Source: Pseudomonas entomophila L48 (GTDB lineage: Bacteria; Pseudomonadota; Gammaproteobacteria; Pseudomonadales; Pseudomonadaceae). Taken from it: DNA of 64,000 nucleotides. Under the pieces are notes generated by a model. It was not told the origin of the DNA. It worked only from the letters and a program-made list of their open reading frames with translations, and did no database searches. The position numbers were made by a program, and so were the translations under genes. Below are positions 1 to 64,000 of this stretch, in pieces (position 1 is the first letter of the stretch; the number at the start of each line of letters is the position of its first letter). The stretch is from positions 3,300,501 through 3,364,500 of the forward strand of contig NC_008027.1 of assembly GCF_000026105.1 (NCBI RefSeq), written 5' to 3'.

Positions 1-172
1 GGTGCTCAGGCAGGTCGTCGTCCTGTGTGCTGACGTGGCGCAGCAGCGCTTCCAGCCTGGCCTCGGCCTGGGCGTCGTGCCCTTCCAGCAGTGCCTGGTA
101 TCGATGCGCCAGTCCATGGTTCGCGTTCGGGGCGGTCACCGTATGGTCGGTGTCGCGGGTCAGCGCCACCAT
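1..172 (-). CDS. Hypothetical protein, partial (runs off left edge)
   Basis: An open minus-strand frame begins at the ATG at 172-170, after an AGGT ribosome-site-like stretch. It stays open to the window edge, giving 57 residues that begin MVALTRDTDHTVTAPNANHG. The visible part is hydrophilic and helix-prone, with many Ala, Leu, Glu and His (e.g. HRYQALLEGHDAQAEARLEALL) and no membrane segment. I do not recognise the family. The plus-strand frames over the same bases look like shadows. Without the rest of the gene neither start nor function can be fixed. Confidence 0.4.
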   Translation of the reverse strand, partial: MVALTRDTDHTVTAPNANHGLAHRYQALLEGHDAQAEARLEALLRHVSTQDDDLPEH

Positions 173-293
173 GGCAGGCACCTCGCTTGTCGATTCTGTG
201 GTGGGTCTTTCGGGTGAGGTTGATCAGCGCCAGGCGGCACGTCTTCTTCGGGACTACGCAGTGCCAGGCGAACCCGGCACTGCACGCCCTTGC

Positions 294-485
294 TTACGAA
301 CGGCCGCCTTTGCGACCGGACTCAGTGTCGCGCTGGCCGCCACCCGTGCTCTGGCCGCCCTTGCGGCCTGCCTCGGCGGCTTTCTCGCGGTCGTTGGCGA
401 AATTGCCAGGGTTCTTCGACCCACCCTGGCTGCCGGTTTTGTGGCTGTCCTCGCGACCGGTCATGTTGCTGTCTTTGTTGGCCAT
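294..485 (-). CDS. KGG-repeat (con-10/YciG-type) stress-induced small protein
   Basis: This encodes 63 residues of very low complexity, rich in Gly, Lys, Ser and Arg. It carries repeated AGRKGG and SGRKGG units (around residues 38-44 and 57-62), the signature of the KGG/stress-induced family that includes E. coli YciG and fungal con-10. Members are cytosolic, disordered proteins, often induced in stationary phase or by general stress; their biochemical role is poorly known. The gene stands alone. The start is the first ATG, with a GAGG-like ribosome site upstream. Neither neighbour suggests an operon. The family call is secure, the function is not. Confidence 0.85.
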   Translation of the reverse strand: MANKDSNMTGREDSHKTGSQGGSKNPGNFANDREKAAEAGRKGGQSTGGGQRDTESGRKGGRS

Positions 486-740
486 GGTTGCAAAAACCTC
501 ATATCGCTGAAGGGATGCACGGCGCTGTGCCGTACATGGGTTGGGAGTACGGCAAAAAGTACGGATTCGGTTTATTCCGCGCGGATCGGACCGGTGGCGC
601 TAAACATGCGGCCACGCTGTATTTGGGGCGCAAGTGGACGCCGTCGCGACCGCGCCGGGATTGACCCTTGGAGAAAAGCACCTTACCCTGCACAACCTAC
701 CGATAGGTAGGCTGATATTTCGTTTAATGGATACCCTTCG
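486..740 (+). promoter_or_regulatory. Putative promoter and TetR-type operator for the Bcr/CflA exporter
   Basis: A perfect inverted repeat CCTACC-GATA-GGTAGG lies at 696-711, 30 bases before the exporter ATG. Upstream is a possible sigma-70 promoter, TTGACC at 661-666 and TACCCT at 684-689, separated by 17 bases. The palindrome would then sit near the transcription start, a usual place for a TetR-family repressor site. A TetR gene is the downstream partner of the exporter, so autoregulation of the pair is inferred. Nothing else is evident in this gap. Confidence 0.5.
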
Positions 741-1949
741 ATGCAGTCCTCCAACCTGCGCTTCGCCGCCTCCCTTGCCCTGATCGGCGCCCTCGGCCCC
801 TCGGCCATCGACATGTACCTGGCCAGCCTGCCGGAGATGGCCCGCGACTTCGCCACCGGCTACCCCCAGGTGCAACTCACCCTCACCGTGTTCCTGCTGG
901 CCATGGGCATCGGGCAACTGCTGTTCGGCCCGCTGGTGGACGCGCTGGGGCGCCGCCGGCCCCTGCTGGTCGGCCTGCTGCTGTTCAGTGTCACGGCCTT
1001 TGCCGCGGCGGCCGCCCCCACGCTCGAAGCGCTGCTGCTCGCTCGCCTGCTACAGGGCCTGGCCAGCGCCCTCACCCTGGTGGTGATCATGAGCATGGTG
1101 CGCGACGTCGCCGAGGGCGCAAGGGCGGCGCAGATCTTCGCCCTGCTGATGACCATCGAGGGCCTGGCGCCGATTCTCGCCCCGGCCCTGGGCGGGGTGG
1201 TCGATACCGTCTTTGGCTGGCGGGCGATCATGCTGGTGCTGGGTGCCCTGGGCGTGCTGACGCTGCTCAATTCCAGCCTGGCGCTGGGCGAAACCCTGCC
1301 TGCCGAGAAACGGGTACGCCTGGCACCTCGGCAGATCTGGCGTGCCTATGCGCGTATCGCTACCGATGGCGCGTTCCTGCGCCCTGCCCTGGCGCTGTCG
1401 GCGGTGTTCTTCTTCCTGTTCGCCTACATCGCAGGCTCTGCGTACGTCTATCAACAGCACTTCGGGCTTTCCAGCGCGCACTTCGGCCTGGTGTTCGGCG
1501 CCTGCGGCGTGGCCATCCTGCTGGGTGCGGCATTGTCCGGGCGCTGGGTGACGCGCCACGGCGTGGCCCGGGTGGCCTGGTGGGGCGCGCTGGCCATGGG
1601 CGGCGGCGCGCTGCTGGCGGTGGCCGGTGGCGTGGCGGGTGGCGGCCTGGCGCTGCTGCTGGCGGGGGTGGCGCTGGCGTTGTTCGGCTTGGGGATTTGC
1701 GAAGCCACGCTGATGGCCTTGGCGATGTCCTCGCAACAACGCGATGTAGGCTCCACGGCGGCGCTGCTGGGTGCCCTGCAGCTGGGCATCGCGTCAAGCG
1801 CCACGCCCCTGGCCGGTTACCTGGCGACCCTGGGGCCGTTGCCCTGGGCCTGGCTGCTGGCGGCCGCCGCAGTAGTCATCGTCGGTTTGACCCGCGCCGC
1901 CCTGGCACAGACAATCAGCGCCTCGCACTGCAGCGTCAACCCGGAGTGA
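741..1949 (+). CDS. Bcr/CflA family multidrug efflux MFS transporter
   Basis: A 402-residue inner-membrane protein with about twelve hydrophobic segments, the usual size of DHA1-type drug:proton antiporters. Residues 14-30 (IGALGPSAIDMYLASLP) match the hallmark opening of the Bcr/CflA group. Motif A (GPLVDALGRRRPL, residues 63-75) follows the second helix, and a motif C-like stretch (LAPILAPALGGVV) lies in helix 5. It should export drugs or small toxic metabolites in exchange for protons. The TetR gene follows almost without a gap and a palindromic operator precedes it, so ligand-induced expression is likely. The substrate cannot be read from the sequence. Confidence 0.88.
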   Translation: MQSSNLRFAASLALIGALGPSAIDMYLASLPEMARDFATGYPQVQLTLTVFLLAMGIGQLLFGPLVDALGRRRPLLVGLLLFSVTAFAAAAAPTLEALLLARLLQGLASALTLVVIMSMVRDVAEGARAAQIFALLMTIEGLAPILAPALGGVVDTVFGWRAIMLVLGALGVLTLLNSSLALGETLPAEKRVRLAPRQIWRAYARIATDGAFLRPALALSAVFFFLFAYIAGSAYVYQQHFGLSSAHFGLVFGACGVAILLGAALSGRWVTRHGVARVAWWGALAMGGGALLAVAGGVAGGGLALLLAGVALALFGLGICEATLMALAMSSQQRDVGSTAALLGALQLGIASSATPLAGYLATLGPLPWAWLLAAAAVVIVGLTRAALAQTISASHCSVNPE

Positions 1950-1954
1950 CCGCC

Positions 1955-2575
1955 TTGAAAACCCTTTCCCCTTCCGCCGCGCGCATCTGCGACCACGCCG
2001 TCGAGCATTTCGCCGCGCATGGCTACGACGGCTCGTCGCTGAACGAGATCGCGGCCCGGGCGGGCATGCGCAAGGCGTCGTTGTATGCCCATTTCGCCAA
2101 CAAGGATGCGCTGTTCGTGCAGGCGTTCGAACGGGCGCTGGCCGATGAGACCGCCTACGTCGAGGCAGGCTTCGTGCACGAGACGGCCGGCAAGGAGGCG
2201 CCGGGGCACTGGCACCCGCTGCACCTGGCCGAGCGCTACGCCGCCTCGGCCAACCTGCGCTTCGTGCTGCGCACGGCGTTCCTGCCGCCCGCGTCGATCC
2301 ACTCGATGGTCACCGGGGGCTTCGAGCAATACCTGGAGCGGATCCGCCTGGGTTTCTGCGAGGCGCTGCAAACGCGCCACGCCTGGGCGCGCAGCGATGG
2401 CAACAAGCTGGAGCTGTATGGCGATGCGTACCTGGGGATCATCGACAGCCTGCATGTGGAGTTGTTGTATGCGAACCCGGCGGTGTATGCGCGACGGGCG
2501 GCGTCGTTGCTGAAGATTCTCGATGATTCGCTGCAGCTCGCCGCGTGCCCCACGGATTGCGCGCCCCCTCTGTAG
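1955..2575 (+). CDS. TetR/AcrR family transcriptional regulator
   Basis: A 206-residue protein. The N-terminal helix-turn-helix (about residues 10-55, FAAHGYDGSSLNEIAARAGMRKASLYAHFANKD region) is typical TetR. The C-terminal half is helical and would bind the inducer. I chose the TTG start at 1955 because GGAG at 1943-1946 lies 8 bases upstream. An alternative GTG at 1946 overlaps the exporter stop but has no ribosome site. The gene is translationally linked to the exporter and probably represses the pair through the palindrome at 696-711. Its TAG stop lies inside the first bases of the palindromic repeat at 2571-2653. Confidence 0.85.
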   Translation: MKTLSPSAARICDHAVEHFAAHGYDGSSLNEIAARAGMRKASLYAHFANKDALFVQAFERALADETAYVEAGFVHETAGKEAPGHWHPLHLAERYAASANLRFVLRTAFLPPASIHSMVTGGFEQYLERIRLGFCEALQTRHAWARSDGNKLELYGDAYLGIIDSLHVELLYANPAVYARRAASLLKILDDSLQLAACPTDCAPPL

Positions 2576-2653
2576 GAGCGGCTTCAGCCGCGATCACCAG
2601 CAACGCTGGTGCCAGACCGCGGTGTCTGCATCGCGGCTGAAGCCGCTCCTACA
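2571..2653. repeat. Palindromic intergenic repeat (TGTAGGAGCGGCTTCAGCC type)
   Basis: The left arm TGTAGGAGCGGCTTCAGCCG is mirrored by the right arm ending GGCTGAAGCCGCTCCTACA, with an inner region that also pairs partly. It sits between the convergent tetR and hpaR genes and could act as a bidirectional terminator. The same element recurs through the window. Confidence 0.85.
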
Positions 2654-2669
2654 GGGGCTGTGCATGGCT

Positions 2670-3092
2670 TCAGGGCTTGACCTTCTTCAGCTCGTTCAAC
2701 AACCCCATCAACTGCTCCAGCTTGTCGGCGCCGAACTGGCGCTGGATCTCCTGGTAGTTGCGCTCCATCTCCTCGCTCATCGCCAGGAACGCCTGCTGGC
2801 CGCGCACGGTCAGGCTGATGAAGATCCGCCGCTGGTCCTCCGGCGATTTGCGCCGCGCCACCAGGCCATCACGCTCCAGGCGCTTGAGCACGCCGCTCAT
2901 GCTGGGCTTGAGGATGCAGGCCAGGTCCGCCACCTGGTGGCTTTCCAGCTCACCCTGCTGACGCAGGATACGGATCACCCGCCATTGCTGCTCGGTCAGG
3001 TCGTGGGCATTGAGCGCCGGGCGGAAGAACGCCATGGTCGCCTCGCGGGCTTGCAGGAGGGTCAAGGTCAGGGAAGGTCGTGGAGTCGTCAT
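2670..3092 (-). CDS. hpaR: HpaR, MarR-family repressor of homoprotocatechuate degradation
   Basis: A 140-residue MarR-family winged-helix protein. The wing region (about residues 50-90, ADLACILKPSMSGVLKRLERDGLVARRKSPEDQRRIFISLT) has the conserved D-x-R wing. Overall it matches HpaR, which represses the meta-cleavage operon for 3,4-dihydroxyphenylacetate and is released by aromatic acids. It lies beside hpaA, divergent from hpaG. Its own promoter contains a perfect palindrome at 3115-3132, and TTAA-N4-TTAA cores recur in front of hpaG1, supporting autoregulation and repression of the operon. Confidence 0.9.
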   Translation of the reverse strand: MTTPRPSLTLTLLQAREATMAFFRPALNAHDLTEQQWRVIRILRQQGELESHQVADLACILKPSMSGVLKRLERDGLVARRKSPEDQRRIFISLTVRGQQAFLAMSEEMERNYQEIQRQFGADKLEQLMGLLNELKKVKP

Positions 3093-3114
3093 CGGGGCAG
3101 ATCGAAAGGCCGTT

Positions 3115-3132
3115 TTATTAAGATATTAATAA
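3115..3132 (-). promoter_or_regulatory. Putative HpaR operator at the hpaR promoter
   Basis: Perfect palindrome TTATTAA-GATA-TTAATAA, 23 bases upstream of the hpaR start codon and overlapping the AT-rich stretch expected to hold the -10 region. Its TTAA-N4-TTAA core occurs twice more between hpaA and hpaG1 (4256-4267, 4276-4287). Size and symmetry suit a MarR-family dimer. Assignment to HpaR is inference from position and recurrence. Confidence 0.65.
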
Positions 3133-3274
3133 AGTGAAAACCATTTCACCCCGCCCTGTCCAGCACCTGTGAAAAGTACAAGCGCCTCCCGCAAAACGCC
3201 ATTTCCCCGCCTCCGCCACGGTCGCACGATTGGTTTCATGCCTCTGGCCTGGAGCCTGCCGCCCCATGCACCGC

Positions 3275-4177
3275 TCAACGCAAGGCCGCCTGGCGCTGGC
3301 GGTACTCACCCGGCGCCATGCCCGCATGGCGCTGGAAGAAACGGCTGAAGTAGGCCGGGTCCTTGAACCCCAGCTGGTAGCAGATCTCGTTGGCCGAACC
3401 GCCGGTGAACAGCAGCAGGCGCCGCGCCTCCTGCATCAGCCGCTCGAACACCAGGCGCTTGGACGGCAGGTCGGCGATACGTCGGCAAATGTCGTTGAGC
3501 CGCGCCTCGGTCACGCCCAGCGCGTCGGCGTAGGCCGGCAACGCCCAGTGCTCCAGGTAATGGTGTTCGATCAGCTCGTTGAAGCGGTGGAACACCTGCA
3601 GGTCTTCATGCCGCGCCGGCGTCGCCTCCAGCGAATTGGCACACAGGCGCAGCAGGCTGATCATCACCAGGCGCGCCAGGTCTTGTACCGCCGTGCCCTG
3701 CCCCGCCTGGCCATGGCCGATTTCGCTGCCCAACAGGTCGAACAGCTGCTCCAGGCGCCGCGCCTCGTCGCGTGCCTGGCCCTGCAAACGCCCCAAGGCG
3801 ACGCAGGCCGGTGGCAGGCGCGGCCCGGCCATCAGCCCAGGCTCGGCCTGCAACAGTTGCCAGACCAATTGCTGGCGCACGGTGAGCACATGGCCGTCGG
3901 CGTCGGCCTCGGTGACGAAGGCATGGGGGACGGTCGGCGGCGTCAGGAAGAACATCGGGCCCGACTCGTGGTAGCGCTGCTCGTCCAGGAAGACCCGCAC
4001 GCTGCCGGTCTTCACGTAATGCACCTGAAAGAAACGGTCGTGGCGGTGCACCGGCATGTTGCGGCCGAAGAAACCGGCCAGGTTGCCGAGCCGGTCGTAG
4101 TGCACCTCGCTGTCGCTGTAGCGCTGGTCGTAGACCTGACCGATGTTGATGTTGGGGATCGGCTGTCGCTCTTTCAT
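3275..4177 (-). CDS. hpaA: HpaA, AraC-family activator of 4-hydroxyphenylacetate catabolism
   Basis: A 300-residue regulator. The N-terminal cupin-like effector domain (about residues 20-110, with MPVHRHDRFFQVHYVKTG) is followed by a C-terminal double helix-turn-helix of AraC type. The latter includes ANEICYQLGFKDPAYFSRFFQRHAG near the end. It resembles HpaA/PobR-like activators that sense 4HPA and switch on the hydroxylase genes. The start at 4177 (MKERQPIPNIN) was chosen over a frame start 13 codons upstream because family members begin with this sequence. It is divergent from hpaG1 and co-directional with hpaR, 182 bases away. Confidence 0.87.
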   Translation of the reverse strand: MKERQPIPNINIGQVYDQRYSDSEVHYDRLGNLAGFFGRNMPVHRHDRFFQVHYVKTGSVRVFLDEQRYHESGPMFFLTPPTVPHAFVTEADADGHVLTVRQQLVWQLLQAEPGLMAGPRLPPACVALGRLQGQARDEARRLEQLFDLLGSEIGHGQAGQGTAVQDLARLVMISLLRLCANSLEATPARHEDLQVFHRFNELIEHHYLEHWALPAYADALGVTEARLNDICRRIADLPSKRLVFERLMQEARRLLLFTGGSANEICYQLGFKDPAYFSRFFQRHAGMAPGEYRQRQAALR

Positions 4178-4245
4178 TGTTGTTCTCACAGCGGTGAAAC
4201 GTGCCGGGGAAACCATCGTAGCAGCACCGGACGATGGCGCACGCC

Positions 4246-4287
4246 TTGACGATCGTTAACATATTAAATATAACGTTAACACATTAA
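4246..4287 (+). promoter_or_regulatory. hpaG1 promoter with two putative HpaR operators
   Basis: A near-consensus sigma-70 promoter: TTGACG at 4246-4251 and TATAAC at 4269-4274 with a 17-base spacer. TTAA-CATA-TTAA at 4256-4267 occupies the spacer, and TTAA-CACA-TTAA at 4276-4287 covers the likely start of transcription. The same core lies in the hpaR promoter. Bound HpaR would block polymerase. The hpaA-hpaG1 gap (4178-4338) is otherwise AT-rich leader. Confidence 0.7.
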
Positions 4288-4338
4288 CAAAAACACCGCG
4301 AAGCACCCCGAGCGCTTCGTCCATCGCAGGAGAAAAGC

Positions 4339-5013
4339 ATGAGCCGTGCCTTGCACGAGGTCGCCAGCGGCAGCCTGTTCGGCGTCGCCCTGAACTATCA
4401 GGGCCTGCTGCAGCAGCACCTGGCGTCCTTCCACGAAGCGCCGTACAAGCAGCCACCGGTCAAGCCGGTGCTGTTCATCAAGACCCCGAATACCCGCAAC
4501 AGCCACGGCCAGGCCGTCACCTACCCTGCGGCAGTCAAACGCCTGCAACCAGGCCCGGCGCTGGGTGTGGTGATGGGCAGGGACGCCAGCCGCGTCAGCG
4601 CCGAGAACGCCCTCGAGCACGTGGCCGGCTACACCATCGTCAACGAATTCAGCCTGCCGGAAGACAGCTACTACCGCCCGGCGGTCAAAGCCAAATGCCG
4701 CGATGGTTTCTGCCCGCTCGGGCCTCAACTGGTGCCAGCGGCGCAGGTAGCCAACCCCGATGCGCTGGGCATCCGCCTGTGGGTCAACGGTGAGCTGCGC
4801 CAGCACAACAACACCGCCAATTGCGTGCGCAGCGTGGCGCAATTGATCGCCGAGATCAGCGAGTTCATGACCCTGCATGCCGGCGACGTGCTGATCACCG
4901 GCACCCCGGAAGGCCGCATCGACGTGCTGCCCGGTGACCGGGTGACGGTCGAGATCGACGGCCTCGGCCAGCTGACCAACCCCATCGTCGCCGAACAAGG
5001 ACTCGCCCCATGA
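4339..5013 (+). CDS. hpaG1: HpaG1, 4HPA-pathway OPET decarboxylase/HHDD isomerase subunit 1
   Basis: A 224-residue fumarylacetoacetate-hydrolase-fold protein, equal to the N-terminal half of the fused E. coli HpaG. It works with HpaG2 on 5-oxopent-3-ene-1,2,5-tricarboxylate, decarboxylating and isomerising it to 2-oxohept-3-ene-1,7-dioate. The family core is visible: LGVVMGRDAS (the acidic metal ligand appears replaced here), YTIVNEFSLPEDSYYRP, and the terminal DVLITGTPEGRIDVLPGD. AGGAG precedes the ATG. It is the first gene of the hpaG1-G2-E-D-F-H-I operon. Its stop overlaps the hpaG2 start by 4 bases. Confidence 0.88.
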   Translation: MSRALHEVASGSLFGVALNYQGLLQQHLASFHEAPYKQPPVKPVLFIKTPNTRNSHGQAVTYPAAVKRLQPGPALGVVMGRDASRVSAENALEHVAGYTIVNEFSLPEDSYYRPAVKAKCRDGFCPLGPQLVPAAQVANPDALGIRLWVNGELRQHNNTANCVRSVAQLIAEISEFMTLHAGDVLITGTPEGRIDVLPGDRVTVEIDGLGQLTNPIVAEQGLAP

Positions 5014-5789
5014 AGCACGCCCGCATCCAGTTCGACGGCCAGGTCCACCCGGTCACTGTCGAAGACGATCATTACCTGCGCATGGCCGACGGCCGCCGTG
5101 TGCACGCCGACCAGGTCACCTGGTTGCCGCCCGCCACCGGCACCATGTTCGCCCTGGGCCTGAACTACGCCGACCACGCCGCCGAGCTGGCCTTCACCCC
5201 GCCCACCGAACCGCTGGCCTTCATCAAGTCGCCGGGTACCTACACCGGCCACGACCAGGTCACCTGGCGCCCGGACAACGTCCAGTACATGCACTACGAG
5301 TGCGAGCTGGTGGCGGTGATCGGCAAGCCCGCGCGCAACGTCAAGCGCGAGGACGCCCTCGACTACCTGGCCGGCTACACGGTGTGCAACGACTACGCCA
5401 TCCGCGACTTTCTCGAGAACTACTACCGCCCCAACCTGCGGGTGAAGAACCGCGACGCCACCACCCCGGTCGGCCCATGGATCGTCGATGTCGCCGATGT
5501 GCCGGACCCGTCGAACCTGACCCTGCGCACCTGGATCAACGGCGAGCTGAAACAGCAAGGCAGCACCGCCGACATGATCTTCGACATCCCTTCTCTCATC
5601 GAATACTTCTCCAGCTTCATGACCCTGCAACCCGGCGACATGATCGCCACCGGCACCCCGGAAGGCCTGGCCGACGTGGTGCCGGGCGACGAAGTGGTGG
5701 TGGAAGTGGAAGGCGTCGGCCGCCTGGTCAACCGCATCGTCAGTGAAACCGCGTTCTTCGCCCGCAACGCACAAGAGGCAACAGCATGA
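5010..5789 (+). CDS. hpaG2: HpaG2, 4HPA-pathway OPET decarboxylase/HHDD isomerase subunit 2
   Basis: A 259-residue FAH-fold enzyme, homologous to the C-terminal half of fused HpaG. It keeps the metal-binding pattern of active members: YECELVAVIGKPARNVKRED (E-x-E), YTVCNDYAIRDF, and GDMIATGTPEGLADVVPGD near the C-terminus. It therefore looks like the catalytically complete partner of HpaG1. It overlaps hpaG1 by 4 bases and hpaE by 4 bases, so translation is coupled. Split HpaG1/HpaG2 is the usual arrangement in Pseudomonas, while enterobacteria carry the fused form. Confidence 0.9.
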   Translation: MKHARIQFDGQVHPVTVEDDHYLRMADGRRVHADQVTWLPPATGTMFALGLNYADHAAELAFTPPTEPLAFIKSPGTYTGHDQVTWRPDNVQYMHYECELVAVIGKPARNVKREDALDYLAGYTVCNDYAIRDFLENYYRPNLRVKNRDATTPVGPWIVDVADVPDPSNLTLRTWINGELKQQGSTADMIFDIPSLIEYFSSFMTLQPGDMIATGTPEGLADVVPGDEVVVEVEGVGRLVNRIVSETAFFARNAQEATA

Positions 5790-7246
5790 TCAAGCACTGG
5801 ATCAACGGCCGCGAAGTCGAGAGCCGTGACACCTTCGTCAACTACAACCCGGCCACCGGCGAGGCCATCGGCGAAGTGGCCAGCGGCGGCGCCGATGAAG
5901 TCGCCCAGGCCGTGGCCGCGGCCAAGGATGCCTTCCCGAAATGGGCCAACACCCCCGCCAAGGAACGTGCGCGGCTGATGCGTCGCCTGGGCGAGCTGAT
6001 CGACCAGAACGTGCCGCAACTGGCCGAGCTGGAGACCCTGGACACCGGCCTGCCGATCCACCAGACGCGCAACGTGCTGATCCCCCGCGCCTCGCACAAC
6101 TTCGATTTCTTCGCCGAAGTGTGCACACGCATGGACGGCCACAGCTACCCGGTCGACGACCAGATGCTCAACTACACCCTGTACCAGCCGGTGGGCGTGT
6201 GCGGGCTGGTGTCGCCGTGGAACGTGCCGTTCATGACCGCCACCTGGAAGACCGCGCCGTGCCTGGCGCTGGGCAACACGGCGGTGCTGAAGATGAGCGA
6301 GCTGTCGCCGCTCACCGCCAACGAGCTGGGCCGCCTGGCGGTCGAGGCCGGCATCCCCAACGGTGTGCTGAACGTCATCCAGGGCTACGGCGCCACGGCC
6401 GGCGACGCGCTGGTGCGCCACCCGGACGTGCGGGCCATCTCCTTCACCGGCGGCACCGCCACCGGCAAGAAGATCATGCAGACCGCGGGCCTGAAGAAGT
6501 ACTCCATGGAGCTGGGCGGCAAGTCGCCGGTGCTGATCTTCGAGGACGCCGACCTGGACCGCGCGCTGGACGCCGCGCTGTTCACCATCTTCTCGCTCAA
6601 TGGCGAGCGCTGCACCGCCGGCAGCCGGATCTTCATCCAGCAGAGCGTGTACGCGCAGTTCGTCGCCGAGTTCGCCGCCCGCGCCAAGCGCCTGATCGTG
6701 GGCGACCCGACCGACCCGAAGACCCAGGTCGGCTCGATGATCACCCAGCAGCACTACGACAAGGTCACCGGCTACATCCGCATCGGCATCGAGGAAGGCG
6801 CGCGCCTGGTCGCGGGCGGCCTTGAGCGGCCCGCCGGCCTGCCGGCGCACCTGGCCAAGGGGCAGTTCATCCAGCCCACCGTGTTCGCCGACGTCGACAA
6901 CCGCATGCGCATCGCCCAGGAGGAGATCTTCGGCCCGGTGGCCTGCCTGATTCCGTTCAAGGACGAAGCCGAGGCGCTACAGTTGGCCAACGACACCGAA
7001 TACGGGCTGGCCTCGTACATCTGGACCCAGGACATCGGCAAGGCCCATCGCCTGGCCCGAGGCATCGAAGCCGGGATGGTGTTCATCAACAGCCAGAACG
7101 TGCGCGACCTGCGCCAGCCATTTGGAGGGGTGAAGGGCTCGGGCACCGGACGCGAAGGTGGGCAGTACAGCTTCGAGGTGTTCGCCGAGATCAAGAACGT
7201 GTGCCTGTCCATGGGCAGTCATCACATCCCGCGCTGGGGCATCTGA
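5786..7246 (+). CDS. hpaE: HpaE, 5-carboxymethyl-2-hydroxymuconate semialdehyde dehydrogenase
   Basis: A 486-residue NAD-dependent aldehyde dehydrogenase. Expected residues are visible: the oxyanion Asn145 in SPWNVPF, cofactor-binding FTGGTATGK (220-228), general base Glu242 in MELGGKSP, and nucleophile Cys276 in NGERCTAG. It oxidises the semialdehyde made by HpaD to 5-carboxymethyl-2-hydroxymuconate. The start overlaps the hpaG2 stop (ATGA). A 77-base gap separates it from hpaD. Operon position and high similarity to HpaE make the assignment firm. Confidence 0.92.
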   Translation: MIKHWINGREVESRDTFVNYNPATGEAIGEVASGGADEVAQAVAAAKDAFPKWANTPAKERARLMRRLGELIDQNVPQLAELETLDTGLPIHQTRNVLIPRASHNFDFFAEVCTRMDGHSYPVDDQMLNYTLYQPVGVCGLVSPWNVPFMTATWKTAPCLALGNTAVLKMSELSPLTANELGRLAVEAGIPNGVLNVIQGYGATAGDALVRHPDVRAISFTGGTATGKKIMQTAGLKKYSMELGGKSPVLIFEDADLDRALDAALFTIFSLNGERCTAGSRIFIQQSVYAQFVAEFAARAKRLIVGDPTDPKTQVGSMITQQHYDKVTGYIRIGIEEGARLVAGGLERPAGLPAHLAKGQFIQPTVFADVDNRMRIAQEEIFGPVACLIPFKDEAEALQLANDTEYGLASYIWTQDIGKAHRLARGIEAGMVFINSQNVRDLRQPFGGVKGSGTGREGGQYSFEVFAEIKNVCLSMGSHHIPRWGI

Positions 7247-7323
7247 CGCCGCTGCGACCGGATCGTGGGCGCGCCCCACGCCCCGGTCGCCTGGGACCAC
7301 AACAACAATCACCGGAGATCCCC

Positions 7324-8247
7324 ATGGGCAAACTCGCACTCGCCGCCAAGATCACCCACGTGCCCTCGATGTACCTGTCCGAACTGCCCGGCCCGCGCCA
7401 GGGCTTCCGCCAGGCGGCCATCGACGGCCACCATGAGATCGGCCGCCGCTGCCGCGCCCTGGGCGTGGACACCATCGTGGTGTTCGACACCCACTGGCTG
7501 GTCAACGCCAACTACCACATCAACTGCGCCGCGCATTTCGAAGGCCTGTACACCAGCAACGAGCTGCCGCACTTCATCGCCAACATGAACTACGGCTTCC
7601 CCGGCAACCCCGAGCTGGGGCGCCTCCTCGCCGAGCAATGCAACCGCCTGGGCGTCGAGACCATGGCCCACGACGCCACCACCCTCGCCCCGGAATACGG
7701 CACCCTGGTGCCGATGCGCTACATGAACGCCGACCAGCATTTCAAGGTGATTTCGGTCTCGGCCCTGTGCACTTCGCATTATCTGAACGACAGCGCTCGC
7801 CTGGGCTGGGCCATGCGCAAGGCGGTCGAGGAGCACTACGACGGCACCGTCGCCTTCCTCGCCAGTGGCTCGCTGTCGCACCGTTTCGCCCAGAACGGCC
7901 AGGCGCCGGATTTCGCCACCCAGGTGTGGAGCCCGTTCCTGGAAACCCTCGACCACCGGGTGGTGCAGATGTGGCAGGACGGCGACTGGGCCGACTTCTG
8001 CGCGATGCTGCCGGAGTACGCAGTCAAGGGCCACGGCGAAGGCTTCATGCACGACACCGCCATGCTGCTCGGTGCCCTGGGCTGGTCGAAGTACGACGGC
8101 AAGGCCGAAGTGGTCACGCCCTACTTCGGCTCGTCCGGCACCGGCCAGATCAACGCGATCTTCCCGGTCACCCCGCAGGATGGCGCCGCCATCCCCGCCG
8201 CCCAGGCCTCGAACCCGGCCGGCGTCGCCTCCACCAGCCGCCTGTAG
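7324..8247 (+). CDS. hpaD: HpaD, 3,4-dihydroxyphenylacetate 2,3-dioxygenase
   Basis: A 307-residue extradiol ring-cleavage dioxygenase of the LigB superfamily. It opens homoprotocatechuate between C2 and C3 with O2 to give 5-carboxymethyl-2-hydroxymuconate semialdehyde. The N-terminal ALAAKITHVPSMYLSE with the metal-ligand His near residue 12, and VVFDTHWLVNANYHINC further on, are typical. The start is the ATG at 7324, preceded by CCGGAG; the open frame extends further upstream into the non-coding gap after hpaE. It lies in the middle of the catabolic operon. Confidence 0.92.
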   Translation: MGKLALAAKITHVPSMYLSELPGPRQGFRQAAIDGHHEIGRRCRALGVDTIVVFDTHWLVNANYHINCAAHFEGLYTSNELPHFIANMNYGFPGNPELGRLLAEQCNRLGVETMAHDATTLAPEYGTLVPMRYMNADQHFKVISVSALCTSHYLNDSARLGWAMRKAVEEHYDGTVAFLASGSLSHRFAQNGQAPDFATQVWSPFLETLDHRVVQMWQDGDWADFCAMLPEYAVKGHGEGFMHDTAMLLGALGWSKYDGKAEVVTPYFGSSGTGQINAIFPVTPQDGAAIPAAQASNPAGVASTSRL

Positions 8248-8258
8248 GGAGCCACGCC

Positions 8259-8669
8259 ATGCCCCATCTGGTTCTGCTCTACAGCCCGGACATCGAAGCC
8301 GACGCCGACCTGCCGGGCCTGTGCCGCGCCCTGGCCGACCGCATGCTCGAACAACACGACGAAAACGGCCGCCAGGTGTTCCCCACCGGCGGCACCCGGG
8401 TGCTGGCCTACCCTGCCGCCCATGCGGCAATCGCCGATGGCCAGGGTGACTACGGTTTCGTCTACGCCAACCTGCGCATGGGCAGCGGCCGCAGCGCCGC
8501 AGTGCACCAGCAAGTCGGCGACCAGTTGCTGGCGGTATTGCGCGCGTACCTGGACCCGCTGCTGGCCCGGCGCCCGGTCGGCGTCACGCTGCAAATCGAC
8601 GAAAGCCGGGCCCAGGTATACGACGCCAAGCACAGCAGCCTGCACCCCCTGTTCACCCGTCAGCCCTGA
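8259..8669 (+). CDS. hpaF: HpaF, 5-carboxymethyl-2-hydroxymuconate delta-isomerase
   Basis: A 136-residue tautomerase-superfamily enzyme that isomerises 5-carboxymethyl-2-hydroxymuconate to 5-oxopent-3-ene-1,2,5-tricarboxylate. The mature family begins [12 protein letters not shown] and uses Pro2 as catalytic base; Pro2 directly follows the Met here. Other family-like stretches are [15 protein letters not shown] and [21 protein letters not shown]. Length is close to E. coli HpaF (126). It starts 11 bases after hpaD, with GGGAG as ribosome site, and ends 7 bases before hpaH. Confidence 0.9.
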
Positions 8670-8676
8670 GGTTTCC

Positions 8677-9480
8677 ATGCTCGACGCACACATCATCCAG
8701 CAAGCCGCCGCCCGCCTCGACCAGGCCGAGCGCTCTCGCGAGCAGGTCGGCCAGTTCTCCCTGGAACACCCGTCGATCAGCATCGACGATGCCTATGCCA
8801 TCCAGCGCGCCTGGGTGGCGCACAAGCTCAAGGCCGGCCGCCGCCTGGTCGGCCACAAGATCGGCCTGACCTCGCGGGCCATGCAGGTCTCCTCGAACAT
8901 CACCGAGCCGGACTACGGCGCGCTGCTCGACGACATGTTCTTCGACGAAGGCAGCGACATCCCGTTCGAGCGTTTCATCGTGCCGCGCGTGGAAGTGGAG
9001 CTGGCCTTTATCCTCGGCAAGCCGCTCAAGGGCCCCGACGTGAGCCTGTTCGACGTGCTCGAGGCCACCGAGTGGGTGATCCCGGCGCTGGAGATCATCG
9101 ACGCGCGCATCCAGCAGGTCGACCCGGTCAGCGGCGCCACCCGCAAGGTGTTCGACACCATTTCCGACAATGCCGCCAACGCCGGCGTGGTCCTGGGCGG
9201 GCGCGCCGTGCGCCCGGGCGACATCGACCTGCGCAAGGTGCCGGCGGTGCTCTACCGCAACGGTGTGATCGAGGAGTCCGGGGTATCCGCCGCCGTACTC
9301 AACCACCCGGCCAAGGGCGTGGCCTGGCTGGCCAACAAGCTGGCGCCTTATGACGTGGGCCTCGAAGCCGGCCAGGTGATCCTCGGTGGCTCGTTCACTC
9401 GCCCGGTGGCCGCGCGCCCGGGCGATACCTTCCATGTCGACTATGACCAGCTGGGCTCGATCGCCTGCCGGTTCGTCTGA
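8677..9480 (+). CDS. hpaH: HpaH, 2-oxohept-4-ene-1,7-dioate hydratase
   Basis: A 267-residue hydratase of the MhpD/XylJ/FAH-related fold that adds water to the hept-ene-dioate intermediate before aldol cleavage. Diagnostic segments are [32 protein letters not shown] (metal-binding E-x-E) and EIIDARI. The length equals E. coli HpaH. GAGG precedes the ATG at 8677. The open frame is longer upstream, but that part overlaps hpaF in another frame and was rejected. It is followed by a palindromic repeat pair before hpaI. Confidence 0.92.
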
Positions 9481-9507
9481 CACCTGCGCCGAGACAACAA
9501 AGCACCC

Positions 9508-9624
9508 TGTGGGAGCGGCCTTGTGTCGCGAAAGGGCCGCAAAGCGGCCCCAGCAACCATTGTATCGACACTGAAATCCTGGGGCCGCTACGCAGCCCTT
9601 TCGCGACACAAGGCCGCTCCCACA
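9508..9624. repeat. Palindromic repeat pair (TGTGGGAGCGGCCTTGTGTCGCG type)
   Basis: The left arm TGTGGGAGCGGCCTTGTGTC and its extension through GGGCCGCAAAGCGGCCCC are mirrored on the right by GGGGCCGC...CGACACAAGGCCGCTCCCACA. It lies between hpaH and hpaI and could attenuate or stabilise the operon transcript. Related copies are at 44010-44049 and 58575-58677. Confidence 0.85.
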
Positions 9625-9660
9625 TTTTTCCCGAATCCGCACGTTAAATGAGGCCCGCCC

Positions 9661-10461
9661 ATGCACATGCCCATCAACACCTTCAAGCAACGCCTGCGCA
9701 GCGGCCAGGCGCAGATCGGCCTGTGGCTCGGCCTGGCCGACCCGTACTGCGCAGAGCTGGCGGCCAACGCCGGCTTCGACTGGCTGCTGCTCGACGGCGA
9801 ACATGCGCCCAACGACCTGCGCAGCCTGCTCGGCCAGTTGCAGGCGGTGGCGCCCTACCCGGCCCAGCCGATCGTGCGCCCGGTGATCGGCGATACCGCG
9901 CTGATCAAGCAACTGCTCGACATCGGCACGCAGACGCTGCTGGTACCCATGGTCGAGAGCGCCGAGCAGGCGCGTGGGCTGGTGCGTGCCATGCGCTACC
10001 CGCCCGAAGGCGTGCGCGGAGTCGGCAGCGCCCTGGCCCGGGCGTCGCGCTGGAACAGCATTCCCGGCTATCTGGACCAGGCCGACGAGCAGATGTGCCT
10101 GCTGGTGCAGATCGAGAACCGCGAGGGGTTGGCCAACCTTGATGCGATCTGTGCCGTCGACGGCGTCGATGGCGTGTTCATCGGCCCGGCCGACCTCAGC
10201 GCGGCCATGGGGCACCGGGGCAACCCTGGGCATCCCGAGGTGCAGGCCGCCATCGAGGACGCCCTGGTGCGGATCCAGCGGGCCGGCAAGGCGGCGGGGA
10301 TTCTCAGCGCCGACCAGCCGCTCGCCCGGCGTTATATCGAGCTGGGGGCGGCGTTCGTTGCCGTCGGCGTGGACACCACGGTGCTGATGCGCGGGTTGCA
10401 GACGTTGGCCGGGGTGTTCAAGGAAGGCGCGGGGGCAACCGTTCAAGGCGGGGTCTACTGA
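9661..10461 (+). CDS. hpaI: HpaI, 4-hydroxy-2-oxoheptane-1,7-dioate aldolase
   Basis: A 266-residue class II, metal-dependent pyruvate aldolase of the HpcH/HpaI family. It catalyses the last pathway step, splitting the C7 diacid into pyruvate and succinic semialdehyde. Seen are [23 protein letters not shown] with [12 protein letters not shown] (catalytic His), [27 protein letters not shown], and the metal-site run [17 protein letters not shown] with [12 protein letters not shown]. The length matches the family. No succinic semialdehyde dehydrogenase is encoded nearby. Confidence 0.92.
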
Positions 10462-10474
10462 CGGGCGCACCCTC

Positions 10475-10551
10475 TGTAGGAGCGGCTTCAGCCGCGATCA
10501 CCCGCAAAGCGGGTGCCAGACACCGCGATCGCGGCTAAAGCCGCTCCTACA
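10475..10551. repeat. Palindromic intergenic repeat (TGTAGGAGCGG type)
   Basis: Same family as 2571-2653, with arms TGTAGGAGCGGCTTCAGCCG and its near-complement ending CCGCTCCTACA. It follows hpaI and probably marks the end of the hpa operon. Confidence 0.85.
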
Positions 10552-10696
10552 GGCGAACCGCCCACTGGCAGCCTCGGTCAAGATCGCGGCAGCCACAGGC
10601 AAGACACCTACCGCCCGTTAGGCGCCCAATACCCCGCAACAGCCAGCGCTTGTGCAAGCCCTGCTTTCCAACAATTCCAACTGTCCAGGCTGCGCC

Positions 10697-11995
10697 ATGA
10701 TCAACATCGAAACGCCCACGTACTACACCGCCACCAAGAAGTACAACCTCAGCTTCCCCACCCTGGAAAGCGACATCGACGCCGATGTCGTGGTGATCGG
10801 CGGCGGCTTCTCGGGCATCAACACCGCCCTGGAGCTGGCCGAGCAAGGCATCACCAATGTCGTCGTGCTCGAAGCCCGCTACCTGGGCTTCGGCGGCACC
10901 GGCCGCAACGGCGGGCAGATCATGGCCGGCATCGGCCACGACCTGGAGAAGATCAAGGGCAGCGTCGGCGAACAGGGCCTGCGCGAGATCTTCGAGATCA
11001 GCGAACTGGGCGCCGGCATCATCAAGGACCGCATCGCCCGTTATCAAATCGACGCCGACTTCTGCCACGGCTACGGCTACATGGGCTTCAACGCCCGCCA
11101 GGAAAAGACCCTGCGCGCCTGGGAGAAAGATTTCAAAGCGATCAACAACAAGGACGAAATCCGCTTCCTCGGCGGCTCGGAGGTCAAGCAGATCATCGGC
11201 TCCGACGCCTACAGCAGCGCCCTGCTGCACATGGGCGGCGGCCACGTGCATTCGCTGAACCTGCTGCTCGGCGAGGCCCAGGCCCTGGTCAGCCATGGCG
11301 CGCGGATCTTCGAGCACAGCCCGGCCCTGGAGGTGCACTACGGCGAGCGCATCACCGTGCGCACCGGGCGTGGTTCGGTCAAGGCCAGCAAGTTGCTGTG
11401 GGCCTGCGACAGCTTCCTCAACAAGCTCGAACCCGAACTGCACGCGCGCACCGTCAACACCTACGCCTTCCAGCTGATGACCGAGCCGTTGTCGGACGAG
11501 CTGATACAGCGCATCAGCCCGATCCGCGGCGCCTACAGCGATATCCGCCCGGTGATCGACTACTACCGTGTCACCCGCGAGAACCGCCTGCTGTTCGGCG
11601 CTGCCACGCCGTTCGTGGAGCACATCCCGAAAGACCTCAAGGCGTGGAACCGCAACCTGATGCTGAAGATCTTCCCCTACCTCAAGGATGTGCGCATCGA
11701 CCTGGCCTGGGGCGGCCCGATGGCCACCAGCGCCAACCTGTTCCCGCAGATCGGCACCCTGAGCAACCGCCCCAATGCCTTCTACGTGCAGGGCTACTCG
11801 GGCTTCGGCGTCACCCCCAGCCACATCATTTGCAAGATCCTCGCCGAGGGCATGAGCGAAGGCTCCCGCCGCTACGACCTGATCAGTTCGGTCAAGCACG
11901 CGCGCATCCTCGGCAAGGACCATATCCGCCCGCTGCTGCTGACCGCCGGCAAGACCGTGCATCAGTTGTCGGGCTTCTTCAACGGCCGCCGTTGA
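10697..11995 (+). CDS. FAD-dependent oxidoreductase (DAO/PuuB-like)
   Basis: A 432-residue flavoprotein of the D-amino-acid oxidase/PuuB superfamily. The dinucleotide-binding motif VVVIGGGFSGINTALELAE is at about residues 31-49, and GGTGRNGGQIMAGIGHD follows. The C-terminal FAD site is NAFYVQGYSGFGVTPSH. PuuB-type enzymes oxidise amines such as gamma-glutamylputrescine; here, beside hpa genes and a FeaR-like activator, an aromatic amine substrate is a reasonable guess. The start at 10697 (MINIETPTYYTATKKYN) is preferred over a frame start 15 codons upstream. It is probably co-transcribed with the cupin gene 30 bases downstream. Confidence 0.8.
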   Translation: MINIETPTYYTATKKYNLSFPTLESDIDADVVVIGGGFSGINTALELAEQGITNVVVLEARYLGFGGTGRNGGQIMAGIGHDLEKIKGSVGEQGLREIFEISELGAGIIKDRIARYQIDADFCHGYGYMGFNARQEKTLRAWEKDFKAINNKDEIRFLGGSEVKQIIGSDAYSSALLHMGGGHVHSLNLLLGEAQALVSHGARIFEHSPALEVHYGERITVRTGRGSVKASKLLWACDSFLNKLEPELHARTVNTYAFQLMTEPLSDELIQRISPIRGAYSDIRPVIDYYRVTRENRLLFGAATPFVEHIPKDLKAWNRNLMLKIFPYLKDVRIDLAWGGPMATSANLFPQIGTLSNRPNAFYVQGYSGFGVTPSHIICKILAEGMSEGSRRYDLISSVKHARILGKDHIRPLLLTAGKTVHQLSGFFNGRR

Positions 11996-12025
11996 TTCCT
12001 TTTCCCACCAGACTGGAGAACCACC

Positions 12026-12391
12026 ATGACCCTCACCGCCGTCCGCCAGGGTGTGCAACTGTCCGAACTCGACGCCTGGGGCACCGTTGCCGACCTGGGC
12101 TCGACCATCCTCGAAGGCGAGGTCAAGTGCTACGGCAAGATGACCCATGGCGCGCCGACCGATCCGGTCAGCAGTGCCTATTTCGGCACCACGCAAGGCA
12201 AGTTCCGCATGGTCTACCCGTTCAGCGAGCAGGCGGTGATCGTGACCGGCGAGATCCAGCTGACCGACGAGTCCACCGGGCAGGTGACGCGCTACAAGGC
12301 GGGGGATGCCTGGTTCGTGACCAAGGGCACGCCGGTGTTGTGGGAGGTGTTGAGCGAGACGTTCGTCAAGCATTACCTCGCGGTTGCCTGA
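12026..12391 (+). CDS. Cupin-domain protein (EutQ/DUF861-like)
   Basis: A 121-residue single-domain beta-barrel protein. Residues 60-115 (GKFRMVYPFSEQAVIVTGEIQLTDESTGQVTRYKAGDAWFVTKGTPVLWEVLS) follow the cupin_3 pattern with GE, G-DAWFV and P-W turns. Such proteins often pair with PuuB-like oxidoreductases in polyamine or aromatic-amine gene sets, where they may stabilise an intermediate or bind a metal. It has no signal peptide. CTGGAG precedes the start. The exact role is unknown. Confidence 0.8.
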   Translation: MTLTAVRQGVQLSELDAWGTVADLGSTILEGEVKCYGKMTHGAPTDPVSSAYFGTTQGKFRMVYPFSEQAVIVTGEIQLTDESTGQVTRYKAGDAWFVTKGTPVLWEVLSETFVKHYLAVA

Positions 12392-12408
12392 TACCACGTA
12401 CACGTTGA

Positions 12409-12526
12409 GCGCCGCTTGCGCGGCGCATCGCGGATGAATCCGCTCCTACAGGTACGACGCGGATTATCGGTTCGCCCGCCAGCCTGTAGGAGCGGATTCA
12501 TCCGCGATGCGTCGCGCAAGCGGCGC
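12409..12526. repeat. Long near-perfect inverted repeat with 43-bp arms
   Basis: Arms at 12409-12451 and 12484-12526 match at 42 of 43 positions, with a 32-base centre. The inner part of each arm is the common TGTAGGAGCGGATTCATCC repeat; the outer part (GCGCCGCTTGCGCG) is specific to this copy. It lies between the convergent cupin and araC-type genes and could fold into a very stable terminator on either strand. Confidence 0.85.
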
Positions 12527-12552
12527 TTGATCCCCATACCGCCCAACCACTG

Positions 12553-13524
12553 CTAACGCCCCGCCATCAACGCCATTGCCCGAAAGTCCTTCGGCGACTG
12601 CTCGAACTGTTTCTTGAACGCCCGGCTGAAATGCGCAGAATCGGTAAACCCCCATTTGTAGGCGATGGAGGTGATCGATTCACGCTTGAGGAACGGGTTG
12701 GACAGATCGTCCGCACTGCGCTTGAGCCGCGAACGCTGGATATACCGGCAGACGCTGTCACCCTCCTCCTCGAACAACCGGTACAGATGCCGCACCGAAA
12801 TGCTCAGGCGTTCGGCCAGGTTGGCTGGTGTCAGGCCGGGCTGGCCCAGTGACTCGTCGATGACCTTCTGCACGTAGCCGCGCAGGTTGCCGCCACTGAG
12901 GCCCGACAGCGCGCCGGGGTTGTCGTCGACCCGTTCGAAGCCCGGCTCCAACAGGGCGATGAAGGCCGCCTGCAGGGCCTCGCCTTGCGTGCCACCGGTA
13001 TCGTCCCCTTCGCGGCACAGCTGGTCCATCAGCAGGTGCAGCATGCGCCCGCAGGCGTTGGTCGAGGAGATCTTGCCGAAGGTCGCCCCCGGCCCGGTCA
13101 CGTGCTTGCGCACCTGCTCGCGGGACAGCGCCAGCGAGACATGCTCGATCAACCCGAACGGGGTGATTTCACAAGGCCCCACCGAGTCCATCAGCAGCAG
13201 CTCGCCGGGCGACAGCTGGATGCTGACGCCGCCCTGGGTGATCTGCGAATAGCCCATGCGCTGGCTGACCAGGAAACAGTGCTGGTCGTCGTCGCGGTCG
13301 GGGTTGTCGCCCAGGCGGCGGATATTGCCGGCGTTGGTGCGCAGGTTGGCCAGGGCCAAGCCGGCGCGGTTGAAGGTCGAGACCTCGCCGATGAACAGCG
13401 AGCGGTTGAAGGCCAGTTCGGTCTGGAACTGGCCACAGACCCGCTGCATGGCCGTGGTCCAGCGCTCCAGGCCGTCGTGGGCCGGGCTTGCGCGGTGCAC
13501 TGAAGCGGGCTGGGGCAAGGACAT
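12553..13524 (-). CDS. AraC-family regulator, FeaR-like
   Basis: A 323-residue AraC-family protein. The N-terminal AraC-binding-like domain (about residues 20-190, with FNRAGLALANLRTNAGNIRR and SPGELLLMDS) matches the FeaR type. The C-terminal double helix-turn-helix contains LAERLSISVRHLYRLFEEEG and SITSIAYKWGFTDSAHFSRAFKKQF. FeaR activates amine oxidase and phenylacetaldehyde dehydrogenase genes in E. coli. Start 13524 is chosen because GGAGG lies 6 bases upstream. It probably controls the convergent FAD-oxidoreductase/cupin unit or the divergent-side permease and hydroxylase genes. Confidence 0.83.
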   Translation of the reverse strand: MSLPQPASVHRASPAHDGLERWTTAMQRVCGQFQTELAFNRSLFIGEVSTFNRAGLALANLRTNAGNIRRLGDNPDRDDDQHCFLVSQRMGYSQITQGGVSIQLSPGELLLMDSVGPCEITPFGLIEHVSLALSREQVRKHVTGPGATFGKISSTNACGRMLHLLMDQLCREGDDTGGTQGEALQAAFIALLEPGFERVDDNPGALSGLSGGNLRGYVQKVIDESLGQPGLTPANLAERLSISVRHLYRLFEEEGDSVCRYIQRSRLKRSADDLSNPFLKRESITSIAYKWGFTDSAHFSRAFKKQFEQSPKDFRAMALMAGR

Positions 13525-13603
13525 GACAACCTCCACTCGCAACGATTGTTGTTATGGAGGCAATTGTTAACATGTTATCAATGAACGTACAACTGTCATC
13601 TCT

Positions 13604-13687
13604 TGTAGGAGCGGCTTTAGCCGCGATGCAGGTATCGCGGTGCCTGGCACCCGCTTTGCGGGTGATCGCGGCTGAAGCCGCTCCTAC
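13604..13687. repeat. Palindromic intergenic repeat (TGTAGGAGCGG type)
   Basis: Arms TGTAGGAGCGGCTTTAGCCGC and GCGGCTGAAGCCGCTCCTAC. It lies between the FeaR-like gene start and the end of the DUF3156 gene. Confidence 0.85.
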
Positions 13688-13702
13688 CAAGAGAGGTTGG
13701 AT

Positions 13703-14266
13703 TCAGAGACCGCGCAGGGCGTTCGCCAGGGCGTCGAAGGCCTGCCAGAGGTGACAGCACTGCTCGCCAGCGAGGGGGATGTATCGACGGAAGGCTGGCA
13801 TGCGATTGACCACCTCACTGGCGCCCATGTGCTCCAGGGTCACCTGCCATTGGCCATCGTGGCACTCGATGGCCAGGCGCTTGAAGTCCAAGGGCATCAA
13901 GGTGGCGTGAACCTCTTCGAGGCGTGACTCGAGCGCCTCGAACAATTCCTGGTCGCCGCCACGCAGACGGCACGTCAGGCCAGTGCGGCGCAGCGCACCC
14001 GTATGATGCAGCTCGGCCCGCAGCGTGCCCTGCCTCAAGGCAGGCACGCGCAGGATGAACTCGCACATCACCAGATGCATCAGCAGATGACGCTCGGTAC
14101 GCTCGCGCACTTCGATCCGCGGGCCATCCTCGCGGTAGGTAAACGATGCTGCGGATTGCAAATCCGTCAATCCCAGGTTTCGCCACACTCGCTGCAAGGT
14201 CGCCCCTGGCCGGTATCCAGCCGGGGCACGCGGCCCTGTCAGGCGCTCAAGCCAGCTTGCCGACAT
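13703..14266 (-). CDS. DUF3156 family protein
   Basis: A 187-residue soluble protein beginning MSASWLERLTGPRAPAGYRPG. It matches the DUF3156 family, which in pseudomonads is regularly the downstream partner of an APC-type permease; no function has been established that I know of. Mixed helix and strand, no membrane segment or signal peptide. The ATG at 14266 lies inside the permease gene, so the two frames overlap by 20 bases and translation is probably coupled. The longer open frame up to 14407 is antisense-like composition within the permease and was not used. Confidence 0.75.
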   Translation of the reverse strand: MSASWLERLTGPRAPAGYRPGATLQRVWRNLGLTDLQSAASFTYREDGPRIEVRERTERHLLMHLVMCEFILRVPALRQGTLRAELHHTGALRRTGLTCRLRGGDQELFEALESRLEEVHATLMPLDFKRLAIECHDGQWQVTLEHMGASEVVNRMPAFRRYIPLAGEQCCHLWQAFDALANALRGL

Positions 14267-15746
14267 GCCGCACCTGCTCGCTGCGGGATTGGCCGGGCTC
14301 GGCGGCGAACTCTTTCTCCAGCACGTCCTCGACCCGCGCCGGCCTGAACGGGTTGACCTTCTGCACGCACAGCGTCCAGAACAGTGCATACACGGCAGTG
14401 GCGCCAAGCATCACGGCAAACGGCACGTACACATCGGCGGGGTTCATGCCCGGCGGGGTGATGAACCACATGCCCAGCAGGATACCGATGCTGGAGACGA
14501 TCTGCGGCAACGGAAACAGCGGCGAACGGTAGGCGCGCGGCAGGTCGGGGCGGCGGATACGCAGGATCACCACCGACAGGGTCACCAGCAGGTAGGCCGT
14601 GCTCCAGGCACACACCGCGGCCAGCACCAGGTGCAGGATATTGTCGGTGTTGCCGCCCAGGTACCAGGCGTGCAGGCAGGGGATCAGCGCCACCACCAGT
14701 ATGCACAGCAGCGGCGTCTTGAAGCGCGGGTGCAGGTAGGTGAAGACCTTGGGCAGGGCGCCGTCCACGGCCATGCCGTAGAGGATCCGCGGCACGCCGG
14801 CCATCAGCGTGTTGATGGTGGCGGCGCCGGCGAACAGGAAACCGATGCCCAGCCACACCGGGCCGATATCGCCCATCACCTGCTCGGCGAAGCGTGGGAT
14901 GGCCATGGGCGTGTCCAGCAGGTGCACGCCGCTGGCAGCGTCGAGCACCACGTTCTCCACCTGGCGTTTCATCGCCGCGCCATAGATGAACATGCAACTG
15001 GCCACGCCGAACAGCCCGAGGGCCATGGCCTTGGGCATCACCCAGGCCGAGCGGCGCAGCTCCGGAGCCAGCGGGGTAACGAACTCGCAGCCGACGAACA
15101 TGAACATGGCCATGCCCACCAGCGACAGGATGGTCATCAGGTCGGTCCCCACCAGCGACACCCCGAACGGCCCCTCCAGTTCGACGGCCGGCGCGGCGAT
15201 CACGCCGAGCACGCCGAATACCATCAGCGTGGTCCACATGCCAAAGGTCAGCACCACTTCGGCGCGGCCGAAGGCGCTGACACCGAAGGCGTTGAGCACG
15301 CCGAACACCAGCACGAAGCCCACCCCCAGCAGCCACGAGCCACCGGCCGATTCGGCGAGGGTGTTGAGGTGCTCGAAGTTCACCAGGGCCATCACCCCGG
15401 AGAGGATGGTCTCGGCGGTGCCGGCGAACACATGCACGATCAGGTAGGCCGACAGGGTGCCGGTGATGGCGAAGAAGCGGCCCAGGCCGCAGTTGATGTA
15501 GTCGTATACGGAACCGGTGGTCGGCAGGATCGCCGCCGCTTCGGCGAAGGTGGTCGATTGCGCGAGCATCATCACCGCGGCGATCACCATGGCAACGGCG
15601 AAGGCGCTGCCGCCGATGCCGAAGCCCATGGTCGCGGTAAGGATCACGGGGCTGGCCATGATCAGGCCGACGGTGCTGGCCAACGCGGTGGGGAAACCGA
15701 CGGTGCCGCGGTTCAGGTGCTCGGTGAGCTTATTGTTGATTGTCAT
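14247..15746 (-). CDS. APC-superfamily amino acid/amine permease
   Basis: A 499-residue inner-membrane transporter with about twelve hydrophobic helices, the usual APC size. The first helix carries the loop VGLIMASPVILTATMGFGIGG, where the unwound substrate-binding segment of APC proteins lies. Later helices include SLVGMAMFMFVGCEFVTPLAPELRR. Being linked to DUF3156 and the C1/C2 hydroxylase genes, uptake of an aromatic amine or amino acid is likely but unproved. The 3' end overlaps the DUF3156 start. Confidence 0.82.
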   Translation of the reverse strand: MTINNKLTEHLNRGTVGFPTALASTVGLIMASPVILTATMGFGIGGSAFAVAMVIAAVMMLAQSTTFAEAAAILPTTGSVYDYINCGLGRFFAITGTLSAYLIVHVFAGTAETILSGVMALVNFEHLNTLAESAGGSWLLGVGFVLVFGVLNAFGVSAFGRAEVVLTFGMWTTLMVFGVLGVIAAPAVELEGPFGVSLVGTDLMTILSLVGMAMFMFVGCEFVTPLAPELRRSAWVMPKAMALGLFGVASCMFIYGAAMKRQVENVVLDAASGVHLLDTPMAIPRFAEQVMGDIGPVWLGIGFLFAGAATINTLMAGVPRILYGMAVDGALPKVFTYLHPRFKTPLLCILVVALIPCLHAWYLGGNTDNILHLVLAAVCAWSTAYLLVTLSVVILRIRRPDLPRAYRSPLFPLPQIVSSIGILLGMWFITPPGMNPADVYVPFAVMLGATAVYALFWTLCVQKVNPFRPARVEDVLEKEFAAEPGQSRSEQVRHVGKLA

Positions 15747-15958
15747 GGGCGGGCCCTGGCTGGACGAGGAAAGTGCTATGCCGGGTTACTGTGGCCTGTG
15801 TCCATGGCGCTGTCTTGCCCCTGCCTGCCGCTGGCCTTGCAATTCTCTGCCAGCGTTGGCGAAAACCAGTGATTCATCGATATTGCTCAGCGCATTGCCT
15901 GGCACCGGCCTTGCCGGTGTTCGCCAGCAAGGATGGCTCCTACAGGTTTACAGACACC

Positions 15959-16043
15959 TGTAGGAGCGGCTTTAGCCACGACGCAGGCAACGCGATGGCC
16001 GGCACCCGCTTCGCGGGTGATCGCGGCTGAAGCCGCTCCTACA
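15959..16043. repeat. Palindromic intergenic repeat with degenerate neighbour
   Basis: A TGTAGGAGCGGCTTTAGCC-type palindrome. A decayed copy of another repeat (CACCGG...CCGGTGTTCGCCAGC...GGCTCCTACAGG) precedes it at about 15896-15946. These fill most of the 311-base gap between the permease start and the end of the flavin reductase gene; the remainder (15747-15890) shows no gene. Confidence 0.8.
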
Positions 16044-16057
16044 GGGGGCATTCCAAA

Positions 16058-16975
16058 TCAACGGGCGATGATCGCCTTGAGCACGGTCTTGAAGGTGTCC
16101 AACTGTTCGTGGCTGAACTGGCCAAACACCTGCTCCTGCTGGGTCTGGGCAATACCCCACAGCCCCTCGGTTGCCTCACGACCGTCCTCGGTCAGACAGA
16201 CCCGGCCATTATCCTCAGCCACCAGTCCCTTGCGCGTAAGGTTGGCCACGGCTTCGCCGACCTCGCGCTCAGGCATCGCCACCTCCCGCAAAAGGTCGGC
16301 TGGCGCGAGGCCTGCGTCGTGTTCCAGCACCATCAGCATACGGGCCTCGCTGGTGCGCAAGCCGGTGGCCAGTTGCCGGGGTTGGTAATCGCCCTGGTAA
16401 GCGCGCAGAGCCTGGGTCATCAGGTAGTACAGGTTGTGCTGCAAGCGGCCCTGGAAGTGACTGCGGTCATCGCCACGCGGGGCCATGCGCGGGTGTGGCA
16501 GGACCATGGAATAGGCGCCCTGGTGATAGAGCAAGGGCGAGCGGCCGAAGTCGTCGAACGCCAGCACCCTGCCCACCAGGATCCAGTGGTCGCCGCCATC
16601 GAGCTGCTGGAACGTCTGGCACCGAAAGCGCGCCGCGCAGTCGGCCAACAGCGGTGCGCCGCCCTCGCCCACCTCGTACTCGATGCCGGCAAAGCGGTCG
16701 TCGCTGGGGCGGGCGAAGGCATTGGACAGGTCGACCTGGTCAGCGGCCAGCACATTGACCGCGAAATGCCCGGCGGCCTCGAACACGGCGTGGCTGCTGG
16801 AGCGCTTGTCGATGCTCCAAAGGACCAGCGGCGGGTCGAGGGACACCGAATTGAAGCTGTTGGCGGTGACACCGACCTTGCGGCCGGCGGCATCGGCGGC
16901 GGTGATCACGGTCACGCCGGTGGCGAAGTTGCCCAAGGCGCGGCGGAACGCGCGAGCGTCGAACGAGGTAGTCAT
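16058..16975 (-). CDS. 4-hydroxyphenylacetate 3-hydroxylase, flavin reductase component (C1 type)
   Basis: A 305-residue two-domain protein. Residues 1-165 are a short-chain flavin reductase (FRRALGNFATGVTVITA, GVTANSFNSVSLDPPLVLWSI, GDHWILVGRV). Residues about 185-300 form a MarR-like winged helix (LRTSEARMLMVLEHDAGLAPADLLREVAMPEREVGEAVANLTRKGLV). This fusion is the hallmark of the Acinetobacter-type C1 reductase. There the tail binds 4HPA and relieves autoinhibition, so FMNH2 is made only when substrate is present. The gene lies 32 bases after the oxygenase gene, and CCGGAG precedes the start. Confidence 0.88.
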   Translation of the reverse strand: MTTSFDARAFRRALGNFATGVTVITAADAAGRKVGVTANSFNSVSLDPPLVLWSIDKRSSSHAVFEAAGHFAVNVLAADQVDLSNAFARPSDDRFAGIEYEVGEGGAPLLADCAARFRCQTFQQLDGGDHWILVGRVLAFDDFGRSPLLYHQGAYSMVLPHPRMAPRGDDRSHFQGRLQHNLYYLMTQALRAYQGDYQPRQLATGLRTSEARMLMVLEHDAGLAPADLLREVAMPEREVGEAVANLTRKGLVAEDNGRVCLTEDGREATEGLWGIAQTQQEQVFGQFSHEQLDTFKTVLKAIIAR

Positions 16976-17007
16976 GCAAGGCTCCGGATTCGTTGTTGTT
17001 CTAGGGC

Positions 17008-18189
17008 TCAGGTCATTGCTGGATCCGGCTCCAGTCCCATTAGCTCACGGCCGAGGATCTGCGCGCAGACGTCGTAGTCGGTGTAGGCATGGGCACCTGT
17101 CATGTGGGCGTCACGGAACAGTCGCTGCAGTTCGCTGCTGTCGAACCAGGCGCCGCCACCGGCGGCTTCCATCAACCGGTCCACCGCCTGGATGCACAGT
17201 TTCACGGCATACCCCTGGTTGGTGCGCCAGAACGCCAGCTCCGTGCGCGTCGGGTATTGGTGGCGGGCGCTGTAGTCGGCGATCTGCTCCCAGCTTTTTT
17301 CCAGCAAGGCGCGGGCCGCGGCGACCTGGTGGGTGGATTCGGCCAGGCGCATCAACGCCGGCGTGGCGGCGCCGACGGCGGCACCGGTGTAGGCGCGCAC
17401 GCGGTGGCGGGTCTTGTCCTTGAACGCTTCAAGCATCCTCTCGGCGATGCCCAGGCTGACCGTCGAGAAGCCACTGGCGAAGTACGGGCGGTAAGGGTTG
17501 AAGTAGAGGGCGCTGTCCGGGTACAGGCCGAACCCCGCCGACTGGCCTTCCATCATGTCCCGGGCCTTCTGGATGCGATGCTCGGGCACGAAGGCGCGGT
17601 CGACCACCAGGGTGCGGCTGCCACTGGCGCGCATGCCGGCGGCGAACCAGTCGTCGCGGATCTGGTAGTCGCTGCGCGGCAGCACGGCAAAGCAGTAGTC
17701 CTGACCGCCCTGCGGGTTGGCCCGGCGAAAGCCCATGATCGCCCACTCGGCGTGGTCGCAGCCGCTGCTCCAGCCCATCTCGCCGCTGAACAGCACGCCA
17801 CCCTCCACCTCCTCGGTGCGGCCGAACGGGGCGATGCTGCTGCTTGCGGTGGCATCCGGGTCGTCCAGCCAGAGCTCGTCCTGCAACCTGGCCGAAAACA
17901 TCGCCAGCTGGTGGCTGTGGGTGCACAGCAGGCTCATGGCCCAGGCCGTGCTAGCGCAGGCGCCAGCCAGGGCGCCGATGCATTCGGCGAACTGCGGCAG
18001 GCTGATTTCCAGGCCGCCGTAGTGCCAGGGCTGAAAGGCCCTGTGCAGGCCGATGCCCTTGAGCAGGGCGATGTTTTCGGCGGGCACGCTGCGCTCGCGC
18101 TCGGCCTGGTCGGCGCGGGCGGCGATGGCGGGCAACAGGGGCTTGAGGTCTTCAAGCAGGGCGTTTGGCTTTTTCATGATCTGGCTCAT
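17008..18189 (-). CDS. 4-hydroxyphenylacetate 3-hydroxylase, oxygenase component (C2 type)
   Basis: A 393-residue protein with the acyl-CoA dehydrogenase/HsaA fold of reduced-flavin-dependent monooxygenases. Seen are an N-terminal helical domain (ARADQAERERSVPAENIALLKGIGLHRAFQPWHYGG), a central barrel with GGVLFSGEMGWSSGCDHAEW, and a C-terminal helical bundle. It would use FMNH2 from C1 to convert 4HPA to 3,4-dihydroxyphenylacetate, feeding HpaD. The start at 18189 follows AACAATAACA; a longer frame upstream has no support. This is the C1/C2 system rather than the HpaB/HpaC pair of enterobacteria. Confidence 0.87.
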   Translation of the reverse strand: MSQIMKKPNALLEDLKPLLPAIAARADQAERERSVPAENIALLKGIGLHRAFQPWHYGGLEISLPQFAECIGALAGACASTAWAMSLLCTHSHQLAMFSARLQDELWLDDPDATASSSIAPFGRTEEVEGGVLFSGEMGWSSGCDHAEWAIMGFRRANPQGGQDYCFAVLPRSDYQIRDDWFAAGMRASGSRTLVVDRAFVPEHRIQKARDMMEGQSAGFGLYPDSALYFNPYRPYFASGFSTVSLGIAERMLEAFKDKTRHRVRAYTGAAVGAATPALMRLAESTHQVAAARALLEKSWEQIADYSARHQYPTRTELAFWRTNQGYAVKLCIQAVDRLMEAAGGGAWFDSSELQRLFRDAHMTGAHAYTDYDVCAQILGRELMGLEPDPAMT

Positions 18190-18523
18190 TGTTATTGGAC
18201 CGTGGCGAGCGTGGCCATCAAGTGGCGGCCCGCTGATGAATGCCGGGTCAGTATGGGAGCCGCGCCGGGGGTGGAAAATGCAACTTCCGCACCTCGAATT
18301 GCATTTTTCGTGGGTTATTTCGCGCTGGCAGGCTGGGTCATGGGGCTGGCATGGGCAGACAAGATCGTGAGGGCTCGAGCGCATTAAGCTCAGGCAAAAG
18401 ACCTGAGATCGCCCCCCCCTGTAGGAGCCAGCTTGCTGGCGAACCTTGCCACGACCGTGTCAAGCCTTGGTTCGCCAGCAAGCTGGCTCCTACAGGGGGA
18501 CAATCATTGCCCGGAGCCGAAGC
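18190..18523. promoter_or_regulatory. Divergent promoter region between C2 oxygenase and aldehyde dehydrogenase genes
   Basis: This 334-base gap must hold promoters for both divergent units. It contains an inverted repeat AAAATGCAA (18275-18283) and TTGCATTTT (18299-18307) with a 15-base spacer, the most AT-rich point of the gap and a candidate regulator site. A palindromic repeat (18420-18493) lies nearer the dehydrogenase gene. No open frame here is convincing. Confidence 0.5.
18420..18493. repeat. Palindromic intergenic repeat (TGTAGGAGCCAGCTTGCTGGC type)
   Basis: Arms TGTAGGAGCCAGCTTGCTGG and its complement CCAGCAAGCTGGCTCCTACA, the second repeat subfamily in this window. Other copies are at 24679-24748, 33975-34045 and 61783-61871. 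Confidence 0.85.
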
Positions 18524-20011
18524 ATGAGCGACATCCCCCTCCTTTCCAGCGTCACCGCGTTCCTTGCCCGCGACCATGGCCTGTACATCCATGGTCAGGC
18601 CGTCCCAAGCCAATCCGCCGCCCGCATCAGCGTGGTGAACCCCGCTAACGGCGAGCCCATCACCCAGGTCACCGATGCCAACCAGGCTGATGTCGAGCAG
18701 GCCGTCGCCTCCGGCCGCCAGGGCTTCCTGACCTGGTCACGCACCAGTCCTGCCGCCCGCGCTGCGGTGCTGTTCCGGCTAGCGGACCTGCTGGAAGCCC
18801 ACCGCGAGGAACTGGCCCAGCTGGAAACCCTGCAATCGGGCAAACTGATCGGCATCGCCCGCGCCTTCGAGGTGGACCAGGCCGCGCACTTCCTGCGCTA
18901 CTACGCCGGCTGGGCGACCAAGATCAGCGGCCAGACCCTCACCCCGTCGCTGCCCTCCTTCGCCGGCGAGCGCTACAGCGCCTTCACCCTGCGCGAGCCG
19001 GTGGGCGTGGTGGTGGGCATCGTGCCGTGGAACTTCGCGACGATGATCGCCATCTGGAAACTGGCCTCGGCGCTGACCACCGGGTGCAGCATCGTGCTCA
19101 AGCCCAGCGAGTTCACCCCGCTGACCCTGCTGCGTATCGCCGAGCTGGCCAGCGCGGCCGGGCTGCCACCTGGCGTGCTCAATGTGCTGACCGGCGGCGG
19201 CCTGGTGGGCAAGGCGCTGGTCGAACACCCAGGTACCGACAAGGTGTCGTTCACCGGCTCCGTACCCACCGGCATCGCCGTCGGCCAGGCTGCCATGGGC
19301 GCCAAGCTGACCCGCGCCACCCTGGAGCTGGGCGGCAAGAACTCGGTGGCGTTCCTGCCCGACGTGGGCATCGACAAGGCGGTGGACGGCATCATCGAAG
19401 CCGGTTTCCTGCATTCGGGGCAGATCTGCGCCGCCGGCGAGCGGTTCTTCGTCCACCGCTCGCGGATCGAACCGCTGCTCGACGCCCTGGCGCTACGCCT
19501 GGCGCAGCTCAAGACCGGCTCGCCACTGGACGAAACCACCCAGTTCGGCCCTGTGGCCAACAAGCCGCACCAGCAGAAGCTCGCCGAGCTGTTCGCCCTC
19601 GCCCGCGCCGAGGGCAGTCAGATCGTCCATGGCGGGCGCATCGGCGAAGGCCCAGGCTGCTTCGTCGAACCCACGGTAATCCTCGCCAATTCGGCCCAGG
19701 ACAGCTTGCTCAACCAGGAAACCTTCGGCCCGGTGGCGACCTTCCTGCCCTATGACGACGAAGACGAGCTGCTGCAATTGATGAACGCCACCCCCTACGG
19801 CCTGTCCGCCAGCCTGTGGAGCAACGACCTGGGCAAGGTCATGCGCCTGATCCCGGAGGTCCAGGCCGGCACCCTGTGGGTGAACATGCACACCCTGCTC
19901 GACCCCGCCGTGCCGTTCGGCGGCATCAAGGCCTCCGGCATCGGCCGCGAATTCGGCTCGGCCTTCATCGATGACTTCACCGAGCTCAAGTCGGTGATGA
20001 TCCGCTACTGA
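18524..20011 (+). CDS. Phenylacetaldehyde/4-hydroxyphenylacetaldehyde dehydrogenase (FeaB/PadA-like)
   Basis: A 495-residue NAD-dependent aldehyde dehydrogenase. Asn170 (IVPWNF), Glu268 (LELGGKN) and the nucleophile Cys302 (GQICAAGERFF) are in place, with cofactor loop FTGSVPTG at 243-250. It resembles FeaB and styrene-pathway phenylacetaldehyde dehydrogenases, which turn arylacetaldehydes into arylacetic acids. Here the product would be 4HPA or 3,4-dihydroxyphenylacetate. Start 18524 is chosen because CCGGAG lies upstream and the frame before it runs into a repeat. The LuxR-type gene follows after 2 bases. Confidence 0.87.
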   Translation: MSDIPLLSSVTAFLARDHGLYIHGQAVPSQSAARISVVNPANGEPITQVTDANQADVEQAVASGRQGFLTWSRTSPAARAAVLFRLADLLEAHREELAQLETLQSGKLIGIARAFEVDQAAHFLRYYAGWATKISGQTLTPSLPSFAGERYSAFTLREPVGVVVGIVPWNFATMIAIWKLASALTTGCSIVLKPSEFTPLTLLRIAELASAAGLPPGVLNVLTGGGLVGKALVEHPGTDKVSFTGSVPTGIAVGQAAMGAKLTRATLELGGKNSVAFLPDVGIDKAVDGIIEAGFLHSGQICAAGERFFVHRSRIEPLLDALALRLAQLKTGSPLDETTQFGPVANKPHQQKLAELFALARAEGSQIVHGGRIGEGPGCFVEPTVILANSAQDSLLNQETFGPVATFLPYDDEDELLQLMNATPYGLSASLWSNDLGKVMRLIPEVQAGTLWVNMHTLLDPAVPFGGIKASGIGREFGSAFIDDFTELKSVMIRY

Positions 20012-20013
20012 CC

Positions 20014-20673
20014 ATGGCCAACGCCCTGGACGAGCTGGGACGCTACTGCCTGCAGGCGTTCAGCCAGCAGGTGCCAGCGTCCCTGGCGGCGTTCTACCGC
20101 ATCGACGCCGGGCAGCAGGCCTGCGACTTCCTGTTGCAGGACCTGCAGGCGCCCATGCACGCGCGCTATCTGGAACGCTATCGGGCCTTCGACCCGCTGC
20201 AGCCGGGGCATTGCCTGGCCATCGGCGGGCCGGTGGTGTCGCTGCGCCAGGGCCTGGCCCATCTACCGCAAGACCAGGGCCGCACCTATCGCCAGTTCCT
20301 GGCGCAGCATCAGGTGGTGGATGTGGTGGAGATCATCGCCCAGGTGCGCGGCCAACCCCGCGCGGGCATTTCCCTGCTGCGCTGCGCCAGCCTGGGCGAG
20401 TTCCGTGACGCCGAGCTGCAACGGCTGCTGCCGTTGCATGGGTTGATGCAACTGGCGCTGGCCAGCCAGCCGCTAGCACAGAACGCCGTACCCATCGCGC
20501 TCACCCCACGGGAGCGACAGATTGCCGAACTGTTGCGCCAGGGCGCCAGCAACAAGCTGATCGCCCGGGCACTGGAGGTTGGCCTGCCAACGGTGAAGAC
20601 CCACCTGATCAACCTGTTCCGCAAGCTGGGGGTGAGCAACCGCACCGAGCTTGTGGCCAGCCTGTTCCTGTGA
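20014..20673 (+). CDS. LuxR-family regulator, MoaR-like (monoamine regulon)
   Basis: A 219-residue protein. The N-terminal sensing part (about 1-140) is followed by a LuxR/GerE helix-turn-helix at about 160-215 (LTPRERQIAELLRQGASNKLIARALEVGLPTVKTHLINLFRKLGVSNRTEL). It lies directly before a MoaF gene, as in the Klebsiella monoamine regulon, where MoaR is the positive regulator for tyramine oxidase and related genes. It is coupled to the aldehyde dehydrogenase gene, so it may control its own operon. No receiver domain is present. Confidence 0.8.
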   Translation: MANALDELGRYCLQAFSQQVPASLAAFYRIDAGQQACDFLLQDLQAPMHARYLERYRAFDPLQPGHCLAIGGPVVSLRQGLAHLPQDQGRTYRQFLAQHQVVDVVEIIAQVRGQPRAGISLLRCASLGEFRDAELQRLLPLHGLMQLALASQPLAQNAVPIALTPRERQIAELLRQGASNKLIARALEVGLPTVKTHLINLFRKLGVSNRTELVASLFL

Positions 20674-20749
20674 CTCAACCTTCCGGTTGATACCAGGCCT
20701 TCCCGTGGCACTGCACCCTGTGGCCAAGCCAACCACAGGAGTCACCCCC

Positions 20750-21568
20750 ATGAGCAAACCCGCCGACTGGATCACCGTGGGCGCCCTCGCCGAGGGCTTC
20801 GCCCCGCAAGCGTTCATCCTGCCGCAACGGGCCGACCTTGCCAGGCGCACGCTCACCCTCCACTTCGCCAATGGCTGGGTCATCCAGCACCGCTTCGATG
20901 CCGACCGACTGCACTGGCACGCCGCCGACGGCCACAGCACCGGCAGTGCCAGCTACCGCGCCACGTCAGTGCGCGATGGGCTGTACCTGGTCGATTTCAT
21001 CAAGCAGGAAGGCGGCCAGCCCTGGTCGATCTCGCTGGTGCTCGATACCTTCAGCCGGTCTTTCACCGCCGTGCTCGGCCGCTTGCCCAATCAGGCTCAG
21101 ACTGAACGCGGCCTGTACACCCGCGCCCTGGCCGGCGAACCCTTGACCGGCGTCGAGGCGACCTTCCTCCACGGCACCCTCGACCGCCCCTGGCAGGACG
21201 GCGCCTGCCCCCACGCGCCGACCACCGAGCTGGTGGGGCTGCGCAACCACTACCGCTACAGCCCGACCGAAGAGTACGAGCACCTCTACCTGAATGCCGG
21301 CTACTACAGCTGGCAGTGCCTCAAGGGGGTCGAGCAAGGTCTTTGCGACACCGACCGCGCCTACTACTACAAGATCGCCGAGCAGCTGTACCTGTTCGTC
21401 TGGTGCGAGAAGATCGTGCCGACCTTGGGCCTGGTGATGATCGACCTGCAGCAACACCGCAGCGACGGCAAGATCTTCGGCTATGCCGGTGGCAGCTTCG
21501 ATGCCCTGGCCAACTTCCCGGTGTCCTCGTACTGCCGGGTGGTCAACCGCACGGAGTACCCGCAGTGA
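20750..21568 (+). CDS. moaF: MoaF family protein
   Basis: A 272-residue protein of the MoaF family (despite the name, not a proven molybdopterin enzyme). It shows two beta-rich halves: an N-terminal lipocalin-like part (RTLTLHFANGWVIQHRFDADRLHW, YLVDFIKQEG) and a C-terminal part with YSPTEEYEHLYLNAGYYSWQCLKG and YLFVWCEKIVPTLGLVMIDL. Klebsiella moaF is in the tyramine-induced moaEF operon; its activity is unknown. AGGAG lies 9 bases before the ATG. The stop overlaps the GTG start of the next gene. Confidence 0.82.
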   Translation: MSKPADWITVGALAEGFAPQAFILPQRADLARRTLTLHFANGWVIQHRFDADRLHWHAADGHSTGSASYRATSVRDGLYLVDFIKQEGGQPWSISLVLDTFSRSFTAVLGRLPNQAQTERGLYTRALAGEPLTGVEATFLHGTLDRPWQDGACPHAPTTELVGLRNHYRYSPTEEYEHLYLNAGYYSWQCLKGVEQGLCDTDRAYYYKIAEQLYLFVWCEKIVPTLGLVMIDLQQHRSDGKIFGYAGGSFDALANFPVSSYCRVVNRTEYPQ

Positions 21569-22356
21569 GCCGCCGCGTGCTGGTCACCGGTGCCGGCAGC
21601 GGCATCGGCGCGGCCTGTGCCCTGCGCCTGGCGCGCCAGGGCTGGCAGGTGGCGCTGGTGGGGCGGCGCCAAGCGGCGCTCGAACGGGTCGCCGAGGCAA
21701 CGGGCGGCCTGGTGCTGGCGGGCGATGCGGCAGACAGCGCCACCTGGGGCGGCTTCATCGAGCAGGTCGAGGCGCGCTTCGGCGGCCTCGACGCCGTCAT
21801 TGCCTGTGCCGGCGGCCACGGCCTCGGGCGTGCGGGCGATACCAGCGACGACGCCTGGCATGACGCGCTGCGCGGCAACCTCGACAGTGCCTTCCACACT
21901 GCCCGCGCCTGCCTGCCGTTGCTTTTGGCCAGCCGAGGCAGCCTGGTGCTGCTCGGTTCGATCGCCTCGTTGGCGGCCGGGCCCGAGGTGTGCGGCTATA
22001 CCACCGCCAAGCATGCCCTGGTCGGCCTGATGCGCTCCCTGGCTCGTGACTATGGCCCTTCCGGCGTGCGGGTCAACTGCGTGTGCCCGGGCTGGGTGCG
22101 CACCCCGATGGCAGACGCGGAAATGCAGGCGTTGATGGACCATTACGGTGAGGACCTGGAGGCCGCCTACCAACGCGTCACTCGCGATGTGCCGCTGCGC
22201 CGCCCGGCAGACAGTGACGAGATCGCCGCCTTGTGCCAGTTCCTGGTCAGCGCCGAGGCGAGCATCGTGACTGGCGCGGTGATCACCGCCGACGGCGGCT
22301 CGACCGTGGTCGATGTGCCGACCTTGGCCTACACCCGCCTGGAGCACCAGCCATGA
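21565..22356 (+). CDS. SDR-family oxidoreductase (MoaE-like)
   Basis: A 263-residue short-chain dehydrogenase/reductase. Nucleotide site TGAGSGIGAA near the N-terminus, NAG equivalent ACAGGHG, serine in LLGSIAS and catalytic Y-x3-K in GYTTAKHAL. The GTG start at 21565 overlaps the moaF stop, with GGAG 9 bases upstream. In Klebsiella the gene beside moaF (moaE) is also an SDR. It may act on an aromatic alcohol or aldehyde side-product of amine breakdown. The substrate is unknown. Confidence 0.82.
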   Translation: MSRRVLVTGAGSGIGAACALRLARQGWQVALVGRRQAALERVAEATGGLVLAGDAADSATWGGFIEQVEARFGGLDAVIACAGGHGLGRAGDTSDDAWHDALRGNLDSAFHTARACLPLLLASRGSLVLLGSIASLAAGPEVCGYTTAKHALVGLMRSLARDYGPSGVRVNCVCPGWVRTPMADAEMQALMDHYGEDLEAAYQRVTRDVPLRRPADSDEIAALCQFLVSAEASIVTGAVITADGGSTVVDVPTLAYTRLEHQP

Positions 22357-23117
22357 GCGCGCGCTACGATTTCGCCGGGCGCACGGTGCTGGTCACCGGG
22401 GCGGCCGGGGGCATCGGCCGGGCCATTGTCGAGGGCTTTGCCGGCAATGGCGCGCGGGTGCTGGCCGTCGATGTCGAGCCTGTGGCGTTGGCCTCATTGG
22501 TCGAGGCGCAACGTGCCCAGGGCCGCGATGTGCAGGCCCTGGTGCTCGACCTGGCCGACGCCCAGGCCATTGGCGCGCTGTTCGACGGCTTGCCGCGCCT
22601 GGACGTACTGGTACACAACGCCGCGTACTTTCCGCTCACACCGTTTGCCGACATCACGCCGGCGCTGTTGCAGCGCACCCTGGCCGTGAACCTAGGTGCG
22701 CTGTTCTGGCTCACCCAGGGCGCCTTGCCGCTGTTTCGCAAACAAAGAAGAGGCTGCGTGCTGGCGACCTCGTCGGTGACCGGACCACGGGTGGCCTACC
22801 CGGGCCTGAGCCATTACGCCGCGTCCAAGGCCGGCGTCAACGGTTTCATTCGCAATGCCGCGCTGGAGCTGGCGCCGTTGAATGTGCGGGTCAACGGGGT
22901 CGAGCCGGGGATGGTGCGCACGCCGGCCATGGGCAACCTCGGCGACGCCGCGCTGAATGCGCGGATTGCCGCAGGGGTGCCGCTGGGGCGCCTTGGCGAA
23001 CCGGCCGATATCGCCGCGGCGATGTTGTTCCTGGCGTCCGATGCGGCCGGCTATATCACCGGCCAGACCTTGATCGTCGACGGTGGCGCCACCTTGCCGG
23101 AAACCCCCGCCCAATGA
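22353..23117 (+). CDS. SDR-family oxidoreductase (second of the pair)
   Basis: A 254-residue short-chain dehydrogenase. Cofactor motif VTGAAGGIGRA at about 14-24, D-x-D acidic NAD-type stretch AVDVEP, NAA motif VHNAAYFP, catalytic serine TSSVTGP and Y-x3-K in HYAASKAGV. It starts within the stop of the previous SDR (ATGA), so the two are coupled. The two SDRs are only distantly alike, so they probably act on different substrates or sequential steps. A palindromic repeat follows at once. Confidence 0.83.
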   Translation: MSARYDFAGRTVLVTGAAGGIGRAIVEGFAGNGARVLAVDVEPVALASLVEAQRAQGRDVQALVLDLADAQAIGALFDGLPRLDVLVHNAAYFPLTPFADITPALLQRTLAVNLGALFWLTQGALPLFRKQRRGCVLATSSVTGPRVAYPGLSHYAASKAGVNGFIRNAALELAPLNVRVNGVEPGMVRTPAMGNLGDAALNARIAAGVPLGRLGEPADIAAAMLFLASDAAGYITGQTLIVDGGATLPETPAQ

Positions 23118-23123
23118 GGCCGT

Positions 23124-23208
23124 TGTAGGAGCGGGTTTACCCGCGATGCAGGCACCTAGCTGCAGGGCACCGGCTTCGCCGGTGTTCGCGGGTAAACCCG
23201 CTCCTACA
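23124..23208. repeat. Palindromic intergenic repeat (TGTAGGAGCGGGTTTACCCGC type)
   Basis: Arms TGTAGGAGCGGGTTTACCCG and CGGGTAAACCCGCTCCTACA. It separates the SDR pair from the porin-like gene. Confidence 0.85.
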
Positions 23209-23365
23209 GGCGCAGCCACCGCAATGGCGGCCAGGTGCAAGCGCGCTGGCAGCCACGGGCAAGACCCGCCCCACCGTTCCACGCGCTAATGCCCCGTCGC
23301 CCTGCGACACCTGCCTCCACAACAACGCGGCCCCAAGACCGCACATAACGAACGAGGAACGATCC

Positions 23366-24673
23366 ATGCGTCTCACCCCACGCCGTACCGCCCTGGCCCT
23401 GGCCTTGCTGGTCACGGGCCAGGCCACTTCGGCCCACGAGCTGTACGCCGACGACGACACCCACCTGAACGCCGACCTGCTTGCGGTCTGGGGCATGTTC
23501 AACAGCCGCCACAACTATGACGGCACGCCTGGTGGCTCGACCTGGCGCGAAGGCTTCATCAAGTACGGCCTGAGCGGAGACCAGGGCCTGGCCGGCAACG
23601 GCAGCCTTTACGGTGCGCTGAACTGGGTAAGCTCCGGCGCCTGGGGCGACGGCGATGCCGGGGGCAACCAGGATGGCTCCGAACGCACCACCAAGATCGA
23701 GGACGCCTACCTGGGTTGGCGCTCCGGCGCTCTGTTCCCGTTGCTGGGCCAGGATGGCGTGGACATTTCCGGTGGCCGCCAGGTGATTCGTCTGGGCAGC
23801 GGTTTCCTGATCAACGACGACGGCCCCAACCTCGGCAAAGGCCCGGCCGAGGGCCATCTCAACCGCGGCGGTGGCTTCTACCTTGGCGCCCGGCATGCCT
23901 TCGACCGCACGGCGGTGCTGCGCCTGGGCGGCAAGGAGGGTTTGCACGGCAGCGTGCTCTGGCTTAAATCCGACAACCGCGCCCAGGCCGAAACCGAACT
24001 GGCCGCCGGCACCCTGGACTACACCCACGCGCTGGGCACCCTGGGCCTGACCTATATCCACGGCATCGATGTCGCCGACCAGTGGGCCAGCGATTTCCAG
24101 AAGGCCCGCGAAGGCATGGATGTATACAGCCTGCGCGGTGAGGGCAACGCCGGCTTGGCCAATACCCGCCTGGCCTTCGAATACGCCTGGCAGGACACGC
24201 GTGGCGGCCGGGAAACAGCCTGGTACGCCGAGGCCGGCTACACCTTCGCCGAGGCGCCATGGGCGCCGCAGCTGACCTACCGCTACACCCGCTACTCAGC
24301 AGGTTGGGACCTGCTGTTCACCGGCCTGTCCGGCGGCTACGGCACCTGGATCCAGGGTGAGGTGGCGGGCAACTATGCCGGGCCGTTCAACACCAACAGC
24401 GGCATCCACCATGTCGGCTTGAAGGCCACGCCACGGGACGACGTCACCGTGGGTGCGCTGTTCTTCGACTTCAATACCGTGCGTACCCGCGACACCCTCA
24501 ACCTCGATGCGCAGGAACTGGACCTGTATGTGGAATGGGCGGTGAACGAGCACCTGATCGTCACCCCGCTGCTGGGGCTGTTCAAGCCGCGCAAGGATCA
24601 GAGCAATGGCGGGAACCAGGTGGGGAGTGGGACCAATGTGTACAGCCAGTTGACGGTGGCGGTGCCGTTCTGA
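23366..24673 (+). CDS. Outer-membrane beta-barrel (porin-like) protein
   Basis: A 435-residue protein with a clear Sec signal peptide (TALALALLVTGQATSAHE, cleavage near residue 24) and a C-terminal Phe (LTVAVPF) typical of outer-membrane barrels. Amphipathic strands run throughout. The middle part (DVSGGRQVIRLGSGFLI, EYAWQDTRGG region) recalls the alginate-export/porin families. Placed after the MoaF/SDR operon, it may admit an aromatic amine or acid. No specific porin name is justified. CGAGGAACG precedes the ATG. Confidence 0.75.
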   Translation: MRLTPRRTALALALLVTGQATSAHELYADDDTHLNADLLAVWGMFNSRHNYDGTPGGSTWREGFIKYGLSGDQGLAGNGSLYGALNWVSSGAWGDGDAGGNQDGSERTTKIEDAYLGWRSGALFPLLGQDGVDISGGRQVIRLGSGFLINDDGPNLGKGPAEGHLNRGGGFYLGARHAFDRTAVLRLGGKEGLHGSVLWLKSDNRAQAETELAAGTLDYTHALGTLGLTYIHGIDVADQWASDFQKAREGMDVYSLRGEGNAGLANTRLAFEYAWQDTRGGRETAWYAEAGYTFAEAPWAPQLTYRYTRYSAGWDLLFTGLSGGYGTWIQGEVAGNYAGPFNTNSGIHHVGLKATPRDDVTVGALFFDFNTVRTRDTLNLDAQELDLYVEWAVNEHLIVTPLLGLFKPRKDQSNGGNQVGSGTNVYSQLTVAVPF

Positions 24674-24678
24674 GCAGC

Positions 24679-24748
24679 GGTTCGCCAGCAAGCTGGCTCC
24701 TACAAGTTCACCGCGCACTACTTGTAGGAGCCAGCTTGCTGGCGAACC
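24679..24748. repeat. Palindromic intergenic repeat (AGCCAGCTTGCTGG type)
   Basis: Arms GGTTCGCCAGCAAGCTGG and CCAGCTTGCTGGCGAACC, centred on CTCCTACAAGT...ACTTGTAGGAG. It lies between the convergent porin-like and DyP peroxidase genes. Confidence 0.85.
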
Positions 24749-24756
24749 GCCCGCAA

Positions 24757-25635
24757 CTAGCCCAGCAACAGACGCAGGTCAGCGCCGGCTTCGTTCAACG
24801 GCGGGCACCAATAGTAGCCACCGCTCAGCGGCCGGCTGAAGCGGTACAAACCATCGATCACGCCATCTTCCAGCCCGCTCATGCGGCGCAGTTGCACCTC
24901 GAAGGCATCGAACGAATACCCCAGCGCCACAAACGCCAGACCCGCGCCGCGCTCGTCGGCCCAGGCCACCGAACGACGCACGATGAACGCCTCGGGCTCG
25001 AAGCTCTCCTGGGCGGTGCGCTTGACGTGGGCCGACTCGGGCGCGTCGTCAAGCTCTTCGTTATCGCTCAGGCGGCGGCCGATGATGTTGTCCTGCTCGC
25101 CCTGGGGCAGCGACTTGAAGTAGTTCAGGTCGTGCTTCCACAGCTGGAAGGCGGCATAGCTCGAGCCCGCCAGGCCCGGCACATCGCCCGGCACGATGGC
25201 GGCGGCGACGGCGTCTTCATCCACCGGGTTCTCGGTGCCGTCTTCGTAGCCGGTCAGGTCATGGCCACCGCGGTGCAGGAAGCCATCGACGCTGTCCACC
25301 AGGCGCAGGGCCGGTGCCAGGGCCTGTTGCAGCGCCTGGGCGCGCAGGAACAGCTCGCCACGCTCCTCGCCGCGCAGCCACAGCCACAGGGCGTGCTGGG
25401 TGGCCGGGTTCTCCACCACCGCGTCCAGTTGCGGGAAGCTGCGCAGGCCAGGTACTTCGCGGCCCAGGGCCTTGGCCAGCGGCGCGCCGACGGCGAGGAT
25501 CAGGTTGTTGCCATCGACCTGCGGCAGCAGTTGGTCCAGGACGGCGGGCAAGGCCTCGACCGCGTCGAGGGCGAAGAACAGGTGGCGGGCATGGGCCGGC
25601 ACCGGTGTGGCAAGCAGACCTGGCTGGAACGGCAT
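24757..25635 (-). CDS. DyP-type (dye-decolourising) heme peroxidase
   Basis: A 292-residue heme peroxidase. The family motif GXXDG appears as GYEDGTENP near residue 150, with the distal Asp and following residues. The C-terminal half contains QLWKHDLNYFKSLPQGEQDNIIGRRLSDNEEL and GLAFVALGYSFDAFEVQLRRM. It most resembles the YfeX-like B-type group. No Tat or Sec signal is seen, so it is cytosolic. It would reduce H2O2 while oxidising dyes or phenolics. It stands alone and diverges from the BASS transporter. Confidence 0.88.
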   Translation of the reverse strand: MPFQPGLLATPVPAHARHLFFALDAVEALPAVLDQLLPQVDGNNLILAVGAPLAKALGREVPGLRSFPQLDAVVENPATQHALWLWLRGEERGELFLRAQALQQALAPALRLVDSVDGFLHRGGHDLTGYEDGTENPVDEDAVAAAIVPGDVPGLAGSSYAAFQLWKHDLNYFKSLPQGEQDNIIGRRLSDNEELDDAPESAHVKRTAQESFEPEAFIVRRSVAWADERGAGLAFVALGYSFDAFEVQLRRMSGLEDGVIDGLYRFSRPLSGGYYWCPPLNEAGADLRLLLG

Positions 25636-25817
25636 GACAGGCTAATCCTCGGCAAAAGCGGGAATGCTACTGCGCCAGGCGCGGCATCGCAACGCGACCC
25701 AGGGCCGCTGTGCCGGGCCAGTTTAGTAACAAACGGTTACCAAGAAAGGTGTATTGCAATTAGCTATCGTTCCAACGCCACCTAGACTCCCGGGATCCTT
25801 CGCCCGAGAGACCGCCC

Positions 25818-26711
25818 ATGACCGCCTCGCCGCTGCTCACCGCCGTCCTGCCCCTCGCCCTGGGCATCATCATGCTCGGCCTGGGGTTGTCGCTGACCCT
25901 GGCCGACTTCGCCCGGGTGGTCAAATACCCGAAACCCGTGGTGATCGGGCTGACCTGCCAGATCCTGCTGCTGCCGCTGGTGTGTTTTCTGATCGCCAAC
26001 GGCTTCGGCCTGGAGTCGGCGCTGGCGGTGGGGCTGATGCTGCTGGCCGCCTCGCCGGGCGGTACCACGGCCAACCTGTTCAGCCACCTGGCCCATGGCG
26101 ACGTGGCGCTGAACATCACCCTCACCGCGGTCAATTCGCTGATCGCCATCCTCACCATGCCGTTGCTGGTGAACCTGTCGCTGACCTGGTTCATGGCGTC
26201 CGACCAGGCCATCCCGTTGCAATTCGCCAAGGTCATGCAGGTGTTCGCCATCGTCCTGCTGCCGGTGGCGCTGGGCATGCTGATCCGCCACTGGGCGCCG
26301 CGCTTCGCCGCGCGCATGGAAAAACCGATGAAGCTGGTGGCGGCGTTGTTCCTGGCGTTCACCATCGTGCTGGCGCTGGCCAAGGACTGGCAGACGGTGG
26401 TCGAGTACGCGCCGGTGGTGGGTGGCGCCGCACTGCTGTTCAACCTGCTGAGCCTGGGGGTGGGCTACTGGGTGCCAAGGCTGCTGAGCATCCCCCGGCG
26501 CCAGGCGATCGCCATCGGCATGGAGATCGGCATTCACAACGGCACCCTGGCCATCGCCCTGGCCCTGAGCCCGACGCTGCTGAACAACGCGACCATGGCG
26601 GTGCCGGCGGCGATCTACAGCCTGATCATGTTCTTCACGGCGGCGGGGTTCGGCTGGTGGGTGAGCCGCGGGCAAAAGGCCGGGATCGCGCATAGCACAG
26701 GGGCTCTGTAG
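25818..26711 (+). CDS. Bile acid:sodium symporter (BASS) family transporter
   Basis: A 297-residue membrane protein with about ten hydrophobic helices. It carries the family motifs LGLGLSLTLADFARV in helix 1-2, LAASPGGTTANLFSHLAHGD (the crossover/sodium-site region) and EIGIHNGTLAIALALSP. Bacterial BASS members import organic acids or export metabolites in a Na+-linked way. The substrate is not evident. The stop codon TAG is part of the palindromic repeat at 26707-26791. Confidence 0.87.
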   Translation: MTASPLLTAVLPLALGIIMLGLGLSLTLADFARVVKYPKPVVIGLTCQILLLPLVCFLIANGFGLESALAVGLMLLAASPGGTTANLFSHLAHGDVALNITLTAVNSLIAILTMPLLVNLSLTWFMASDQAIPLQFAKVMQVFAIVLLPVALGMLIRHWAPRFAARMEKPMKLVAALFLAFTIVLALAKDWQTVVEYAPVVGGAALLFNLLSLGVGYWVPRLLSIPRRQAIAIGMEIGIHNGTLAIALALSPTLLNNATMAVPAAIYSLIMFFTAAGFGWWVSRGQKAGIAHSTGAL

Positions 26712-26791
26712 GAGCGGCTTCAGCCGCGATACGGGCAACGCGGTGCATGGCACCCGCTTCGCGGGTGTTCGCGGCTGAAGCCGCTCCTACA
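26707..26791. repeat. Palindromic intergenic repeat supplying two stop codons
   Basis: Arms TGTAGGAGCGGCTTCAGCCG and CGGCTGAAGCCGCTCCTACA. The TAG in the left arm ends the BASS gene, and the TAG read from the right arm on the minus strand ends crtZ. The 75-base gap between these convergent genes is therefore entirely repeat. Confidence 0.88.
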
Positions 26792-27251
26792 GGCCCCTGC
26801 GCCGCTTCAGCTGTTGCTTCAACACCCGCAACGGTGGCGCGTAGAAGAACCCGAACGAAACACTGCCTTCGCGCCCCTTCACCGCATGGTGCAGCCGATG
26901 CGCCCGGTACAGCCGCTTGAGGTAGCGATTGACCGGCTTCGGCGCCCGTGGCCAGTGGCGGTGAAAGAAACCGTCATGGGCCAGCACATAGGCCACGCCA
27001 TACCCGGCCACTCCACCGCCGACCCACTGCAACGGCGCATGCCCGGCCTTGCCCAGCGCCACCAGCGCCGTGGCGATCAGCCCGAGGGCGAGCAGATACA
27101 GGTCGTTGGTTTCCAGCATGCCCAGCTGCGGTTCATGGTGCGAGCGGTGCAGCCACCAGCCCCAGCCATGCATGACGTACTTGTGGGCCAGCGTGCCGAC
27201 GCCTTCCATGGCCACCAGGGTGCCGAACAGGATGGCGAGGTTGAACAACAT
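26787..27251 (-). CDS. CrtZ-like beta-carotene hydroxylase/fatty acid hydroxylase family protein
   Basis: A 154-residue membrane di-iron hydroxylase. Histidine clusters HKYVMHG, HRSHHE, HDGFFHRHW and HRLHHA match the CrtZ family. Two to three hydrophobic segments lie at 1-15 and 50-85. CrtZ hydroxylates the rings of beta-carotene, but no other carotenoid gene is in this window. The real substrate is therefore open. It is divergent from the methyltransferase gene, and its stop is within the repeat. Confidence 0.82.
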   Translation of the reverse strand: MLFNLAILFGTLVAMEGVGTLAHKYVMHGWGWWLHRSHHEPQLGMLETNDLYLLALGLIATALVALGKAGHAPLQWVGGGVAGYGVAYVLAHDGFFHRHWPRAPKPVNRYLKRLYRAHRLHHAVKGREGSVSFGFFYAPPLRVLKQQLKRRRGL

Positions 27252-27324
27252 GAGACGATCCGGGGGGTTGGCAACGAAAGGCGCAAGGGTAACATTGCCG
27301 GCAGGTCATACGGAGGGATTTTCC

Positions 27325-28095
27325 ATGAAGGATGTACACGCCTCGGCCAGCACCGGCTTCACCCGCCAGTCGGGCAACTACGAACAGGGCCGGCCGGACT
27401 ACCCCATCGCGCTGCAGGGCTGGCTGCGCGACACACTCGGCGTCGGCAACGGCACGACGGTGCTGGACCTGGGCGCCGGCACCGGCAAGTTCACCCGCCT
27501 GCTCACCCCGCTGGCACCACGCCTGACGGCGGTGGAGCCGGTGGCCGCCATGCGCGAGCGCTTCCATGAGCAACTGCCCGAAGTACCCGTGCTCGAAGGC
27601 ACCGCCCAGCACATGCCCGTGGCCGACGCCAGCCAGCAGGTGCTGGTCTGCGCCCAGGCCTTCCACTGGTTCGCCGACGCCGCCGCGCTGGCCGAAATGC
27701 ACCGCGTGCTGGCCCCCGGCGGACGGCTGGGGTTGGTGTGGAACGTGCGCGACGAGTCGGTGGACTGGGTGGCGCGCATCACCGAGATCATCACCCCCTA
27801 CGAAGGCGACACCCCTCGCTTTCACACCGGCCGCTGGCGCGAGGCGTTCGACGGCCGCTGGTTCAGCGCGCCGACCCTGACCACCCTGCCCCATGTCCAC
27901 GAAGGCAGCCCCCAGACCGTGATCATCGAACGGCTGCGCTCGGTCAGCTTCATCGCCGCCCTGCCCCAGGTCGAGCAGGACAAGGTCATGGCGCGGCTGC
28001 AGGACCTGATCGACCACCACCCCGATCTGAAGGGCCGCGAGCGCATCGCCTTCCCCTACCAGACCCAGGCCTACCGCTGCCAGCGCCTGGATTAA
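27325..28095 (+). CDS. Class I SAM-dependent methyltransferase
   Basis: A 256-residue Rossmann-fold methyltransferase of the Methyltransf_11/25 type. Motif I VLDLGAGTGKFTRLL is at about residues 48-62, acidic motif II AVEPVAAM follows, then EGTAQHMPVADAS and CAQAFHWFADAAALAEMHRVLAPGGRLGLVWN. The ATG at 27325 has CGGAGG 8 bases upstream. The target molecule is unknown. A hairpin follows at 28114-28140. Homologues are widespread and uncharacterised. Confidence 0.85.
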   Translation: MKDVHASASTGFTRQSGNYEQGRPDYPIALQGWLRDTLGVGNGTTVLDLGAGTGKFTRLLTPLAPRLTAVEPVAAMRERFHEQLPEVPVLEGTAQHMPVADASQQVLVCAQAFHWFADAAALAEMHRVLAPGGRLGLVWNVRDESVDWVARITEIITPYEGDTPRFHTGRWREAFDGRWFSAPTLTTLPHVHEGSPQTVIIERLRSVSFIAALPQVEQDKVMARLQDLIDHHPDLKGRERIAFPYQTQAYRCQRLD

Positions 28096-28433
28096 CCGGA
28101 TTGTCATGTTCCGCGCCTTGACCCGTTGGCGGTCAAGGCGTATGGTCCGCCGCGCACTCAAGCATCCCTTCAACAGGAGTCCCCTGCATTGGACAGTAGC
28201 CCCAGTCGATTGCGACAGGCCCACACGGCGAGCTAGTCCGGCAGCGTTCCTGCCACTGTCTCGCCGCACCCGGTAGACGGTGGTTTCCTCCAGCCCTCCA
28301 TGGCTGAGCACCCCTCTTTTCCAGCAGCCTTGCCACCCGGCATGGCGCGTGGTCCTGCGCATTCCTCGCTTTCAATCGCGCCGTCTTCGGCCGGCGCTGC
28401 CGCGGGCCATCGCCCGCGCAAACGGAGTTCGCT
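28096..28433 (+). promoter_or_regulatory. Leader region upstream of the MgtC-like gene
   Basis: This 338-base gap starts with a perfect hairpin (stem CGCCTTGACC at 28114-28123 with GGTCAAGGCG at 28131-28140, 7-base loop). A possible leader peptide follows: a TTG at 28189, 9 bases after AGGAG, encoding LDSSPSRLRQAHTAS to a TAG at 28236. The remainder is GC-rich and can fold. mgtC leaders in enterobacteria contain regulatory mini-genes, so a similar logic is possible, but no known riboswitch signature was found. Confidence 0.35.
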
Positions 28434-29147
28434 ATGGATTGGAAAATCTTTCTGCTGCGCGTAAGCGTGGCCCTGCTGCTCGGCGCCGTGATCGGTGCCG
28501 AGCGTCAACTGCGCCAGCGCCTGACGGGCCTGCGCACCAACGCGCTGGTGAGCACCGGTGCCTGCCTGTTCGTGCTGATGACCCAGGCGGTGCCGGGCAT
28601 GGCGCCCACCGACGCTTCGCGCATCGCCGCCTACGTGGTGTCGGGCATCGGCTTTCTCGGCGGTGGCGTGATCATGCGCGATGGTTTCAACGTACGCGGC
28701 CTGAACACCGCCGCCACCCTTTGGTGCACCGCGGCGGTGGGCGTGCTGTGCAGCCTCGGGCTGCTGCTCGAAGCCTCGCTGGGCAGCCTGGTGGTGCTGT
28801 GCGCCAACATTCTGCTGCGCGATATCGCCCAGCGCCTGGACCGCCAGGACATGGTGCCGGCCAGCGAGGTCGAGCAGCGCTTCGAGGTGCGCATCGTCTG
28901 CCGCGCCGAGGATGAGATCCAGGTGCGCAGCCTGATGCTGCACAGCCTGAGCGACCCAGGCCTGCGCCTGCAATCGCTGCACAGCGAGGACCTGGCCGAC
29001 CCCATGCGCCTGGAAGTGCGCGCCGAGCTGCTCGGCACGCCCCAGGCGCCCACTTCGCTGGAGCGCCTGGTCAGCCGGGTCAGCCTGGAGAAAGGTGTGA
29101 GCTCGGTACGCTGGCAACTGCAACGCCCTGTGCTGGAGGCCGACTAG
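28434..29147 (+). CDS. MgtC/SapB family membrane protein
   Basis: A 237-residue protein. The N-terminal MgtC domain (about 1-140) has four to five hydrophobic helices and the family signature LLLGAVIGAERQLRQRLTGLRTNALVSTGACLFV, then VSGIGFLGGGVIMRDG and GLNTAATLWCTAAVGVLCSLG. The C-terminal cytosolic part (about 150-230) is ACT-like. MgtC proteins help survival at low Mg2+ and affect the F-ATP synthase in pathogens. The role in this saprophyte is unknown. It ends in CTAG shared with the convergent dksA2. Confidence 0.87.
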   Translation: MDWKIFLLRVSVALLLGAVIGAERQLRQRLTGLRTNALVSTGACLFVLMTQAVPGMAPTDASRIAAYVVSGIGFLGGGVIMRDGFNVRGLNTAATLWCTAAVGVLCSLGLLLEASLGSLVVLCANILLRDIAQRLDRQDMVPASEVEQRFEVRIVCRAEDEIQVRSLMLHSLSDPGLRLQSLHSEDLADPMRLEVRAELLGTPQAPTSLERLVSRVSLEKGVSSVRWQLQRPVLEAD

Positions 29148-29551
29148 CCGTCGCTGCGCAGGTGGCGCTCCCTGAGTTCCTGGCGCTCCTTGGCCTCGAT
29201 GCTCAGGGTCGCGGTGGGGCGCAGCAGCAGGCGGCGCAGGCCGATGGGCTCGCCGGTTTCCGCGCACCAGCCGTAGTCGCCGCGGACCAGGCGTTCCAGC
29301 GCCTGGTCGATCTTGTCGAGCAGCTTCTTTTCCCGCTCCAGCGAGCGCAGTTGCCAGTGGCGTTCCTCCTCGGCGCTGCCCAGGTCAGCCGCGTCGCTGT
29401 GCACTTCCTGTTCACGCAGGGCGCGGAATTCCTGTTCGATACGCGCTTGCAGCTCGCGCCGTTGGGTCAGCAGCAGGTTACGGAAGAACTGGCGCTGGGG
29501 TTCGCTCATGTAGGCGTCGGTGGATTGCTGTAGCAATTGGTCTTCGGTCAT
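29144..29551 (-). CDS. dksA2: DksA2, zinc-independent DksA paralogue
   Basis: A 135-residue RNA-polymerase-binding factor of the DksA family. It has the coiled coil (residues about 15-75 and 65-90), an acidic tip near HSDAADLGS, and a C-terminal globular part. The zinc-finger position keeps one cysteine (Cys96 in YGWCAETGEPIG); the other three ligands are Thr/Ser (RPTATLSIEAKE). This is the pattern of Pseudomonas DksA2, which replaces DksA when zinc is short. It is third in the Zur-boxed operon. Confidence 0.9.
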   Translation of the reverse strand: MTEDQLLQQSTDAYMSEPQRQFFRNLLLTQRRELQARIEQEFRALREQEVHSDAADLGSAEEERHWQLRSLEREKKLLDKIDQALERLVRGDYGWCAETGEPIGLRRLLLRPTATLSIEAKERQELRERHLRSDG

Positions 29552-29568
29552 GGTGTTTCTCCTGGCGG

Positions 29569-29593
29569 GTTCGCCGGCAAGCCGGCGCCTACA
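29569..29593. repeat. Half palindromic repeat providing a stop codon
   Basis: A single arm, GTTCGCCGGCAAGCCGGCGC plus CTACA, read on the minus strand as TGTAGGCGCCGGCTTGCCGG. Its TAG is the stop codon of the dihydroorotase-like gene. Confidence 0.7.
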
Positions 29594-30938
29594 TAGGGCG
29601 TGGGCGATCGAACATCAGTGGCAGGCCCTGGCAATGTGGTTGTACGCGTCCTTCATGCCAGGCCAATTGCCCAGACACCAAGGTGCTGCGTACCACATGG
29701 TGGAAGCCACGTGCCTGGAACGGCGTCCAGCCGCAACGGGCCAGCACGGGGTCGTCGGCCACCGCGCGCGGCGTGTCCAGGCGCTCGACCAGGGCAAGGT
29801 CCGCCCAGTAGCCCTCGCGCAGGAAACCACGCTCGCGGATGGCGAACAGCTCGGCCACCGCGTGGCTGGTCTTGGCCACCACCTGCGCCATGCTCAACAC
29901 GCCTTCGCTGACCAGCTCCAGTGCCGCCGGCAACGCGTGCTGCACCAGCGGCAAGCCTGACGGCGCACGGCTGTAGCGCTGACGTTTCTCTTCCAGCGTG
30001 TGCGGCGCATGGTCGGTGCCGATCACATCGATACGGTCGTCGGCCAGGGCCCGGCGCAGGGCGTCACGGTCGCTGCGGGTCTTGATCGCCGGGTTGCACT
30101 TGATCAGGTGGCCGAGGCTGGCGTAGTCGCCATCGTCGAACAGCAGGTGGTGCAGGCACACCTCGGCGGTGATGCGCTTGCCCGCCACCGGGCCCGGCTG
30201 GAACAGTTCCAGTTCGCGCGCGGTGGTCAGGTGCAGCACATGCAGCCGGGTACCGAAGCGCCGGGCCAGCTCGACCGCCAGGCTGGACGAGCGATAGCAG
30301 GCCTCGGCGTCACGGATCAGCGGGTGTGCGGCGGGTGGAATGAACTCGCCATGGTGCGCCTGCCAGCGGGCTTCGTTTGCCAGGATGCTCGGGGTGTGCT
30401 CGCAGTGGGCCAGCAGCAGGGTTGGGGTATAGATGAACAGCTTTTCCAGCACCTGCGGGTCGTCCACCAGCATGTTGCCGGTCGAGGCGCCCATGAACAC
30501 CTTGACCCCGGCCACCTCACGCGGGTCCAACGCGGCGATGGTGTCGAGGTTGTCGCGGCTGACGCCGAAGTGAAAGGCATAGTTGGCTAGCGAACTGGCC
30601 GCCGCCCTGCGCTTCTTGTCGGCCAGCGCTTCGAGCGTCAGGGTCGGCGGATGGGTGTTGGGCATGTCCATGAAACTGGTGATGCCCCCCGCCACCGCCG
30701 CCCGCGACTCGCTGGCGATGCACCCCTTGTGCGGCGCGCCCGGCTCGCGAAAGTGCACCTGGTCGTCGATCATCCCGGGCAACAACCAGGCGCCCCGTGC
30801 ATCGATCTCGCACCGCGCCCGGGCGCCTTCCAGGCTGCCGGCGATGCGTTCGATCCGGCCCTGGCGCACCAGCAGGTCGCCTTCGAATTCACGCCCTTCA
30901 TTGACCATGCGCGCATTGCGCAGCAACAGTTCGTCCAT
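29589..30938 (-). CDS. Dihydroorotase paralogue of the zinc-starvation operon (PyrC2/PyrQ-like)
   Basis: A 449-residue amidohydrolase of the dihydroorotase family, which closes carbamoyl-aspartate to dihydroorotate in pyrimidine synthesis. Landmarks are MIDDQVHFREPG at 56-67, the carbamylated-lysine region GVKVFMGAS (Lys146), LLAHCEH, HVLHLTTA and IGTDHAPHTLEEK. The usual first HxH metal ligand is Gln60 (QVH), which may lower zinc demand. Homologues in Pseudomonas lie in the Zur regulon beside dksA2 and a gamma carbonic anhydrase, as here. It starts 2 bases after the carbonic anhydrase stop. Confidence 0.88.
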   Translation of the reverse strand: MDELLLRNARMVNEGREFEGDLLVRQGRIERIAGSLEGARARCEIDARGAWLLPGMIDDQVHFREPGAPHKGCIASESRAAVAGGITSFMDMPNTHPPTLTLEALADKKRRAAASSLANYAFHFGVSRDNLDTIAALDPREVAGVKVFMGASTGNMLVDDPQVLEKLFIYTPTLLLAHCEHTPSILANEARWQAHHGEFIPPAAHPLIRDAEACYRSSSLAVELARRFGTRLHVLHLTTARELELFQPGPVAGKRITAEVCLHHLLFDDGDYASLGHLIKCNPAIKTRSDRDALRRALADDRIDVIGTDHAPHTLEEKRQRYSRAPSGLPLVQHALPAALELVSEGVLSMAQVVAKTSHAVAELFAIRERGFLREGYWADLALVERLDTPRAVADDPVLARCGWTPFQARGFHHVVRSTLVSGQLAWHEGRVQPHCQGLPLMFDRPRPM

Positions 30939-30940
30939 GC

Positions 30941-31501
30941 TCAGAACTCATTGCGCAGGGCCTTGTAGCCCTGCACCAGGTCGATATTGGTGCGCGCCAC
31001 GTCCTCCGAGAACTCGGATGCCGAGACGCTGACGGGTGGAAAGCGGCCCAGGTCGGTATGCGGGCCGATGTGCTCGGTGGGTGGCACGTAGAAGCGTGCG
31101 GGCAGGTCACGGCCATCGACCACCGAGTTGTGCCGCACCACGCTGCCATCGCCGACCTGGCAGTTGAAAAGCACGCTGTTGAAGCCGATGAACACCCGGT
31201 CACCGACCTGGCAAGGGCCATGCACGATGGAACGGTGGGCGATCGAGCTGAACTGGCCGATGCGCACCGCCGCGCCGGACTTTGAGTGGATGACCACGCC
31301 GTCCTGGATGTTGGAATTGGCGCCGATGACAATCGGCTGCATGTCGCCGCTGGCATCCACTTCGTCGGCGCGAATCACCGCGTAGGGGCCGACGAAGACG
31401 TTGTCGTGGATGATCACCTTGCCGCAGATGATCGCGGTCGGGTCGATGTAGGCCGACTCGGCGATGTCGGGGAGATGGCCGGAGGGGTTTCTGCGGATCA
31501 C
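30941..31501 (-). CDS. Gamma-class carbonic anhydrase family protein
   Basis: A 186-residue left-handed beta-helix (hexapeptide-repeat) protein. The repeats run from about residue 20 to 140, with the metal-ligand histidines in IQDGVVIHSKSGAAV and IAHRSIVHGP. I chose the GTG at 31501 (VIRRNPSGHLPDIAES). It has AGGA 8 bases upstream, matches where homologues begin, and puts the Zur box in the promoter rather than the coding region. Gamma enzymes can use metals other than zinc, which suits a zinc-starvation operon. It is first of the three genes. Confidence 0.87.
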   Translation of the reverse strand: MIRRNPSGHLPDIAESAYIDPTAIICGKVIIHDNVFVGPYAVIRADEVDASGDMQPIVIGANSNIQDGVVIHSKSGAAVRIGQFSSIAHRSIVHGPCQVGDRVFIGFNSVLFNCQVGDGSVVRHNSVVDGRDLPARFYVPPTEHIGPHTDLGRFPPVSVSASEFSEDVARTNIDLVQGYKALRNEF

Positions 31502-31534
31502 GGGAGAAGTCCTGAGGGAAAGAAGGCAATCAAT

Positions 31535-31549
31535 TGTTATATTATAACA
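31535..31549 (-). promoter_or_regulatory. Zur box (zinc uptake regulator operator)
   Basis: Perfect palindrome TGTTATA-T-TATAACA, 34 bases before the carbonic anhydrase GTG. It equals the core of the proteobacterial Zur operator. Read on the minus strand it contains TATAAT, so Zur binding would cover the -10 element. The three downstream genes are the known zinc-sparing set. Confidence 0.85.
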
Positions 31550-31575
31550 TTTAATTCGCAAGCACCCTTGCCCTC

Positions 31576-31660
31576 TGTAGGAGCGGCTTCAGCCGCGATG
31601 AAGGCACCGCGCTGCCTGGCACCCGCTGCGCGGGTGATCGCGGCTGAAGCCGCTCCTACA
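31576..31660. repeat. Palindromic intergenic repeat (TGTAGGAGCGG type)
   Basis: Arms TGTAGGAGCGGCTTCAGCCG and CGGCTGAAGCCGCTCCTACA, between the zinc-starvation operon promoter and the divergent acetyltransferase gene. Confidence 0.85.
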
Positions 31661-31758
31661 GAGGGCGGATCAGATCAATGGTTTGCCAGCGAACATCGAC
31701 CACTCGCTTTGCGGCACAATCGCCAGGCAACCCCGTGCCCACACATCGAGTACCGTTC

Positions 31759-32268
31759 ATGACCATCCGCCCCACCCTCGCCCAGGACCTACCCCTGCTC
31801 CCCGACCTCGAGCGCTCCGCCGCCCAGGCGTTCAGGCAATACCCGGCCCTGGCCTGGCTGGCGGACAGCGACGTGATGGATGAGGCGGAAAATGCGCGGT
31901 TCCAGACTGTGGGCGGCAGTTGGGTCGCTGTGGACGAGCGGGACCACCCGCTGGGCTTTATCTGCGCCGCGGTGGTCGGCGACAACTTGCACATCCACGA
32001 ACTGTCGGTCTGCCAGCAAGCCCAAGGCCAAGGGCTTGGCCGGCAACTGCTCGACCAGGCGATCCAGACAGCCCGTGCAGCAGGACTGCACGCAGTGACC
32101 CTGACCACCTTCGCCGAAGTGCCCTGGAATGGGCCGTTCTATGCCCGCCTTGGGTTCAAGGTGCTGGCAGCCGGGCACCTGGACGACCGCTTGGCCGCGA
32201 TCCTGGCCGAGGAGCGCGCGCACGGCCTGGAGGGGCGCTGCGCCATGCGCCTGCCCCTCGGCATCTAG
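31759..32268 (+). CDS. GNAT-family N-acetyltransferase
   Basis: A 169-residue acetyltransferase. The acetyl-CoA-binding motif A is QAQGQGLGRQLLDQAI (about 93-108), preceded by the strand LHIHELSVC. Motif B is WNGPFYARLGFKVLA (about 128-142). The substrate (antibiotic, amino acid, peptide or protein) cannot be told. The ATG at 31759 gives MTIRPTLAQDLPLLPDLER, a usual GNAT opening. Its TAG stop lies in CTAG shared with the convergent diguanylate cyclase gene. Confidence 0.87.
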   Translation: MTIRPTLAQDLPLLPDLERSAAQAFRQYPALAWLADSDVMDEAENARFQTVGGSWVAVDERDHPLGFICAAVVGDNLHIHELSVCQQAQGQGLGRQLLDQAIQTARAAGLHAVTLTTFAEVPWNGPFYARLGFKVLAAGHLDDRLAAILAEERAHGLEGRCAMRLPLGI

Positions 32269-33839
32269 GGGCCGCTGCGCACCCCGGCCTGCACACTCCC
32301 CGCCAGGCAATAGCGATCCCGCCCCTGGCGTTTTGCCGTGTACAGCGCCTCGTCCGCCGCCGTCATCAGGTTCTCCGGGGTGACGTTCTCCAGCGAAGGC
32401 GCCGCCACGGCGATGCCGGCACTGGCCGACACCTGGCCCAAGGGGCTGCCCAGGTGCTCGATGGCCGCGTGGCGCAACGCGTGCAGGATCTCCTGGACGA
32501 TCAGCGCGGCGCCCTGGGTATCGGTGTCCGGCAGCAGCAGCGTGAACTCCTCCCCGCCATACCGCACCGCCAGGTCACCCGGGCGCTTGAGCGCCTGGCG
32601 CAGCAGCTCGCCGAACTGCCGCAGGCACGCATCCCCCGCCGGGTGACCGTAACGGTCGTTGTAGGGCTTGAAGTGGTCCAGGTCGAACATCACCAGCGCC
32701 AGCGATTGCCCCTGGCGCCGCGCACGGCGGATCTCGGGTTCGAGCACGGCATCGAGACGACGGCGGTTGCCCAGGCCGGTGAGGCTGTCGGTCAGGGCCA
32801 TGGCCTTGAGCGTCTGGTGCGCCTGGTGCAAGGCGCGCTCGATGGCGATCCGCTCGCGCAGCTGGCGCAGTACCACCCAGCCAAACCCAGCCAGGCCGAT
32901 CAGCAACAGCACCAGCACCGCCACCGACTTGAGCATGTCGTGCCGCCAGGGCGCGATGATCGACTCACGCGACAGCCCCGCCTCCACCACCAGCGGGTAG
33001 CTCGACAGCACACGGAAGCCATACAACCTCGGGGTGCCATCAACCACCGCCACCGCCTCGGCCACGCCCTCGCTGGCGTAGGGCAGGTGGTTGCGAAAGA
33101 TCTCGCTGGCCGCAAGGCTGCGGCCGATCACCTGCTCGACGAAGGGGCGGCGCACGAGGATGGTGCCATCGCGCATGGCCAGCACCAGCGCGCCGCGCTC
33201 GTCGATCTTGAAGTCGCCGTAGTAGCGCACGAACCAGTCGACCTTGATGGTGCCCAGCAGCACCCCGGCGAAACTGCCGTCGGGGTAGTCCAGGCGCCGC
33301 GAGATGGGGATGATCAGGTCGCCGGTGGAGCGGCTGCGCACCACCGAACCGATGCGCACCTGGCGGTCCGGGTGGGTGCGGTGGTAGATGAAATAGTCGC
33401 GGTCGGCGTTGTTGGCGCCTGGGGGTACCACGTCCTTGTCGGTGACGATCCAGCTGCCGTCGGGGGCGTAGACGAACAAGCCGTGCAGCTGCGGGATGAT
33501 CGCCGCCTGCTGCTTGAGCAAGGCGTGCAGCCGGGGCCGATCGATGTGATCGAAACCATCACCCTCGAGGCGCTCGGCCAACGCGGCGGTGATAGCGTCG
33601 ACCTGGCGGATGGCATCTTCGGCGTGCTGGCCGGTGGCCCGGGCCAGGTTGGTCACCGCATGGTCAGCGTTGATGAACGCCTGGCGATAGTCGCGCCAGA
33701 TCCGCCAGCCCTCGATCAGCACGAAGGCCAGCATCACCACCGCCATGAAGCACAGCACCAGGCGGAACAGCGCCGTCGCCCTGCCCTCGCTGGTCACCGC
33801 GTAGACACCGTCCTCGGTCGCTTTCCTGGCTGCACGCAT
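32265..33839 (-). CDS. Diguanylate cyclase with extracytoplasmic Cache-type sensor
   Basis: A 524-residue protein. There is one N-terminal membrane helix (about 24-44), a periplasmic dCache-like domain (about 60-310, with VYAPDGSWIVTDKD and ISRRLDYPDGSFAGVLLGTI), and a second helix (about 318-338, LVLLLIGLAGFGWVVL). A GGDEF domain follows (about 360-520). The active site is GGEEF, and the product-inhibition I-site RPGD sits five residues before it, so it should make c-di-GMP with feedback control. The GGDEF start DSLTGLGNRR is intact. The ligand is unknown. It sits downstream of the efflux operon terminator. Confidence 0.9.
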   Translation of the reverse strand: MRAARKATEDGVYAVTSEGRATALFRLVLCFMAVVMLAFVLIEGWRIWRDYRQAFINADHAVTNLARATGQHAEDAIRQVDAITAALAERLEGDGFDHIDRPRLHALLKQQAAIIPQLHGLFVYAPDGSWIVTDKDVVPPGANNADRDYFIYHRTHPDRQVRIGSVVRSRSTGDLIIPISRRLDYPDGSFAGVLLGTIKVDWFVRYYGDFKIDERGALVLAMRDGTILVRRPFVEQVIGRSLAASEIFRNHLPYASEGVAEAVAVVDGTPRLYGFRVLSSYPLVVEAGLSRESIIAPWRHDMLKSVAVLVLLLIGLAGFGWVVLRQLRERIAIERALHQAHQTLKAMALTDSLTGLGNRRRLDAVLEPEIRRARRQGQSLALVMFDLDHFKPYNDRYGHPAGDACLRQFGELLRQALKRPGDLAVRYGGEEFTLLLPDTDTQGAALIVQEILHALRHAAIEHLGSPLGQVSASAGIAVAAPSLENVTPENLMTAADEALYTAKRQGRDRYCLAGSVQAGVRSGP

Positions 33840-33898
33840 TGAAATCCATTGCCCTCTTGCCTTTGCCGCCCATGACTATAGCCCAGGCGCTTGCAGGC

Positions 33899-33932
33899 AA
33901 AAAAAGGCCCCGGGACACGGGGTCCAGGGGCC
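33899..33932 (-). terminator. Rho-independent terminator after the RND efflux operon
   Basis: Read on the minus strand: GGCCCC-T-GGAC, loop, GTCC-C-GGGGCC, then seven T. The stem has ten pairs with one mismatch. It lies downstream of the outer-membrane channel gene and before the diguanylate cyclase gene, separating the two transcripts. Confidence 0.85.
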
Positions 33933-33974
33933 GAGGTGGCTGGAATGCCCAACCAAAGGAGGTCTTTGACTGCC

Positions 33975-34045
33975 TGTAGGAGCCAGCTTGCTGGCGAACC
34001 GGCCAATCGTCGACACGACCTGTTCGCCAGCAAGCTGGCTCCTAC
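33975..34045. repeat. Palindromic intergenic repeat (AGCCAGCTTGCTGG type)
   Basis: Arms TGTAGGAGCCAGCTTGCTGG and CCAGCAAGCTGGCTCCTAC, between the efflux channel gene stop and the terminator. Confidence 0.85.
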
Positions 34046-34056
34046 CGGGTGTCATG

Positions 34057-35454
34057 TCATATTTGCGTCGGCCAGCCGCCGCCCAGGGCGCGGAACAGGT
34101 CGACCAGGGCCAGCTGGTGCTGGGTGCTGGCCTCGATGTAGGTCGCCTCGTTCACATAGTTGCTGCGCTGGGCGTCGAGGTAGCGCAGGTGGTTGTCCAC
34201 CCCGCCCTCGTAGCGCGCCTTGGCCAGCGCCAGGGTCGCCTGGCTGGTGTCGGCCAGGGCCCGGCGCGCAGCCTCTTCGCGGCGCAGGGTGTCGGTGGCG
34301 GCCAGGGCGTCGGCCACCTCGCGGAAGGCGGTCTGGATGGTGCCTTCATAGGCGGCCACCGCCGAATCCTTGCGCGCCTCGGCCAGGCTCAGGCCGGCCT
34401 TGTTGCGCCCGGCGTCGAACAGCGGCAGCGACAGTTGCGGCATGAAGCTCCAGCTGCGCGAGCCGCCCTCGAACAGGCCGGACATCTGCGCACTGGAGGT
34501 ACCAAAGCTGCCGGTCAGGCTGATGCGCGGGAAGAACGCCGCCCGCGCCGCGCCGATATCGGCGTTTCGCGCCCGCAGCCGGTGTTCGGCGGCGAGGATG
34601 TCAGGGCGCCGCTCGAGCAGCGCCGACGGCGCGCCCGGGGCAATTTCCTGCAGCACCATGGGCGCGGCGGAACGCTCGGCCGGAATGGCCTTGGCCGCCT
34701 CGCTGCTGCCCAGCAACAGCACCAGGGCGTTGAACGCCTGGCGCTGCTGGCGCACGGTGGTTTCCAGCTCGGCCCGCGACTGCTCCACCAGACCCAGGGC
34801 TTCCTGGTGGTCCAGGGCGGTAGCGGTGCCGGCCGCGCGGCGCTGGCCGACCAGGGCCAGCGAGTCCTCGCGGCTGGCCAGGGTCTGGCGGGTCAGGGCC
34901 TGGCGGCGCTCGGCGCCGTCCAGGGTCAGGTAGGCCTGGCTGACCTCGGCGACCAGGGCGACGCGCGCGGCGCGCCCGGCCTCCTCGGTGGCCAGGTACT
35001 GCTCCAGCGCCGCGTCGCTCAAGCTCTTCACCCGGCCGAACAGGTCCACCTCGTATTCCGGCAGCGACAACCCCACCTGGTAGGTGCTGTTCACCCCTTC
35101 GCGGCCATCGCTGGCCAGTGCCGCCGGCAGGTGCTGACGATTACCCGAGGCCCCGGCGTTCAGGCCCGGCACCCGGTCGGCACGCTGGATACGGTACTGC
35201 GCACGAGCTTGCTCTATGTCGAGTAGGGTCTGGCGCAGCGAACGGTTGTTGTCCAGCGCGGTGGCGACCAACTGGCGCAGCGTCGGGTCAACGATGAACG
35301 CCTGCCAGTCCAGTTGCTCCACCGCCCGGCCCTGATGGGCCGCCGCATCGCCCCACTGGGCCGCGACCGGCGCCTCGGGGCGCTGGTAGGTCGGCGCCAG
35401 CGAGCAGCCGGCCAGGGCGAAGGCCAGCGCACAGGGCAAAACGAAATTACGCAT
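34057..35454 (-). CDS. RND efflux outer-membrane channel lipoprotein (OprM/NodT family)
   Basis: A 465-residue TolC-type channel with a lipoprotein signal (MRNFVLPCALAFALAGC, lipid-attached Cys17). The two OEP domains follow, rich in long helices (e.g. SLRQTLLDIEQARAQYRIQRADRVPGLNAG and the matching second half). It forms the outer-membrane exit of the tripartite pump. I chose the ATG at 35454 because GGAG lies 8 bases upstream. GTG at 35463 and ATG at 35460 overlap the pump stop but are badly spaced. It is third in the adaptor-pump-channel operon. Confidence 0.88.
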   Translation of the reverse strand: MRNFVLPCALAFALAGCSLAPTYQRPEAPVAAQWGDAAAHQGRAVEQLDWQAFIVDPTLRQLVATALDNNRSLRQTLLDIEQARAQYRIQRADRVPGLNAGASGNRQHLPAALASDGREGVNSTYQVGLSLPEYEVDLFGRVKSLSDAALEQYLATEEAGRAARVALVAEVSQAYLTLDGAERRQALTRQTLASREDSLALVGQRRAAGTATALDHQEALGLVEQSRAELETTVRQQRQAFNALVLLLGSSEAAKAIPAERSAAPMVLQEIAPGAPSALLERRPDILAAEHRLRARNADIGAARAAFFPRISLTGSFGTSSAQMSGLFEGGSRSWSFMPQLSLPLFDAGRNKAGLSLAEARKDSAVAAYEGTIQTAFREVADALAATDTLRREEAARRALADTSQATLALAKARYEGGVDNHLRYLDAQRSNYVNEATYIEASTQHQLALVDLFRALGGGWPTQI

Positions 35455-35459
35455 GTCCA

Positions 35460-38400
35460 TCACTCCACGGCCTCGATCGCTTGTTTCACAGGGGCAGGCT
35501 TGCGCTTGAGCAGCGTCAGCACGAAGACGAAGCAGATCGGCACGAACACCACGCCCAGCAAGGTGGCGCTGAGCATGCCGCCGATCACCCCGGTGCCGAT
35601 GGCGCGCTGGCTGGCTGCGCCGGCGCCGGTGGCGATGGCCAGCGGCACCACGCCGAGGATGAACGCCATCGAAGTCATCACGATCGGTCGGAAACGCAGG
35701 CGCGCGGCCTCGATGGCGGCGTCACGCAGGCTGTAACCCTTCTCCCACAGCTCCTTGGCGAACTCGACGATGAGGATGGCGTTCTTCGCCGCCAGGCCGA
35801 TGATGGTGATCAGCCCGACCTTGAAGTACACATCGTTGGGCATGCCGGTGAGCATCACCGCCCACACCGCGCCCAGGGCGCCGATCGGCACGATCAGCAT
35901 CACCGTCAGCGGGATCGCCCAGCTTTCGTACAGGGCCACCAGCAGCAGGAACACCACCAGGATCGCCAGGGCGAACAGGCCGGCGGCCTGGCCGCTGGAG
36001 ACCTTCTCCTGGTACGAAAGGCCCGTCCAGGCGTAACCGATGCCGGGCGGTAGCTCGCTGACCAGGCGCTCCATCTCGGCCATCGCCTGGCCGGTGCTGG
36101 CGCCCGGGGCGGCGTCGCCGGCGATGCGGATCGACGGGTAGCCGTTGTAGCGCACCAACTGCACCGGCCCCTCCTCCCACTTGGTGGTGGCGAAGGCGCT
36201 GAACGGCACCTGCTCGCCACTGGCGTTGGGTGCATACAGCCGCATCACGCTTTCCGGGGTCATCCGCTCGCCCTGCTCGGCCTGCACCACCACGCGCTGC
36301 TGGCGCCCGGCATTGGTGAAGTCATTGATCACCGCCGAACCGAAGGCGGTGGCCAGGGTGCTGTTGATGGTCTCGAAGCTCACGCCCAGGGCGCGGGCCT
36401 TCTCGCGGTCGATCTGCACCCGCAGCTGCGGCGCCTCGGCCAGGCCTTCCATCATCGCGTAGAGGATCACTGGGTTGCCGTTGGCGCGGGCCAGCAACTG
36501 GTCACGGGCCGCCAGCAGCGCTTCGCGGCCCAGGCCGCCACGGTCCATCAGGCGCAGGGCGAAACCACCGGAGTTGCCCAGGCCGTCGATTGGCGGCGGC
36601 ATGACGGCCGTGATGGTGCCGTCGCCATTGGCCGCGAACTGCGCGTTGATGGCCGCGGTCTCCGCCTCGGCCGACTGCTCCTGGCCACGCACGGACCAGT
36701 CCTTGTAGGTGGGGAACGCCAGCGCGGCGTTGTCGCCCTGGCCCGAGAAACTGAAGCCGCTGACGATGAACGAGCTGGCCACCGCCTCGCGGGACATCAG
36801 GAACTGCTCCAGCGCTTCGGCGGTGTGGTCGGTACGCACCCGGCTGGCGCCCGGTGGCAGTTGCACGTCGACGATGCTGTAGCCCAGGTCCTCGGACGGC
36901 ACGAAGGCCTCCGGCAGGCGCAGGTAGGAATAGCCGAGCACCACCAGGATGCCGACGTAGGCCAGCATCCAGCGGCCGGCGCGGGCCACCAGGGCGCTGT
37001 TCATCACCGAGTAGCGCTCGGTCACGCGGGCGAAGGCGCGGTTGAAGGCACCGAAGAAGCCGCCTTTCTCATGGTGACCGTGGGGCACCGGCTTGAGCAG
37101 CGTGGCGCACAGCGCCGGGGTGAAGGTCAGGGCCAGGAAGCCGGAGAACAGGATCGACACCGCCAGTGACACGGAAAACTGCTGGTAGATCACCCCCACG
37201 GAACCTGACATGAACGCCAGCGGCAGGAACACTGCAGCCAAGACCAGGGTGATACCGATGATCGCCCCGGACACCTGCCCCATCGCCTTGACCGTGGCCG
37301 CCACTGGCGACAGGCCTTCCTCGGCCATCAGCCGCTCGACGTTCTCCACCACCACGATAGCGTCGTCCACCAGGATGCCGATGGCCAGGACCATGCCGAA
37401 CATCGTCATCATGTTCACCGAGAAGCCGAGCAGCTTCATCACCATCAGCGTGCCCAGCAGGCACACCGGCACCACGATCGACGGAATCAGGGTGTAGCGC
37501 ACATTTTGCAGGAACAGGAACATCACCAGGAACACCAGCACCATGGCTTCGGCCAGGGTGTGGAGGACCTTCTCGATGGCGACGTCAACGAAGCGCGAGG
37601 TGTCGTAGGGCACCGCATACTCGACGCCTTCCGGGAAGAACTGCGACAGCTCCGCCAGACGCTCCTTGACCAGCGTCGCGGTCTGGATCGCGTTGGCGCC
37701 AGGCGCCAGCTGCACCGCGCCGGCCACGGCCGGATGGCCGTCCAGGCGCGACGACAGGTTGTAGTTCTCGCTGCCGATGGCCAGGCGCGCGACATCGCCG
37801 AGCAGCACGCGGGAGCCGTCCGGGTTGGCGCGCAGGACGATGCCGGCGAACGCCTCGGGGGTGTCGAGGGTACCCTGCACCGCCAAGGTCGCGGTCAGCT
37901 CCTGCTCGCTGGCCCCCGGGGTGCTGCCGAAGCTGCCGGCCGGCACCTGGACGTTCTGGCCACGAATCGCATTGTTGATGTCGTCGATGGACAGGCCATA
38001 GCCCACCAGCTTCTGCGGATCGACCCAGACTCGCATGGCCGCCTCTGAAGCGAAGAACTGCAGCTTGCCCACGCCGGGCACGCGCCGCAGTTCGTTGTTG
38101 ATATTGCGCGCGGCGTAGTCAGCCAGGGCCGTGGTGTCGCCGCTGTCACTGGCCTTGCTGGTCAAGGCGTAGATCAGCAGGAACCCGGCGCTGGCCTGCT
38201 CAACCTTCAAGCCCTGGGTCAACACCGCCTGGGGCATGCGCGCCTCGGCCTGCTTCAGGCGGTTCTGCACGTCCACCTGGGCCATGTCCGCCTCGGTGCC
38301 GGGCTCGAAGGTCACCAGCACCTCGGCGACGCCGTTGGAGTTGTTGGTGGACTCGTAGTACAGCAGGCCCTTGGCGCCGTTGAGCGACTCTTCGATGATG

Positions 38401-38588
38401 CTGGTCACCGACTCCACCAGCACCTTGGCCGACGCGCCCGGGTAGCTGGCGGTGATGGAGATCTGTGGCGGTGCCACGCTGGGATACTGGGCCACCGGCA
38501 GCGCCGGGATCACCAGCAGGCCGGCCAGGGAAATGAACAGCGCCATGACCCAGGCGAAGTTCGGCCGATTGATGAAGAACTTGGACAT
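35460..38588 (-). CDS. RND (HAE1) efflux pump permease
   Basis: A 1042-residue inner-membrane pump of AcrB/MexB/TtgB type, the usual length. Twelve helices with two large periplasmic loops. The opening [25 protein letters not shown] is typical, and the proton-relay aspartates are present in [18 protein letters not shown] in helix 4, with the lysine partner in [16 protein letters not shown] in helix 10. It exports hydrophobic drugs, solvents or phenolics using proton motive force. The specific Ttg name cannot be fixed without alignment. No regulator gene is next to the operon. Confidence 0.92.
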
Positions 38589-38603
38589 CTCGCTACCCTC
38601 GCC

Positions 38604-39746
38604 TTATTGCGCCGCGGCCTGTTGTGCCTGGGCCAGGCTGACCGGCGTGCCCGGAACCAGGCCCGCCGGGCTGCCGACGATGACCTGGTCACCGGCGCGC
38701 AGGCCCTCGGTTATCTGCCAGCGCGCGCCCTGCATCACGCCGGTGCGCACGCTGCGCGCCTCGGCCAGGTTGCCGGTGCCCACCACCATCACCCGCGCCT
38801 CGCCATCGCTGCCGCGCTGCACGGCGCGTTGCGGCACGAGGATGGCCTGCTGGTCGGTGCCCTGTGGGGTGCGCACGCGCACGTACATGCCCGGCAGGAG
38901 AATGCCGTCGGCGTTGTCGAAGCGCCCGCGCAGGCTGACCTGGCCGGTGCCACGGTCGACCGCCACATCGGTGAACATCAGCGCGCCCTGGCGCTGGTAG
39001 TCGGTGCCTTCGACCTGGGCCGTCAGCGCCTTGTCGTCGCCACCGGCCAACGCGCCGTCCTTCAGGGCCTGGCGCAGGCGCAGGGCATCGGCGGCGGACT
39101 GGGTGAAGTCGACATAGATCGGGTCGAGCTGCTGGATACGCGCCAGCAGCGTGGCGTCGCCCTGCCCCACCAGCGCCCCCTCGGTGGCCAGGGCGCGGCC
39201 GATGCGCCCGGAAATCGGCGCGGTGACCGTGGCGTAGCCAAGGTTCAGGCGCGCGGTCTGCACGTCGGCCTGGGCTGAACGCACGGCGGCCTGGGCGCTG
39301 CGCAGCTCGGCGGTGGCGCTGTCGAAGTCCTGCTGGCTGACCGCTTCGATCTTGACCAGCGGTTCATAGCGCTTGACCCGCGCCTGGGCTTCCTGCTGCA
39401 CCGCCTGGGCACGTGCCTGGTCACCCTCGGCCCGTGCCAGGGCGGCCTTGAACGGTGCCGGGTCGATCTGGAACAGCACGTCGCCGGCCTTGACGTCGGC
39501 GCCCTCTTCGAAGCGTTTGTGCAGGACGATGCCGGCCACCCGGGCACGCACCTCGGCCACCCGCATCGGCTCGACCCGGCCCGGCAGGGTCGAGGCCAGG
39601 GCCAGTGGTTCACTGGCCACGGTCACCACCTCCACCGGATACACCACCTCGGCCGCGGCCTGGGGCTGATCCGCCCCGTCACAGCCCGACAGCGCGATCG
39701 CCGCCGCCAGCAGGCCGACCACCCCAATTGCACGCAAGTTGCCCAT
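38604..39746 (-). CDS. RND efflux periplasmic adaptor lipoprotein (MFP family)
   Basis: A 380-residue membrane-fusion protein with a lipoprotein signal (AIGVVGLLAAAIALSGC, Cys22). It has the split lipoyl domain (VEPMRVAEVRARVAGIVLHKRFEEGADVKAGDVLFQID and NLGYATVTAPISGRIGRALATEGALVGQGDATLL), an alpha-hairpin between the halves, and a beta-barrel toward the C-terminus. It joins the pump and channel across the periplasm. The start ATG at 39746 follows GGTGA; a GTG three codons earlier is possible. First gene of the operon, 15 bases before the pump gene. Confidence 0.9.
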   Translation of the reverse strand: MGNLRAIGVVGLLAAAIALSGCDGADQPQAAAEVVYPVEVVTVASEPLALASTLPGRVEPMRVAEVRARVAGIVLHKRFEEGADVKAGDVLFQIDPAPFKAALARAEGDQARAQAVQQEAQARVKRYEPLVKIEAVSQQDFDSATAELRSAQAAVRSAQADVQTARLNLGYATVTAPISGRIGRALATEGALVGQGDATLLARIQQLDPIYVDFTQSAADALRLRQALKDGALAGGDDKALTAQVEGTDYQRQGALMFTDVAVDRGTGQVSLRGRFDNADGILLPGMYVRVRTPQGTDQQAILVPQRAVQRGSDGEARVMVVGTGNLAEARSVRTGVMQGARWQITEGLRAGDQVIVGSPAGLVPGTPVSLAQAQQAAAQ

Positions 39747-39783
39747 GAATTTCACCCGAGCCTTTGATTTGAAAACGGCGCGA

Positions 39784-39812
39784 ATGGTACTCAGAAAGCG
39801 TTATTGAGTCAA
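39784..39812 (-). promoter_or_regulatory. Probable sigma-70 promoter of the RND operon
   Basis: On the minus strand, TTGACT (39812-39807) and TACCAT (39789-39784) are separated by 17 bases, about 40 bases before the adaptor start. The neighbouring AT-rich sequence up to 39845 lies between the divergent Rieske-FAD gene and could bind a regulator. No strong palindrome was recognised. Confidence 0.55.
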
Positions 39813-39931
39813 TTTAGTCTCATTTGATTCTCTTGTTAAAGATTGTAATCACGGTGGCCGATCGTCACCTCGTGGCACCCTTGGCCATGGGCAGGCGTCA
39901 AATGAACACACTGGACTCAAGGAGAACGCCC

Positions 39932-41473
39932 ATGGCCCTGCATGCCGTCGCCACCCTCGCCGAGCTCGATGAGCAGCGCCCGCTGCGAGTCCAGGCCGGT
40001 ACTGAAGAGGTCATCCTGGTGCGCCACGGCGACCAGGTGCGCGCCTACCAGGGCAATTGCCCCCACGCCGGGGCGCCCCTGGATGAAGGCGTGATCTGCG
40101 CCGGCCTGCTGGTCTGCCCCTGGCACAAGGCCGCGTTCGCCATGGATGAAGGCGCCGTGTGCGAGCCCCCGGCGCTGGTCGACCTGCGCCGCTACCCGGT
40201 GCAGGTCAAGGATGGCCAGGTCTGGGTGGACGACCAGCCGCTGCCCAGGGCCGAACCGCCCCTGCACAGCGATGCCCGCACCTTCGTCGTCATCGGCGCG
40301 GGCGCGGCGGGCAGCGCCGCCGTGGCGACCTTGCTCGGCCATGGCTTCGGCGGGCGGCTGGTCTGGATCGACCAGGAGCCGCAAAGCGCCTACGACCGTA
40401 CCGCCCTGAGCAAATTCGTCATCGCCGGGCAGATGCCCCCGGACGAAGTGCCGTCGCTGCTGGAGCCTGACGACCTGCGCCGGGGCCAGTTGCAACGCCT
40501 GCACACCAAGGTTCGCTCGCTGGATGTCGAAAAGCGCGAGATCGCGCTCGCCGACGGCAAGCCGCTCAAGTACGACGCCGCCTTGCTGGCCACCGGCGGC
40601 AAACCCCGGCGCCCGGACCTGCCTGGCGCCCACTTGCCCGGCATCTGCGTGCTGCGCTCGCGGGAAGATGCCGCGCGCTTGCTCGACCTGGCCGAGCCCG
40701 GCCAGCCGGTGGTGATCGTCGGGGACGGGTTCATCGGCCTGGAAGCCGCCTCGGCCCTGCGTAAGTACGGCTTGCAGGTGCATGTGGTCACGCGCCATCC
40801 GATCCCGCTGGTCAAGCAGCTGGGTGAGCGCATTGGCCGAACGCTGCGTGAACTCCATGAACGCAAGGGCGTGGTGTTCCACGGCCCGACCGAAGTGACC
40901 GCCTTTGAAGGCAAGGAACGGGTCGAGGCAGTGGTGCTGGCCAACGGCGAACGGCTGGCCACTGCGCTGGTGCTGCTGGGCACCGGCGTCTCGCCGGCGA
41001 CGCGCTATGTGCAGGGCCTGCCTCTGGGCGAGGACGGCGCTATTGAAGCGGACGCGCACCTGCAAGCCTGCGACGGCCTATGGGCGGCCGGCGACATCGC
41101 CCGCTTTCCCCTCGCCGGGCGCCCGGTGCGCATCGAACACTGGCGCCTGGCCCAGCAGCACGGCGTGATTGCCGCGGCCAACATGCTCGGCGAGCGGCGC
41201 CGCTATGACGACGTGCCGTTTTTCTGGACCTACCAGCACGGGCGCACCTACGAAGTGCTCGGGCATGGCCGCTACTGGAACCGCATCGAGTTCGTCGGCG
41301 AGCCGGAGCATGGCGATTTCATTGCCCTGCAGTGCATCGACGACGAGGTCGAGGCGGTGATCGCCAAGGGTTACTCGGATGCCATGGCTGTGTTGTCGCA
41401 GCGGATGAAGCGGCCGCTGTCGAGCCGCGAAGCCCGAGAACTGATCGACACCGCCAGCCACGTGACTCAATGA
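39932..41473 (+). CDS. Rieske domain-fused FAD-dependent ferredoxin reductase (AIF-like)
   Basis: A 513-residue fusion. The N-terminal Rieske [2Fe-2S] domain (about 1-100) has the ligand pairs CPHAGAP and CPWHKAA. A pyridine nucleotide-disulphide oxidoreductase follows: FVVIGAGAAGSAAVATLL (FAD), PVVIVGDGFIGLEAASALRKYG (NAD(P)) and GLWAAGDIARFP. A C-terminal reductase domain completes it. This layout is that of AIF/AIFM3-like reductases that pass electrons from NAD(P)H to iron-sulphur partners. The ATG at 39932 follows AAGGAG. It is monocistronic, with no oxygenase partner nearby. Confidence 0.88.
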   Translation: MALHAVATLAELDEQRPLRVQAGTEEVILVRHGDQVRAYQGNCPHAGAPLDEGVICAGLLVCPWHKAAFAMDEGAVCEPPALVDLRRYPVQVKDGQVWVDDQPLPRAEPPLHSDARTFVVIGAGAAGSAAVATLLGHGFGGRLVWIDQEPQSAYDRTALSKFVIAGQMPPDEVPSLLEPDDLRRGQLQRLHTKVRSLDVEKREIALADGKPLKYDAALLATGGKPRRPDLPGAHLPGICVLRSREDAARLLDLAEPGQPVVIVGDGFIGLEAASALRKYGLQVHVVTRHPIPLVKQLGERIGRTLRELHERKGVVFHGPTEVTAFEGKERVEAVVLANGERLATALVLLGTGVSPATRYVQGLPLGEDGAIEADAHLQACDGLWAAGDIARFPLAGRPVRIEHWRLAQQHGVIAAANMLGERRRYDDVPFFWTYQHGRTYEVLGHGRYWNRIEFVGEPEHGDFIALQCIDDEVEAVIAKGYSDAMAVLSQRMKRPLSSREARELIDTASHVTQ

Positions 41474-41487
41474 TCTGGCACAACCTC

Positions 41488-41572
41488 TGTAGGAGCGGCT
41501 TTAGCCGCGATCACCCGCCAAGCGGGTGCCAAACACCGCGGCGCCGGCATCGCGGCTGAAGCCGCTCCTACA
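41488..41572. repeat. Palindromic intergenic repeat (TGTAGGAGCGG type)
   Basis: Arms TGTAGGAGCGGCTTTAGCCG and CGGCTGAAGCCGCTCCTACA, between the Rieske-FAD and aldo/keto reductase genes. Confidence 0.85.
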
Positions 41573-41657
41573 GGCAACCCTGTTCCACGGCCCTTTCAAA
41601 CAGGTGCGGTTGTGTGTAAAACCACTGGATCACTTCGCCTGACAAGGACCCGCGAGC

Positions 41658-42668
41658 ATGATCTACCGCCCCCTCGGCCACTCTGGCCTGCAAGTCTCGG
41701 CCCTCACCCTGGGCAGCATGATGTTCGGTGAGCAGACCAGCACCGAAGACGCGCTGCGCATCATCGACAAGGCCTGGGACCAAGGCATCAACTTCATCGA
41801 CACTGCCGACGTGTACAACGGTGGGCGCTCGGAGGAGATCGTCGGCGAGGCGGTGGCGCGCAACCGGCAGGACTGGATCGTCGCCTCGAAAGCCGGCTAC
41901 GGCCCGGTCGACGGCGTGCCCAACCGCAGCGGCCTGTCGCGCAAGCACCTGTTCAATGCCCTGGAAGCCAGCCTCACCCGCCTGGGCAGCGACTACCTGG
42001 ACATCTACTACCTGCACCGCGAGGACCACGCGGTGCCGCTGGAAGAGACCGTGCGCGCCATCGGCGACCTGCTGGCCCAGGGCAAGATCCGCTACTGGGG
42101 CGTGAGCAACTTCCGCGGCTGGCGCATCGCCGAGATCTGCAACGTCGCCGAACGCCTGGGCGTTGCCAAGCCGGTGGTCAGCCAGCCGTTGTACAACATC
42201 GTCAACCGCCAGGCCGAGCCCGAGCAGCTTACCGCCGCCACCTACCACGGCCTGGGCGTGGTGCCGTTCAGCCCCCTGGCCCGTGGCGTGCTCAGCGGCA
42301 AGTACGCGCCGGGCTCGATACCGGATGCCGGCAGCCGCGCCGGGCGCCAGGACAAGCGGATCATGGAAGTGGAATGGCGCCAGGAGTCGTTAGCCATCGC
42401 CCAGAAGATCCATGCCTACACCGAGGCCAAGGGCGTCGGCATCGTCGAGTTCGCCATTGCCTGGGTGCTGAACAATCGCCTGGTCAGCTCGGCCATCGTC
42501 GGGCCGCGCACCGAGGCGCAGTGGGACACCTACGCCGGGGCGCTGGAGGTGAAGGTCACGGCGGAGGACGAAGCCTTCATCGATTCGCTGGTGACGCCAG
42601 GGCATGCCTCGACGCCCGGGTTCAACGATGTGGCGCATTTCGTGACCGGGCGTTTGCCGCGGGCATGA
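41658..42668 (+). CDS. Aldo/keto reductase
   Basis: A 336-residue TIM-barrel NADP-dependent reductase. The catalytic tetrad is visible: Asp in INFIDTADVYNGGRSEE (with the Tyr), Lys in WIVASKAG, and His in DIYYLHREDHAVP. The C-terminal cofactor region is VSSAIVGPRTEAQWD. Substrate range is broad in this family, generally aldehydes and ketones. AAGGAC precedes the ATG. It is monocistronic, bounded by repeats on both sides. Confidence 0.88.
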   Translation: MIYRPLGHSGLQVSALTLGSMMFGEQTSTEDALRIIDKAWDQGINFIDTADVYNGGRSEEIVGEAVARNRQDWIVASKAGYGPVDGVPNRSGLSRKHLFNALEASLTRLGSDYLDIYYLHREDHAVPLEETVRAIGDLLAQGKIRYWGVSNFRGWRIAEICNVAERLGVAKPVVSQPLYNIVNRQAEPEQLTAATYHGLGVVPFSPLARGVLSGKYAPGSIPDAGSRAGRQDKRIMEVEWRQESLAIAQKIHAYTEAKGVGIVEFAIAWVLNNRLVSSAIVGPRTEAQWDTYAGALEVKVTAEDEAFIDSLVTPGHASTPGFNDVAHFVTGRLPRA

Positions 42669-42683
42669 GGGTCGCGCAGGACC

Positions 42684-42768
42684 TGTAGGAGCGGCTTCAG
42701 CCGCGATGCGGCCGACGCGGTGTATGGCACCCGCTTGGCGGGTGATCGCGGCTGAAGCCGCTCCTACA
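42684..42768. repeat. Palindromic intergenic repeat (TGTAGGAGCGG type)
   Basis: Arms TGTAGGAGCGGCTTCAGCCG and CGGCTGAAGCCGCTCCTACA, following the aldo/keto reductase gene. Confidence 0.85.
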
Positions 42769-42874
42769 GAGGACACACCAATTGGGGAGCCACACGCCGG
42801 GGTACCGGTCCCCCTATTCCCCAATCACCTCGGTATCGTGCGCGCCATCGAATCAACTTTCCGATGGAGCCCCG

Positions 42875-43972
42875 ATGAAACTCTTCGAACCTCTCAAGCT
42901 CGGCCCGCTGACACTCCCCAACCGGGTCTTCATGGCCCCCCTGACCCGCCTGCGCAGCCTGGAACCCGGCGATGTGCCGACCCCTCTGATGGCCGAGTAC
43001 TACCGCCAGCGCGCCAGCGCCGGGCTGATCATCAGCGAGGCCACGCAGATCTCCTTCCAGGCCAAGGGCTATTCCGGTTCGCCGGGCATCCACACCCCCG
43101 AGCAGATCGCCGCCTGGCGCCAGGTCAACGAAGGCATCCATGCCGACGGCGGCCACAGTGCGGTGCAGGTCTGGCACACCGGCCGCGTGTCGCACACCTC
43201 GCTGCAACCGAACGGCGACGCGCCCGTGGCGCCTTCCGCGCTGCCGGCCAACGCCCGGACCTCGCTGCGTGACGAAAACCGCAAGGTGATCCGCGTCGAA
43301 ACCTCCGCGCCACGTGCCCTGAGCGAAACCGAGATCGCCGCGATCGTCGCCGACTTCGGCCAGGCCGCCGCCAACGCCCGCGAGACCGGTTTCGACTTCA
43401 TCGAACTGCACGCCGCCCATGGCTACCTGCTGCACCAGTTCCTCACCCCCAGTGCCAACATTCGTGACGACCGCTACGGCGGCAGTGTCGAGAACCGTGC
43501 GCGCATCGTGCTCGAAGCGGTGGACGCCGCCATCGCCCAGTGGAGCGCCGACCGGGTCGGCATCCGCATCTTCCCGCTGGGTGGTTTCAATGGCGTGGAC
43601 AACGGCGAGGACCAGGAAGCGGCCGGGCTGTACCTGATCGGTGAGCTGGCCAAGCGCAACCTGGCCTACCTGCACCTGTCCGAACCGGACTGGGCCGGTG
43701 GCCAGCCCCTGCGCGATGAATTCCGCGAGGCGATTCGCGCGGTGTATCCAGGGGTGATCGTGGCGGCGGGCGCCTATACCGCCGAAAAAGCCGAGGACCT
43801 TCTCAGCCGCGGGCTGATCGATGCGGTGGCATTCGGCCGTGCGTTCATTGCCAACCCGGACCTGGTGGAACGCCTGCGGCTGCAGGCGCCGCTGAACGAG
43901 CACCGCGCACAGTTCGACTACGCCAATGGGGCCGAGGGGTATACCGACTACCCCGTCCTGAAACAGGCCTGA
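42875..43972 (+). CDS. Alkene reductase of the Old Yellow Enzyme family (NemA-like)
   Basis: A 365-residue FMN TIM-barrel ene-reductase. FMN-binding [14 protein letters not shown] near the N-terminus, [13 protein letters not shown], the substrate-binding pair [26 protein letters not shown], and [18 protein letters not shown] at the C-terminus all fit NemA/OYE. It reduces activated C=C bonds such as N-ethylmaleimide and can attack nitro compounds and nitrate esters. The ATG at 42875 has GATGGAG upstream; the frame extends further but without a ribosome site. No NemR-type regulator is adjacent. Confidence 0.9.
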
Positions 43973-44009
43973 ATACAGCCCTTGTTCTCCTCACGCCTTG
44001 CGCGATCCT

Positions 44010-44123
44010 TGTGGGAGCGGCCCATTCGCGACACAAGGCCGCTCCCACAAGGGCAGGCGTCAACAGCGAATACTCTGCAAGACAGTTGCTCCCACCTGTA
44101 GGAGCCAGCCTTGCTGGCGAACA
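44010..44123. repeat. Two adjacent palindromic repeat units
   Basis: A compact TGTGGGAGCGGCC...GGCCGCTCCCACA palindrome at 44010-44049, then a half unit CTGTAGGAGCCAGCCTTGCT at 44097-44123. They occupy most of the gap between the ene-reductase and LysE genes. Confidence 0.75.
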
Positions 44124-44185
44124 CCGTGGTGAATTGGTCAGATTGCTGGCATTGTGCACCTTTCCCTGCGCAAAGGACGCGCTCC

Positions 44186-44818
44186 ATGGCCCTGCACCTC
44201 TGGTTGACCTTCTCCTTCGCCTACCTGCTGACCTCGCTGATCCCCGGCCCCAACGTCCTGCTGACCGTGCGCAACGCCCTGCGCTACGGCCCCTCCGGCA
44301 TGGGCATGACCTTGTTTGGCAACCTCACCGCGCAACTGCTGACCATCACCGCCGTGGCCATGGGCGTGGGCGCCCTGCTGATCTCGCTGCCCACGGCGTT
44401 CCTGGTGCTGAAGCTGGTGGGCGCCGGCTACCTGATCTACCTCGGCCTGCGCCAGCTGCTGGCGCCCAGCAGCACCTCGGCTGCGACCGCCCCACCCGCG
44501 GCCACGCCACCCCAGACGCAATGGCGCATTGCCGTGGAAGCCTTCCTGGTTTCAGTGAGCAACCCCAAGACCCTGGTGTTCTTCTGCGCCTTCCTGCCGC
44601 AGTTCCTCGAGCCCGGTCGGCCGATCTTCGGCCAGTTCGCGGCGATGTACCTGAGCGGCTCGCTGATCGTCTGCCTGGTGCATTCGTTCTATTGCTTCAC
44701 CGCCTACCGCTTCGGCCTGCGCCTGAAGGCGTCGCCCCTGGCCGCCTGGTTCAAGCGGGCCACCGGCGCGCTGTTCATCGGCCTGGGCGTGCGCCTGCTC
44801 AATGCCAGGGCGGTGTAG
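44186..44818 (+). CDS. LysE-family amino acid exporter
   Basis: A 210-residue inner-membrane protein with about six hydrophobic helices. It carries the LysE/RhtB signature LLTSLIPGPNVLLTVRNALRYGPSGM in the first helix pair, and LVSVSNPKTLVFFCAFLPQFL in the fifth. Members export amino acids or related metabolites. The start at 44186 (MALHLWLTFSFAYLL) was chosen over an upstream in-frame codon inside the repeat-derived sequence. AGGA precedes it. The substrate is unknown. Confidence 0.88.
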   Translation: MALHLWLTFSFAYLLTSLIPGPNVLLTVRNALRYGPSGMGMTLFGNLTAQLLTITAVAMGVGALLISLPTAFLVLKLVGAGYLIYLGLRQLLAPSSTSAATAPPAATPPQTQWRIAVEAFLVSVSNPKTLVFFCAFLPQFLEPGRPIFGQFAAMYLSGSLIVCLVHSFYCFTAYRFGLRLKASPLAAWFKRATGALFIGLGVRLLNARAV

Positions 44819-45120
44819 GCCTCACTTCTCTCCCCCTGCCTCGTGCAACCTGCTGCTGTGATGACACCGTTACCGGTAAAACCGACATCCTGTAGGAGCG
44901 GCTTCAGCCGCGATGCAGACAACGCCTGCCCGGACCCGCTTCGCGGTTGATCACAGCTGAAGCCGATACTACAGAGGTCATACCAAGCCAATTGGCTGCC
45001 CTCGAGCCGGTGAACACCCGGGTTTAATGGGCTGCGTACCTAGCATTTTTGCCAGTTTCGACAGATAGCCATACCCACTAAGGTCTTCGGAAACCATGCA
45101 TATGCACTTCGGAGGCCGCC
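44819..45120 (+). other. 302-base gap with a decayed repeat, upstream of the repeat-protein gene
   Basis: It contains a TGTAGGAGCGG-type palindrome at 44891-44973 whose right arm has mutated (AGCTGAAGCCGATACTACA). From 44990 the sequence shifts to a mixed composition leading to a good ribosome site, CGGAGG, before the ATG at 45121. A weak promoter candidate (TTGCCA at 45049-45054) was not convincing. No gene seen. Confidence 0.6.
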
Positions 45121-48100
45121 ATGTCCGGACGCTCTCGAGCTTCAAACCTGTTCTCGACCCTCAGGGTGACGGTCTTGGCATTTGTCAGCCTGCTCACCAA
45201 AGTATTCACCTGGAAAGCCGTCAAAGCCCCCCAAAAGGTAGTCGAGTCGCCGGTGTGCCTGGTCGTGCTCTCGCCGGATGAAAATCCGGATGACGATATC
45301 ACTCAGTCAACGCCGCCATTCAAGCTGTGCCACGGCGCCGAGCATCGCCTGGAGGTCAAGGCGCCGGAGGGCAGTACCTGGGTGGGGCAACCGCTCAGCC
45401 TGCGCTGGCTGAGCACGAACTCAAACCTGCCAGGTAAACACGGCTTGAGCACCGTGCCCCCCCTGCACATGGCCGATGGCGACGAGACGGAACGCTATCA
45501 GGATCTGCCCAGCGCCGGGGCTGACTGGATGCTGACCGCGACCAGCGATGACGACGTGCTGTCCGGCGACGTGAAGCTGGCCTTGGGCAGTTACTGGCAA
45601 GCGCCCAAGTATGCAATCGACGCGCACGTGGGCGATCCCTGGTACGGCATCACCGACTTGGCCTGGGACGGCACAGTCCCGATCGTCGGTGCAAAACCCA
45701 CAACCCTGGTTGCCACGGTGAGCAGCGCCTTCGCCGACACGCGTGCCATCCCAGGGGTAGAGGTGGAATGGACAATCGGTGTCCAGCCGCCCCAGCGCAT
45801 CGAAACCAACGCGGATGGCACGTCGGCGTTTGCTTTCTCACTCACGCAAGAGGACATCAAGGACGACTATGTGACAGTCAAGGCGGCCTGCAAAGACGCA
45901 TTTGGCCACGAAACAGTTGACGCAAGGGAACTCAGGGCCTTTGTCAAAGCGCCTTGGAATGAGCTGATGACGGTGGTCCTTCGTGAAAAAGGTGGACCTG
46001 TGGTCGATCCCTCCGCGCTGGGGATGCGCTTGACTCGCGGTGTTGAGTACGAGCTGACCCTCACCCCTCAAGGCGAAGACGATTACTTTGTTGGTCACAT
46101 GATCACGCTGGATTGGTTCGAGGGCAGCCTGCGTCGGCGCGCCAACCAACTGGGCATCGACTTCCAACCCAAGAGCGGACGGACGATGCCCAAAGAGGGG
46201 CTCACCTGGGACGTCTCCGCTGGCGAGCAGAGCGGGCAGTTCACGCTGCAGGCGTGGTCGCAGACGCTGGGCCAGGGCGTACCATTTCACCTGGATGGGG
46301 TGCAGATGTCGGCGAACCTGGCGGATGAAGCCGAATGGGATATCGCGCTCAGTGCGGACAAGGTGCCGCCGATTTTCCAGGCCGGCGTGCATAAGACCGT
46401 GCGCATCGTACCCAAGGATGGCAGCCCGTTGGGCCTGGCAGGGCTTGAAGCCACGCTGATGTTCGATAAAAAGGAAGAGTACTTGACGGCCAACTACCTG
46501 AGCGCCGTCCCAGCCTACGGAAAGCCGAACGCGGTGAGCGAAGAGGGGGATGCCACCTGGACGATCAAGCCCAACAATCGCCGCGGCGAGTTTGGCCTGC
46601 ATGTCGAGATGCCGGGTTTCACGACGCCGTTGAAGTTGGAAACGGGCTACTTGATGTCCAGCCACCTCTACAACGATGCAACCGTGGTCATAGAGAACGA
46701 CGATGGAGACGTCGATTTAGGTAGCAAGGTTCTGGTACTACGGCGCAACAAGTCCTTGACCATAAAGTTGGTTCCTAAGGCCCACAGGAACACACCGTTG
46801 GGCAGAACGGGGCTCAAGGGCTGGATCGAATTCGAGGAGGGCAGCCTGAAACAGGACAAGTTAACTGCCACTCCGACCTATAACAAGCCAGAGCCCATCA
46901 CGGCAGAAGGCCTGAGCTGGACGCTGAAGGGGGACGAAAACGTCAGCGGCAATTGTACTCTCTACATCAAGGTGGAGAGCTTTGACTCACCCTGTACGAT
47001 TGCGAAGGTGGTGCTGCTTTCCAGCAATTTGGGCGACGAAGTCGTGTTTACCCACGCGGGCAACGAATACCCCAGGTTTATTTTTCGTCGCAACGGTGGC
47101 TACGAATTTCTCTGCCAGCCCAAAGCGGGCAGCCCACTGGCACTGGCCGAGCTCGACTGCAGCTTAAATTTCGTGGGCGGCGAGGGAGCGTTGGCGCAGG
47201 AGGAGATACCGGCATCACCGAAGTACGGAGATAAAAGGAAAATGACGGAAGAGGGTCTGGGCTGGAGGCTGGAGAGCCAGAACGCCAGCGGCTGGTTTGA
47301 TTTGATCGTCGCGGTAGAGGGGTTCGATACCCAACTGAACTATCCGAAATCGATCCTGCTCTCCAAGCACTTGAGCGACGAAGTGGAATTGCAGTGGGAG
47401 GGGGGGGTGGAAGAGTCGCCCAGGCTGATGTTTCGTCGCAACAAGAGATACGGTCTCCAGTGCAAGCCAAAGTCTGGCAGCCCTTTAGCGCTGGCCGAGT
47501 CCAAATGTAGCCTCAACTTCACGGGGGGCGAGGGAGCGTTGGCGGAGAAGGAGATACCGGCATCACCGAAGTACGGTGAAGCAAACATAATGACGGCAGA
47601 GGGGCTGACTTGGACGCTGGACAGCAAGAACGCCAGCGGCTGGTTTGGCTTGAGCGTCAGGGTAGATGGGTTTAGTTACATGCTGGATTATCCGGAGTCA
47701 ATCTTGGTCTCGGAACGCTTGAGTGACGAAGTTTATGTGACACGGGATGATGAGAGGGTGGAGTCACAGCTGGTTCTGCATCAAGATACGGAACACCCTG
47801 TCAGCCTTCATGCGAAACCCGGGAGCCCGATATTGAAGCTTCAATACGACTTCCAGTTGATCTTTGCCGGTGGTGGTTTGAGCCGCGACAAAGTGACCGC
47901 TTCACCGGACTATGAAGAAAAGCAAAATTTCTCAGCGCCGGGATTGGGTTGGACATTGAAGGGAGAGGCGGTCCGAGGTGTTTTTGATCTGAAGATCAAG
48001 ATGGATAATTTTAAAGAACCACTGGCACTCTCTAATTCACTACTCGTGTCGTCGAAATTGGAGGATGAACTGTTGGCGTACATCGGTGGGCCTATGCAAA

Positions 48101-48735
48101 AAGGCCGAGTTATTTTTAGGCGCGGAGAGCCAGAACCTCTCGACCTGTCTCCTTTGGCGGGTAGTCCACTAGAGGATGTAGCGATTACTGCATGGCTGAC
48201 ATTCAATAAAATCGCAAATGTAACGGAAGACAAGGTAATAGCAGTGCCCCCCTATTCTGAAAAGAAGACCGGCAAGGCCAAAGACCTGAAGTGGTCACTG
48301 ACAGGTGTCGACGTGAGCGGGGTTTTCGGCCTGGAACTTCATGTTGAAGGTTTTTCGTCGACGATTCGATTTGACAGGGAGCACTTGATCTCGCAAAAAA
48401 TTGCAGACGAGGTGAGTATTAATCCAATTTCTATTGAACTTCGCGATCATGACACACCGGTCCTAATAGAGGTGACGCTAAAGCCGGGAAGCCCTTTGGT
48501 GGAGTTGGGAGGTTCCGTTAGCTTGCATCAACGCAAGGACAATCCCCAGCTGCGTTTAATTTGCAAGCCAGTGAATTGGACTCCTCTTTCACCAGAGGGG
48601 GTAGAGTGTAGCGTAGAACATTTATATGGAATTGGAGAATTTATTCTTGAATTAACTTGCGCACATTACTACGAACCGATCCCAATACCCGGAAAGGTGA
48701 ACTTCAGCCTGATCGATACAGTGCCTGATGAATGA
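45121..48735 (+). CDS. Large protein of about eight tandem ~115-residue repeats, function unknown
   Basis: A 1204-residue protein that I do not recognise. Residues 1-280 are a distinct N-terminal region; positions 12-29 are mildly hydrophobic but not a clear signal peptide. From about 280 to 1200 run eight repeats. Seven open with S-x-x-[LI]-x-D-E-like boundaries at about 397, 513, 634, 748, 864, 977 and 1091. Each contains K-x-GSPL, then [EP]GLxWTL, then G-x-F-x-L-x-[VI] and a strand ending in a Phe. The pattern is beta-rich, suggesting an Ig-like or adhesin fold (inference). CGGAGG precedes the ATG. The 5' third is GC-rich like its neighbours, while the last kilobase is markedly AT-rich, suggesting acquired or diverging repeats. 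No neighbour explains its role. Confidence 0.85.
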   Translation: MSGRSRASNLFSTLRVTVLAFVSLLTKVFTWKAVKAPQKVVESPVCLVVLSPDENPDDDITQSTPPFKLCHGAEHRLEVKAPEGSTWVGQPLSLRWLSTNSNLPGKHGLSTVPPLHMADGDETERYQDLPSAGADWMLTATSDDDVLSGDVKLALGSYWQAPKYAIDAHVGDPWYGITDLAWDGTVPIVGAKPTTLVATVSSAFADTRAIPGVEVEWTIGVQPPQRIETNADGTSAFAFSLTQEDIKDDYVTVKAACKDAFGHETVDARELRAFVKAPWNELMTVVLREKGGPVVDPSALGMRLTRGVEYELTLTPQGEDDYFVGHMITLDWFEGSLRRRANQLGIDFQPKSGRTMPKEGLTWDVSAGEQSGQFTLQAWSQTLGQGVPFHLDGVQMSANLADEAEWDIALSADKVPPIFQAGVHKTVRIVPKDGSPLGLAGLEATLMFDKKEEYLTANYLSAVPAYGKPNAVSEEGDATWTIKPNNRRGEFGLHVEMPGFTTPLKLETGYLMSSHLYNDATVVIENDDGDVDLGSKVLVLRRNKSLTIKLVPKAHRNTPLGRTGLKGWIEFEEGSLKQDKLTATPTYNKPEPITAEGLSWTLKGDENVSGNCTLYIKVESFDSPCTIAKVVLLSSNLGDEVVFTHAGNEYPRFIFRRNGGYEFLCQPKAGSPLALAELDCSLNFVGGEGALAQEEIPASPKYGDKRKMTEEGLGWRLESQNASGWFDLIVAVEGFDTQLNYPKSILLSKHLSDEVELQWEGGVEESPRLMFRRNKRYGLQCKPKSGSPLALAESKCSLNFTGGEGALAEKEIPASPKYGEANIMTAEGLTWTLDSKNASGWFGLSVRVDGFSYMLDYPESILVSERLSDEVYVTRDDERVESQLVLHQDTEHPVSLHAKPGSPILKLQYDFQLIFAGGGLSRDKVTASPDYEEKQNFSAPGLGWTLKGEAVRGVFDLKIKMDNFKEPLALSNSLLVSSKLEDELLAYIGGPMQKGRVIFRRGEPEPLDLSPLAGSPLEDVAITAWLTFNKIANVTEDKVIAVPPYSEKKTGKAKDLKWSLTGVDVSGVFGLELHVEGFSSTIRFDREHLISQKIADEVSINPISIELRDHDTPVLIEVTLKPGSPLVELGGSVSLHQRKDNPQLRLICKPVNWTPLSPEGVECSVEHLYGIGEFILELTCAHYYEPIPIPGKVNFSLIDTVPDE

Positions 48736-49122
48736 TACGTCCGGACGTAAAACTCATGAATAATATCACTCAAGTCTTGAATGCAGATTTCTCGTCGTCA
48801 TGTACCAAATTCACCGCTGGAGCATCTTGATCAGCCTGGCGTGGTTGCGTCTCTTCAGGTTGCGTTCACCGGCAAAGCCGGCAAATGATAGGCACAGTTC
48901 AGAGGGGCCTTGCCTGGCGAAGCTACTGGCGAGCCCGCTCGACCCAAGTTGAAACCAGCACTCCCTGACGGCGCAGGTAGTCATTGTAAGTCCCGCTACA
49001 ATGCAGGCGGCCAGCGACGACACAAACTCACGGTCGCGGCTGACGAACAGCAGGGTGTTCGGGTTGGATACATCAAGGCGACATCCAGTGTTCAGGGCTG
49101 GCTTGCTGGCGAACAGGTCGCG
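48736..49122. other. 387-base gap containing gene debris
   Basis: It begins with a perfect 14-base palindrome TACGTCC-GGACGTA (48736-48749). The middle holds the remnant described at 48923-49070, and the right part contains a repeat-like CTGGCTTGCTGGCGAACAG. No intact gene; a 70-codon minus-strand frame at 48811-49023 is only a frameshifted reading of the remnant. Confidence 0.6.
48923..49070 (-). pseudogene. Remnant of an ABC-F (YbiT-like) ATPase C-terminal region
   Basis: On the minus strand, one frame reads NTLLFVSRDREFVSSLA, the end of an ABC-F nucleotide-binding domain (SHDREFV-type switch with His changed to Arg). After a frame change and apparent internal deletion, a second frame reads GTYNDYLRRQGVLVSTW and stops at 48923, like the C-terminus of such ATPases. 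Upstream sequence is lost and replaced by repeat-like DNA. It is a decayed fragment marking a rearrangement point. Confidence 0.6.
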
Positions 49123-50034
49123 CTATATCTCCCAAGGCACACCGTTACTCCAACGTACCACCAACAGGTCGATGAACCCACGCACCCGCGGCGACAGGTG
49201 CCTGCGGCTCGGATAGACGATGCGGATCGGGTCGGCGGGCGGACGGAAATCGTGCAGCACCTCCACCAACGCTCCGCTGCGCAGGTCGTCTCCGGTGATG
49301 TAGGTCGGCAGGTGAATCAGCCCGAACCCCGCCCGCGCGCCGTCGAGCATCGCCTCGGAACTGTCGATGTTCAGCCGCCCCGGCTCTTCGCACAGGTGCA
49401 GGCCCTCCTCGGTGCGAAAGCGCCAGGGGCTGGCCTTCTCCCCGGCCAGGAAGGCGATCTTGTCGTGCCCATACAAGTCCGCCGGCACCTGCGGCGTGCC
49501 ATGTTGGCGCAGATACTCAGGCGAGGCGCAGGTGACGAACTGCTGCCAGGCCACGGTGCGGGTCAGCAGCTGCGAGTCCTCCTTGGGCGCACCGATGCGC
49601 ACGGCCACGTCAACGCCCTCCTCGACCAGGTCGACGAAGCGGTCGGTGAAGCGGATATCCGCGCGCAGCTCTGGCCACTGCTTCAGGTAGGCATCGAGAA
49701 TCGGCAGCACGTGGCGCTGGCCGAACGACAACGGCGCGGTCAGGCGCAAGGTGCCGGTGGGTTTGTTGCGGCGTTGGGCCATGGCGGTTTCGACCTCGTC
49801 CAGGTCGTCGAGGATCTGCCGCCAACGCTCGAACGCCACCTGCCCCTCGTCGGTCAGGCTCAGCTTGCGCGTGGTGCGGTTGAGCAGGCGCACCGCCATG
49901 CGCGCCTCCAGGCGGGCGATGCTCTTGCCCACGGCCGAACGGGTCAGCCCCAGGCTCGCCGCCGCGGCGGTGAAGCTGCCGGCCTTCGCGGCGCTGACGA
50001 AGGCGGCGATATCGCCGAAGCGGTTGGGTTCCAT
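49123..50034 (-). CDS. LysR-family transcriptional regulator (DmlR/CrgA-like)
   Basis: A 303-residue LysR protein. The N-terminal winged helix-turn-helix (about 5-65) contains FVSAAKAGSFTAAAASLGLTRSAVGKSIARLEARMAVRLLNRTTRKLSLTDEG. A periplasmic-binding-like effector domain follows (about 90-295). It differs from CatR/BenM, which begin ELRHLRYFV, so it is probably not the regulator of the benzoate genes downstream of benF. Its target is unknown. It lies 60 bases beyond the end of the YbcI-like gene, reading in the same direction. Confidence 0.87.
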   Translation of the reverse strand: MEPNRFGDIAAFVSAAKAGSFTAAAASLGLTRSAVGKSIARLEARMAVRLLNRTTRKLSLTDEGQVAFERWRQILDDLDEVETAMAQRRNKPTGTLRLTAPLSFGQRHVLPILDAYLKQWPELRADIRFTDRFVDLVEEGVDVAVRIGAPKEDSQLLTRTVAWQQFVTCASPEYLRQHGTPQVPADLYGHDKIAFLAGEKASPWRFRTEEGLHLCEEPGRLNIDSSEAMLDGARAGFGLIHLPTYITGDDLRSGALVEVLHDFRPPADPIRIVYPSRRHLSPRVRGFIDLLVVRWSNGVPWEI

Positions 50035-50094
50035 GCGGGGCTCCTGGACAAGACAAGGCCTGCTAGATGGGTGCGGTTTGGCCTATTGCAAGGG

Positions 50095-51168
50095 TCAGCG
50101 CGGCTGGGACAGGTACTTGTCCATCCAGCTGGCCAGCGGCAACGGCGGTTGCGGCTCCAGGATGCGTCGCCAGATCAACTTGAGATCCTCGGCATTGAAC
50201 ATGGAGCTGACTCCGGCGCCCACCCATGGCCGGGGCTGGATCGCGGCCCACTGCCCGGCCCCGTCACGCCGGGCCATCTCGAAGCGGAAGCTGTAGTTCC
50301 CCGGGGTGCCCATGCGCAGGTCGCTGACCACCAGCGCGTCGCCCACCACGTCGTAGCGCAACCAGTCGCCGGTGAACCAACGCAGCCGCTCGTACAAAGG
50401 CACGCCGTCAAGCACCTTCGCCGCAGGCAGGTTCAGTGGCTGGCGCTGCATCTCAGGCGGCTCGCGGTCAAACCAACTGCTCACCCCCTCGTAATAGTCA
50501 CCTTCCGGGGTCTTTGCCAGCACCCGCCAGATCAGGCTGTTGAACGCCAGCGGCACCGCGCGCACCTCGCTCACGGCAATACCTTGCTGGTCCAGCGCCT
50601 GCTGGAAGCGATGCTCGGCGGCGACGCGCCCGGCCAGGCCGAAGCCCAGGTAGGCGGTACTGAAGGCCAGCGCCAGGGCCAGCATCGGTGTTGTCCTGCC
50701 GGCCAGGCCACGAACCAGCGCGTAGCCCACCGCCAGCAGCAACGGCACGGTGTAGACCGGGTCGATGATGAATACCGCGGCCCAGCTGGCTGGTATCGGC
50801 TGCAAGGGCCAGAACAGCTGGGTGCCGTAGACGGTGAAGGCATCGAGGATCGGGTGGGTGACCAGCACCAGCCAGAACGCCAGGAACGTCCTCGGCAAGG
50901 TATAGCCCTTCTCGGGCCAGCGCCGCCGCCCCAGCCAGGTGACTATCCAGGCGAGCAGCAACGCAAGGCCGGTGAGCACGAAAAGCGAGTGGGAGAAGCC
51001 GCGGTGGAAGGTCATCCGCGAGACCGGGTCGGCGTAACGAATGAGCACGTCCAGGTCCGGCAGGGTGGCCAGGGCGGCGCCGTATAACAGCGAGCGGCGG
51101 CCCTGGATGCGGCCCAGCACGGTGCCCTGCAGGGCGGCGCCGAGGACGGCTTGGGTGAGTGAGTCCAA
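50095..51168 (-). CDS. Membrane-bound metal-dependent hydrolase (YbcI/YdjM, DUF457 family)
   Basis: A 357-residue protein. The N-terminal half has several membrane helices and the conserved acidic/histidine motifs: MDSLTQAVLGAALQG, LPDLDVLIRYADPVSRMTFHRGFSHSLF and LVTHPILDAFTVYGTQLFWPL. Together these form the proposed metal site of the YbcI/YdjM family. The C-terminal half (about 200-357) is soluble and less conserved. Physiological substrates are not known; the E. coli relative YdjM is LexA-controlled. It is monocistronic or loosely linked to the LysR gene. Confidence 0.85.
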   Translation of the reverse strand: MDSLTQAVLGAALQGTVLGRIQGRRSLLYGAALATLPDLDVLIRYADPVSRMTFHRGFSHSLFVLTGLALLLAWIVTWLGRRRWPEKGYTLPRTFLAFWLVLVTHPILDAFTVYGTQLFWPLQPIPASWAAVFIIDPVYTVPLLLAVGYALVRGLAGRTTPMLALALAFSTAYLGFGLAGRVAAEHRFQQALDQQGIAVSEVRAVPLAFNSLIWRVLAKTPEGDYYEGVSSWFDREPPEMQRQPLNLPAAKVLDGVPLYERLRWFTGDWLRYDVVGDALVVSDLRMGTPGNYSFRFEMARRDGAGQWAAIQPRPWVGAGVSSMFNAEDLKLIWRRILEPQPPLPLASWMDKYLSQPR

Positions 51169-51263
51169 AGGGAGGCTCCACGAGAATGATTCGCGGAACC
51201 TACCTGCATACCGTCAATCAGTGCAAATCGGGATGCCTGCACCGGCGAACAGGGCCGACCGGA

Positions 51264-52514
51264 TCAGAACAACTGCCAGGTGTACACGAAGATCAAGCGG
51301 TTCTCATCGATATCGCTACGGTAGTTCGACCGCGCCATGGCGTTCCTCACGCGAATCCCCAGCCCCTTGAGCACCCCGCTCTGCACCGCGTAGCCCACAT
51401 CGATATCGCGCTCGCGGTCCTTGCCCTCGAACCCCTGCCCCGTGTCGACGTTGTTGCCGGTGATGTAGCGCACCGTCGCCGTCAGCCCGGGAATGCCCAG
51501 CGCAGCGAAGTTGTAGTCGTAGCGCAGTTGGTAGGAACGCTCGTCGGTGTAGGCGAACTCGTAGGTCGGCACTTCGTTGCCCAGCGGCGTGATGTTGGCG
51601 AACACCCGGGGGAACGGGCTGTCGCCGTACATGGCCTGGTAGCCGGCACCGAAGCTGTGGCCGCCGAGCCGGGCGGTGAACATCGAGAAGAACGCCTGGT
51701 TGTCGATATTGCCCAGCAACGCATCGCCATCTTCACGGGCGCTGAAGTAACCAAGGTTGGCGCCCAGTACCCAGTCACCCACCGGCTTGCTGTGCTTGAG
51801 GCCGACGAAGCCCTGCTGGTAGATATCCTCCAGCTGACCGTACCACAGGCTCAGGCTGCTCTGGTTGACATTGAAGGCGTAGTCGCCGCCCACATAGTTG
51901 AAGGCATCGCTGGCGACCTGGCGCTGGGGCACATGGCCGAGCATGGCGTTGAGCTTGCCGTCGCCCGCTTCGTTGCGCAGGTGGCTGGAGCTCAGGTGAC
52001 CCGTTTGCAGGGTCAAACCATCGAACTCGGCCGAGCTCAGGCTCACCCCCTGGTAGGTGGGCGGCAGCAGACGGATATCACTGAAGGTCAGCACCGGCAG
52101 GTTCGGTTGCAGCTCACCGACGCGCAGCTCGGTTTTCGACAGCCGCGCCTTGAACGTCGGTGCCAGCCGGCTGTACTCGCCGGCGGCGCGGCCATCGCCC
52201 TGCACTGGCAGCAGCCCGGTGTTTACCCGGTCAGGGCTGCTGTCAAGCCTGATCCCCAGCAGGCCCAGCGCATCCACGCCAAAGCCGACGGTGCCAGGGG
52301 TGTAGCCGGACTTGAAGTCGAGGATGAAGCCCTGGGCCCACTCCTCGGCTTTTGATTGCCGATTGGCGCCGACGATATCCGAGAAGTCCCGGCTGAAGTA
52401 ATAGTTGCGGGCGCTGAGGCTGGCCTTGGCGTCCTCGAAGAAATCGCCGTCGGCGGCCAGCAAAGGTTGGCTGAGCAGGCTCAGGCCGATAGCGACACAA
52501 GGGGTGTGGTTCAT
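51264..52514 (-). CDS. benF: OprD-family benzoate porin (BenF-like)
   Basis: A 416-residue outer-membrane porin of the OprD family with a Sec signal (IGLSLLSQPLLAADG, cleavage about residue 21). The family start is present (FFEDAKASLSARNYYFSRDFSD), as is KAEEWAQGFILDFKSGYTPGTVGFGVDALGLLG and a C-terminal Phe (FVYTWQLF). As the last gene of the ben-cat cluster, 71 bases after benE, it is best read as BenF, which admits benzoate. OprD paralogues are many, so the name rests on context. Confidence 0.87.
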   Translation of the reverse strand: MNHTPCVAIGLSLLSQPLLAADGDFFEDAKASLSARNYYFSRDFSDIVGANRQSKAEEWAQGFILDFKSGYTPGTVGFGVDALGLLGIRLDSSPDRVNTGLLPVQGDGRAAGEYSRLAPTFKARLSKTELRVGELQPNLPVLTFSDIRLLPPTYQGVSLSSAEFDGLTLQTGHLSSSHLRNEAGDGKLNAMLGHVPQRQVASDAFNYVGGDYAFNVNQSSLSLWYGQLEDIYQQGFVGLKHSKPVGDWVLGANLGYFSAREDGDALLGNIDNQAFFSMFTARLGGHSFGAGYQAMYGDSPFPRVFANITPLGNEVPTYEFAYTDERSYQLRYDYNFAALGIPGLTATVRYITGNNVDTGQGFEGKDRERDIDVGYAVQSGVLKGLGIRVRNAMARSNYRSDIDENRLIFVYTWQLF

Positions 52515-52585
52515 TCCGAAGCTCTCTGATCTTGTTGTTATGTGGTGAAGCGCTGAACCATGGGGTGATGCCGAAGTGGGCCTCC

Positions 52586-53779
52586 TTACTTGGCGGTTGC
52601 GGCTTGTGGCTGGGGGCGGCGCAGGCTGCCCAGGGCATGGGCCAGCAGCCCGAACAGCAGCCCCCAGAACGCCGCCGACAAGCCGAGGAAGGCCACGCCC
52701 GAGGCCGTGACCAGGAAGGTGAACAACCCGGCATCGCGCTCGCCGGGGTCGGCCAGGCTGCGGGTCAGCGCCTCGCTGATCGCGCCGTACAGGGCAAGGC
52801 CGGCGAGCGTGGCCACCAGCGCGGCGGGGAACGCTGCGAACAGCGAAATGAGGGTGGCGCCGGCGATGCCCAGCACCAGGTAAAGCACGCTGCCGGCCAC
52901 TGCAGCCACATAACGGCGGCGTGGTTCTTCATGGGCCTCGCGTCCCGTGCACAAGCTGGCGGTGACCGCCGCCAGGTTCAGGCCATGGCAACCGAACGGC
53001 GCAAGCAAGGCGCCCAGCACCGCGCTGGCACTGATCAAAGGGCTGGCAGGCGTGCCGTAACCGGCGTTGCGCAGCACCGCCATGCCCGGCATGAACTGGC
53101 CGGTCAGCGCCACCAGCACCAGGGGCAAGGCCAGGTTGAGCGTCGCCAGCAGGCTGAACTGCGGCGCGATCCATTGCGCCGAGGCCAGGGCCAGCACCAG
53201 CTCGCCGCCACGGAATTCGCCACTGGCCAGGGTCACCAGCGCACCGACCGCCAGCACCGCCGCCACCGCGTAACGCGGTTGTGCACGACGCATCAGCACA
53301 TAGGTGATGAACATTGCCAGCACCAGCACAGGTTGCACCGGCAATGCACGGAACACTTCGATGCCGAAGCTGAACAGGATCCCGGCCTGCAAGCCGGCGG
53401 CGATGGAGCCCGGTAGCCGGGCGACCAGGCGTTCGAAGGCACCGCTCAGGCCGACCAGCAACAGGATCAGGTTAGCCACCAGGTAAGCGCCCACGGCCTG
53501 CGCCAGGCCCAGTTGCGGCAAGGCGGTGACCAACAGCGCGGAGCCCGGGATCGACCAGGCGATCACCACCGGCGCCCGATAGCGCAGGCTGAGCAGCAGG
53601 CCAAGCAAGCCACTGCCCAGCGACACCGCCCAAACCCACGAGGACAGCTGGGCGTGAGACAGCCCGGCAGCCTCGGCGGCATGGAAGATGATCACCAGGG
53701 GGCCGGCATAGGAGATCAACGTGGCGATGCAGCCGGCGACCACGGCGGACAGGGAGCAGTCCTTGAACAGGGTTTTCAT
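52586..53779 (-). CDS. benE: BenE, benzoate/H+ symporter
   Basis: A 397-residue inner-membrane transporter with about eleven to twelve helices. BenE family features: AVVAGCIATLISYAGPLVIIFHAAEAAGLSH near the start, VVIAWSIPGSALL, RLPGSIAAGLQAGILFSFG, and APFGCHGLNLAAVTASLCTGREAHEEPRRRY. It imports benzoate with protons. It lies between catA and benF, with a repeat (53817-53874) before catA. BenK earlier in the cluster is a second, MFS-type benzoate importer. Confidence 0.9.
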   Translation of the reverse strand: MKTLFKDCSLSAVVAGCIATLISYAGPLVIIFHAAEAAGLSHAQLSSWVWAVSLGSGLLGLLLSLRYRAPVVIAWSIPGSALLVTALPQLGLAQAVGAYLVANLILLLVGLSGAFERLVARLPGSIAAGLQAGILFSFGIEVFRALPVQPVLVLAMFITYVLMRRAQPRYAVAAVLAVGALVTLASGEFRGGELVLALASAQWIAPQFSLLATLNLALPLVLVALTGQFMPGMAVLRNAGYGTPASPLISASAVLGALLAPFGCHGLNLAAVTASLCTGREAHEEPRRRYVAAVAGSVLYLVLGIAGATLISLFAAFPAALVATLAGLALYGAISEALTRSLADPGERDAGLFTFLVTASGVAFLGLSAAFWGLLFGLLAHALGSLRRPQPQAATAK

Positions 53780-53816
53780 GGCAGCTCGCTTCTCGATTGA
53801 ATGGGCAGGATTCCTT

Positions 53817-53874
53817 GTTCGCCGGCAAGCCGGCGCCTACACGAAACCCTGTAGGAGCCGGCTTGCCGGCGAAC
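53817..53874. repeat. Palindromic intergenic repeat (GGCGCCGGCTTGCCGGC type)
   Basis: Arms GTTCGCCGGCAAGCCGGC and GCCGGCTTGCCGGCGAAC, between catA and benE. It may cause partial termination or transcript processing inside the cluster. Confidence 0.85.
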
Positions 53875-53879
53875 CCACC

Positions 53880-54794
53880 TCAAGCCTGTTGCAAGGCGCG
53901 CGGCCGCCCACTGCGCTGCTCGGCCTCGCTGCCCTGCGCCGCCTGCAACTGGAAGTCGAACGTCAGCTCGGCAACACGTCCCTGCTCCCCCTCACGGAAC
54001 ACCACCTCCCCCACCAGCCCGTCACGGGTGGCATAGGCGAAGTCATCCCACAGGTACTGGTCCCCGGCCAGGTTGATCTGGGTGGTCAGGTGCCGGTGCC
54101 CCGGCGCCGAAATGAAGAAGTGGATATGCGCCGGGCGCTGGCCGTGGCGGCCGAGCAAATCCAGGCACTCCTGGGTCGGCCCCTGCGGATCGCAGCCATA
54201 ACCCGACGGCACGATCGAGCGCGCGCGGTAACGACCATCGGCGTCGGTGACAATGCGACGACGCAGGTTGTATTCGGACTGGCTCTGGTCGAAGAACGAG
54301 TAAGTGCCCCGGGTATTGGCATGCCACAGGTCGACGGTGGCGCCTGGCACCGGCTGGCCGCTGGGGTCGAGCACCTGCCCTTCGAGGAACATCACCGTGG
54401 CCACACCGTCTTCGCTGCCATCGTCCATGCGCGCTTCACCCTGGGCGATCGGCGCCCCGGCCACGTACAGCGGGCCTTCGATGGTGCGCGGGGTACCGCC
54501 GGTGAGGCCGGCCTGGTGGTCCTTGGCGTCCTGCAGCAGGTCGAGGAAGTGCTCGATGCCCAGCCCCGCCACCAGCAGCCCGGCCTCGCCGCGCCCGCCG
54601 AGGCGGTTGAGGTAGTCGACGGCGTGCCAGAACTCGTCCTCGCTGACCTCCAGGTCTTCGATCAGCCGCGCGGTGTCCTGCAGCACGCGCTGGATAATGC
54701 GCTTGAGGCGTGGGCTGCCGTTGTCGTTGCCGAAGCCTGCGGCCTGTTCGAAGAACGCTTGCACGTCAGGGGTATGGGAAATCTTCACGGTCAT
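53880..54794 (-). CDS. catA: CatA, catechol 1,2-dioxygenase
   Basis: A 304-residue intradiol dioxygenase that opens catechol to cis,cis-muconate. The Fe(III) ligands are visible: Tyr165 (RGTYSFF), Tyr199 (PSGYGCD), His223 and His225 (RPAHIHF). The N-terminal helical linker domain for dimerisation is present. Length is typical. It is placed after catC in the order catB-catC-catA. In P. putida KT2440 a second catA (catA2) sits at the equivalent place in the ben cluster without catB and catC. Confidence 0.93.
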   Translation of the reverse strand: MTVKISHTPDVQAFFEQAAGFGNDNGSPRLKRIIQRVLQDTARLIEDLEVSEDEFWHAVDYLNRLGGRGEAGLLVAGLGIEHFLDLLQDAKDHQAGLTGGTPRTIEGPLYVAGAPIAQGEARMDDGSEDGVATVMFLEGQVLDPSGQPVPGATVDLWHANTRGTYSFFDQSQSEYNLRRRIVTDADGRYRARSIVPSGYGCDPQGPTQECLDLLGRHGQRPAHIHFFISAPGHRHLTTQINLAGDQYLWDDFAYATRDGLVGEVVFREGEQGRVAELTFDFQLQAAQGSEAEQRSGRPRALQQA

Positions 54795-54830
54795 GATCAG
54801 GTACCTCGTGTTGTTCTTGTCGTGTGGGGT

Positions 54831-55121
54831 TCAGCGGTCGTCGGCGTGGATCGACGAGGGGTGGCGGCACAGGCCGTCGACCTCGATATCCATGTAGGGG
54901 AACAGCGGCAGTTGCATCAGGGTGTCGTGCAGGGCCTCGACGCTGGGCACGTCGAACACGCTGTAGTTGGCGTAGTGCCCGGCGATGCGCCACAGGTGGC
55001 GCCAGGCGCCTTCCTGTTGCAGGCGCTGGGCCAGCGCCTTCTCGTCGGCCTTCAGCTGCGCGGCCTTGGCCGGGTCCATGTCCAGCGGCAGCTTCACGGT
55101 CATCTTCACGTGGAACAGCAT
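54831..55121 (-). CDS. catC: CatC, muconolactone delta-isomerase
   Basis: A 96-residue small ferredoxin-like-fold isomerase that shifts the double bond of muconolactone to give beta-ketoadipate enol-lactone. MLFHVKMTVKLPLDMDPAKAA and the segment WRHLWRIAGHYANYSVFDVPSVEALHDTLMQLPLFPYMDIEV match the family over full length. The start at 55121 has GGAGAG upstream; a longer frame to 55190 comes from the adjoining repeat. It lies between catB and catA. Confidence 0.92.
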   Translation of the reverse strand: MLFHVKMTVKLPLDMDPAKAAQLKADEKALAQRLQQEGAWRHLWRIAGHYANYSVFDVPSVEALHDTLMQLPLFPYMDIEVDGLCRHPSSIHADDR

Positions 55122-55158
55122 GTGTCTCTCCTTGCGTATGTCGTTGATTTGGCGGGGG

Positions 55159-55226
55159 CCGCGAACACCGGCTTGGCCGGTGCCATCCACCGCGTCGTCT
55201 GCATCGCGGCTGAAGCCGCTCCTACA
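55159..55226. repeat. Imperfect palindromic repeat
   Basis: The right arm GCGGCTGAAGCCGCTCCTACA is intact, the left arm (CCGCGAACACCGGC...) is a different or recombined unit. It lies between catB and catC. Confidence 0.6.
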
Positions 55227-55232
55227 GGGGGG

Positions 55233-56357
55233 TCAACAACCGCGGGCGAAGCGCTTCAGTTGCGCCTCGTCCAGGGTCAGGCCCAGGCCGGGCGTGGTCG
55301 GTACATGCAGCTGGAAATCGCGGTACAGCGGCGGTTCGCAGACAATCTCCTCGGTCAACAGCAGCGGCCCGAACAGCTCGGTGCCCCAGGTCAGCTGGCG
55401 CAGGGTGAGGAAGGCGTGGGCCGAGGCCAGGGTGCCGACCGTGCCTTCGAGCATGGTCCCGCCATACAGGGCGATGCCCGCGGCCTCGGCAATCTGCGCG
55501 GTGCGCAGCACGGCGCGGGGGCCGCCGTTCTTGGCGATTTTCAGGGCGAAGATGCTTGCCGCACCAATGGCGGCCAGGCTGAAGGCGTCCTCGACGCTTT
55601 CGATGGACTCGTCGGCCATGATCGGCGCCGGGCTGCGCTGGTTCAGACGGACCTGGCCGGCGCGATTGATCCGCGAAATGGGTTGCTCGATGAGATCGAT
55701 GCCGTTGTCGCCCAGCACCTGGCAGGCGCGGATGGCCTGGGACTCGTCCCAGTACTGGTTGACGTCCACCCGCACGCTGGCGCGCTCGCCCAGCTCGCGC
55801 TTGATCGCCAGCACGTGCCTGAGGTCCTGCTCCAGCGGGTTGGCACCGATTTTCAGCTTGAACACGCGGTGGCGACGCACTTCGAGCATATGCTCGGCCT
55901 CGGCGATGTCCCGCGCGGTGTCTCCACTGGCCAGGGTCCAGGCCACCTCCAGGCTGTCGCGCACCCGCCCGCCCAGCAACTCGCTGACCGGCAGCCCCAG
56001 GCGCTTGCCCTGGGCGTCGAGCAGCGCGCTCTCGATACCGGACTTGGCGAAGGTGTTGCCCTTGGCCAATTTGTCCAGTTTGAGCATCGCGGCGTTGATG
56101 TTGCCCGCCGGCAAGCCGATCAGTGCCGGCGCCAGGTAAGCATCGATATTGGCCTTGATCCCTTCCGGGCTTTCGTAGCCGTACGCCAGGCCACCGATGG
56201 TGGTGGCCTCGCCGATGCCCTCGATGCCGTCGCTGCAGCGCAGGCGGATGATCACCAGGGTCTGCTGTTGCATCGTGTGCATGGCCAGCTTGTGCGGGCG
56301 GATGGTCGGCAGGTCGACGATGATCGCCTCCAGCCGGTCGATGGTCGGGCTTGTCAT
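55233..56357 (-). CDS. catB: CatB, muconate cycloisomerase
   Basis: A 374-residue enolase-superfamily enzyme that lactonises cis,cis-muconate. N-terminal capping domain (about 1-130), then the barrel with VFKLKIGANPLEQDL (catalytic Lys-x-Lys), the metal ligands in VRVDVNQYWDE, LIEQPI and PIMADESIESVED, and IFALKIAKNGG. I chose the ATG at 56357 (MTSPTIDRLEAIIVDLPTIRPHKL), with GGAG 6 bases upstream. The open frame continues far upstream only because of GC-rich composition over benK. Confidence 0.93.
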   Translation of the reverse strand: MTSPTIDRLEAIIVDLPTIRPHKLAMHTMQQQTLVIIRLRCSDGIEGIGEATTIGGLAYGYESPEGIKANIDAYLAPALIGLPAGNINAAMLKLDKLAKGNTFAKSGIESALLDAQGKRLGLPVSELLGGRVRDSLEVAWTLASGDTARDIAEAEHMLEVRRHRVFKLKIGANPLEQDLRHVLAIKRELGERASVRVDVNQYWDESQAIRACQVLGDNGIDLIEQPISRINRAGQVRLNQRSPAPIMADESIESVEDAFSLAAIGAASIFALKIAKNGGPRAVLRTAQIAEAAGIALYGGTMLEGTVGTLASAHAFLTLRQLTWGTELFGPLLLTEEIVCEPPLYRDFQLHVPTTPGLGLTLDEAQLKRFARGC

Positions 56358-56386
56358 GCCAGGCTCCAGTTCAGTCAATGTTCGGT

Positions 56387-57709
56387 TCAGGCCGCCGCGG
56401 CCAGGGCGTGGCGCCGGCCGCTGGCCAGGTGCACGGCCATGGCCAGCGCGGCGACCGCGCCGGGGATGGCGAAGGCGATGAAGTTCAGTTGCAGTGGCAG
56501 GTTGATGCCCATCAGCGCGCCACCGAGCAGCGGGCCGACGATGGCGCCGTTGCGGCCGATGCCGGAGGCCCAGCCCAGCCCGGTGGAGCGCACCGACAGG
56601 CCGTACAGCTGGGCGGCGCCGGCATACAGCAGGATCTGCGTGCCGATGGTGGTGGCGCCGGCGATGAAGATCAGCAGGTACAGCACCGGCATCGGGCTGT
56701 TCACCCCCAGCAGGCTGATCGACAGTGCGGCGGCGAGGAAGAACGCCACCTTGACCTTGACCAGGTTGTAGCGGTCGCCCAGCCAGCCGCCGCAGATCGC
56801 CCCGGCCATGCCGCCGAAATTCAGCACCAGCAGGAACGACAGGCTCGAGCCCAGGCTGTAGCCAGCGTTGGCCATCAGCTTGGGCAGCCATGAGCTCAGT
56901 GCGTAGACCATCAGCAGGCAGCAGAAGAACGCCAGCCACAGGGCCAGGGTGCGCACCGCCAGGCCTTCGCGGAACAGCGCCAGCACCGAGGTGCCCTGGC
57001 CTTTCCTGTCCTGCGCCTGAAGTTGGTCGTCGGCTTGCACGTCGCAGGTCGGATCGAGGCACTTGAGCAGCGCGCGAGCCTCTTGCTGGCGACCCTGGCG
57101 CACCAGGAAGCCGATGGACTCAGGCAGGTAGTAGAGGATCACCGGCAGCAACAGCAAGGGTACGGCGGCGGCGAAGAACATCGACTCCCAGCCAAAGCGC
57201 GGCAGCAGGAAAATGCCGACACCCGCCGAAAGCATGCCGCCCAGCGAATAACCGCTGAACATGATCGCCACCAGGGTGCTGCGCAGACGCTTGGGCGCGT
57301 ATTCGTTCATCAGCGCCACGGCGTTGGGCATCAGCCCGCCGCAGCCCAACCCGGCGAAGAAGCGATAGATACCGAACTCGCTGGGGCTGCTGGCAAAGCC
57401 ATTGAGGATGGTCGCCCCGGAGAACAGCGCGAAGCAGATGGCGATGCCCTTCTTGCGCCCGATACGGTCGGCCAGGCTGCCGAATGCCAGGGCGCCGAAC
57501 ATCATCCCGAACAGCGCGTAGCTGCCCAAGGCGCCGGCCTGCAACGGCGTCAGTCCCCATTCCTTCATGATCACCGGCAGCACCACGCCGTAGATGAACA
57601 GGTCGTAGCCGTCGAAGATCAGCAGCAGGCCGCACCAGGCCATGACCATCCAGTGGAAGGGGGTGAAGCGGGCGTTGTCGATGATCGGGTGGACGTCGAG
57701 TGTTCGCAT
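56387..57709 (-). CDS. benK: BenK, benzoate MFS transporter
   Basis: A 440-residue MFS protein of the aromatic acid:H+ symporter (AAHS) family with twelve helices. Family motifs are FDGYDLFIYGVVLPVIMKEWGLTP in helix 1, GSLADRIGRKKGIAICFALFSG between helices 2 and 3, and the later GDRYNLVKVKVAFF. The length is near BenK of Acinetobacter and Pseudomonas. It imports benzoate. The ATG at 57709 (MRTLDVHPIIDNARFTPFHW) was selected; upstream the frame is a shadow of benD. It lies between benD and catB. Confidence 0.9.
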   Translation of the reverse strand: MRTLDVHPIIDNARFTPFHWMVMAWCGLLLIFDGYDLFIYGVVLPVIMKEWGLTPLQAGALGSYALFGMMFGALAFGSLADRIGRKKGIAICFALFSGATILNGFASSPSEFGIYRFFAGLGCGGLMPNAVALMNEYAPKRLRSTLVAIMFSGYSLGGMLSAGVGIFLLPRFGWESMFFAAAVPLLLLPVILYYLPESIGFLVRQGRQQEARALLKCLDPTCDVQADDQLQAQDRKGQGTSVLALFREGLAVRTLALWLAFFCCLLMVYALSSWLPKLMANAGYSLGSSLSFLLVLNFGGMAGAICGGWLGDRYNLVKVKVAFFLAAALSISLLGVNSPMPVLYLLIFIAGATTIGTQILLYAGAAQLYGLSVRSTGLGWASGIGRNGAIVGPLLGGALMGINLPLQLNFIAFAIPGAVAALAMAVHLASGRRHALAAAA

Positions 57710-57765
57710 GGCATCTGTCTCATTTGTTTTTGTTGTGTGATGAGCAAACCTTGCCGGGGCGGCCT

Positions 57766-58527
57766 TCAGCCGAGGTCGCCGCCGCCCACCGGCAGGGTCA
57801 CGCCGGTGATGTACGAGGCCTCGTCGGAGGCCAGGAAGAGAATCGCGCCGACCTGTTCGTCGAGGCTGCCGTAGCGCTTCATCAGGCTGCTGGACACGGT
57901 CTGGTCGACGATCTGCTGGTACCAGGCCTGCTCTTGCTCGCTCTGTTGGGCTTCGTTGCGGGGGATGCGCCGGGGCGGTGCCTCGGTACCACCCGGGGCG
58001 GTGGCGTTGACGCGGATGCCGCGCCCGGCCGTCTCGAACGCCAGGCACGCGGTGAGCGCGTTGACGCCGCCCTTGGCCGCGCCGTAGGGCACGCGGTTGA
58101 CGCCACGGGTGGCGATGGACGAGACGTTGACGATGGCGCCGCTGCCACGTTCGAGCATGTACGGCAGCGCGGCGTGGCAGCACCACAGGGTGGGGAACAG
58201 CGAGCGGCGCACTTCGGCTTCGATCTGCTCGACTTCGTAGTGTTCGAAGGGCTTGGCCCAGAGGGTGCCGCCGACGTTGTTGACCAGGATGTCGAGGCGG
58301 CCGAAGGTGTCCACCGCGTCGGCCATGACCCGGGCGCAGTCGTCGTGGCGTTCCAGGTCGGCGGTGAGGGTGAGCACGCCCTCGCCGGCCAGTTCGTGGA
58401 CCAGCTCGGAGCGGTCCACCGCCACCACCTGCGCGCCTTCGGCCTTGAGCCGCCAGCACACGGCGCGGCCGATGCCCTGGGCGGCGCCGGTGACCAGGGC
58501 GACCTTGCCTTGGAATCGGTTGTTCAT
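57766..58527 (-). CDS. benD: BenD, benzoate cis-dihydrodiol dehydrogenase
   Basis: A 253-residue SDR that oxidises and decarboxylates 2-hydro-1,2-dihydroxybenzoate to catechol with NAD+. VTGAAQGIGRAV at the N-terminus, Asp in AVDRSELV for NAD, NNVGGTLWAKPF, serine in VSSIATRG and catalytic Y-x3-K in PYGAAKGGV. AGGAG precedes the ATG. A large repeat separates it from benC, while benK starts 56 bases later. Confidence 0.92.
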   Translation of the reverse strand: MNNRFQGKVALVTGAAQGIGRAVCWRLKAEGAQVVAVDRSELVHELAGEGVLTLTADLERHDDCARVMADAVDTFGRLDILVNNVGGTLWAKPFEHYEVEQIEAEVRRSLFPTLWCCHAALPYMLERGSGAIVNVSSIATRGVNRVPYGAAKGGVNALTACLAFETAGRGIRVNATAPGGTEAPPRRIPRNEAQQSEQEQAWYQQIVDQTVSSSLMKRYGSLDEQVGAILFLASDEASYITGVTLPVGGGDLG

Positions 58528-58574
58528 GTCGATCTCCTGTTCGATCCAAAATCGCCGGGAGGGCTACGCCCTCC

Positions 58575-58677
58575 ATCGCGACACAAGGCCGCTCCCACAG
58601 GTACCGCGCTCGGTTCAGGGCACAGGAAAACCTGTGGGAGCGGCCTTGTGTCGCGAAAGGGCCGCAACGCGGCCCCG
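58575..58677. repeat. Palindromic repeat pair (TGTGGGAGCGGCCTTGTGTCGCG type)
   Basis: The left arm TCGCGACACAAGGCCGCTCC-CACAGG is mirrored by CCTGTGGGAGCGGCCTTGTG-TCGCGA, and the trailing GGGCCGC/GCGGCCC can pair too. Located within the ben operon between benC and benD, where it may modulate expression of the dioxygenase relative to downstream genes. Confidence 0.85.
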
Positions 58678-58747
58678 GCGTTCTCGAACTTCATGATTAA
58701 AAAGAGGCCACCCTCACCCGCACGATGCGGGCAGCCCCGTGAAAACC

Positions 58748-59758
58748 TCAGGCCGCCGCGGCGAACTTCTCGAAGTAGAAGTTGACCGGGCTGATGCCCT
58801 GCTCGCGCAGGTACTGGCTGACCGCCTCGACCATCGGCGGCGGCCCGCACAGGTACACGTCCACATCACCGTCGTTGAGGTGGCCCGGCGCGATGTGCTG
58901 GGTCACATACCCCTTCTGCGGGTACTGGCTGTCGGGGTTGGCCACGCAGGCACTGAAGGTGAAATTGGGAATCCGTGCGGCCAGGGCCTGCAGGCGGTCC
59001 AGCTCGACCAGGTCGAAGTCGTTGGTGACGCCATAGATAAGGTGCAACGGATGCGCGCTGCCCTGCTCGGCGATCTTCTCCAGCATCGCGGTGAACGGCG
59101 CCAGGCCGGTGCCACCGGCCAGCAGCAACAGTGGGCGCTGGATCGGGCGCAGGTAGAAACTGCCCAAGGGGCCGGCCAGGCTCATGCTGTCGCCGGCCTT
59201 GGCCAGCCCGGTCAGGAAGCTGCTCATCAGCCCACCTGGCACGTTGCGGATCAGGAAGCTGACCTCGCCATCCTTCTGTAGCGAGCTGAATGAATAGGCG
59301 CGGCTCTGCTCGCTGCCCGGCACTTTCAGGTTGACGTACTGCCCCGGCAGGAACGCCAGCCGGCTCAGCGCCTCGCCCTTGATCGACAAGGCAATGGTGC
59401 TCTCGGACAGCTGGCGTACATCGCTGATGGCTGCCTCGAAGCTGGCCTGTTCGGTCTTGCACACCTGCGACGACGCCGGGATGCGCACCACGCAGTCCGA
59501 TGCGGCGCGCATCTGGCAGGTCAGCACGTAGCCCTCGGCGATCTCGTCCTCGCTCAGGGCGTCCTCGATGAAGTTGTCGCCCAGGTCGTAGCGGCCCGAT
59601 TCGGCTTTGCACTTGCAGGTGCCGCAGGCGCCGTCGCGGCAGTCCAGCGGGATGTTGATGCCTTGGCGGTAGGCGGCGTCGGCCACGGTCTCATGGCCGT
59701 CGGCGTCGATGAAGCGGGTGACCCCGTCTTCGAAGTTCAGTGCGATCTGGAAGCTCAT
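58748..59758 (-). CDS. benC: BenC, benzoate 1,2-dioxygenase reductase
   Basis: A 336-residue electron-transfer protein. N-terminal plant-type [2Fe-2S] domain with Cys40, Cys45, Cys48 (CRDGACGTC) and Cys81 (VLTCQ). The FAD domain has RAYSFSS, and the NADH domain has LLLAGGTGLAPFTAML and VYLCGPPPMVEAV. It passes electrons from NADH to the BenAB oxygenase. The start at 59758 (MSFQIALNFEDGVTRF) is the family start. It lies between benB and benD. Confidence 0.93.
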   Translation of the reverse strand: MSFQIALNFEDGVTRFIDADGHETVADAAYRQGINIPLDCRDGACGTCKCKAESGRYDLGDNFIEDALSEDEIAEGYVLTCQMRAASDCVVRIPASSQVCKTEQASFEAAISDVRQLSESTIALSIKGEALSRLAFLPGQYVNLKVPGSEQSRAYSFSSLQKDGEVSFLIRNVPGGLMSSFLTGLAKAGDSMSLAGPLGSFYLRPIQRPLLLLAGGTGLAPFTAMLEKIAEQGSAHPLHLIYGVTNDFDLVELDRLQALAARIPNFTFSACVANPDSQYPQKGYVTQHIAPGHLNDGDVDVYLCGPPPMVEAVSQYLREQGISPVNFYFEKFAAAA

Positions 59759-59824
59759 GTTGCACCTCGCGGGCGAGCCTGCCCGCGGCGCGCCGCAGGG
59801 CACGCCGACAGGCTCGGCCTTGGA

Positions 59825-60310
59825 TCAGATGTGGTAGATGTCGATGACCTGGCGCACGTAGTCGTTCTTCAGCACCACCTTCTTGGCCTTGATCAACGGC
59901 TGCTCGCCGCGCAGGTCGAGGGTGTAGAAACTGGTGCCGAAGTAGCTGTCGGTGGTCTTGTAGCGAAAGCTCAGGGTGTGCCAGTTGAAGCGCACCTGGC
60001 AGGTGCCCTCGCCCACCTCGACGACCTCGATGTTGCTGAGGTTGTGCGAGGTGCGGGTGTCCGGCACGGTGGCGCTGGAGCGCTCGGTCTTGATGCGGAA
60101 CACCCGGTCTTCCAGGCCGCCACGGTTGCCGTACCAGATCAGCGAGATCTCGCTTTGCGGGTCTTCGGTCAGCGTGTCGTCGTCATCCCATGACGGCATC
60201 CAGAACGTCGCGTCACTGGCGTACAGCTCCAGCCACTGGTCCCACTGCGCATCGTCCAGATAGCGCGCCTCGCGGTAGAGGAAGTCGCGCACGGTGTCAT
60301 GCAGGCTCAT
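59825..60310 (-). CDS. benB: BenB, benzoate 1,2-dioxygenase beta subunit
   Basis: A 161-residue small subunit with the cone-shaped NTF2-like fold of ring-hydroxylating dioxygenases. Family stretches are [64 protein letters not shown] and [11 protein letters not shown]. It supports the alpha3beta3 hexamer; catalysis is in BenA. The start overlaps the benA stop by 4 bases (ATGA). Confidence 0.93.
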
Positions 60311-61665
60311 TGCACGGCCTCCACGGGGATCAGTCGGGTTTCCTGTTCCAGGGCCTTGAGCATGGTGTCCTGCCAGTACTTGTGCTGCAGCACGAACAGC
60401 CCTTCGTCCTCGGTGCGCACGCCCGACAGCAGCGGCTTGAGCGCGATCTCGCGGGCCGCCTCGTCGGCGCCTTCGATCCAGTGCTGCGCGCCGCGGGACA
60501 TGTCGTTCCAGCCGGTGCCGCCACCATAGCCGGTCTGGCACGAGCGGAACTCCTCCAGGTCGTCCGGGGTGGCCATGCCGCTGACGTTGAAGAAGTCCTC
60601 GTACTGGCGGATACGGCTGGCCCGGGCCTCGGGGCTCTCGCCCTTGGGCGCGATGCAGTAGATGGTGATCTCGGTCTTGTTCACCGAGATCGGCCGGGCG
60701 ATGCGGATCTGCGAACTGAACTGGTCCATCAGGTACACGTTCGGGTACAGGCACAAATTGCGCGAGTTGCCGATCATCCAGTCGGCGCGGGCCTGGCCGA
60801 AATCGGCGGCCAGTTGCTCGCGGTGCTCGTAGGCCGGGCGATCCTCGGGGTTGGCCCAGCGGGTCCACAACAACAGATGGCCGTGGTCGAAGGAGTAGAA
60901 GCCGCCGCCCTGCTTGGCCCAGCCACCGGCGCTCATGGTCTTGATCTCGTCGCCCGCCTCGCGCTGTTTGCGCTGGTTCTGGGTGGCGGCGTAGTTCCAG
61001 TGCACGGAGCTGACGTGGTAGCCGTCGGCGCCGTTCTCGGCGGTGAGTTTCCAGTTGCCTTCGTAGATGTACGAGCTGGCGCCGCGCAGCACTTCCAGGC
61101 CTTCGGGGGACTGATCGACGATCATGTCGATGATCTTCGCCGACTCGCCCAGGTGCTCGACCAGCGGTTTCACATCCGCGTTGAGGCTGCCGAACAGGAA
61201 GCCCCGGTACGACTCGAAGCGGGCGACCTTGGTCAGGTCGTGGGAGCCGTCGCAGTTGAAGCTGTCGGGGTAGCCGGCGTTGCTCGGGTCCTTGACCTTG
61301 AGCAGCTTGCCGCTGTTGTTGAAGGTCCAGCCGTGGAACGGGCAGGTGTAGCTGGCGCGGTTGCCGCGCTTGTGCCGGCAGAGCATGGCGCCGCGGTGGC
61401 TGCAGGCGTTGAGGAAGGCATTGAGCACCCCGTCCTTGTTGCGCGCGATGAAGATCGGCTGGCGCCCCATGGTCAGGGTGAGGAAGTCGTTGTTCTCGGG
61501 GATCTGGCTTTCGTGGGCCAGGTAGATCCAGTTGCCCTCGAAGATGTGTTTCATCTCCAGGTCGAACAGGCGCGGGTCGGTGAACATCTCCCGCTTGCAG
61601 CGATAGACGCCCTTCTCCCGGTCATCCTCGAGCAAGGCGTTGAGATAGTCGAATCCCAGGGACAT
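60307..61665 (-). CDS. benA: BenA, benzoate 1,2-dioxygenase alpha subunit
   Basis: A 452-residue catalytic subunit. The Rieske cluster ligands are Cys88/His90 (ACSHRGA) and Cys108/His111 (CPFHGW). The mononuclear iron site is [15 protein letters not shown] with Asp214, His217 and His222. It adds O2 to benzoate to give the cis-1,2-dihydrodiol. I chose the ATG at 61665 ([14 protein letters not shown]), because GGAGG lies 8 bases upstream and homologues start there; an ATG five codons earlier is in frame. First gene of the ben-cat cluster, under a Pm-like promoter. Confidence 0.94.
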
Positions 61666-61701
61666 GGCCAGGGCCTCCATTGTTATTGTTCAGGCCGGGT
61701 C

Positions 61702-61764
61702 AGGTTAGGTCCGTGGGTGCAGCGCCGATATCCGGATCGTGCAGAGTGCTATCCGTTTTGTGCA
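61702..61764 (-). promoter_or_regulatory. benA promoter with two XylS/BenR half-sites
   Basis: On the minus strand, TGCACAAAACGGATA (61764-61750) and TGCACGATCCGGATA (61743-61729) are direct repeats with the form TGCA-N6-GGNTA, 21 bases apart. Twenty-one bases after the second comes TAACCT (61707-61702) as a -10-like element. Half-site consensus, period and distance all match the Pm promoter activated by XylS and BenR. Strong evidence that an AraC-family BenR controls this operon. Confidence 0.85.
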
Positions 61765-61782
61765 GCCAGACGCCGATCAACC

Positions 61783-61871
61783 TGTAGGAGCCAGCCTTGC
61801 TGGCGAACCCAAGGCGCCGCCGTGCCTGCAGACACCGCGCGGCCCGGTTCGCCAGCAAGCTGGCTCCTACA
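61783..61871. repeat. Palindromic intergenic repeat (AGCCAGCTTGCTGG type)
   Basis: Arms TGTAGGAGCCAGCCTTGCTGG and CCAGCAAGCTGGCTCCTACA, between the divergent ben promoter and the DAHP synthase leader. Confidence 0.85.
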
Positions 61872-61906
61872 GCACCCCGTTGCATCGCGTCGATAGCAAT
61901 TACCCA

Positions 61907-61936
61907 TTGAACGCCAAGGCCAAGGTGCAGTAAGCT
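61907..61936 (+). promoter_or_regulatory. Probable promoter of the aromatic leader/DAHP synthase unit
   Basis: TTGAAC at 61907-61912 and TAAGCT at 61931-61936 with an 18-base spacer, about 25 bases before the first leader peptide. The following GGAGA at 61951-61955 is the leader ribosome site. Confidence 0.5.
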
Positions 61937-61960
61937 CGGGCTCATTCACTGGAGAGCAAC

Positions 61961-62080
61961 ATGTCGAAACAAACCCGCAACCACACAAACCACACCGGTC
62001 GCACCGCGCGCCCTGTGCTGGCCGTTGCCGGTCGTAACGCCGTTGCCAGCTTTTATTTTGGGTATTGGTTTAGCCACTAG
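61961..62080 (+). CDS. Leader peptide 1 (Phe/Tyr/Trp-rich attenuation peptide)
   Basis: 39 codons from an ATG with GGAGA upstream. The peptide ends SFYFGYWFSH, with six aromatic residues among seven consecutive non-Ser/His positions near the stop, in control-codon position. A hairpin begins at the stop (GGCGCCG at 62080-62086 with CGGCGCC at 62099-62105), and a strong terminator follows at 62139-62178. This is the classic layout of ribosome-mediated attenuation. Shortage of Phe, Tyr or Trp would stall the ribosome and let transcription run into the DAHP synthase gene. Confidence 0.85.
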   Translation: MSKQTRNHTNHTGRTARPVLAVAGRNAVASFYFGYWFSH

Positions 62081-62138
62081 GCGCCGCTGATACCCACACG
62101 GCGCCCACCTTCGAGGGGCCGCCGAACATGAGAATACT

Positions 62139-62178
62139 CAAACCCCCGGTCGGCTCCCCGACCGGGGGTTTTGCTTTT
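62139..62178 (+). terminator. Attenuator terminator between the two leader peptides
   Basis: Perfect stem AACCCCCGGTCGG (62141-62153) with CCGACCGGGGGTT (62158-62170), 4-base loop CTCC, followed by TTGCTTTT. The GGGGCC at 62115-62120 and the preceding hairpin offer alternative pairing. It lies 60 bases after the leader 1 stop. Confidence 0.9.
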
Positions 62179-62220
62179 CCAGGCCCACGAAAAACACCGA
62201 TTTACATTGAGGACCGATTC

Positions 62221-62370
62221 ATGAACTACGCCAACTACTGCTACGCCAACACCTACACCTGGCGATTTAGCCAATCCCGTTCGGGCCAGCCTGCCGCCTC
62301 CGTTCGGTCGATTTCCGGTGGCAATGCCGCACAACAACCCAATTTGACGACCCGTCGAACACCTCGATAG
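62221..62370 (+). CDS. Leader peptide 2 (Tyr-rich)
   Basis: 49 codons from an ATG with TGAGGA 7 bases upstream. The peptide begins MNYANYCYANTYTWRF: four Tyr, one Trp and one Phe in the first 16 residues, then a Ser/Gln/Arg-rich tail to the stop 50 bases before the DAHP synthase ATG. An in-frame codon at 62128 lies before the terminator and was not used. The control codons are at the start, unlike leader 1, suggesting a second, tyrosine-tuned control, perhaps of translation. No clear U-tract terminator follows. Confidence 0.75.
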   Translation: MNYANYCYANTYTWRFSQSRSGQPAASVRSISGGNAAQQPNLTTRRTPR

Positions 62371-62420
62371 GGCCGACCACGCGGGCCAGAACCCGCCGTC
62401 CGCCCAGGGAAATAAACGCC

Positions 62421-63482
62421 ATGCAAGCCACCAACCTCGCCCTGCCCCTGACCCAACCGCAAGCGGCCAACAGCACCGTCAGCCAACGCTTGCCCAGCCC
62501 GCACCTGCTCAAGCAGCAGATGCCGCTGCCCACCGAACTCGCCCAGCAAGTCCAGGCTCACCGCCAAGCGATCCGCGCCATCCTCGAAGGCCGCGACGAG
62601 CGCCTGCTGGTGGTGGTCGGCCCGTGCTCGCTCCACGACCCGCGCTCGGCCCTGGAATACGCCGACCGCCTCGCCGCCCTCAGCCGCGAAGTCGACGACA
62701 AGCTGCTGCTGGTGATGCGCGCCTACGTCGAGAAGCCCCGCACCACCGTGGGCTGGAAAGGCCTGGCCTACGACCCACACCTGGACGGCAGCGACGACAT
62801 GCACGCCGGCATCGCCCTGTCCCGTGGCCTGATGCTGAGTATGATCGAACGTGGCCTGCCGATCGCCACCGAGCTGCTGCAACCGATGGCCGCCGGCTAC
62901 TTCGACGACCTGCTGGGCTGGGCCGCCATCGGTGCACGCACCACCGAATCGCAGATCCACCGCGAAATGGTCAGTGGCCTGGAGCTGCCCGTGGGCTTCA
63001 AGAACGGTACCGACGGCGGCATCGGCATCGCCTGCGACGCCATGCGCAGCGCCGCCCACCCGCACCGGCATTTCGGTATGGATGCGCAAGGCTACCCGGC
63101 GATCATCGAGACCCTCGGCAACCCAGACACCCACCTGGTGCTGCGCGGCGGCCACAAGGGCCCGAACTACGACGCCACCAGCATCGCCCAGGCACGCCAG
63201 GGGCTGGCCAAGGCCGGGTTGCAGGCGCGGATCATGGTCGATTGCAGCCATGCCAACAGCGGTAAGGACCCGGCGCGTCAGCCGGCGGTGTTCGAGGAGG
63301 TGCTGGCGCAGCGGTTGGGTGGGGATCGCTCGATTGTCGGGGTGATGCTTGAAGGGCACCTGTTCGACGGTTGCCAGGCGTTGGGCAAGGGGGTGTTGAA
63401 GTATGGGGTGTCGATTACCGATGGGTGCTTGGGGTGGAGTTCCACCGAAGCCATGCTGCGCGAAGCGGCTGGGCGGCTGTGA
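62421..63482 (+). CDS. aroF: Class I 3-deoxy-7-phosphoheptulonate (DAHP) synthase
   Basis: A 353-residue type I-alpha DAHP synthase, the first step of aromatic amino acid synthesis (phosphoenolpyruvate plus erythrose-4-phosphate). Active-site segments: VVVGPCSLHDPRSALEYA, RAYVEKPRTTVGWKG, GFKNGTDGG, LRGGHKGPNYD and DCSHANSGKDP with metal-binding His/Cys/Glu/Asp. The length fits AroF/AroG/AroH. The Tyr-rich leader favours the tyrosine-regulated isozyme, but allosteric type cannot be proved from sequence alone. It follows two leader peptides and ends before a strong terminator. Confidence 0.9.
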   Translation: MQATNLALPLTQPQAANSTVSQRLPSPHLLKQQMPLPTELAQQVQAHRQAIRAILEGRDERLLVVVGPCSLHDPRSALEYADRLAALSREVDDKLLLVMRAYVEKPRTTVGWKGLAYDPHLDGSDDMHAGIALSRGLMLSMIERGLPIATELLQPMAAGYFDDLLGWAAIGARTTESQIHREMVSGLELPVGFKNGTDGGIGIACDAMRSAAHPHRHFGMDAQGYPAIIETLGNPDTHLVLRGGHKGPNYDATSIAQARQGLAKAGLQARIMVDCSHANSGKDPARQPAVFEEVLAQRLGGDRSIVGVMLEGHLFDGCQALGKGVLKYGVSITDGCLGWSSTEAMLREAAGRL

Positions 63483-63525
63483 TCGGCGGCAGGTGAATTC
63501 ATTGTCGATGGTCATTGGTAGAACA

Positions 63526-63558
63526 CCCGCACTGCGCCTCGACGCAGTGCGGGCGTCT
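63526..63558 (+). terminator. Rho-independent terminator after the DAHP synthase gene
   Basis: Perfect 11-base stem CCCGCACTGCG with CGCAGTGCGGG, loop CCTCGA, then CGTCTTC. It lies 44 bases after the stop and before the convergent Big_2 gene; it may serve both. Confidence 0.8.
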
Positions 63559-63575
63559 TCATGACCGTGGCGCCC

Positions 63576-64000
63576 TCACAACGGCCTGAATACAACACCC
63601 AGCATGGTTGAGTTATGCGCGGCGCTCGCGGGGATCCAGTGATGGATCAGCTGAGGGCCATAGTTCCAGAACTGATAACCCTCCGGCGCCCGGTTGTACA
63701 CCCAGGTGTGGTAAGTGAACGGCTGGCTGTAGACCCGCCGAATGTCATTTTCCTGGGCGGTGGTGAGCGTCGATGCACCGGCAACACTCGCCGCCCAGTT
63801 GCTGAATTGCGTAGGGCTCATTCGTGTCGTGTTGACCACAGCTTCGACAACATTGGTGACTTGAACGGGATAAGACACCGTACTGCTTCCATCAGTTACC
63901 GAGATAATCGCGTTACCGTTCCTGTTCCCCGTCACCTTCCCTTGTGTGGTTACCGATGCCACGGCCGCATTGTTTGAAGTGTAGGTGTAACGGTTTCCTC
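63576..64000 (-). CDS. Ig-like (Big_2) domain protein, partial C-terminus (runs off right edge)
   Basis: The C-terminal 141 residues of a larger protein. On the minus strand the frame is open to the window edge, reading GNRYTYTSNNAAVASVTTQG then KVTGNRNGNAIISVTD, the typical end of a bacterial Ig-like group 2 (Big_2) domain. A C-terminal tail of about 100 residues follows (SPTQFSNWAASVAGASTLT..., ending VVFRPL) with many Trp and Tyr (TYHTWVYNRAPEGYQFWNYG). An internal Met at 63962 is not the start. Big_2 domains are common in surface or secreted adhesins; the actual role is unknown. Confidence 0.8.
   Translation of the reverse strand, partial: GNRYTYTSNNAAVASVTTQGKVTGNRNGNAIISVTDGSSTVSYPVQVTNVVEAVVNTTRMSPTQFSNWAASVAGASTLTTAQENDIRRVYSQPFTYHTWVYNRAPEGYQFWNYGPQLIHHWIPASAAHNSTMLGVVFRPL

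Follow-up and report, generated by a model that had tools for sequence, protein, structure and literature searches.

Two aromatic leader ORFs stand in tandem in front of aroF, the gene of a type I DAHP synthase, in Pseudomonas entomophila L48, and we confirmed this arrangement throughout the family, in 175 distinct loci. The aroF transcript would then bear two leader genes in series. In our best explanation of the locus, in which our confidence is slightly less than even, transcription attenuation at the RNA known as P15 is followed by a Tyr/Trp/Phe-sensing element in leader 2 that acts on the translation of aroF. If true, two leader-peptide sensors operate in series at the entry step of the shikimate pathway.

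The locus lies on the forward strand of a stretch of 64,000 nucleotides (contig NC_008027.1, positions 3,300,501 to 3,364,500), which we call the window and to which all coordinates refer. Leader 1 (61961..62080, from the ORF list) has 39 residues, ends in SFYFGYWFSH and has a TAG stop; its control codons, Phe-Tyr-Phe-Gly-Tyr-Trp-Phe, occupy 62051-62071. An intrinsic terminator found by a terminator scan follows at 62140..62171. Leader 2 (62221..62370) has 49 residues, begins with MNYANYCYANTYTWRF, also ends in TAG and is preceded by the Shine-Dalgarno sequence GAGGA at 62209..62213. The gap between leader 2 and aroF (62421..63482) is 50 nt and contains the aroF Shine-Dalgarno sequence AGGGA (62406..62410). 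In profile searches the aroF product matched TIGR00034 with 439.2 bits and PF00793 with 251.4 bits, and NF009395 was also above its cut-off; no NCBIfam or Pfam family reached the cut-off for either leader. At E≤0.01, leader 2 has eleven matches among database proteins; the two for which a source is named, one of them from P. entomophila, are both called 'hypothetical protein'. The lengths, the ending of leader 1 and the placement of leader 2 between the terminator and aroF thus agree with the preliminary description of the locus. On the opposite strand, divergent from aroF, is benA (60307-61680; benzoate 1,2-dioxygenase large subunit, TIGR03229, 901 bits). A long inverted repeat seen by eye at 61782-61872, CTGTAGGAGCCAGC... 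/ ...GCTGGCTCCTACAG, which we take to be REP-like, separates the ben genes from leader 1, and a partial ORF at the window end (63576-63998) has a Big_2 domain match at 1.2e-5.

Leader 1 combines a run of codons for amino acids of the pathway with an intrinsic terminator ahead of the gene, as classical attenuators do in their sequence. The terminator had been described as a perfect 13-bp stem; it is indeed intrinsic, with a U-rich tail and a 4-nt loop, but its stem has 14 pairs, 10 of them G-C. A cmscan search placed RF00627, 'Pseudomonas sRNA P15', at 62047..62168 with 115.1 bits (E 4.6e-24, gathering cut-off 70), and this match takes in the leader-1 control region, the hairpins and the terminator. 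Leader 1 with its terminator therefore appears to be a known Rfam RNA under another label, that of an sRNA gene, whereas the anatomy in the window points to an aroF attenuator. If this is true, 'sRNA P15' is recast as the terminated half of an attenuator. Leader 1 was found upstream of leader 2 in all 175 distinct loci, 170 with the strict core and five with a one-base variant recognized on inspection. Its last 14 codons include five to eight aromatic residues in all 173 rows with an assigned start (out of 179 rows, four repeats included), and a G run followed by a U run marks the terminator region in 173 of 174 rows. In two loci (L003 and L004) we noted by eye that both strands of the first P15 stem are changed, to GGUUAU/AUAACC against GGGUAU/AUACCC elsewhere, which would lend support to that stem; L093 has a variant in the same stem with the opposite strand unchanged. 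Livny 2006 is said to be the original P15 paper and Panina 2001 reportedly deals with attenuators, and leader 1 may already have been predicted as an attenuator in the earlier literature. In two papers, P15 is proposed as a riboswitch on the grounds of synteny (PMC2527527) and its function is described as unknown (PMC5627042).

The linkage of P15, leader 2 and this particular AroF was followed through the genus and the family. A protein search with leader 2 gave a match at E≤0.1 in 126 of 149 genus genomes. In four of these the best E was above 0.01 and the matches are chance sites: this AroF is missing from three of the four genomes, and in the remaining one (G028) leader 2 is found at another place, downstream of P15. 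An AroF hit was present in 122 of the 123 genus loci fetched, L123 being without one. We followed 25 genomes further, namely the window's own, the four with weak matches and 20 of the 23 without a match. P15 was present in 13 of the 25, and the 12 of these other than the window's own each have a shorter leader 2 between P15 and aroF (eight were read directly; L126, L128, L130 and L136 by the parsed S element, stop and start). The other 12 have neither P15, nor leader 2, nor this AroF, and carry only a paralogue of 52-55% identity. Hence, P15, leader 2 and this AroF are linked in the genomes examined. In the family, P15 was found at E≤0.001 in 87 of 119 genomes and 14 of 19 genera, with 84 over the cut-off. 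We read 52 loci behind P15 hits, some repeated, in which leader 2 was parsed 47 times and recognized by eye four times; in the one left, L200, leader 2 is present without the S element described below. Together with the earlier loci these cover all 14 P15-bearing genera. Among the 120 matches listed in a genome-collection scan, at least 36 stretches have the P15 core upstream of a short leader 2, in Stutzerimonas stutzeri, S. chloritidismutans, Halopseudomonas xiamenensis, Pseudomonas mendocina, P. citronellolis, P. alcaligenes and others. No genome covered at the aroF locus goes by the name P. aeruginosa. The pattern of S, 15-45 nt and CGAACA has no occurrence in the window's own genome, the gap in the window itself being 86 nt.

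The counts given here for 175 loci, in 56 clusters, come from sets of 179 rows after removal of four repeats (L193, L194, L195 and L114). L114 repeats L141 with a misassigned aroF start; the start of L171 is doubtful, and others may be so. Four loci (L026, L045, L104 and L121) escaped the motif search, and leader 2 is present in the same genomes as L139, L142, L138 and L140, respectively. L178, L200 and L202-L204 are outside the parsed set; by eye, L178 and L202-L204 have a leader 2 with TGGCGATTT.

The leader-2 ORF is evidently conserved and rich in Tyr; its translation and regulatory role are putative. In the window, its Tyr codons begin at 62227, 62236, 62242 and 62254 and are followed at 62260..62269 by element S, TGGCGATTTA, which carries the Trp-Arg-Phe codons and is a candidate anti-RBS strand. 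The same order, Tyr codons and then Trp-Arg-Phe, nearly always spelled UGGCGAUUU, recurs in the 175 distinct loci. When the nearest ATG preceded by a Shine-Dalgarno sequence was sought upstream of TGGCGATTT, with any frame allowed, the rule found one in 173 of the 175 loci, in frame in 173 of 173, and two to five Tyr codons precede the Trp in 175 of 175, making up 27% of the residues there; since the loci are related, these frame and Tyr counts are not independent trials. A Shine-Dalgarno-like site precedes the chosen ATG in all 179 rows, four repeats included. The spacers outside the ORF are spread over the three phases, with 57/58/52 of 167 loci before leader 2 and 69/63/43 of 175 before aroF. 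Leader 2 thus has the Shine-Dalgarno sequence and the aromatic codon run of an attenuator ORF, and the conservation of its Tyr codons in relatives, on which the preliminary description had made its reading depend, held in all 175 loci. That description had the second leader respond mainly to Tyr. Its richness in Tyr stands, but with a nearly invariant Trp and Phe leader 2 is probably not a sensor of Tyr alone.

Leader 2 occurs in two forms. In the short form (51 loci) the stop lies 18-20 codons past the Trp in 50 loci and 22 in one, whereas in the long form, to which the window belongs (124 loci), it lies at 32-41 codons, in 108 loci at 36, the greater distance being due to an insert that bears the helices A and B discussed below. 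The stop is TAG in 169 loci, TGA in three and TAA in three. Near the end, an Arg-Thr pair, CGAACA (62356..62361 in the window), is in frame in the long and most of the short forms; the last CGAAC[AG] is in frame with S in 155 of the 169 loci that have one. L099 has kept the WRF codons together with the conserved central part of leader 2 but has lost the frame near the end (one of 118). L200 (607-706) is a natural S variant, in which UGGCGAUUU is lost and the ORF, the Tyr, the Trp and the Arg-Thr are kept.

A second stage of classical transcription attenuation, as suggested by the preliminary description, is unlikely. In 174 of 175 loci the interval that runs from the leader-2 stop to the aroF start codon is free of TTTT (the exception is L138), and so, again in 174 of 175, is that from S to the leader-2 stop (the exception is L014). 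The terminator scan of the window returned the terminator of leader 1 and no second one. Without a U run ahead of aroF, it is unlikely that a second intrinsic terminator is the general mechanism. The missing U run would also fit a Rho-dependent transcription attenuation, in which translation of leader 2 controls the access of Rho to the C/A-rich last third of the ORF, where CAC, ACA and GCA codons abound past GGUGGC. A stalled ribosome would expose this stretch rather than hide it, however, and the long C/A-rich stretch is missing from the short forms, and we regard control by Rho as quite unlikely. Control by the leader-2 ribosome after the termination decision, most likely at the level of translation, is the reading we retain.

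The strongest conservation of leader 2 is at the level of the RNA and is located past the Tyr codons. We compared codon usage in 117 long forms, from which L123 (no AroF hit) and L099 (frame lost) were excluded. Leaving aside Met, Trp and the stop, 14 columns have one residue in at least 98% of the sequences, and in 12 of these 14 a single codon is used in at least 98%. Within a stretch of 110 codons of aroF from the same 117 loci, 59 columns are equally conserved and none of the 59 keeps its codon. TGG CGA TTT is found in 117 of 117 long forms; at CGAACA, CGA is found in 117 and ACA in 115 of 117. The frozen codons include rare ones: in a rough tally of 35 window ORFs, CGA accounts for 3% of Arg codons, UUU for 8% of Phe codons and ACA for 3% of Thr codons. 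As the codons of leader 2 are frozen and those of aroF are not, it is the nucleotides that are selected, and not the residues alone, and leader 2 seems to act through its RNA. The frozen rare codons offer a directly testable RNA element within a mostly unannotated gene.

This freezing bears on two other explanations. Leader 2 may act as a peptide, by ribosome arrest or as a small protein, through its W-R-F and R-T residues. The constant position of the stop in 50 of the 51 short forms would fit, as would L210, in which Phe has changed to Tyr with W-R retained, and L200, which keeps the ORF, the Tyr, the Trp and the Arg-Thr without the S sequence. But the constant distance of an arrest peptide is absent when both forms are taken together (18-22 against 32-41 codons), a comparison that presupposes stalling at the stop, and the freezing goes beyond the residues; we consider a peptide function very unlikely. 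That leader 2 arose as a copy of leader 1, has decayed and has no present function is barely credible. By eye, UGG closely precedes UUUAGC in both leaders (WFSH and WRFSQ), but leader 2 is conserved in 14 genera with its rare codons frozen.

The RNA downstream of S can form several structures. Hairpin C (62371..62404) is situated past the leader-2 stop and ahead of the aroF Shine-Dalgarno sequence. Its folding energy was compared with dinucleotide shuffles, and z was below -1 in 44 of 50 distinct regions, with a mean of -2.87; the six exceptions are L021, L114 (with its misassigned start), L140, L141, L142 and L197. The stem persists while its sequence varies widely. Hairpin A (62277..62307, arms 62277-62284 and 62300-62307) and helix B (62293..62322, GCCGCC at 62293-62298 with GGUGGC at 62317-62322) are confined to the long form. 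In hairpin A, standard pairing is found at seven of the eight pairs in at least 104 of 117 sequences, one pair is altered on both sides in two of 117 and in 113 of 117 one position is left unpaired. The window has U-U mismatches at two of the eight positions, the second of which is mismatched in 13 of 117. The six pairs of helix B are invariant in 117 sequences, which is conservation and not covariation. A and B could form a pseudoknot or exclude each other. S could also pair with the 5' arm of A in a helix D, with 96 to 117 of 117 sequences standard at each pair, and by analogy with segments 1-4 of attenuators D, A and B could be mutually exclusive. Raw covariation (G statistic with APC) was discarded because it is dominated by relatedness. 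We also considered by eye a pairing of S with P15 (UCGCCA) and a frameshift site ahead of A and B.

The position of hairpin C between stop and Shine-Dalgarno sequence is what translational coupling would lead one to expect. In that case, the leader-2 ribosome would open hairpin C and hand over to the aroF start, or else would shield the RNA from Rho and nucleases, with the aromatic codons damping aroF or tuning mRNA decay. The stop is 26-50 nt from the aroF ATG in the 175 loci, and in a natural minimal form found in one genus (L202-L204) it is about 20 nt away, which leaves no space for hairpin C. Moreover, in long forms the predicted cost of opening the RBS is 6.69 kcal/mol with the ribosome at the stop against 7.69 kcal/mol with the ribosome at the Trp codon, a predicted effect of the wrong sign for the switch described below. 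Coupling, in turn, would have the wrong sign for a biosynthetic gene and would leave the frozen UGGCGAUUU and the Tyr run unexplained. Hence, we deem it unlikely and return to a sensing element in leader 2.

In a narrower version of a two-tier attenuator, the Trp and Phe codons of leader 2 double as an anti-RBS strand kept across 14 genera, and the sensor codons and the switch strand would be the same nucleotides; we find this version doubtful. In a swap test over 56 clusters, the energy of S with its own RBS was -11.58 kcal/mol, against -11.12 kcal/mol with swapped partners (z -2.48, P 0.0066; before cleaning z -2.37, P 0.009), whereas the best of eleven control pairings in the cleaned 56-cluster set had a z of -1.27; the P values of the swap tests are uncorrected, with twelve such tests in one round and thirty-six in the cleaned-set round. 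The signal is located in the 20 short-form clusters (P 0.02; masking S there gave -1.13 kcal/mol) and is absent in the 36 long-form clusters (P 0.25; -0.58 kcal/mol), where one of the eleven controls, S against aroF +70, outdid S with the RBS (P 0.019). Segments of leader 2 were also masked in the stop state. Averaged over the 56 clusters, the largest opening of the RBS came from the segments at S, at offsets -15 to 0 (-0.67 to -0.97 kcal/mol), but S was among the top tenth of masked segments in no more than 12 of the 56, and a segment near the ORF start (offset -42) equalled S in long forms. In the window itself (L001), masking S or UGGCG changed the predicted opening of the RBS by 0.0. In 117 loci, a ribosome placed at successive positions of leader 2 did not affect the opening of the RBS consistently, save for a rise of 0.8 kcal/mol at one late position.

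At P < 0.05, the S-RBS duplex stood out in 16% of 134 loci against a shuffled RBS and in 30% against a shuffled S, and in the same 134 loci 35% of the aroF coding segments, on average, paired with S as well as or better than the RBS did. By eye, GACUGGCG is complementary to CGCCAGUC at the start codon in L207 and L208, and GCAUGGCGAUUU to AAAUCGCCAUGC in L024. A reckoning of footprints in the long form indicates that a ribosome at the last Tyr would leave S uncovered. L202-L204, with no hairpin C, and L200, with no S, likewise speak against the switch. Overall, the modelled energies give UGGCG as an anti-RBS strand modest specific support, in the short-form genera only.

The ORF and its conservation, the codon freezing, hairpin C, the missing U run and the P15/AroF linkage are direct observations, and from them we infer the translation of leader 2, the stalling, the switch and its sign as follows. 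In the first stage, going by the anatomy of classical attenuators, the ribosome on leader 1 (FYFGYWF) would choose between the P15 hairpins and the terminator. Transcripts that read through would carry leader 2, which would act past the termination decision, most likely on aroF translation. With aromatic aminoacyl-tRNAs plentiful, the ribosome would reach the leader-2 stop and cover the 5' arm of hairpin C, leaving UGGCG free for the RBS region. With these tRNAs scarce, it would wait at Tyr, Trp or Phe codons and cover UGGCGAUUU, so that hairpin C could form and the RBS would be freer. Given the energies in the long forms and in the window, we hold the class of mechanism, control of aroF by the leader-2 ribosome, above this particular switch.

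Neither leader 2 nor a role of P15 as the aroF attenuator was found described in the open-access literature searched or in passages of PMC8297930, PMC2375449, PMC2527527, PMC4263517, PMC5627042, PMC6882275, PMC10360455, PMC9395534, PMC8772962 and PMC5343134. Three of these deal with a DAHP synthase gene named aroF-1, putatively the same as aroF of the window: PMC6882275 and PMC10360455 as a target of engineering in P. taiwanensis, and PMC9395534 in a discussion of P. putida. By a term search, 'leader' occurs in none of the three main texts and 'attenuat' in neither of the first two. The cmscan of the window gave no Rfam family at leader 2 on the same strand at E≤1. Leader 2 is an element for which we found no description and which is selected as RNA.

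Some known systems come close to this one. In mgtCBR, the leader ORFs mgtM and mgtP stand in series and sense different signals; aroF is similar in its two serial leader ORFs, but the signals and the gene are others. The trp and pheA leaders are ribosome-mediated transcription attenuators of amino acid operons (PMC1183508). At ermB, the leader ORFs ermBL and ermBL2 likewise precede one gene and control is at the level of translation, but according to the abstract, which mentions no terminator stage, induction is by antibiotic rather than by amino acid shortage (PMC8274638). Leader 1 shares with the trp and pheA attenuators the aromatic codon run, the hairpins and the intrinsic terminator before a biosynthetic gene. 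The aroF locus differs from them in having a second aromatic leader past the terminator and no U run before aroF.
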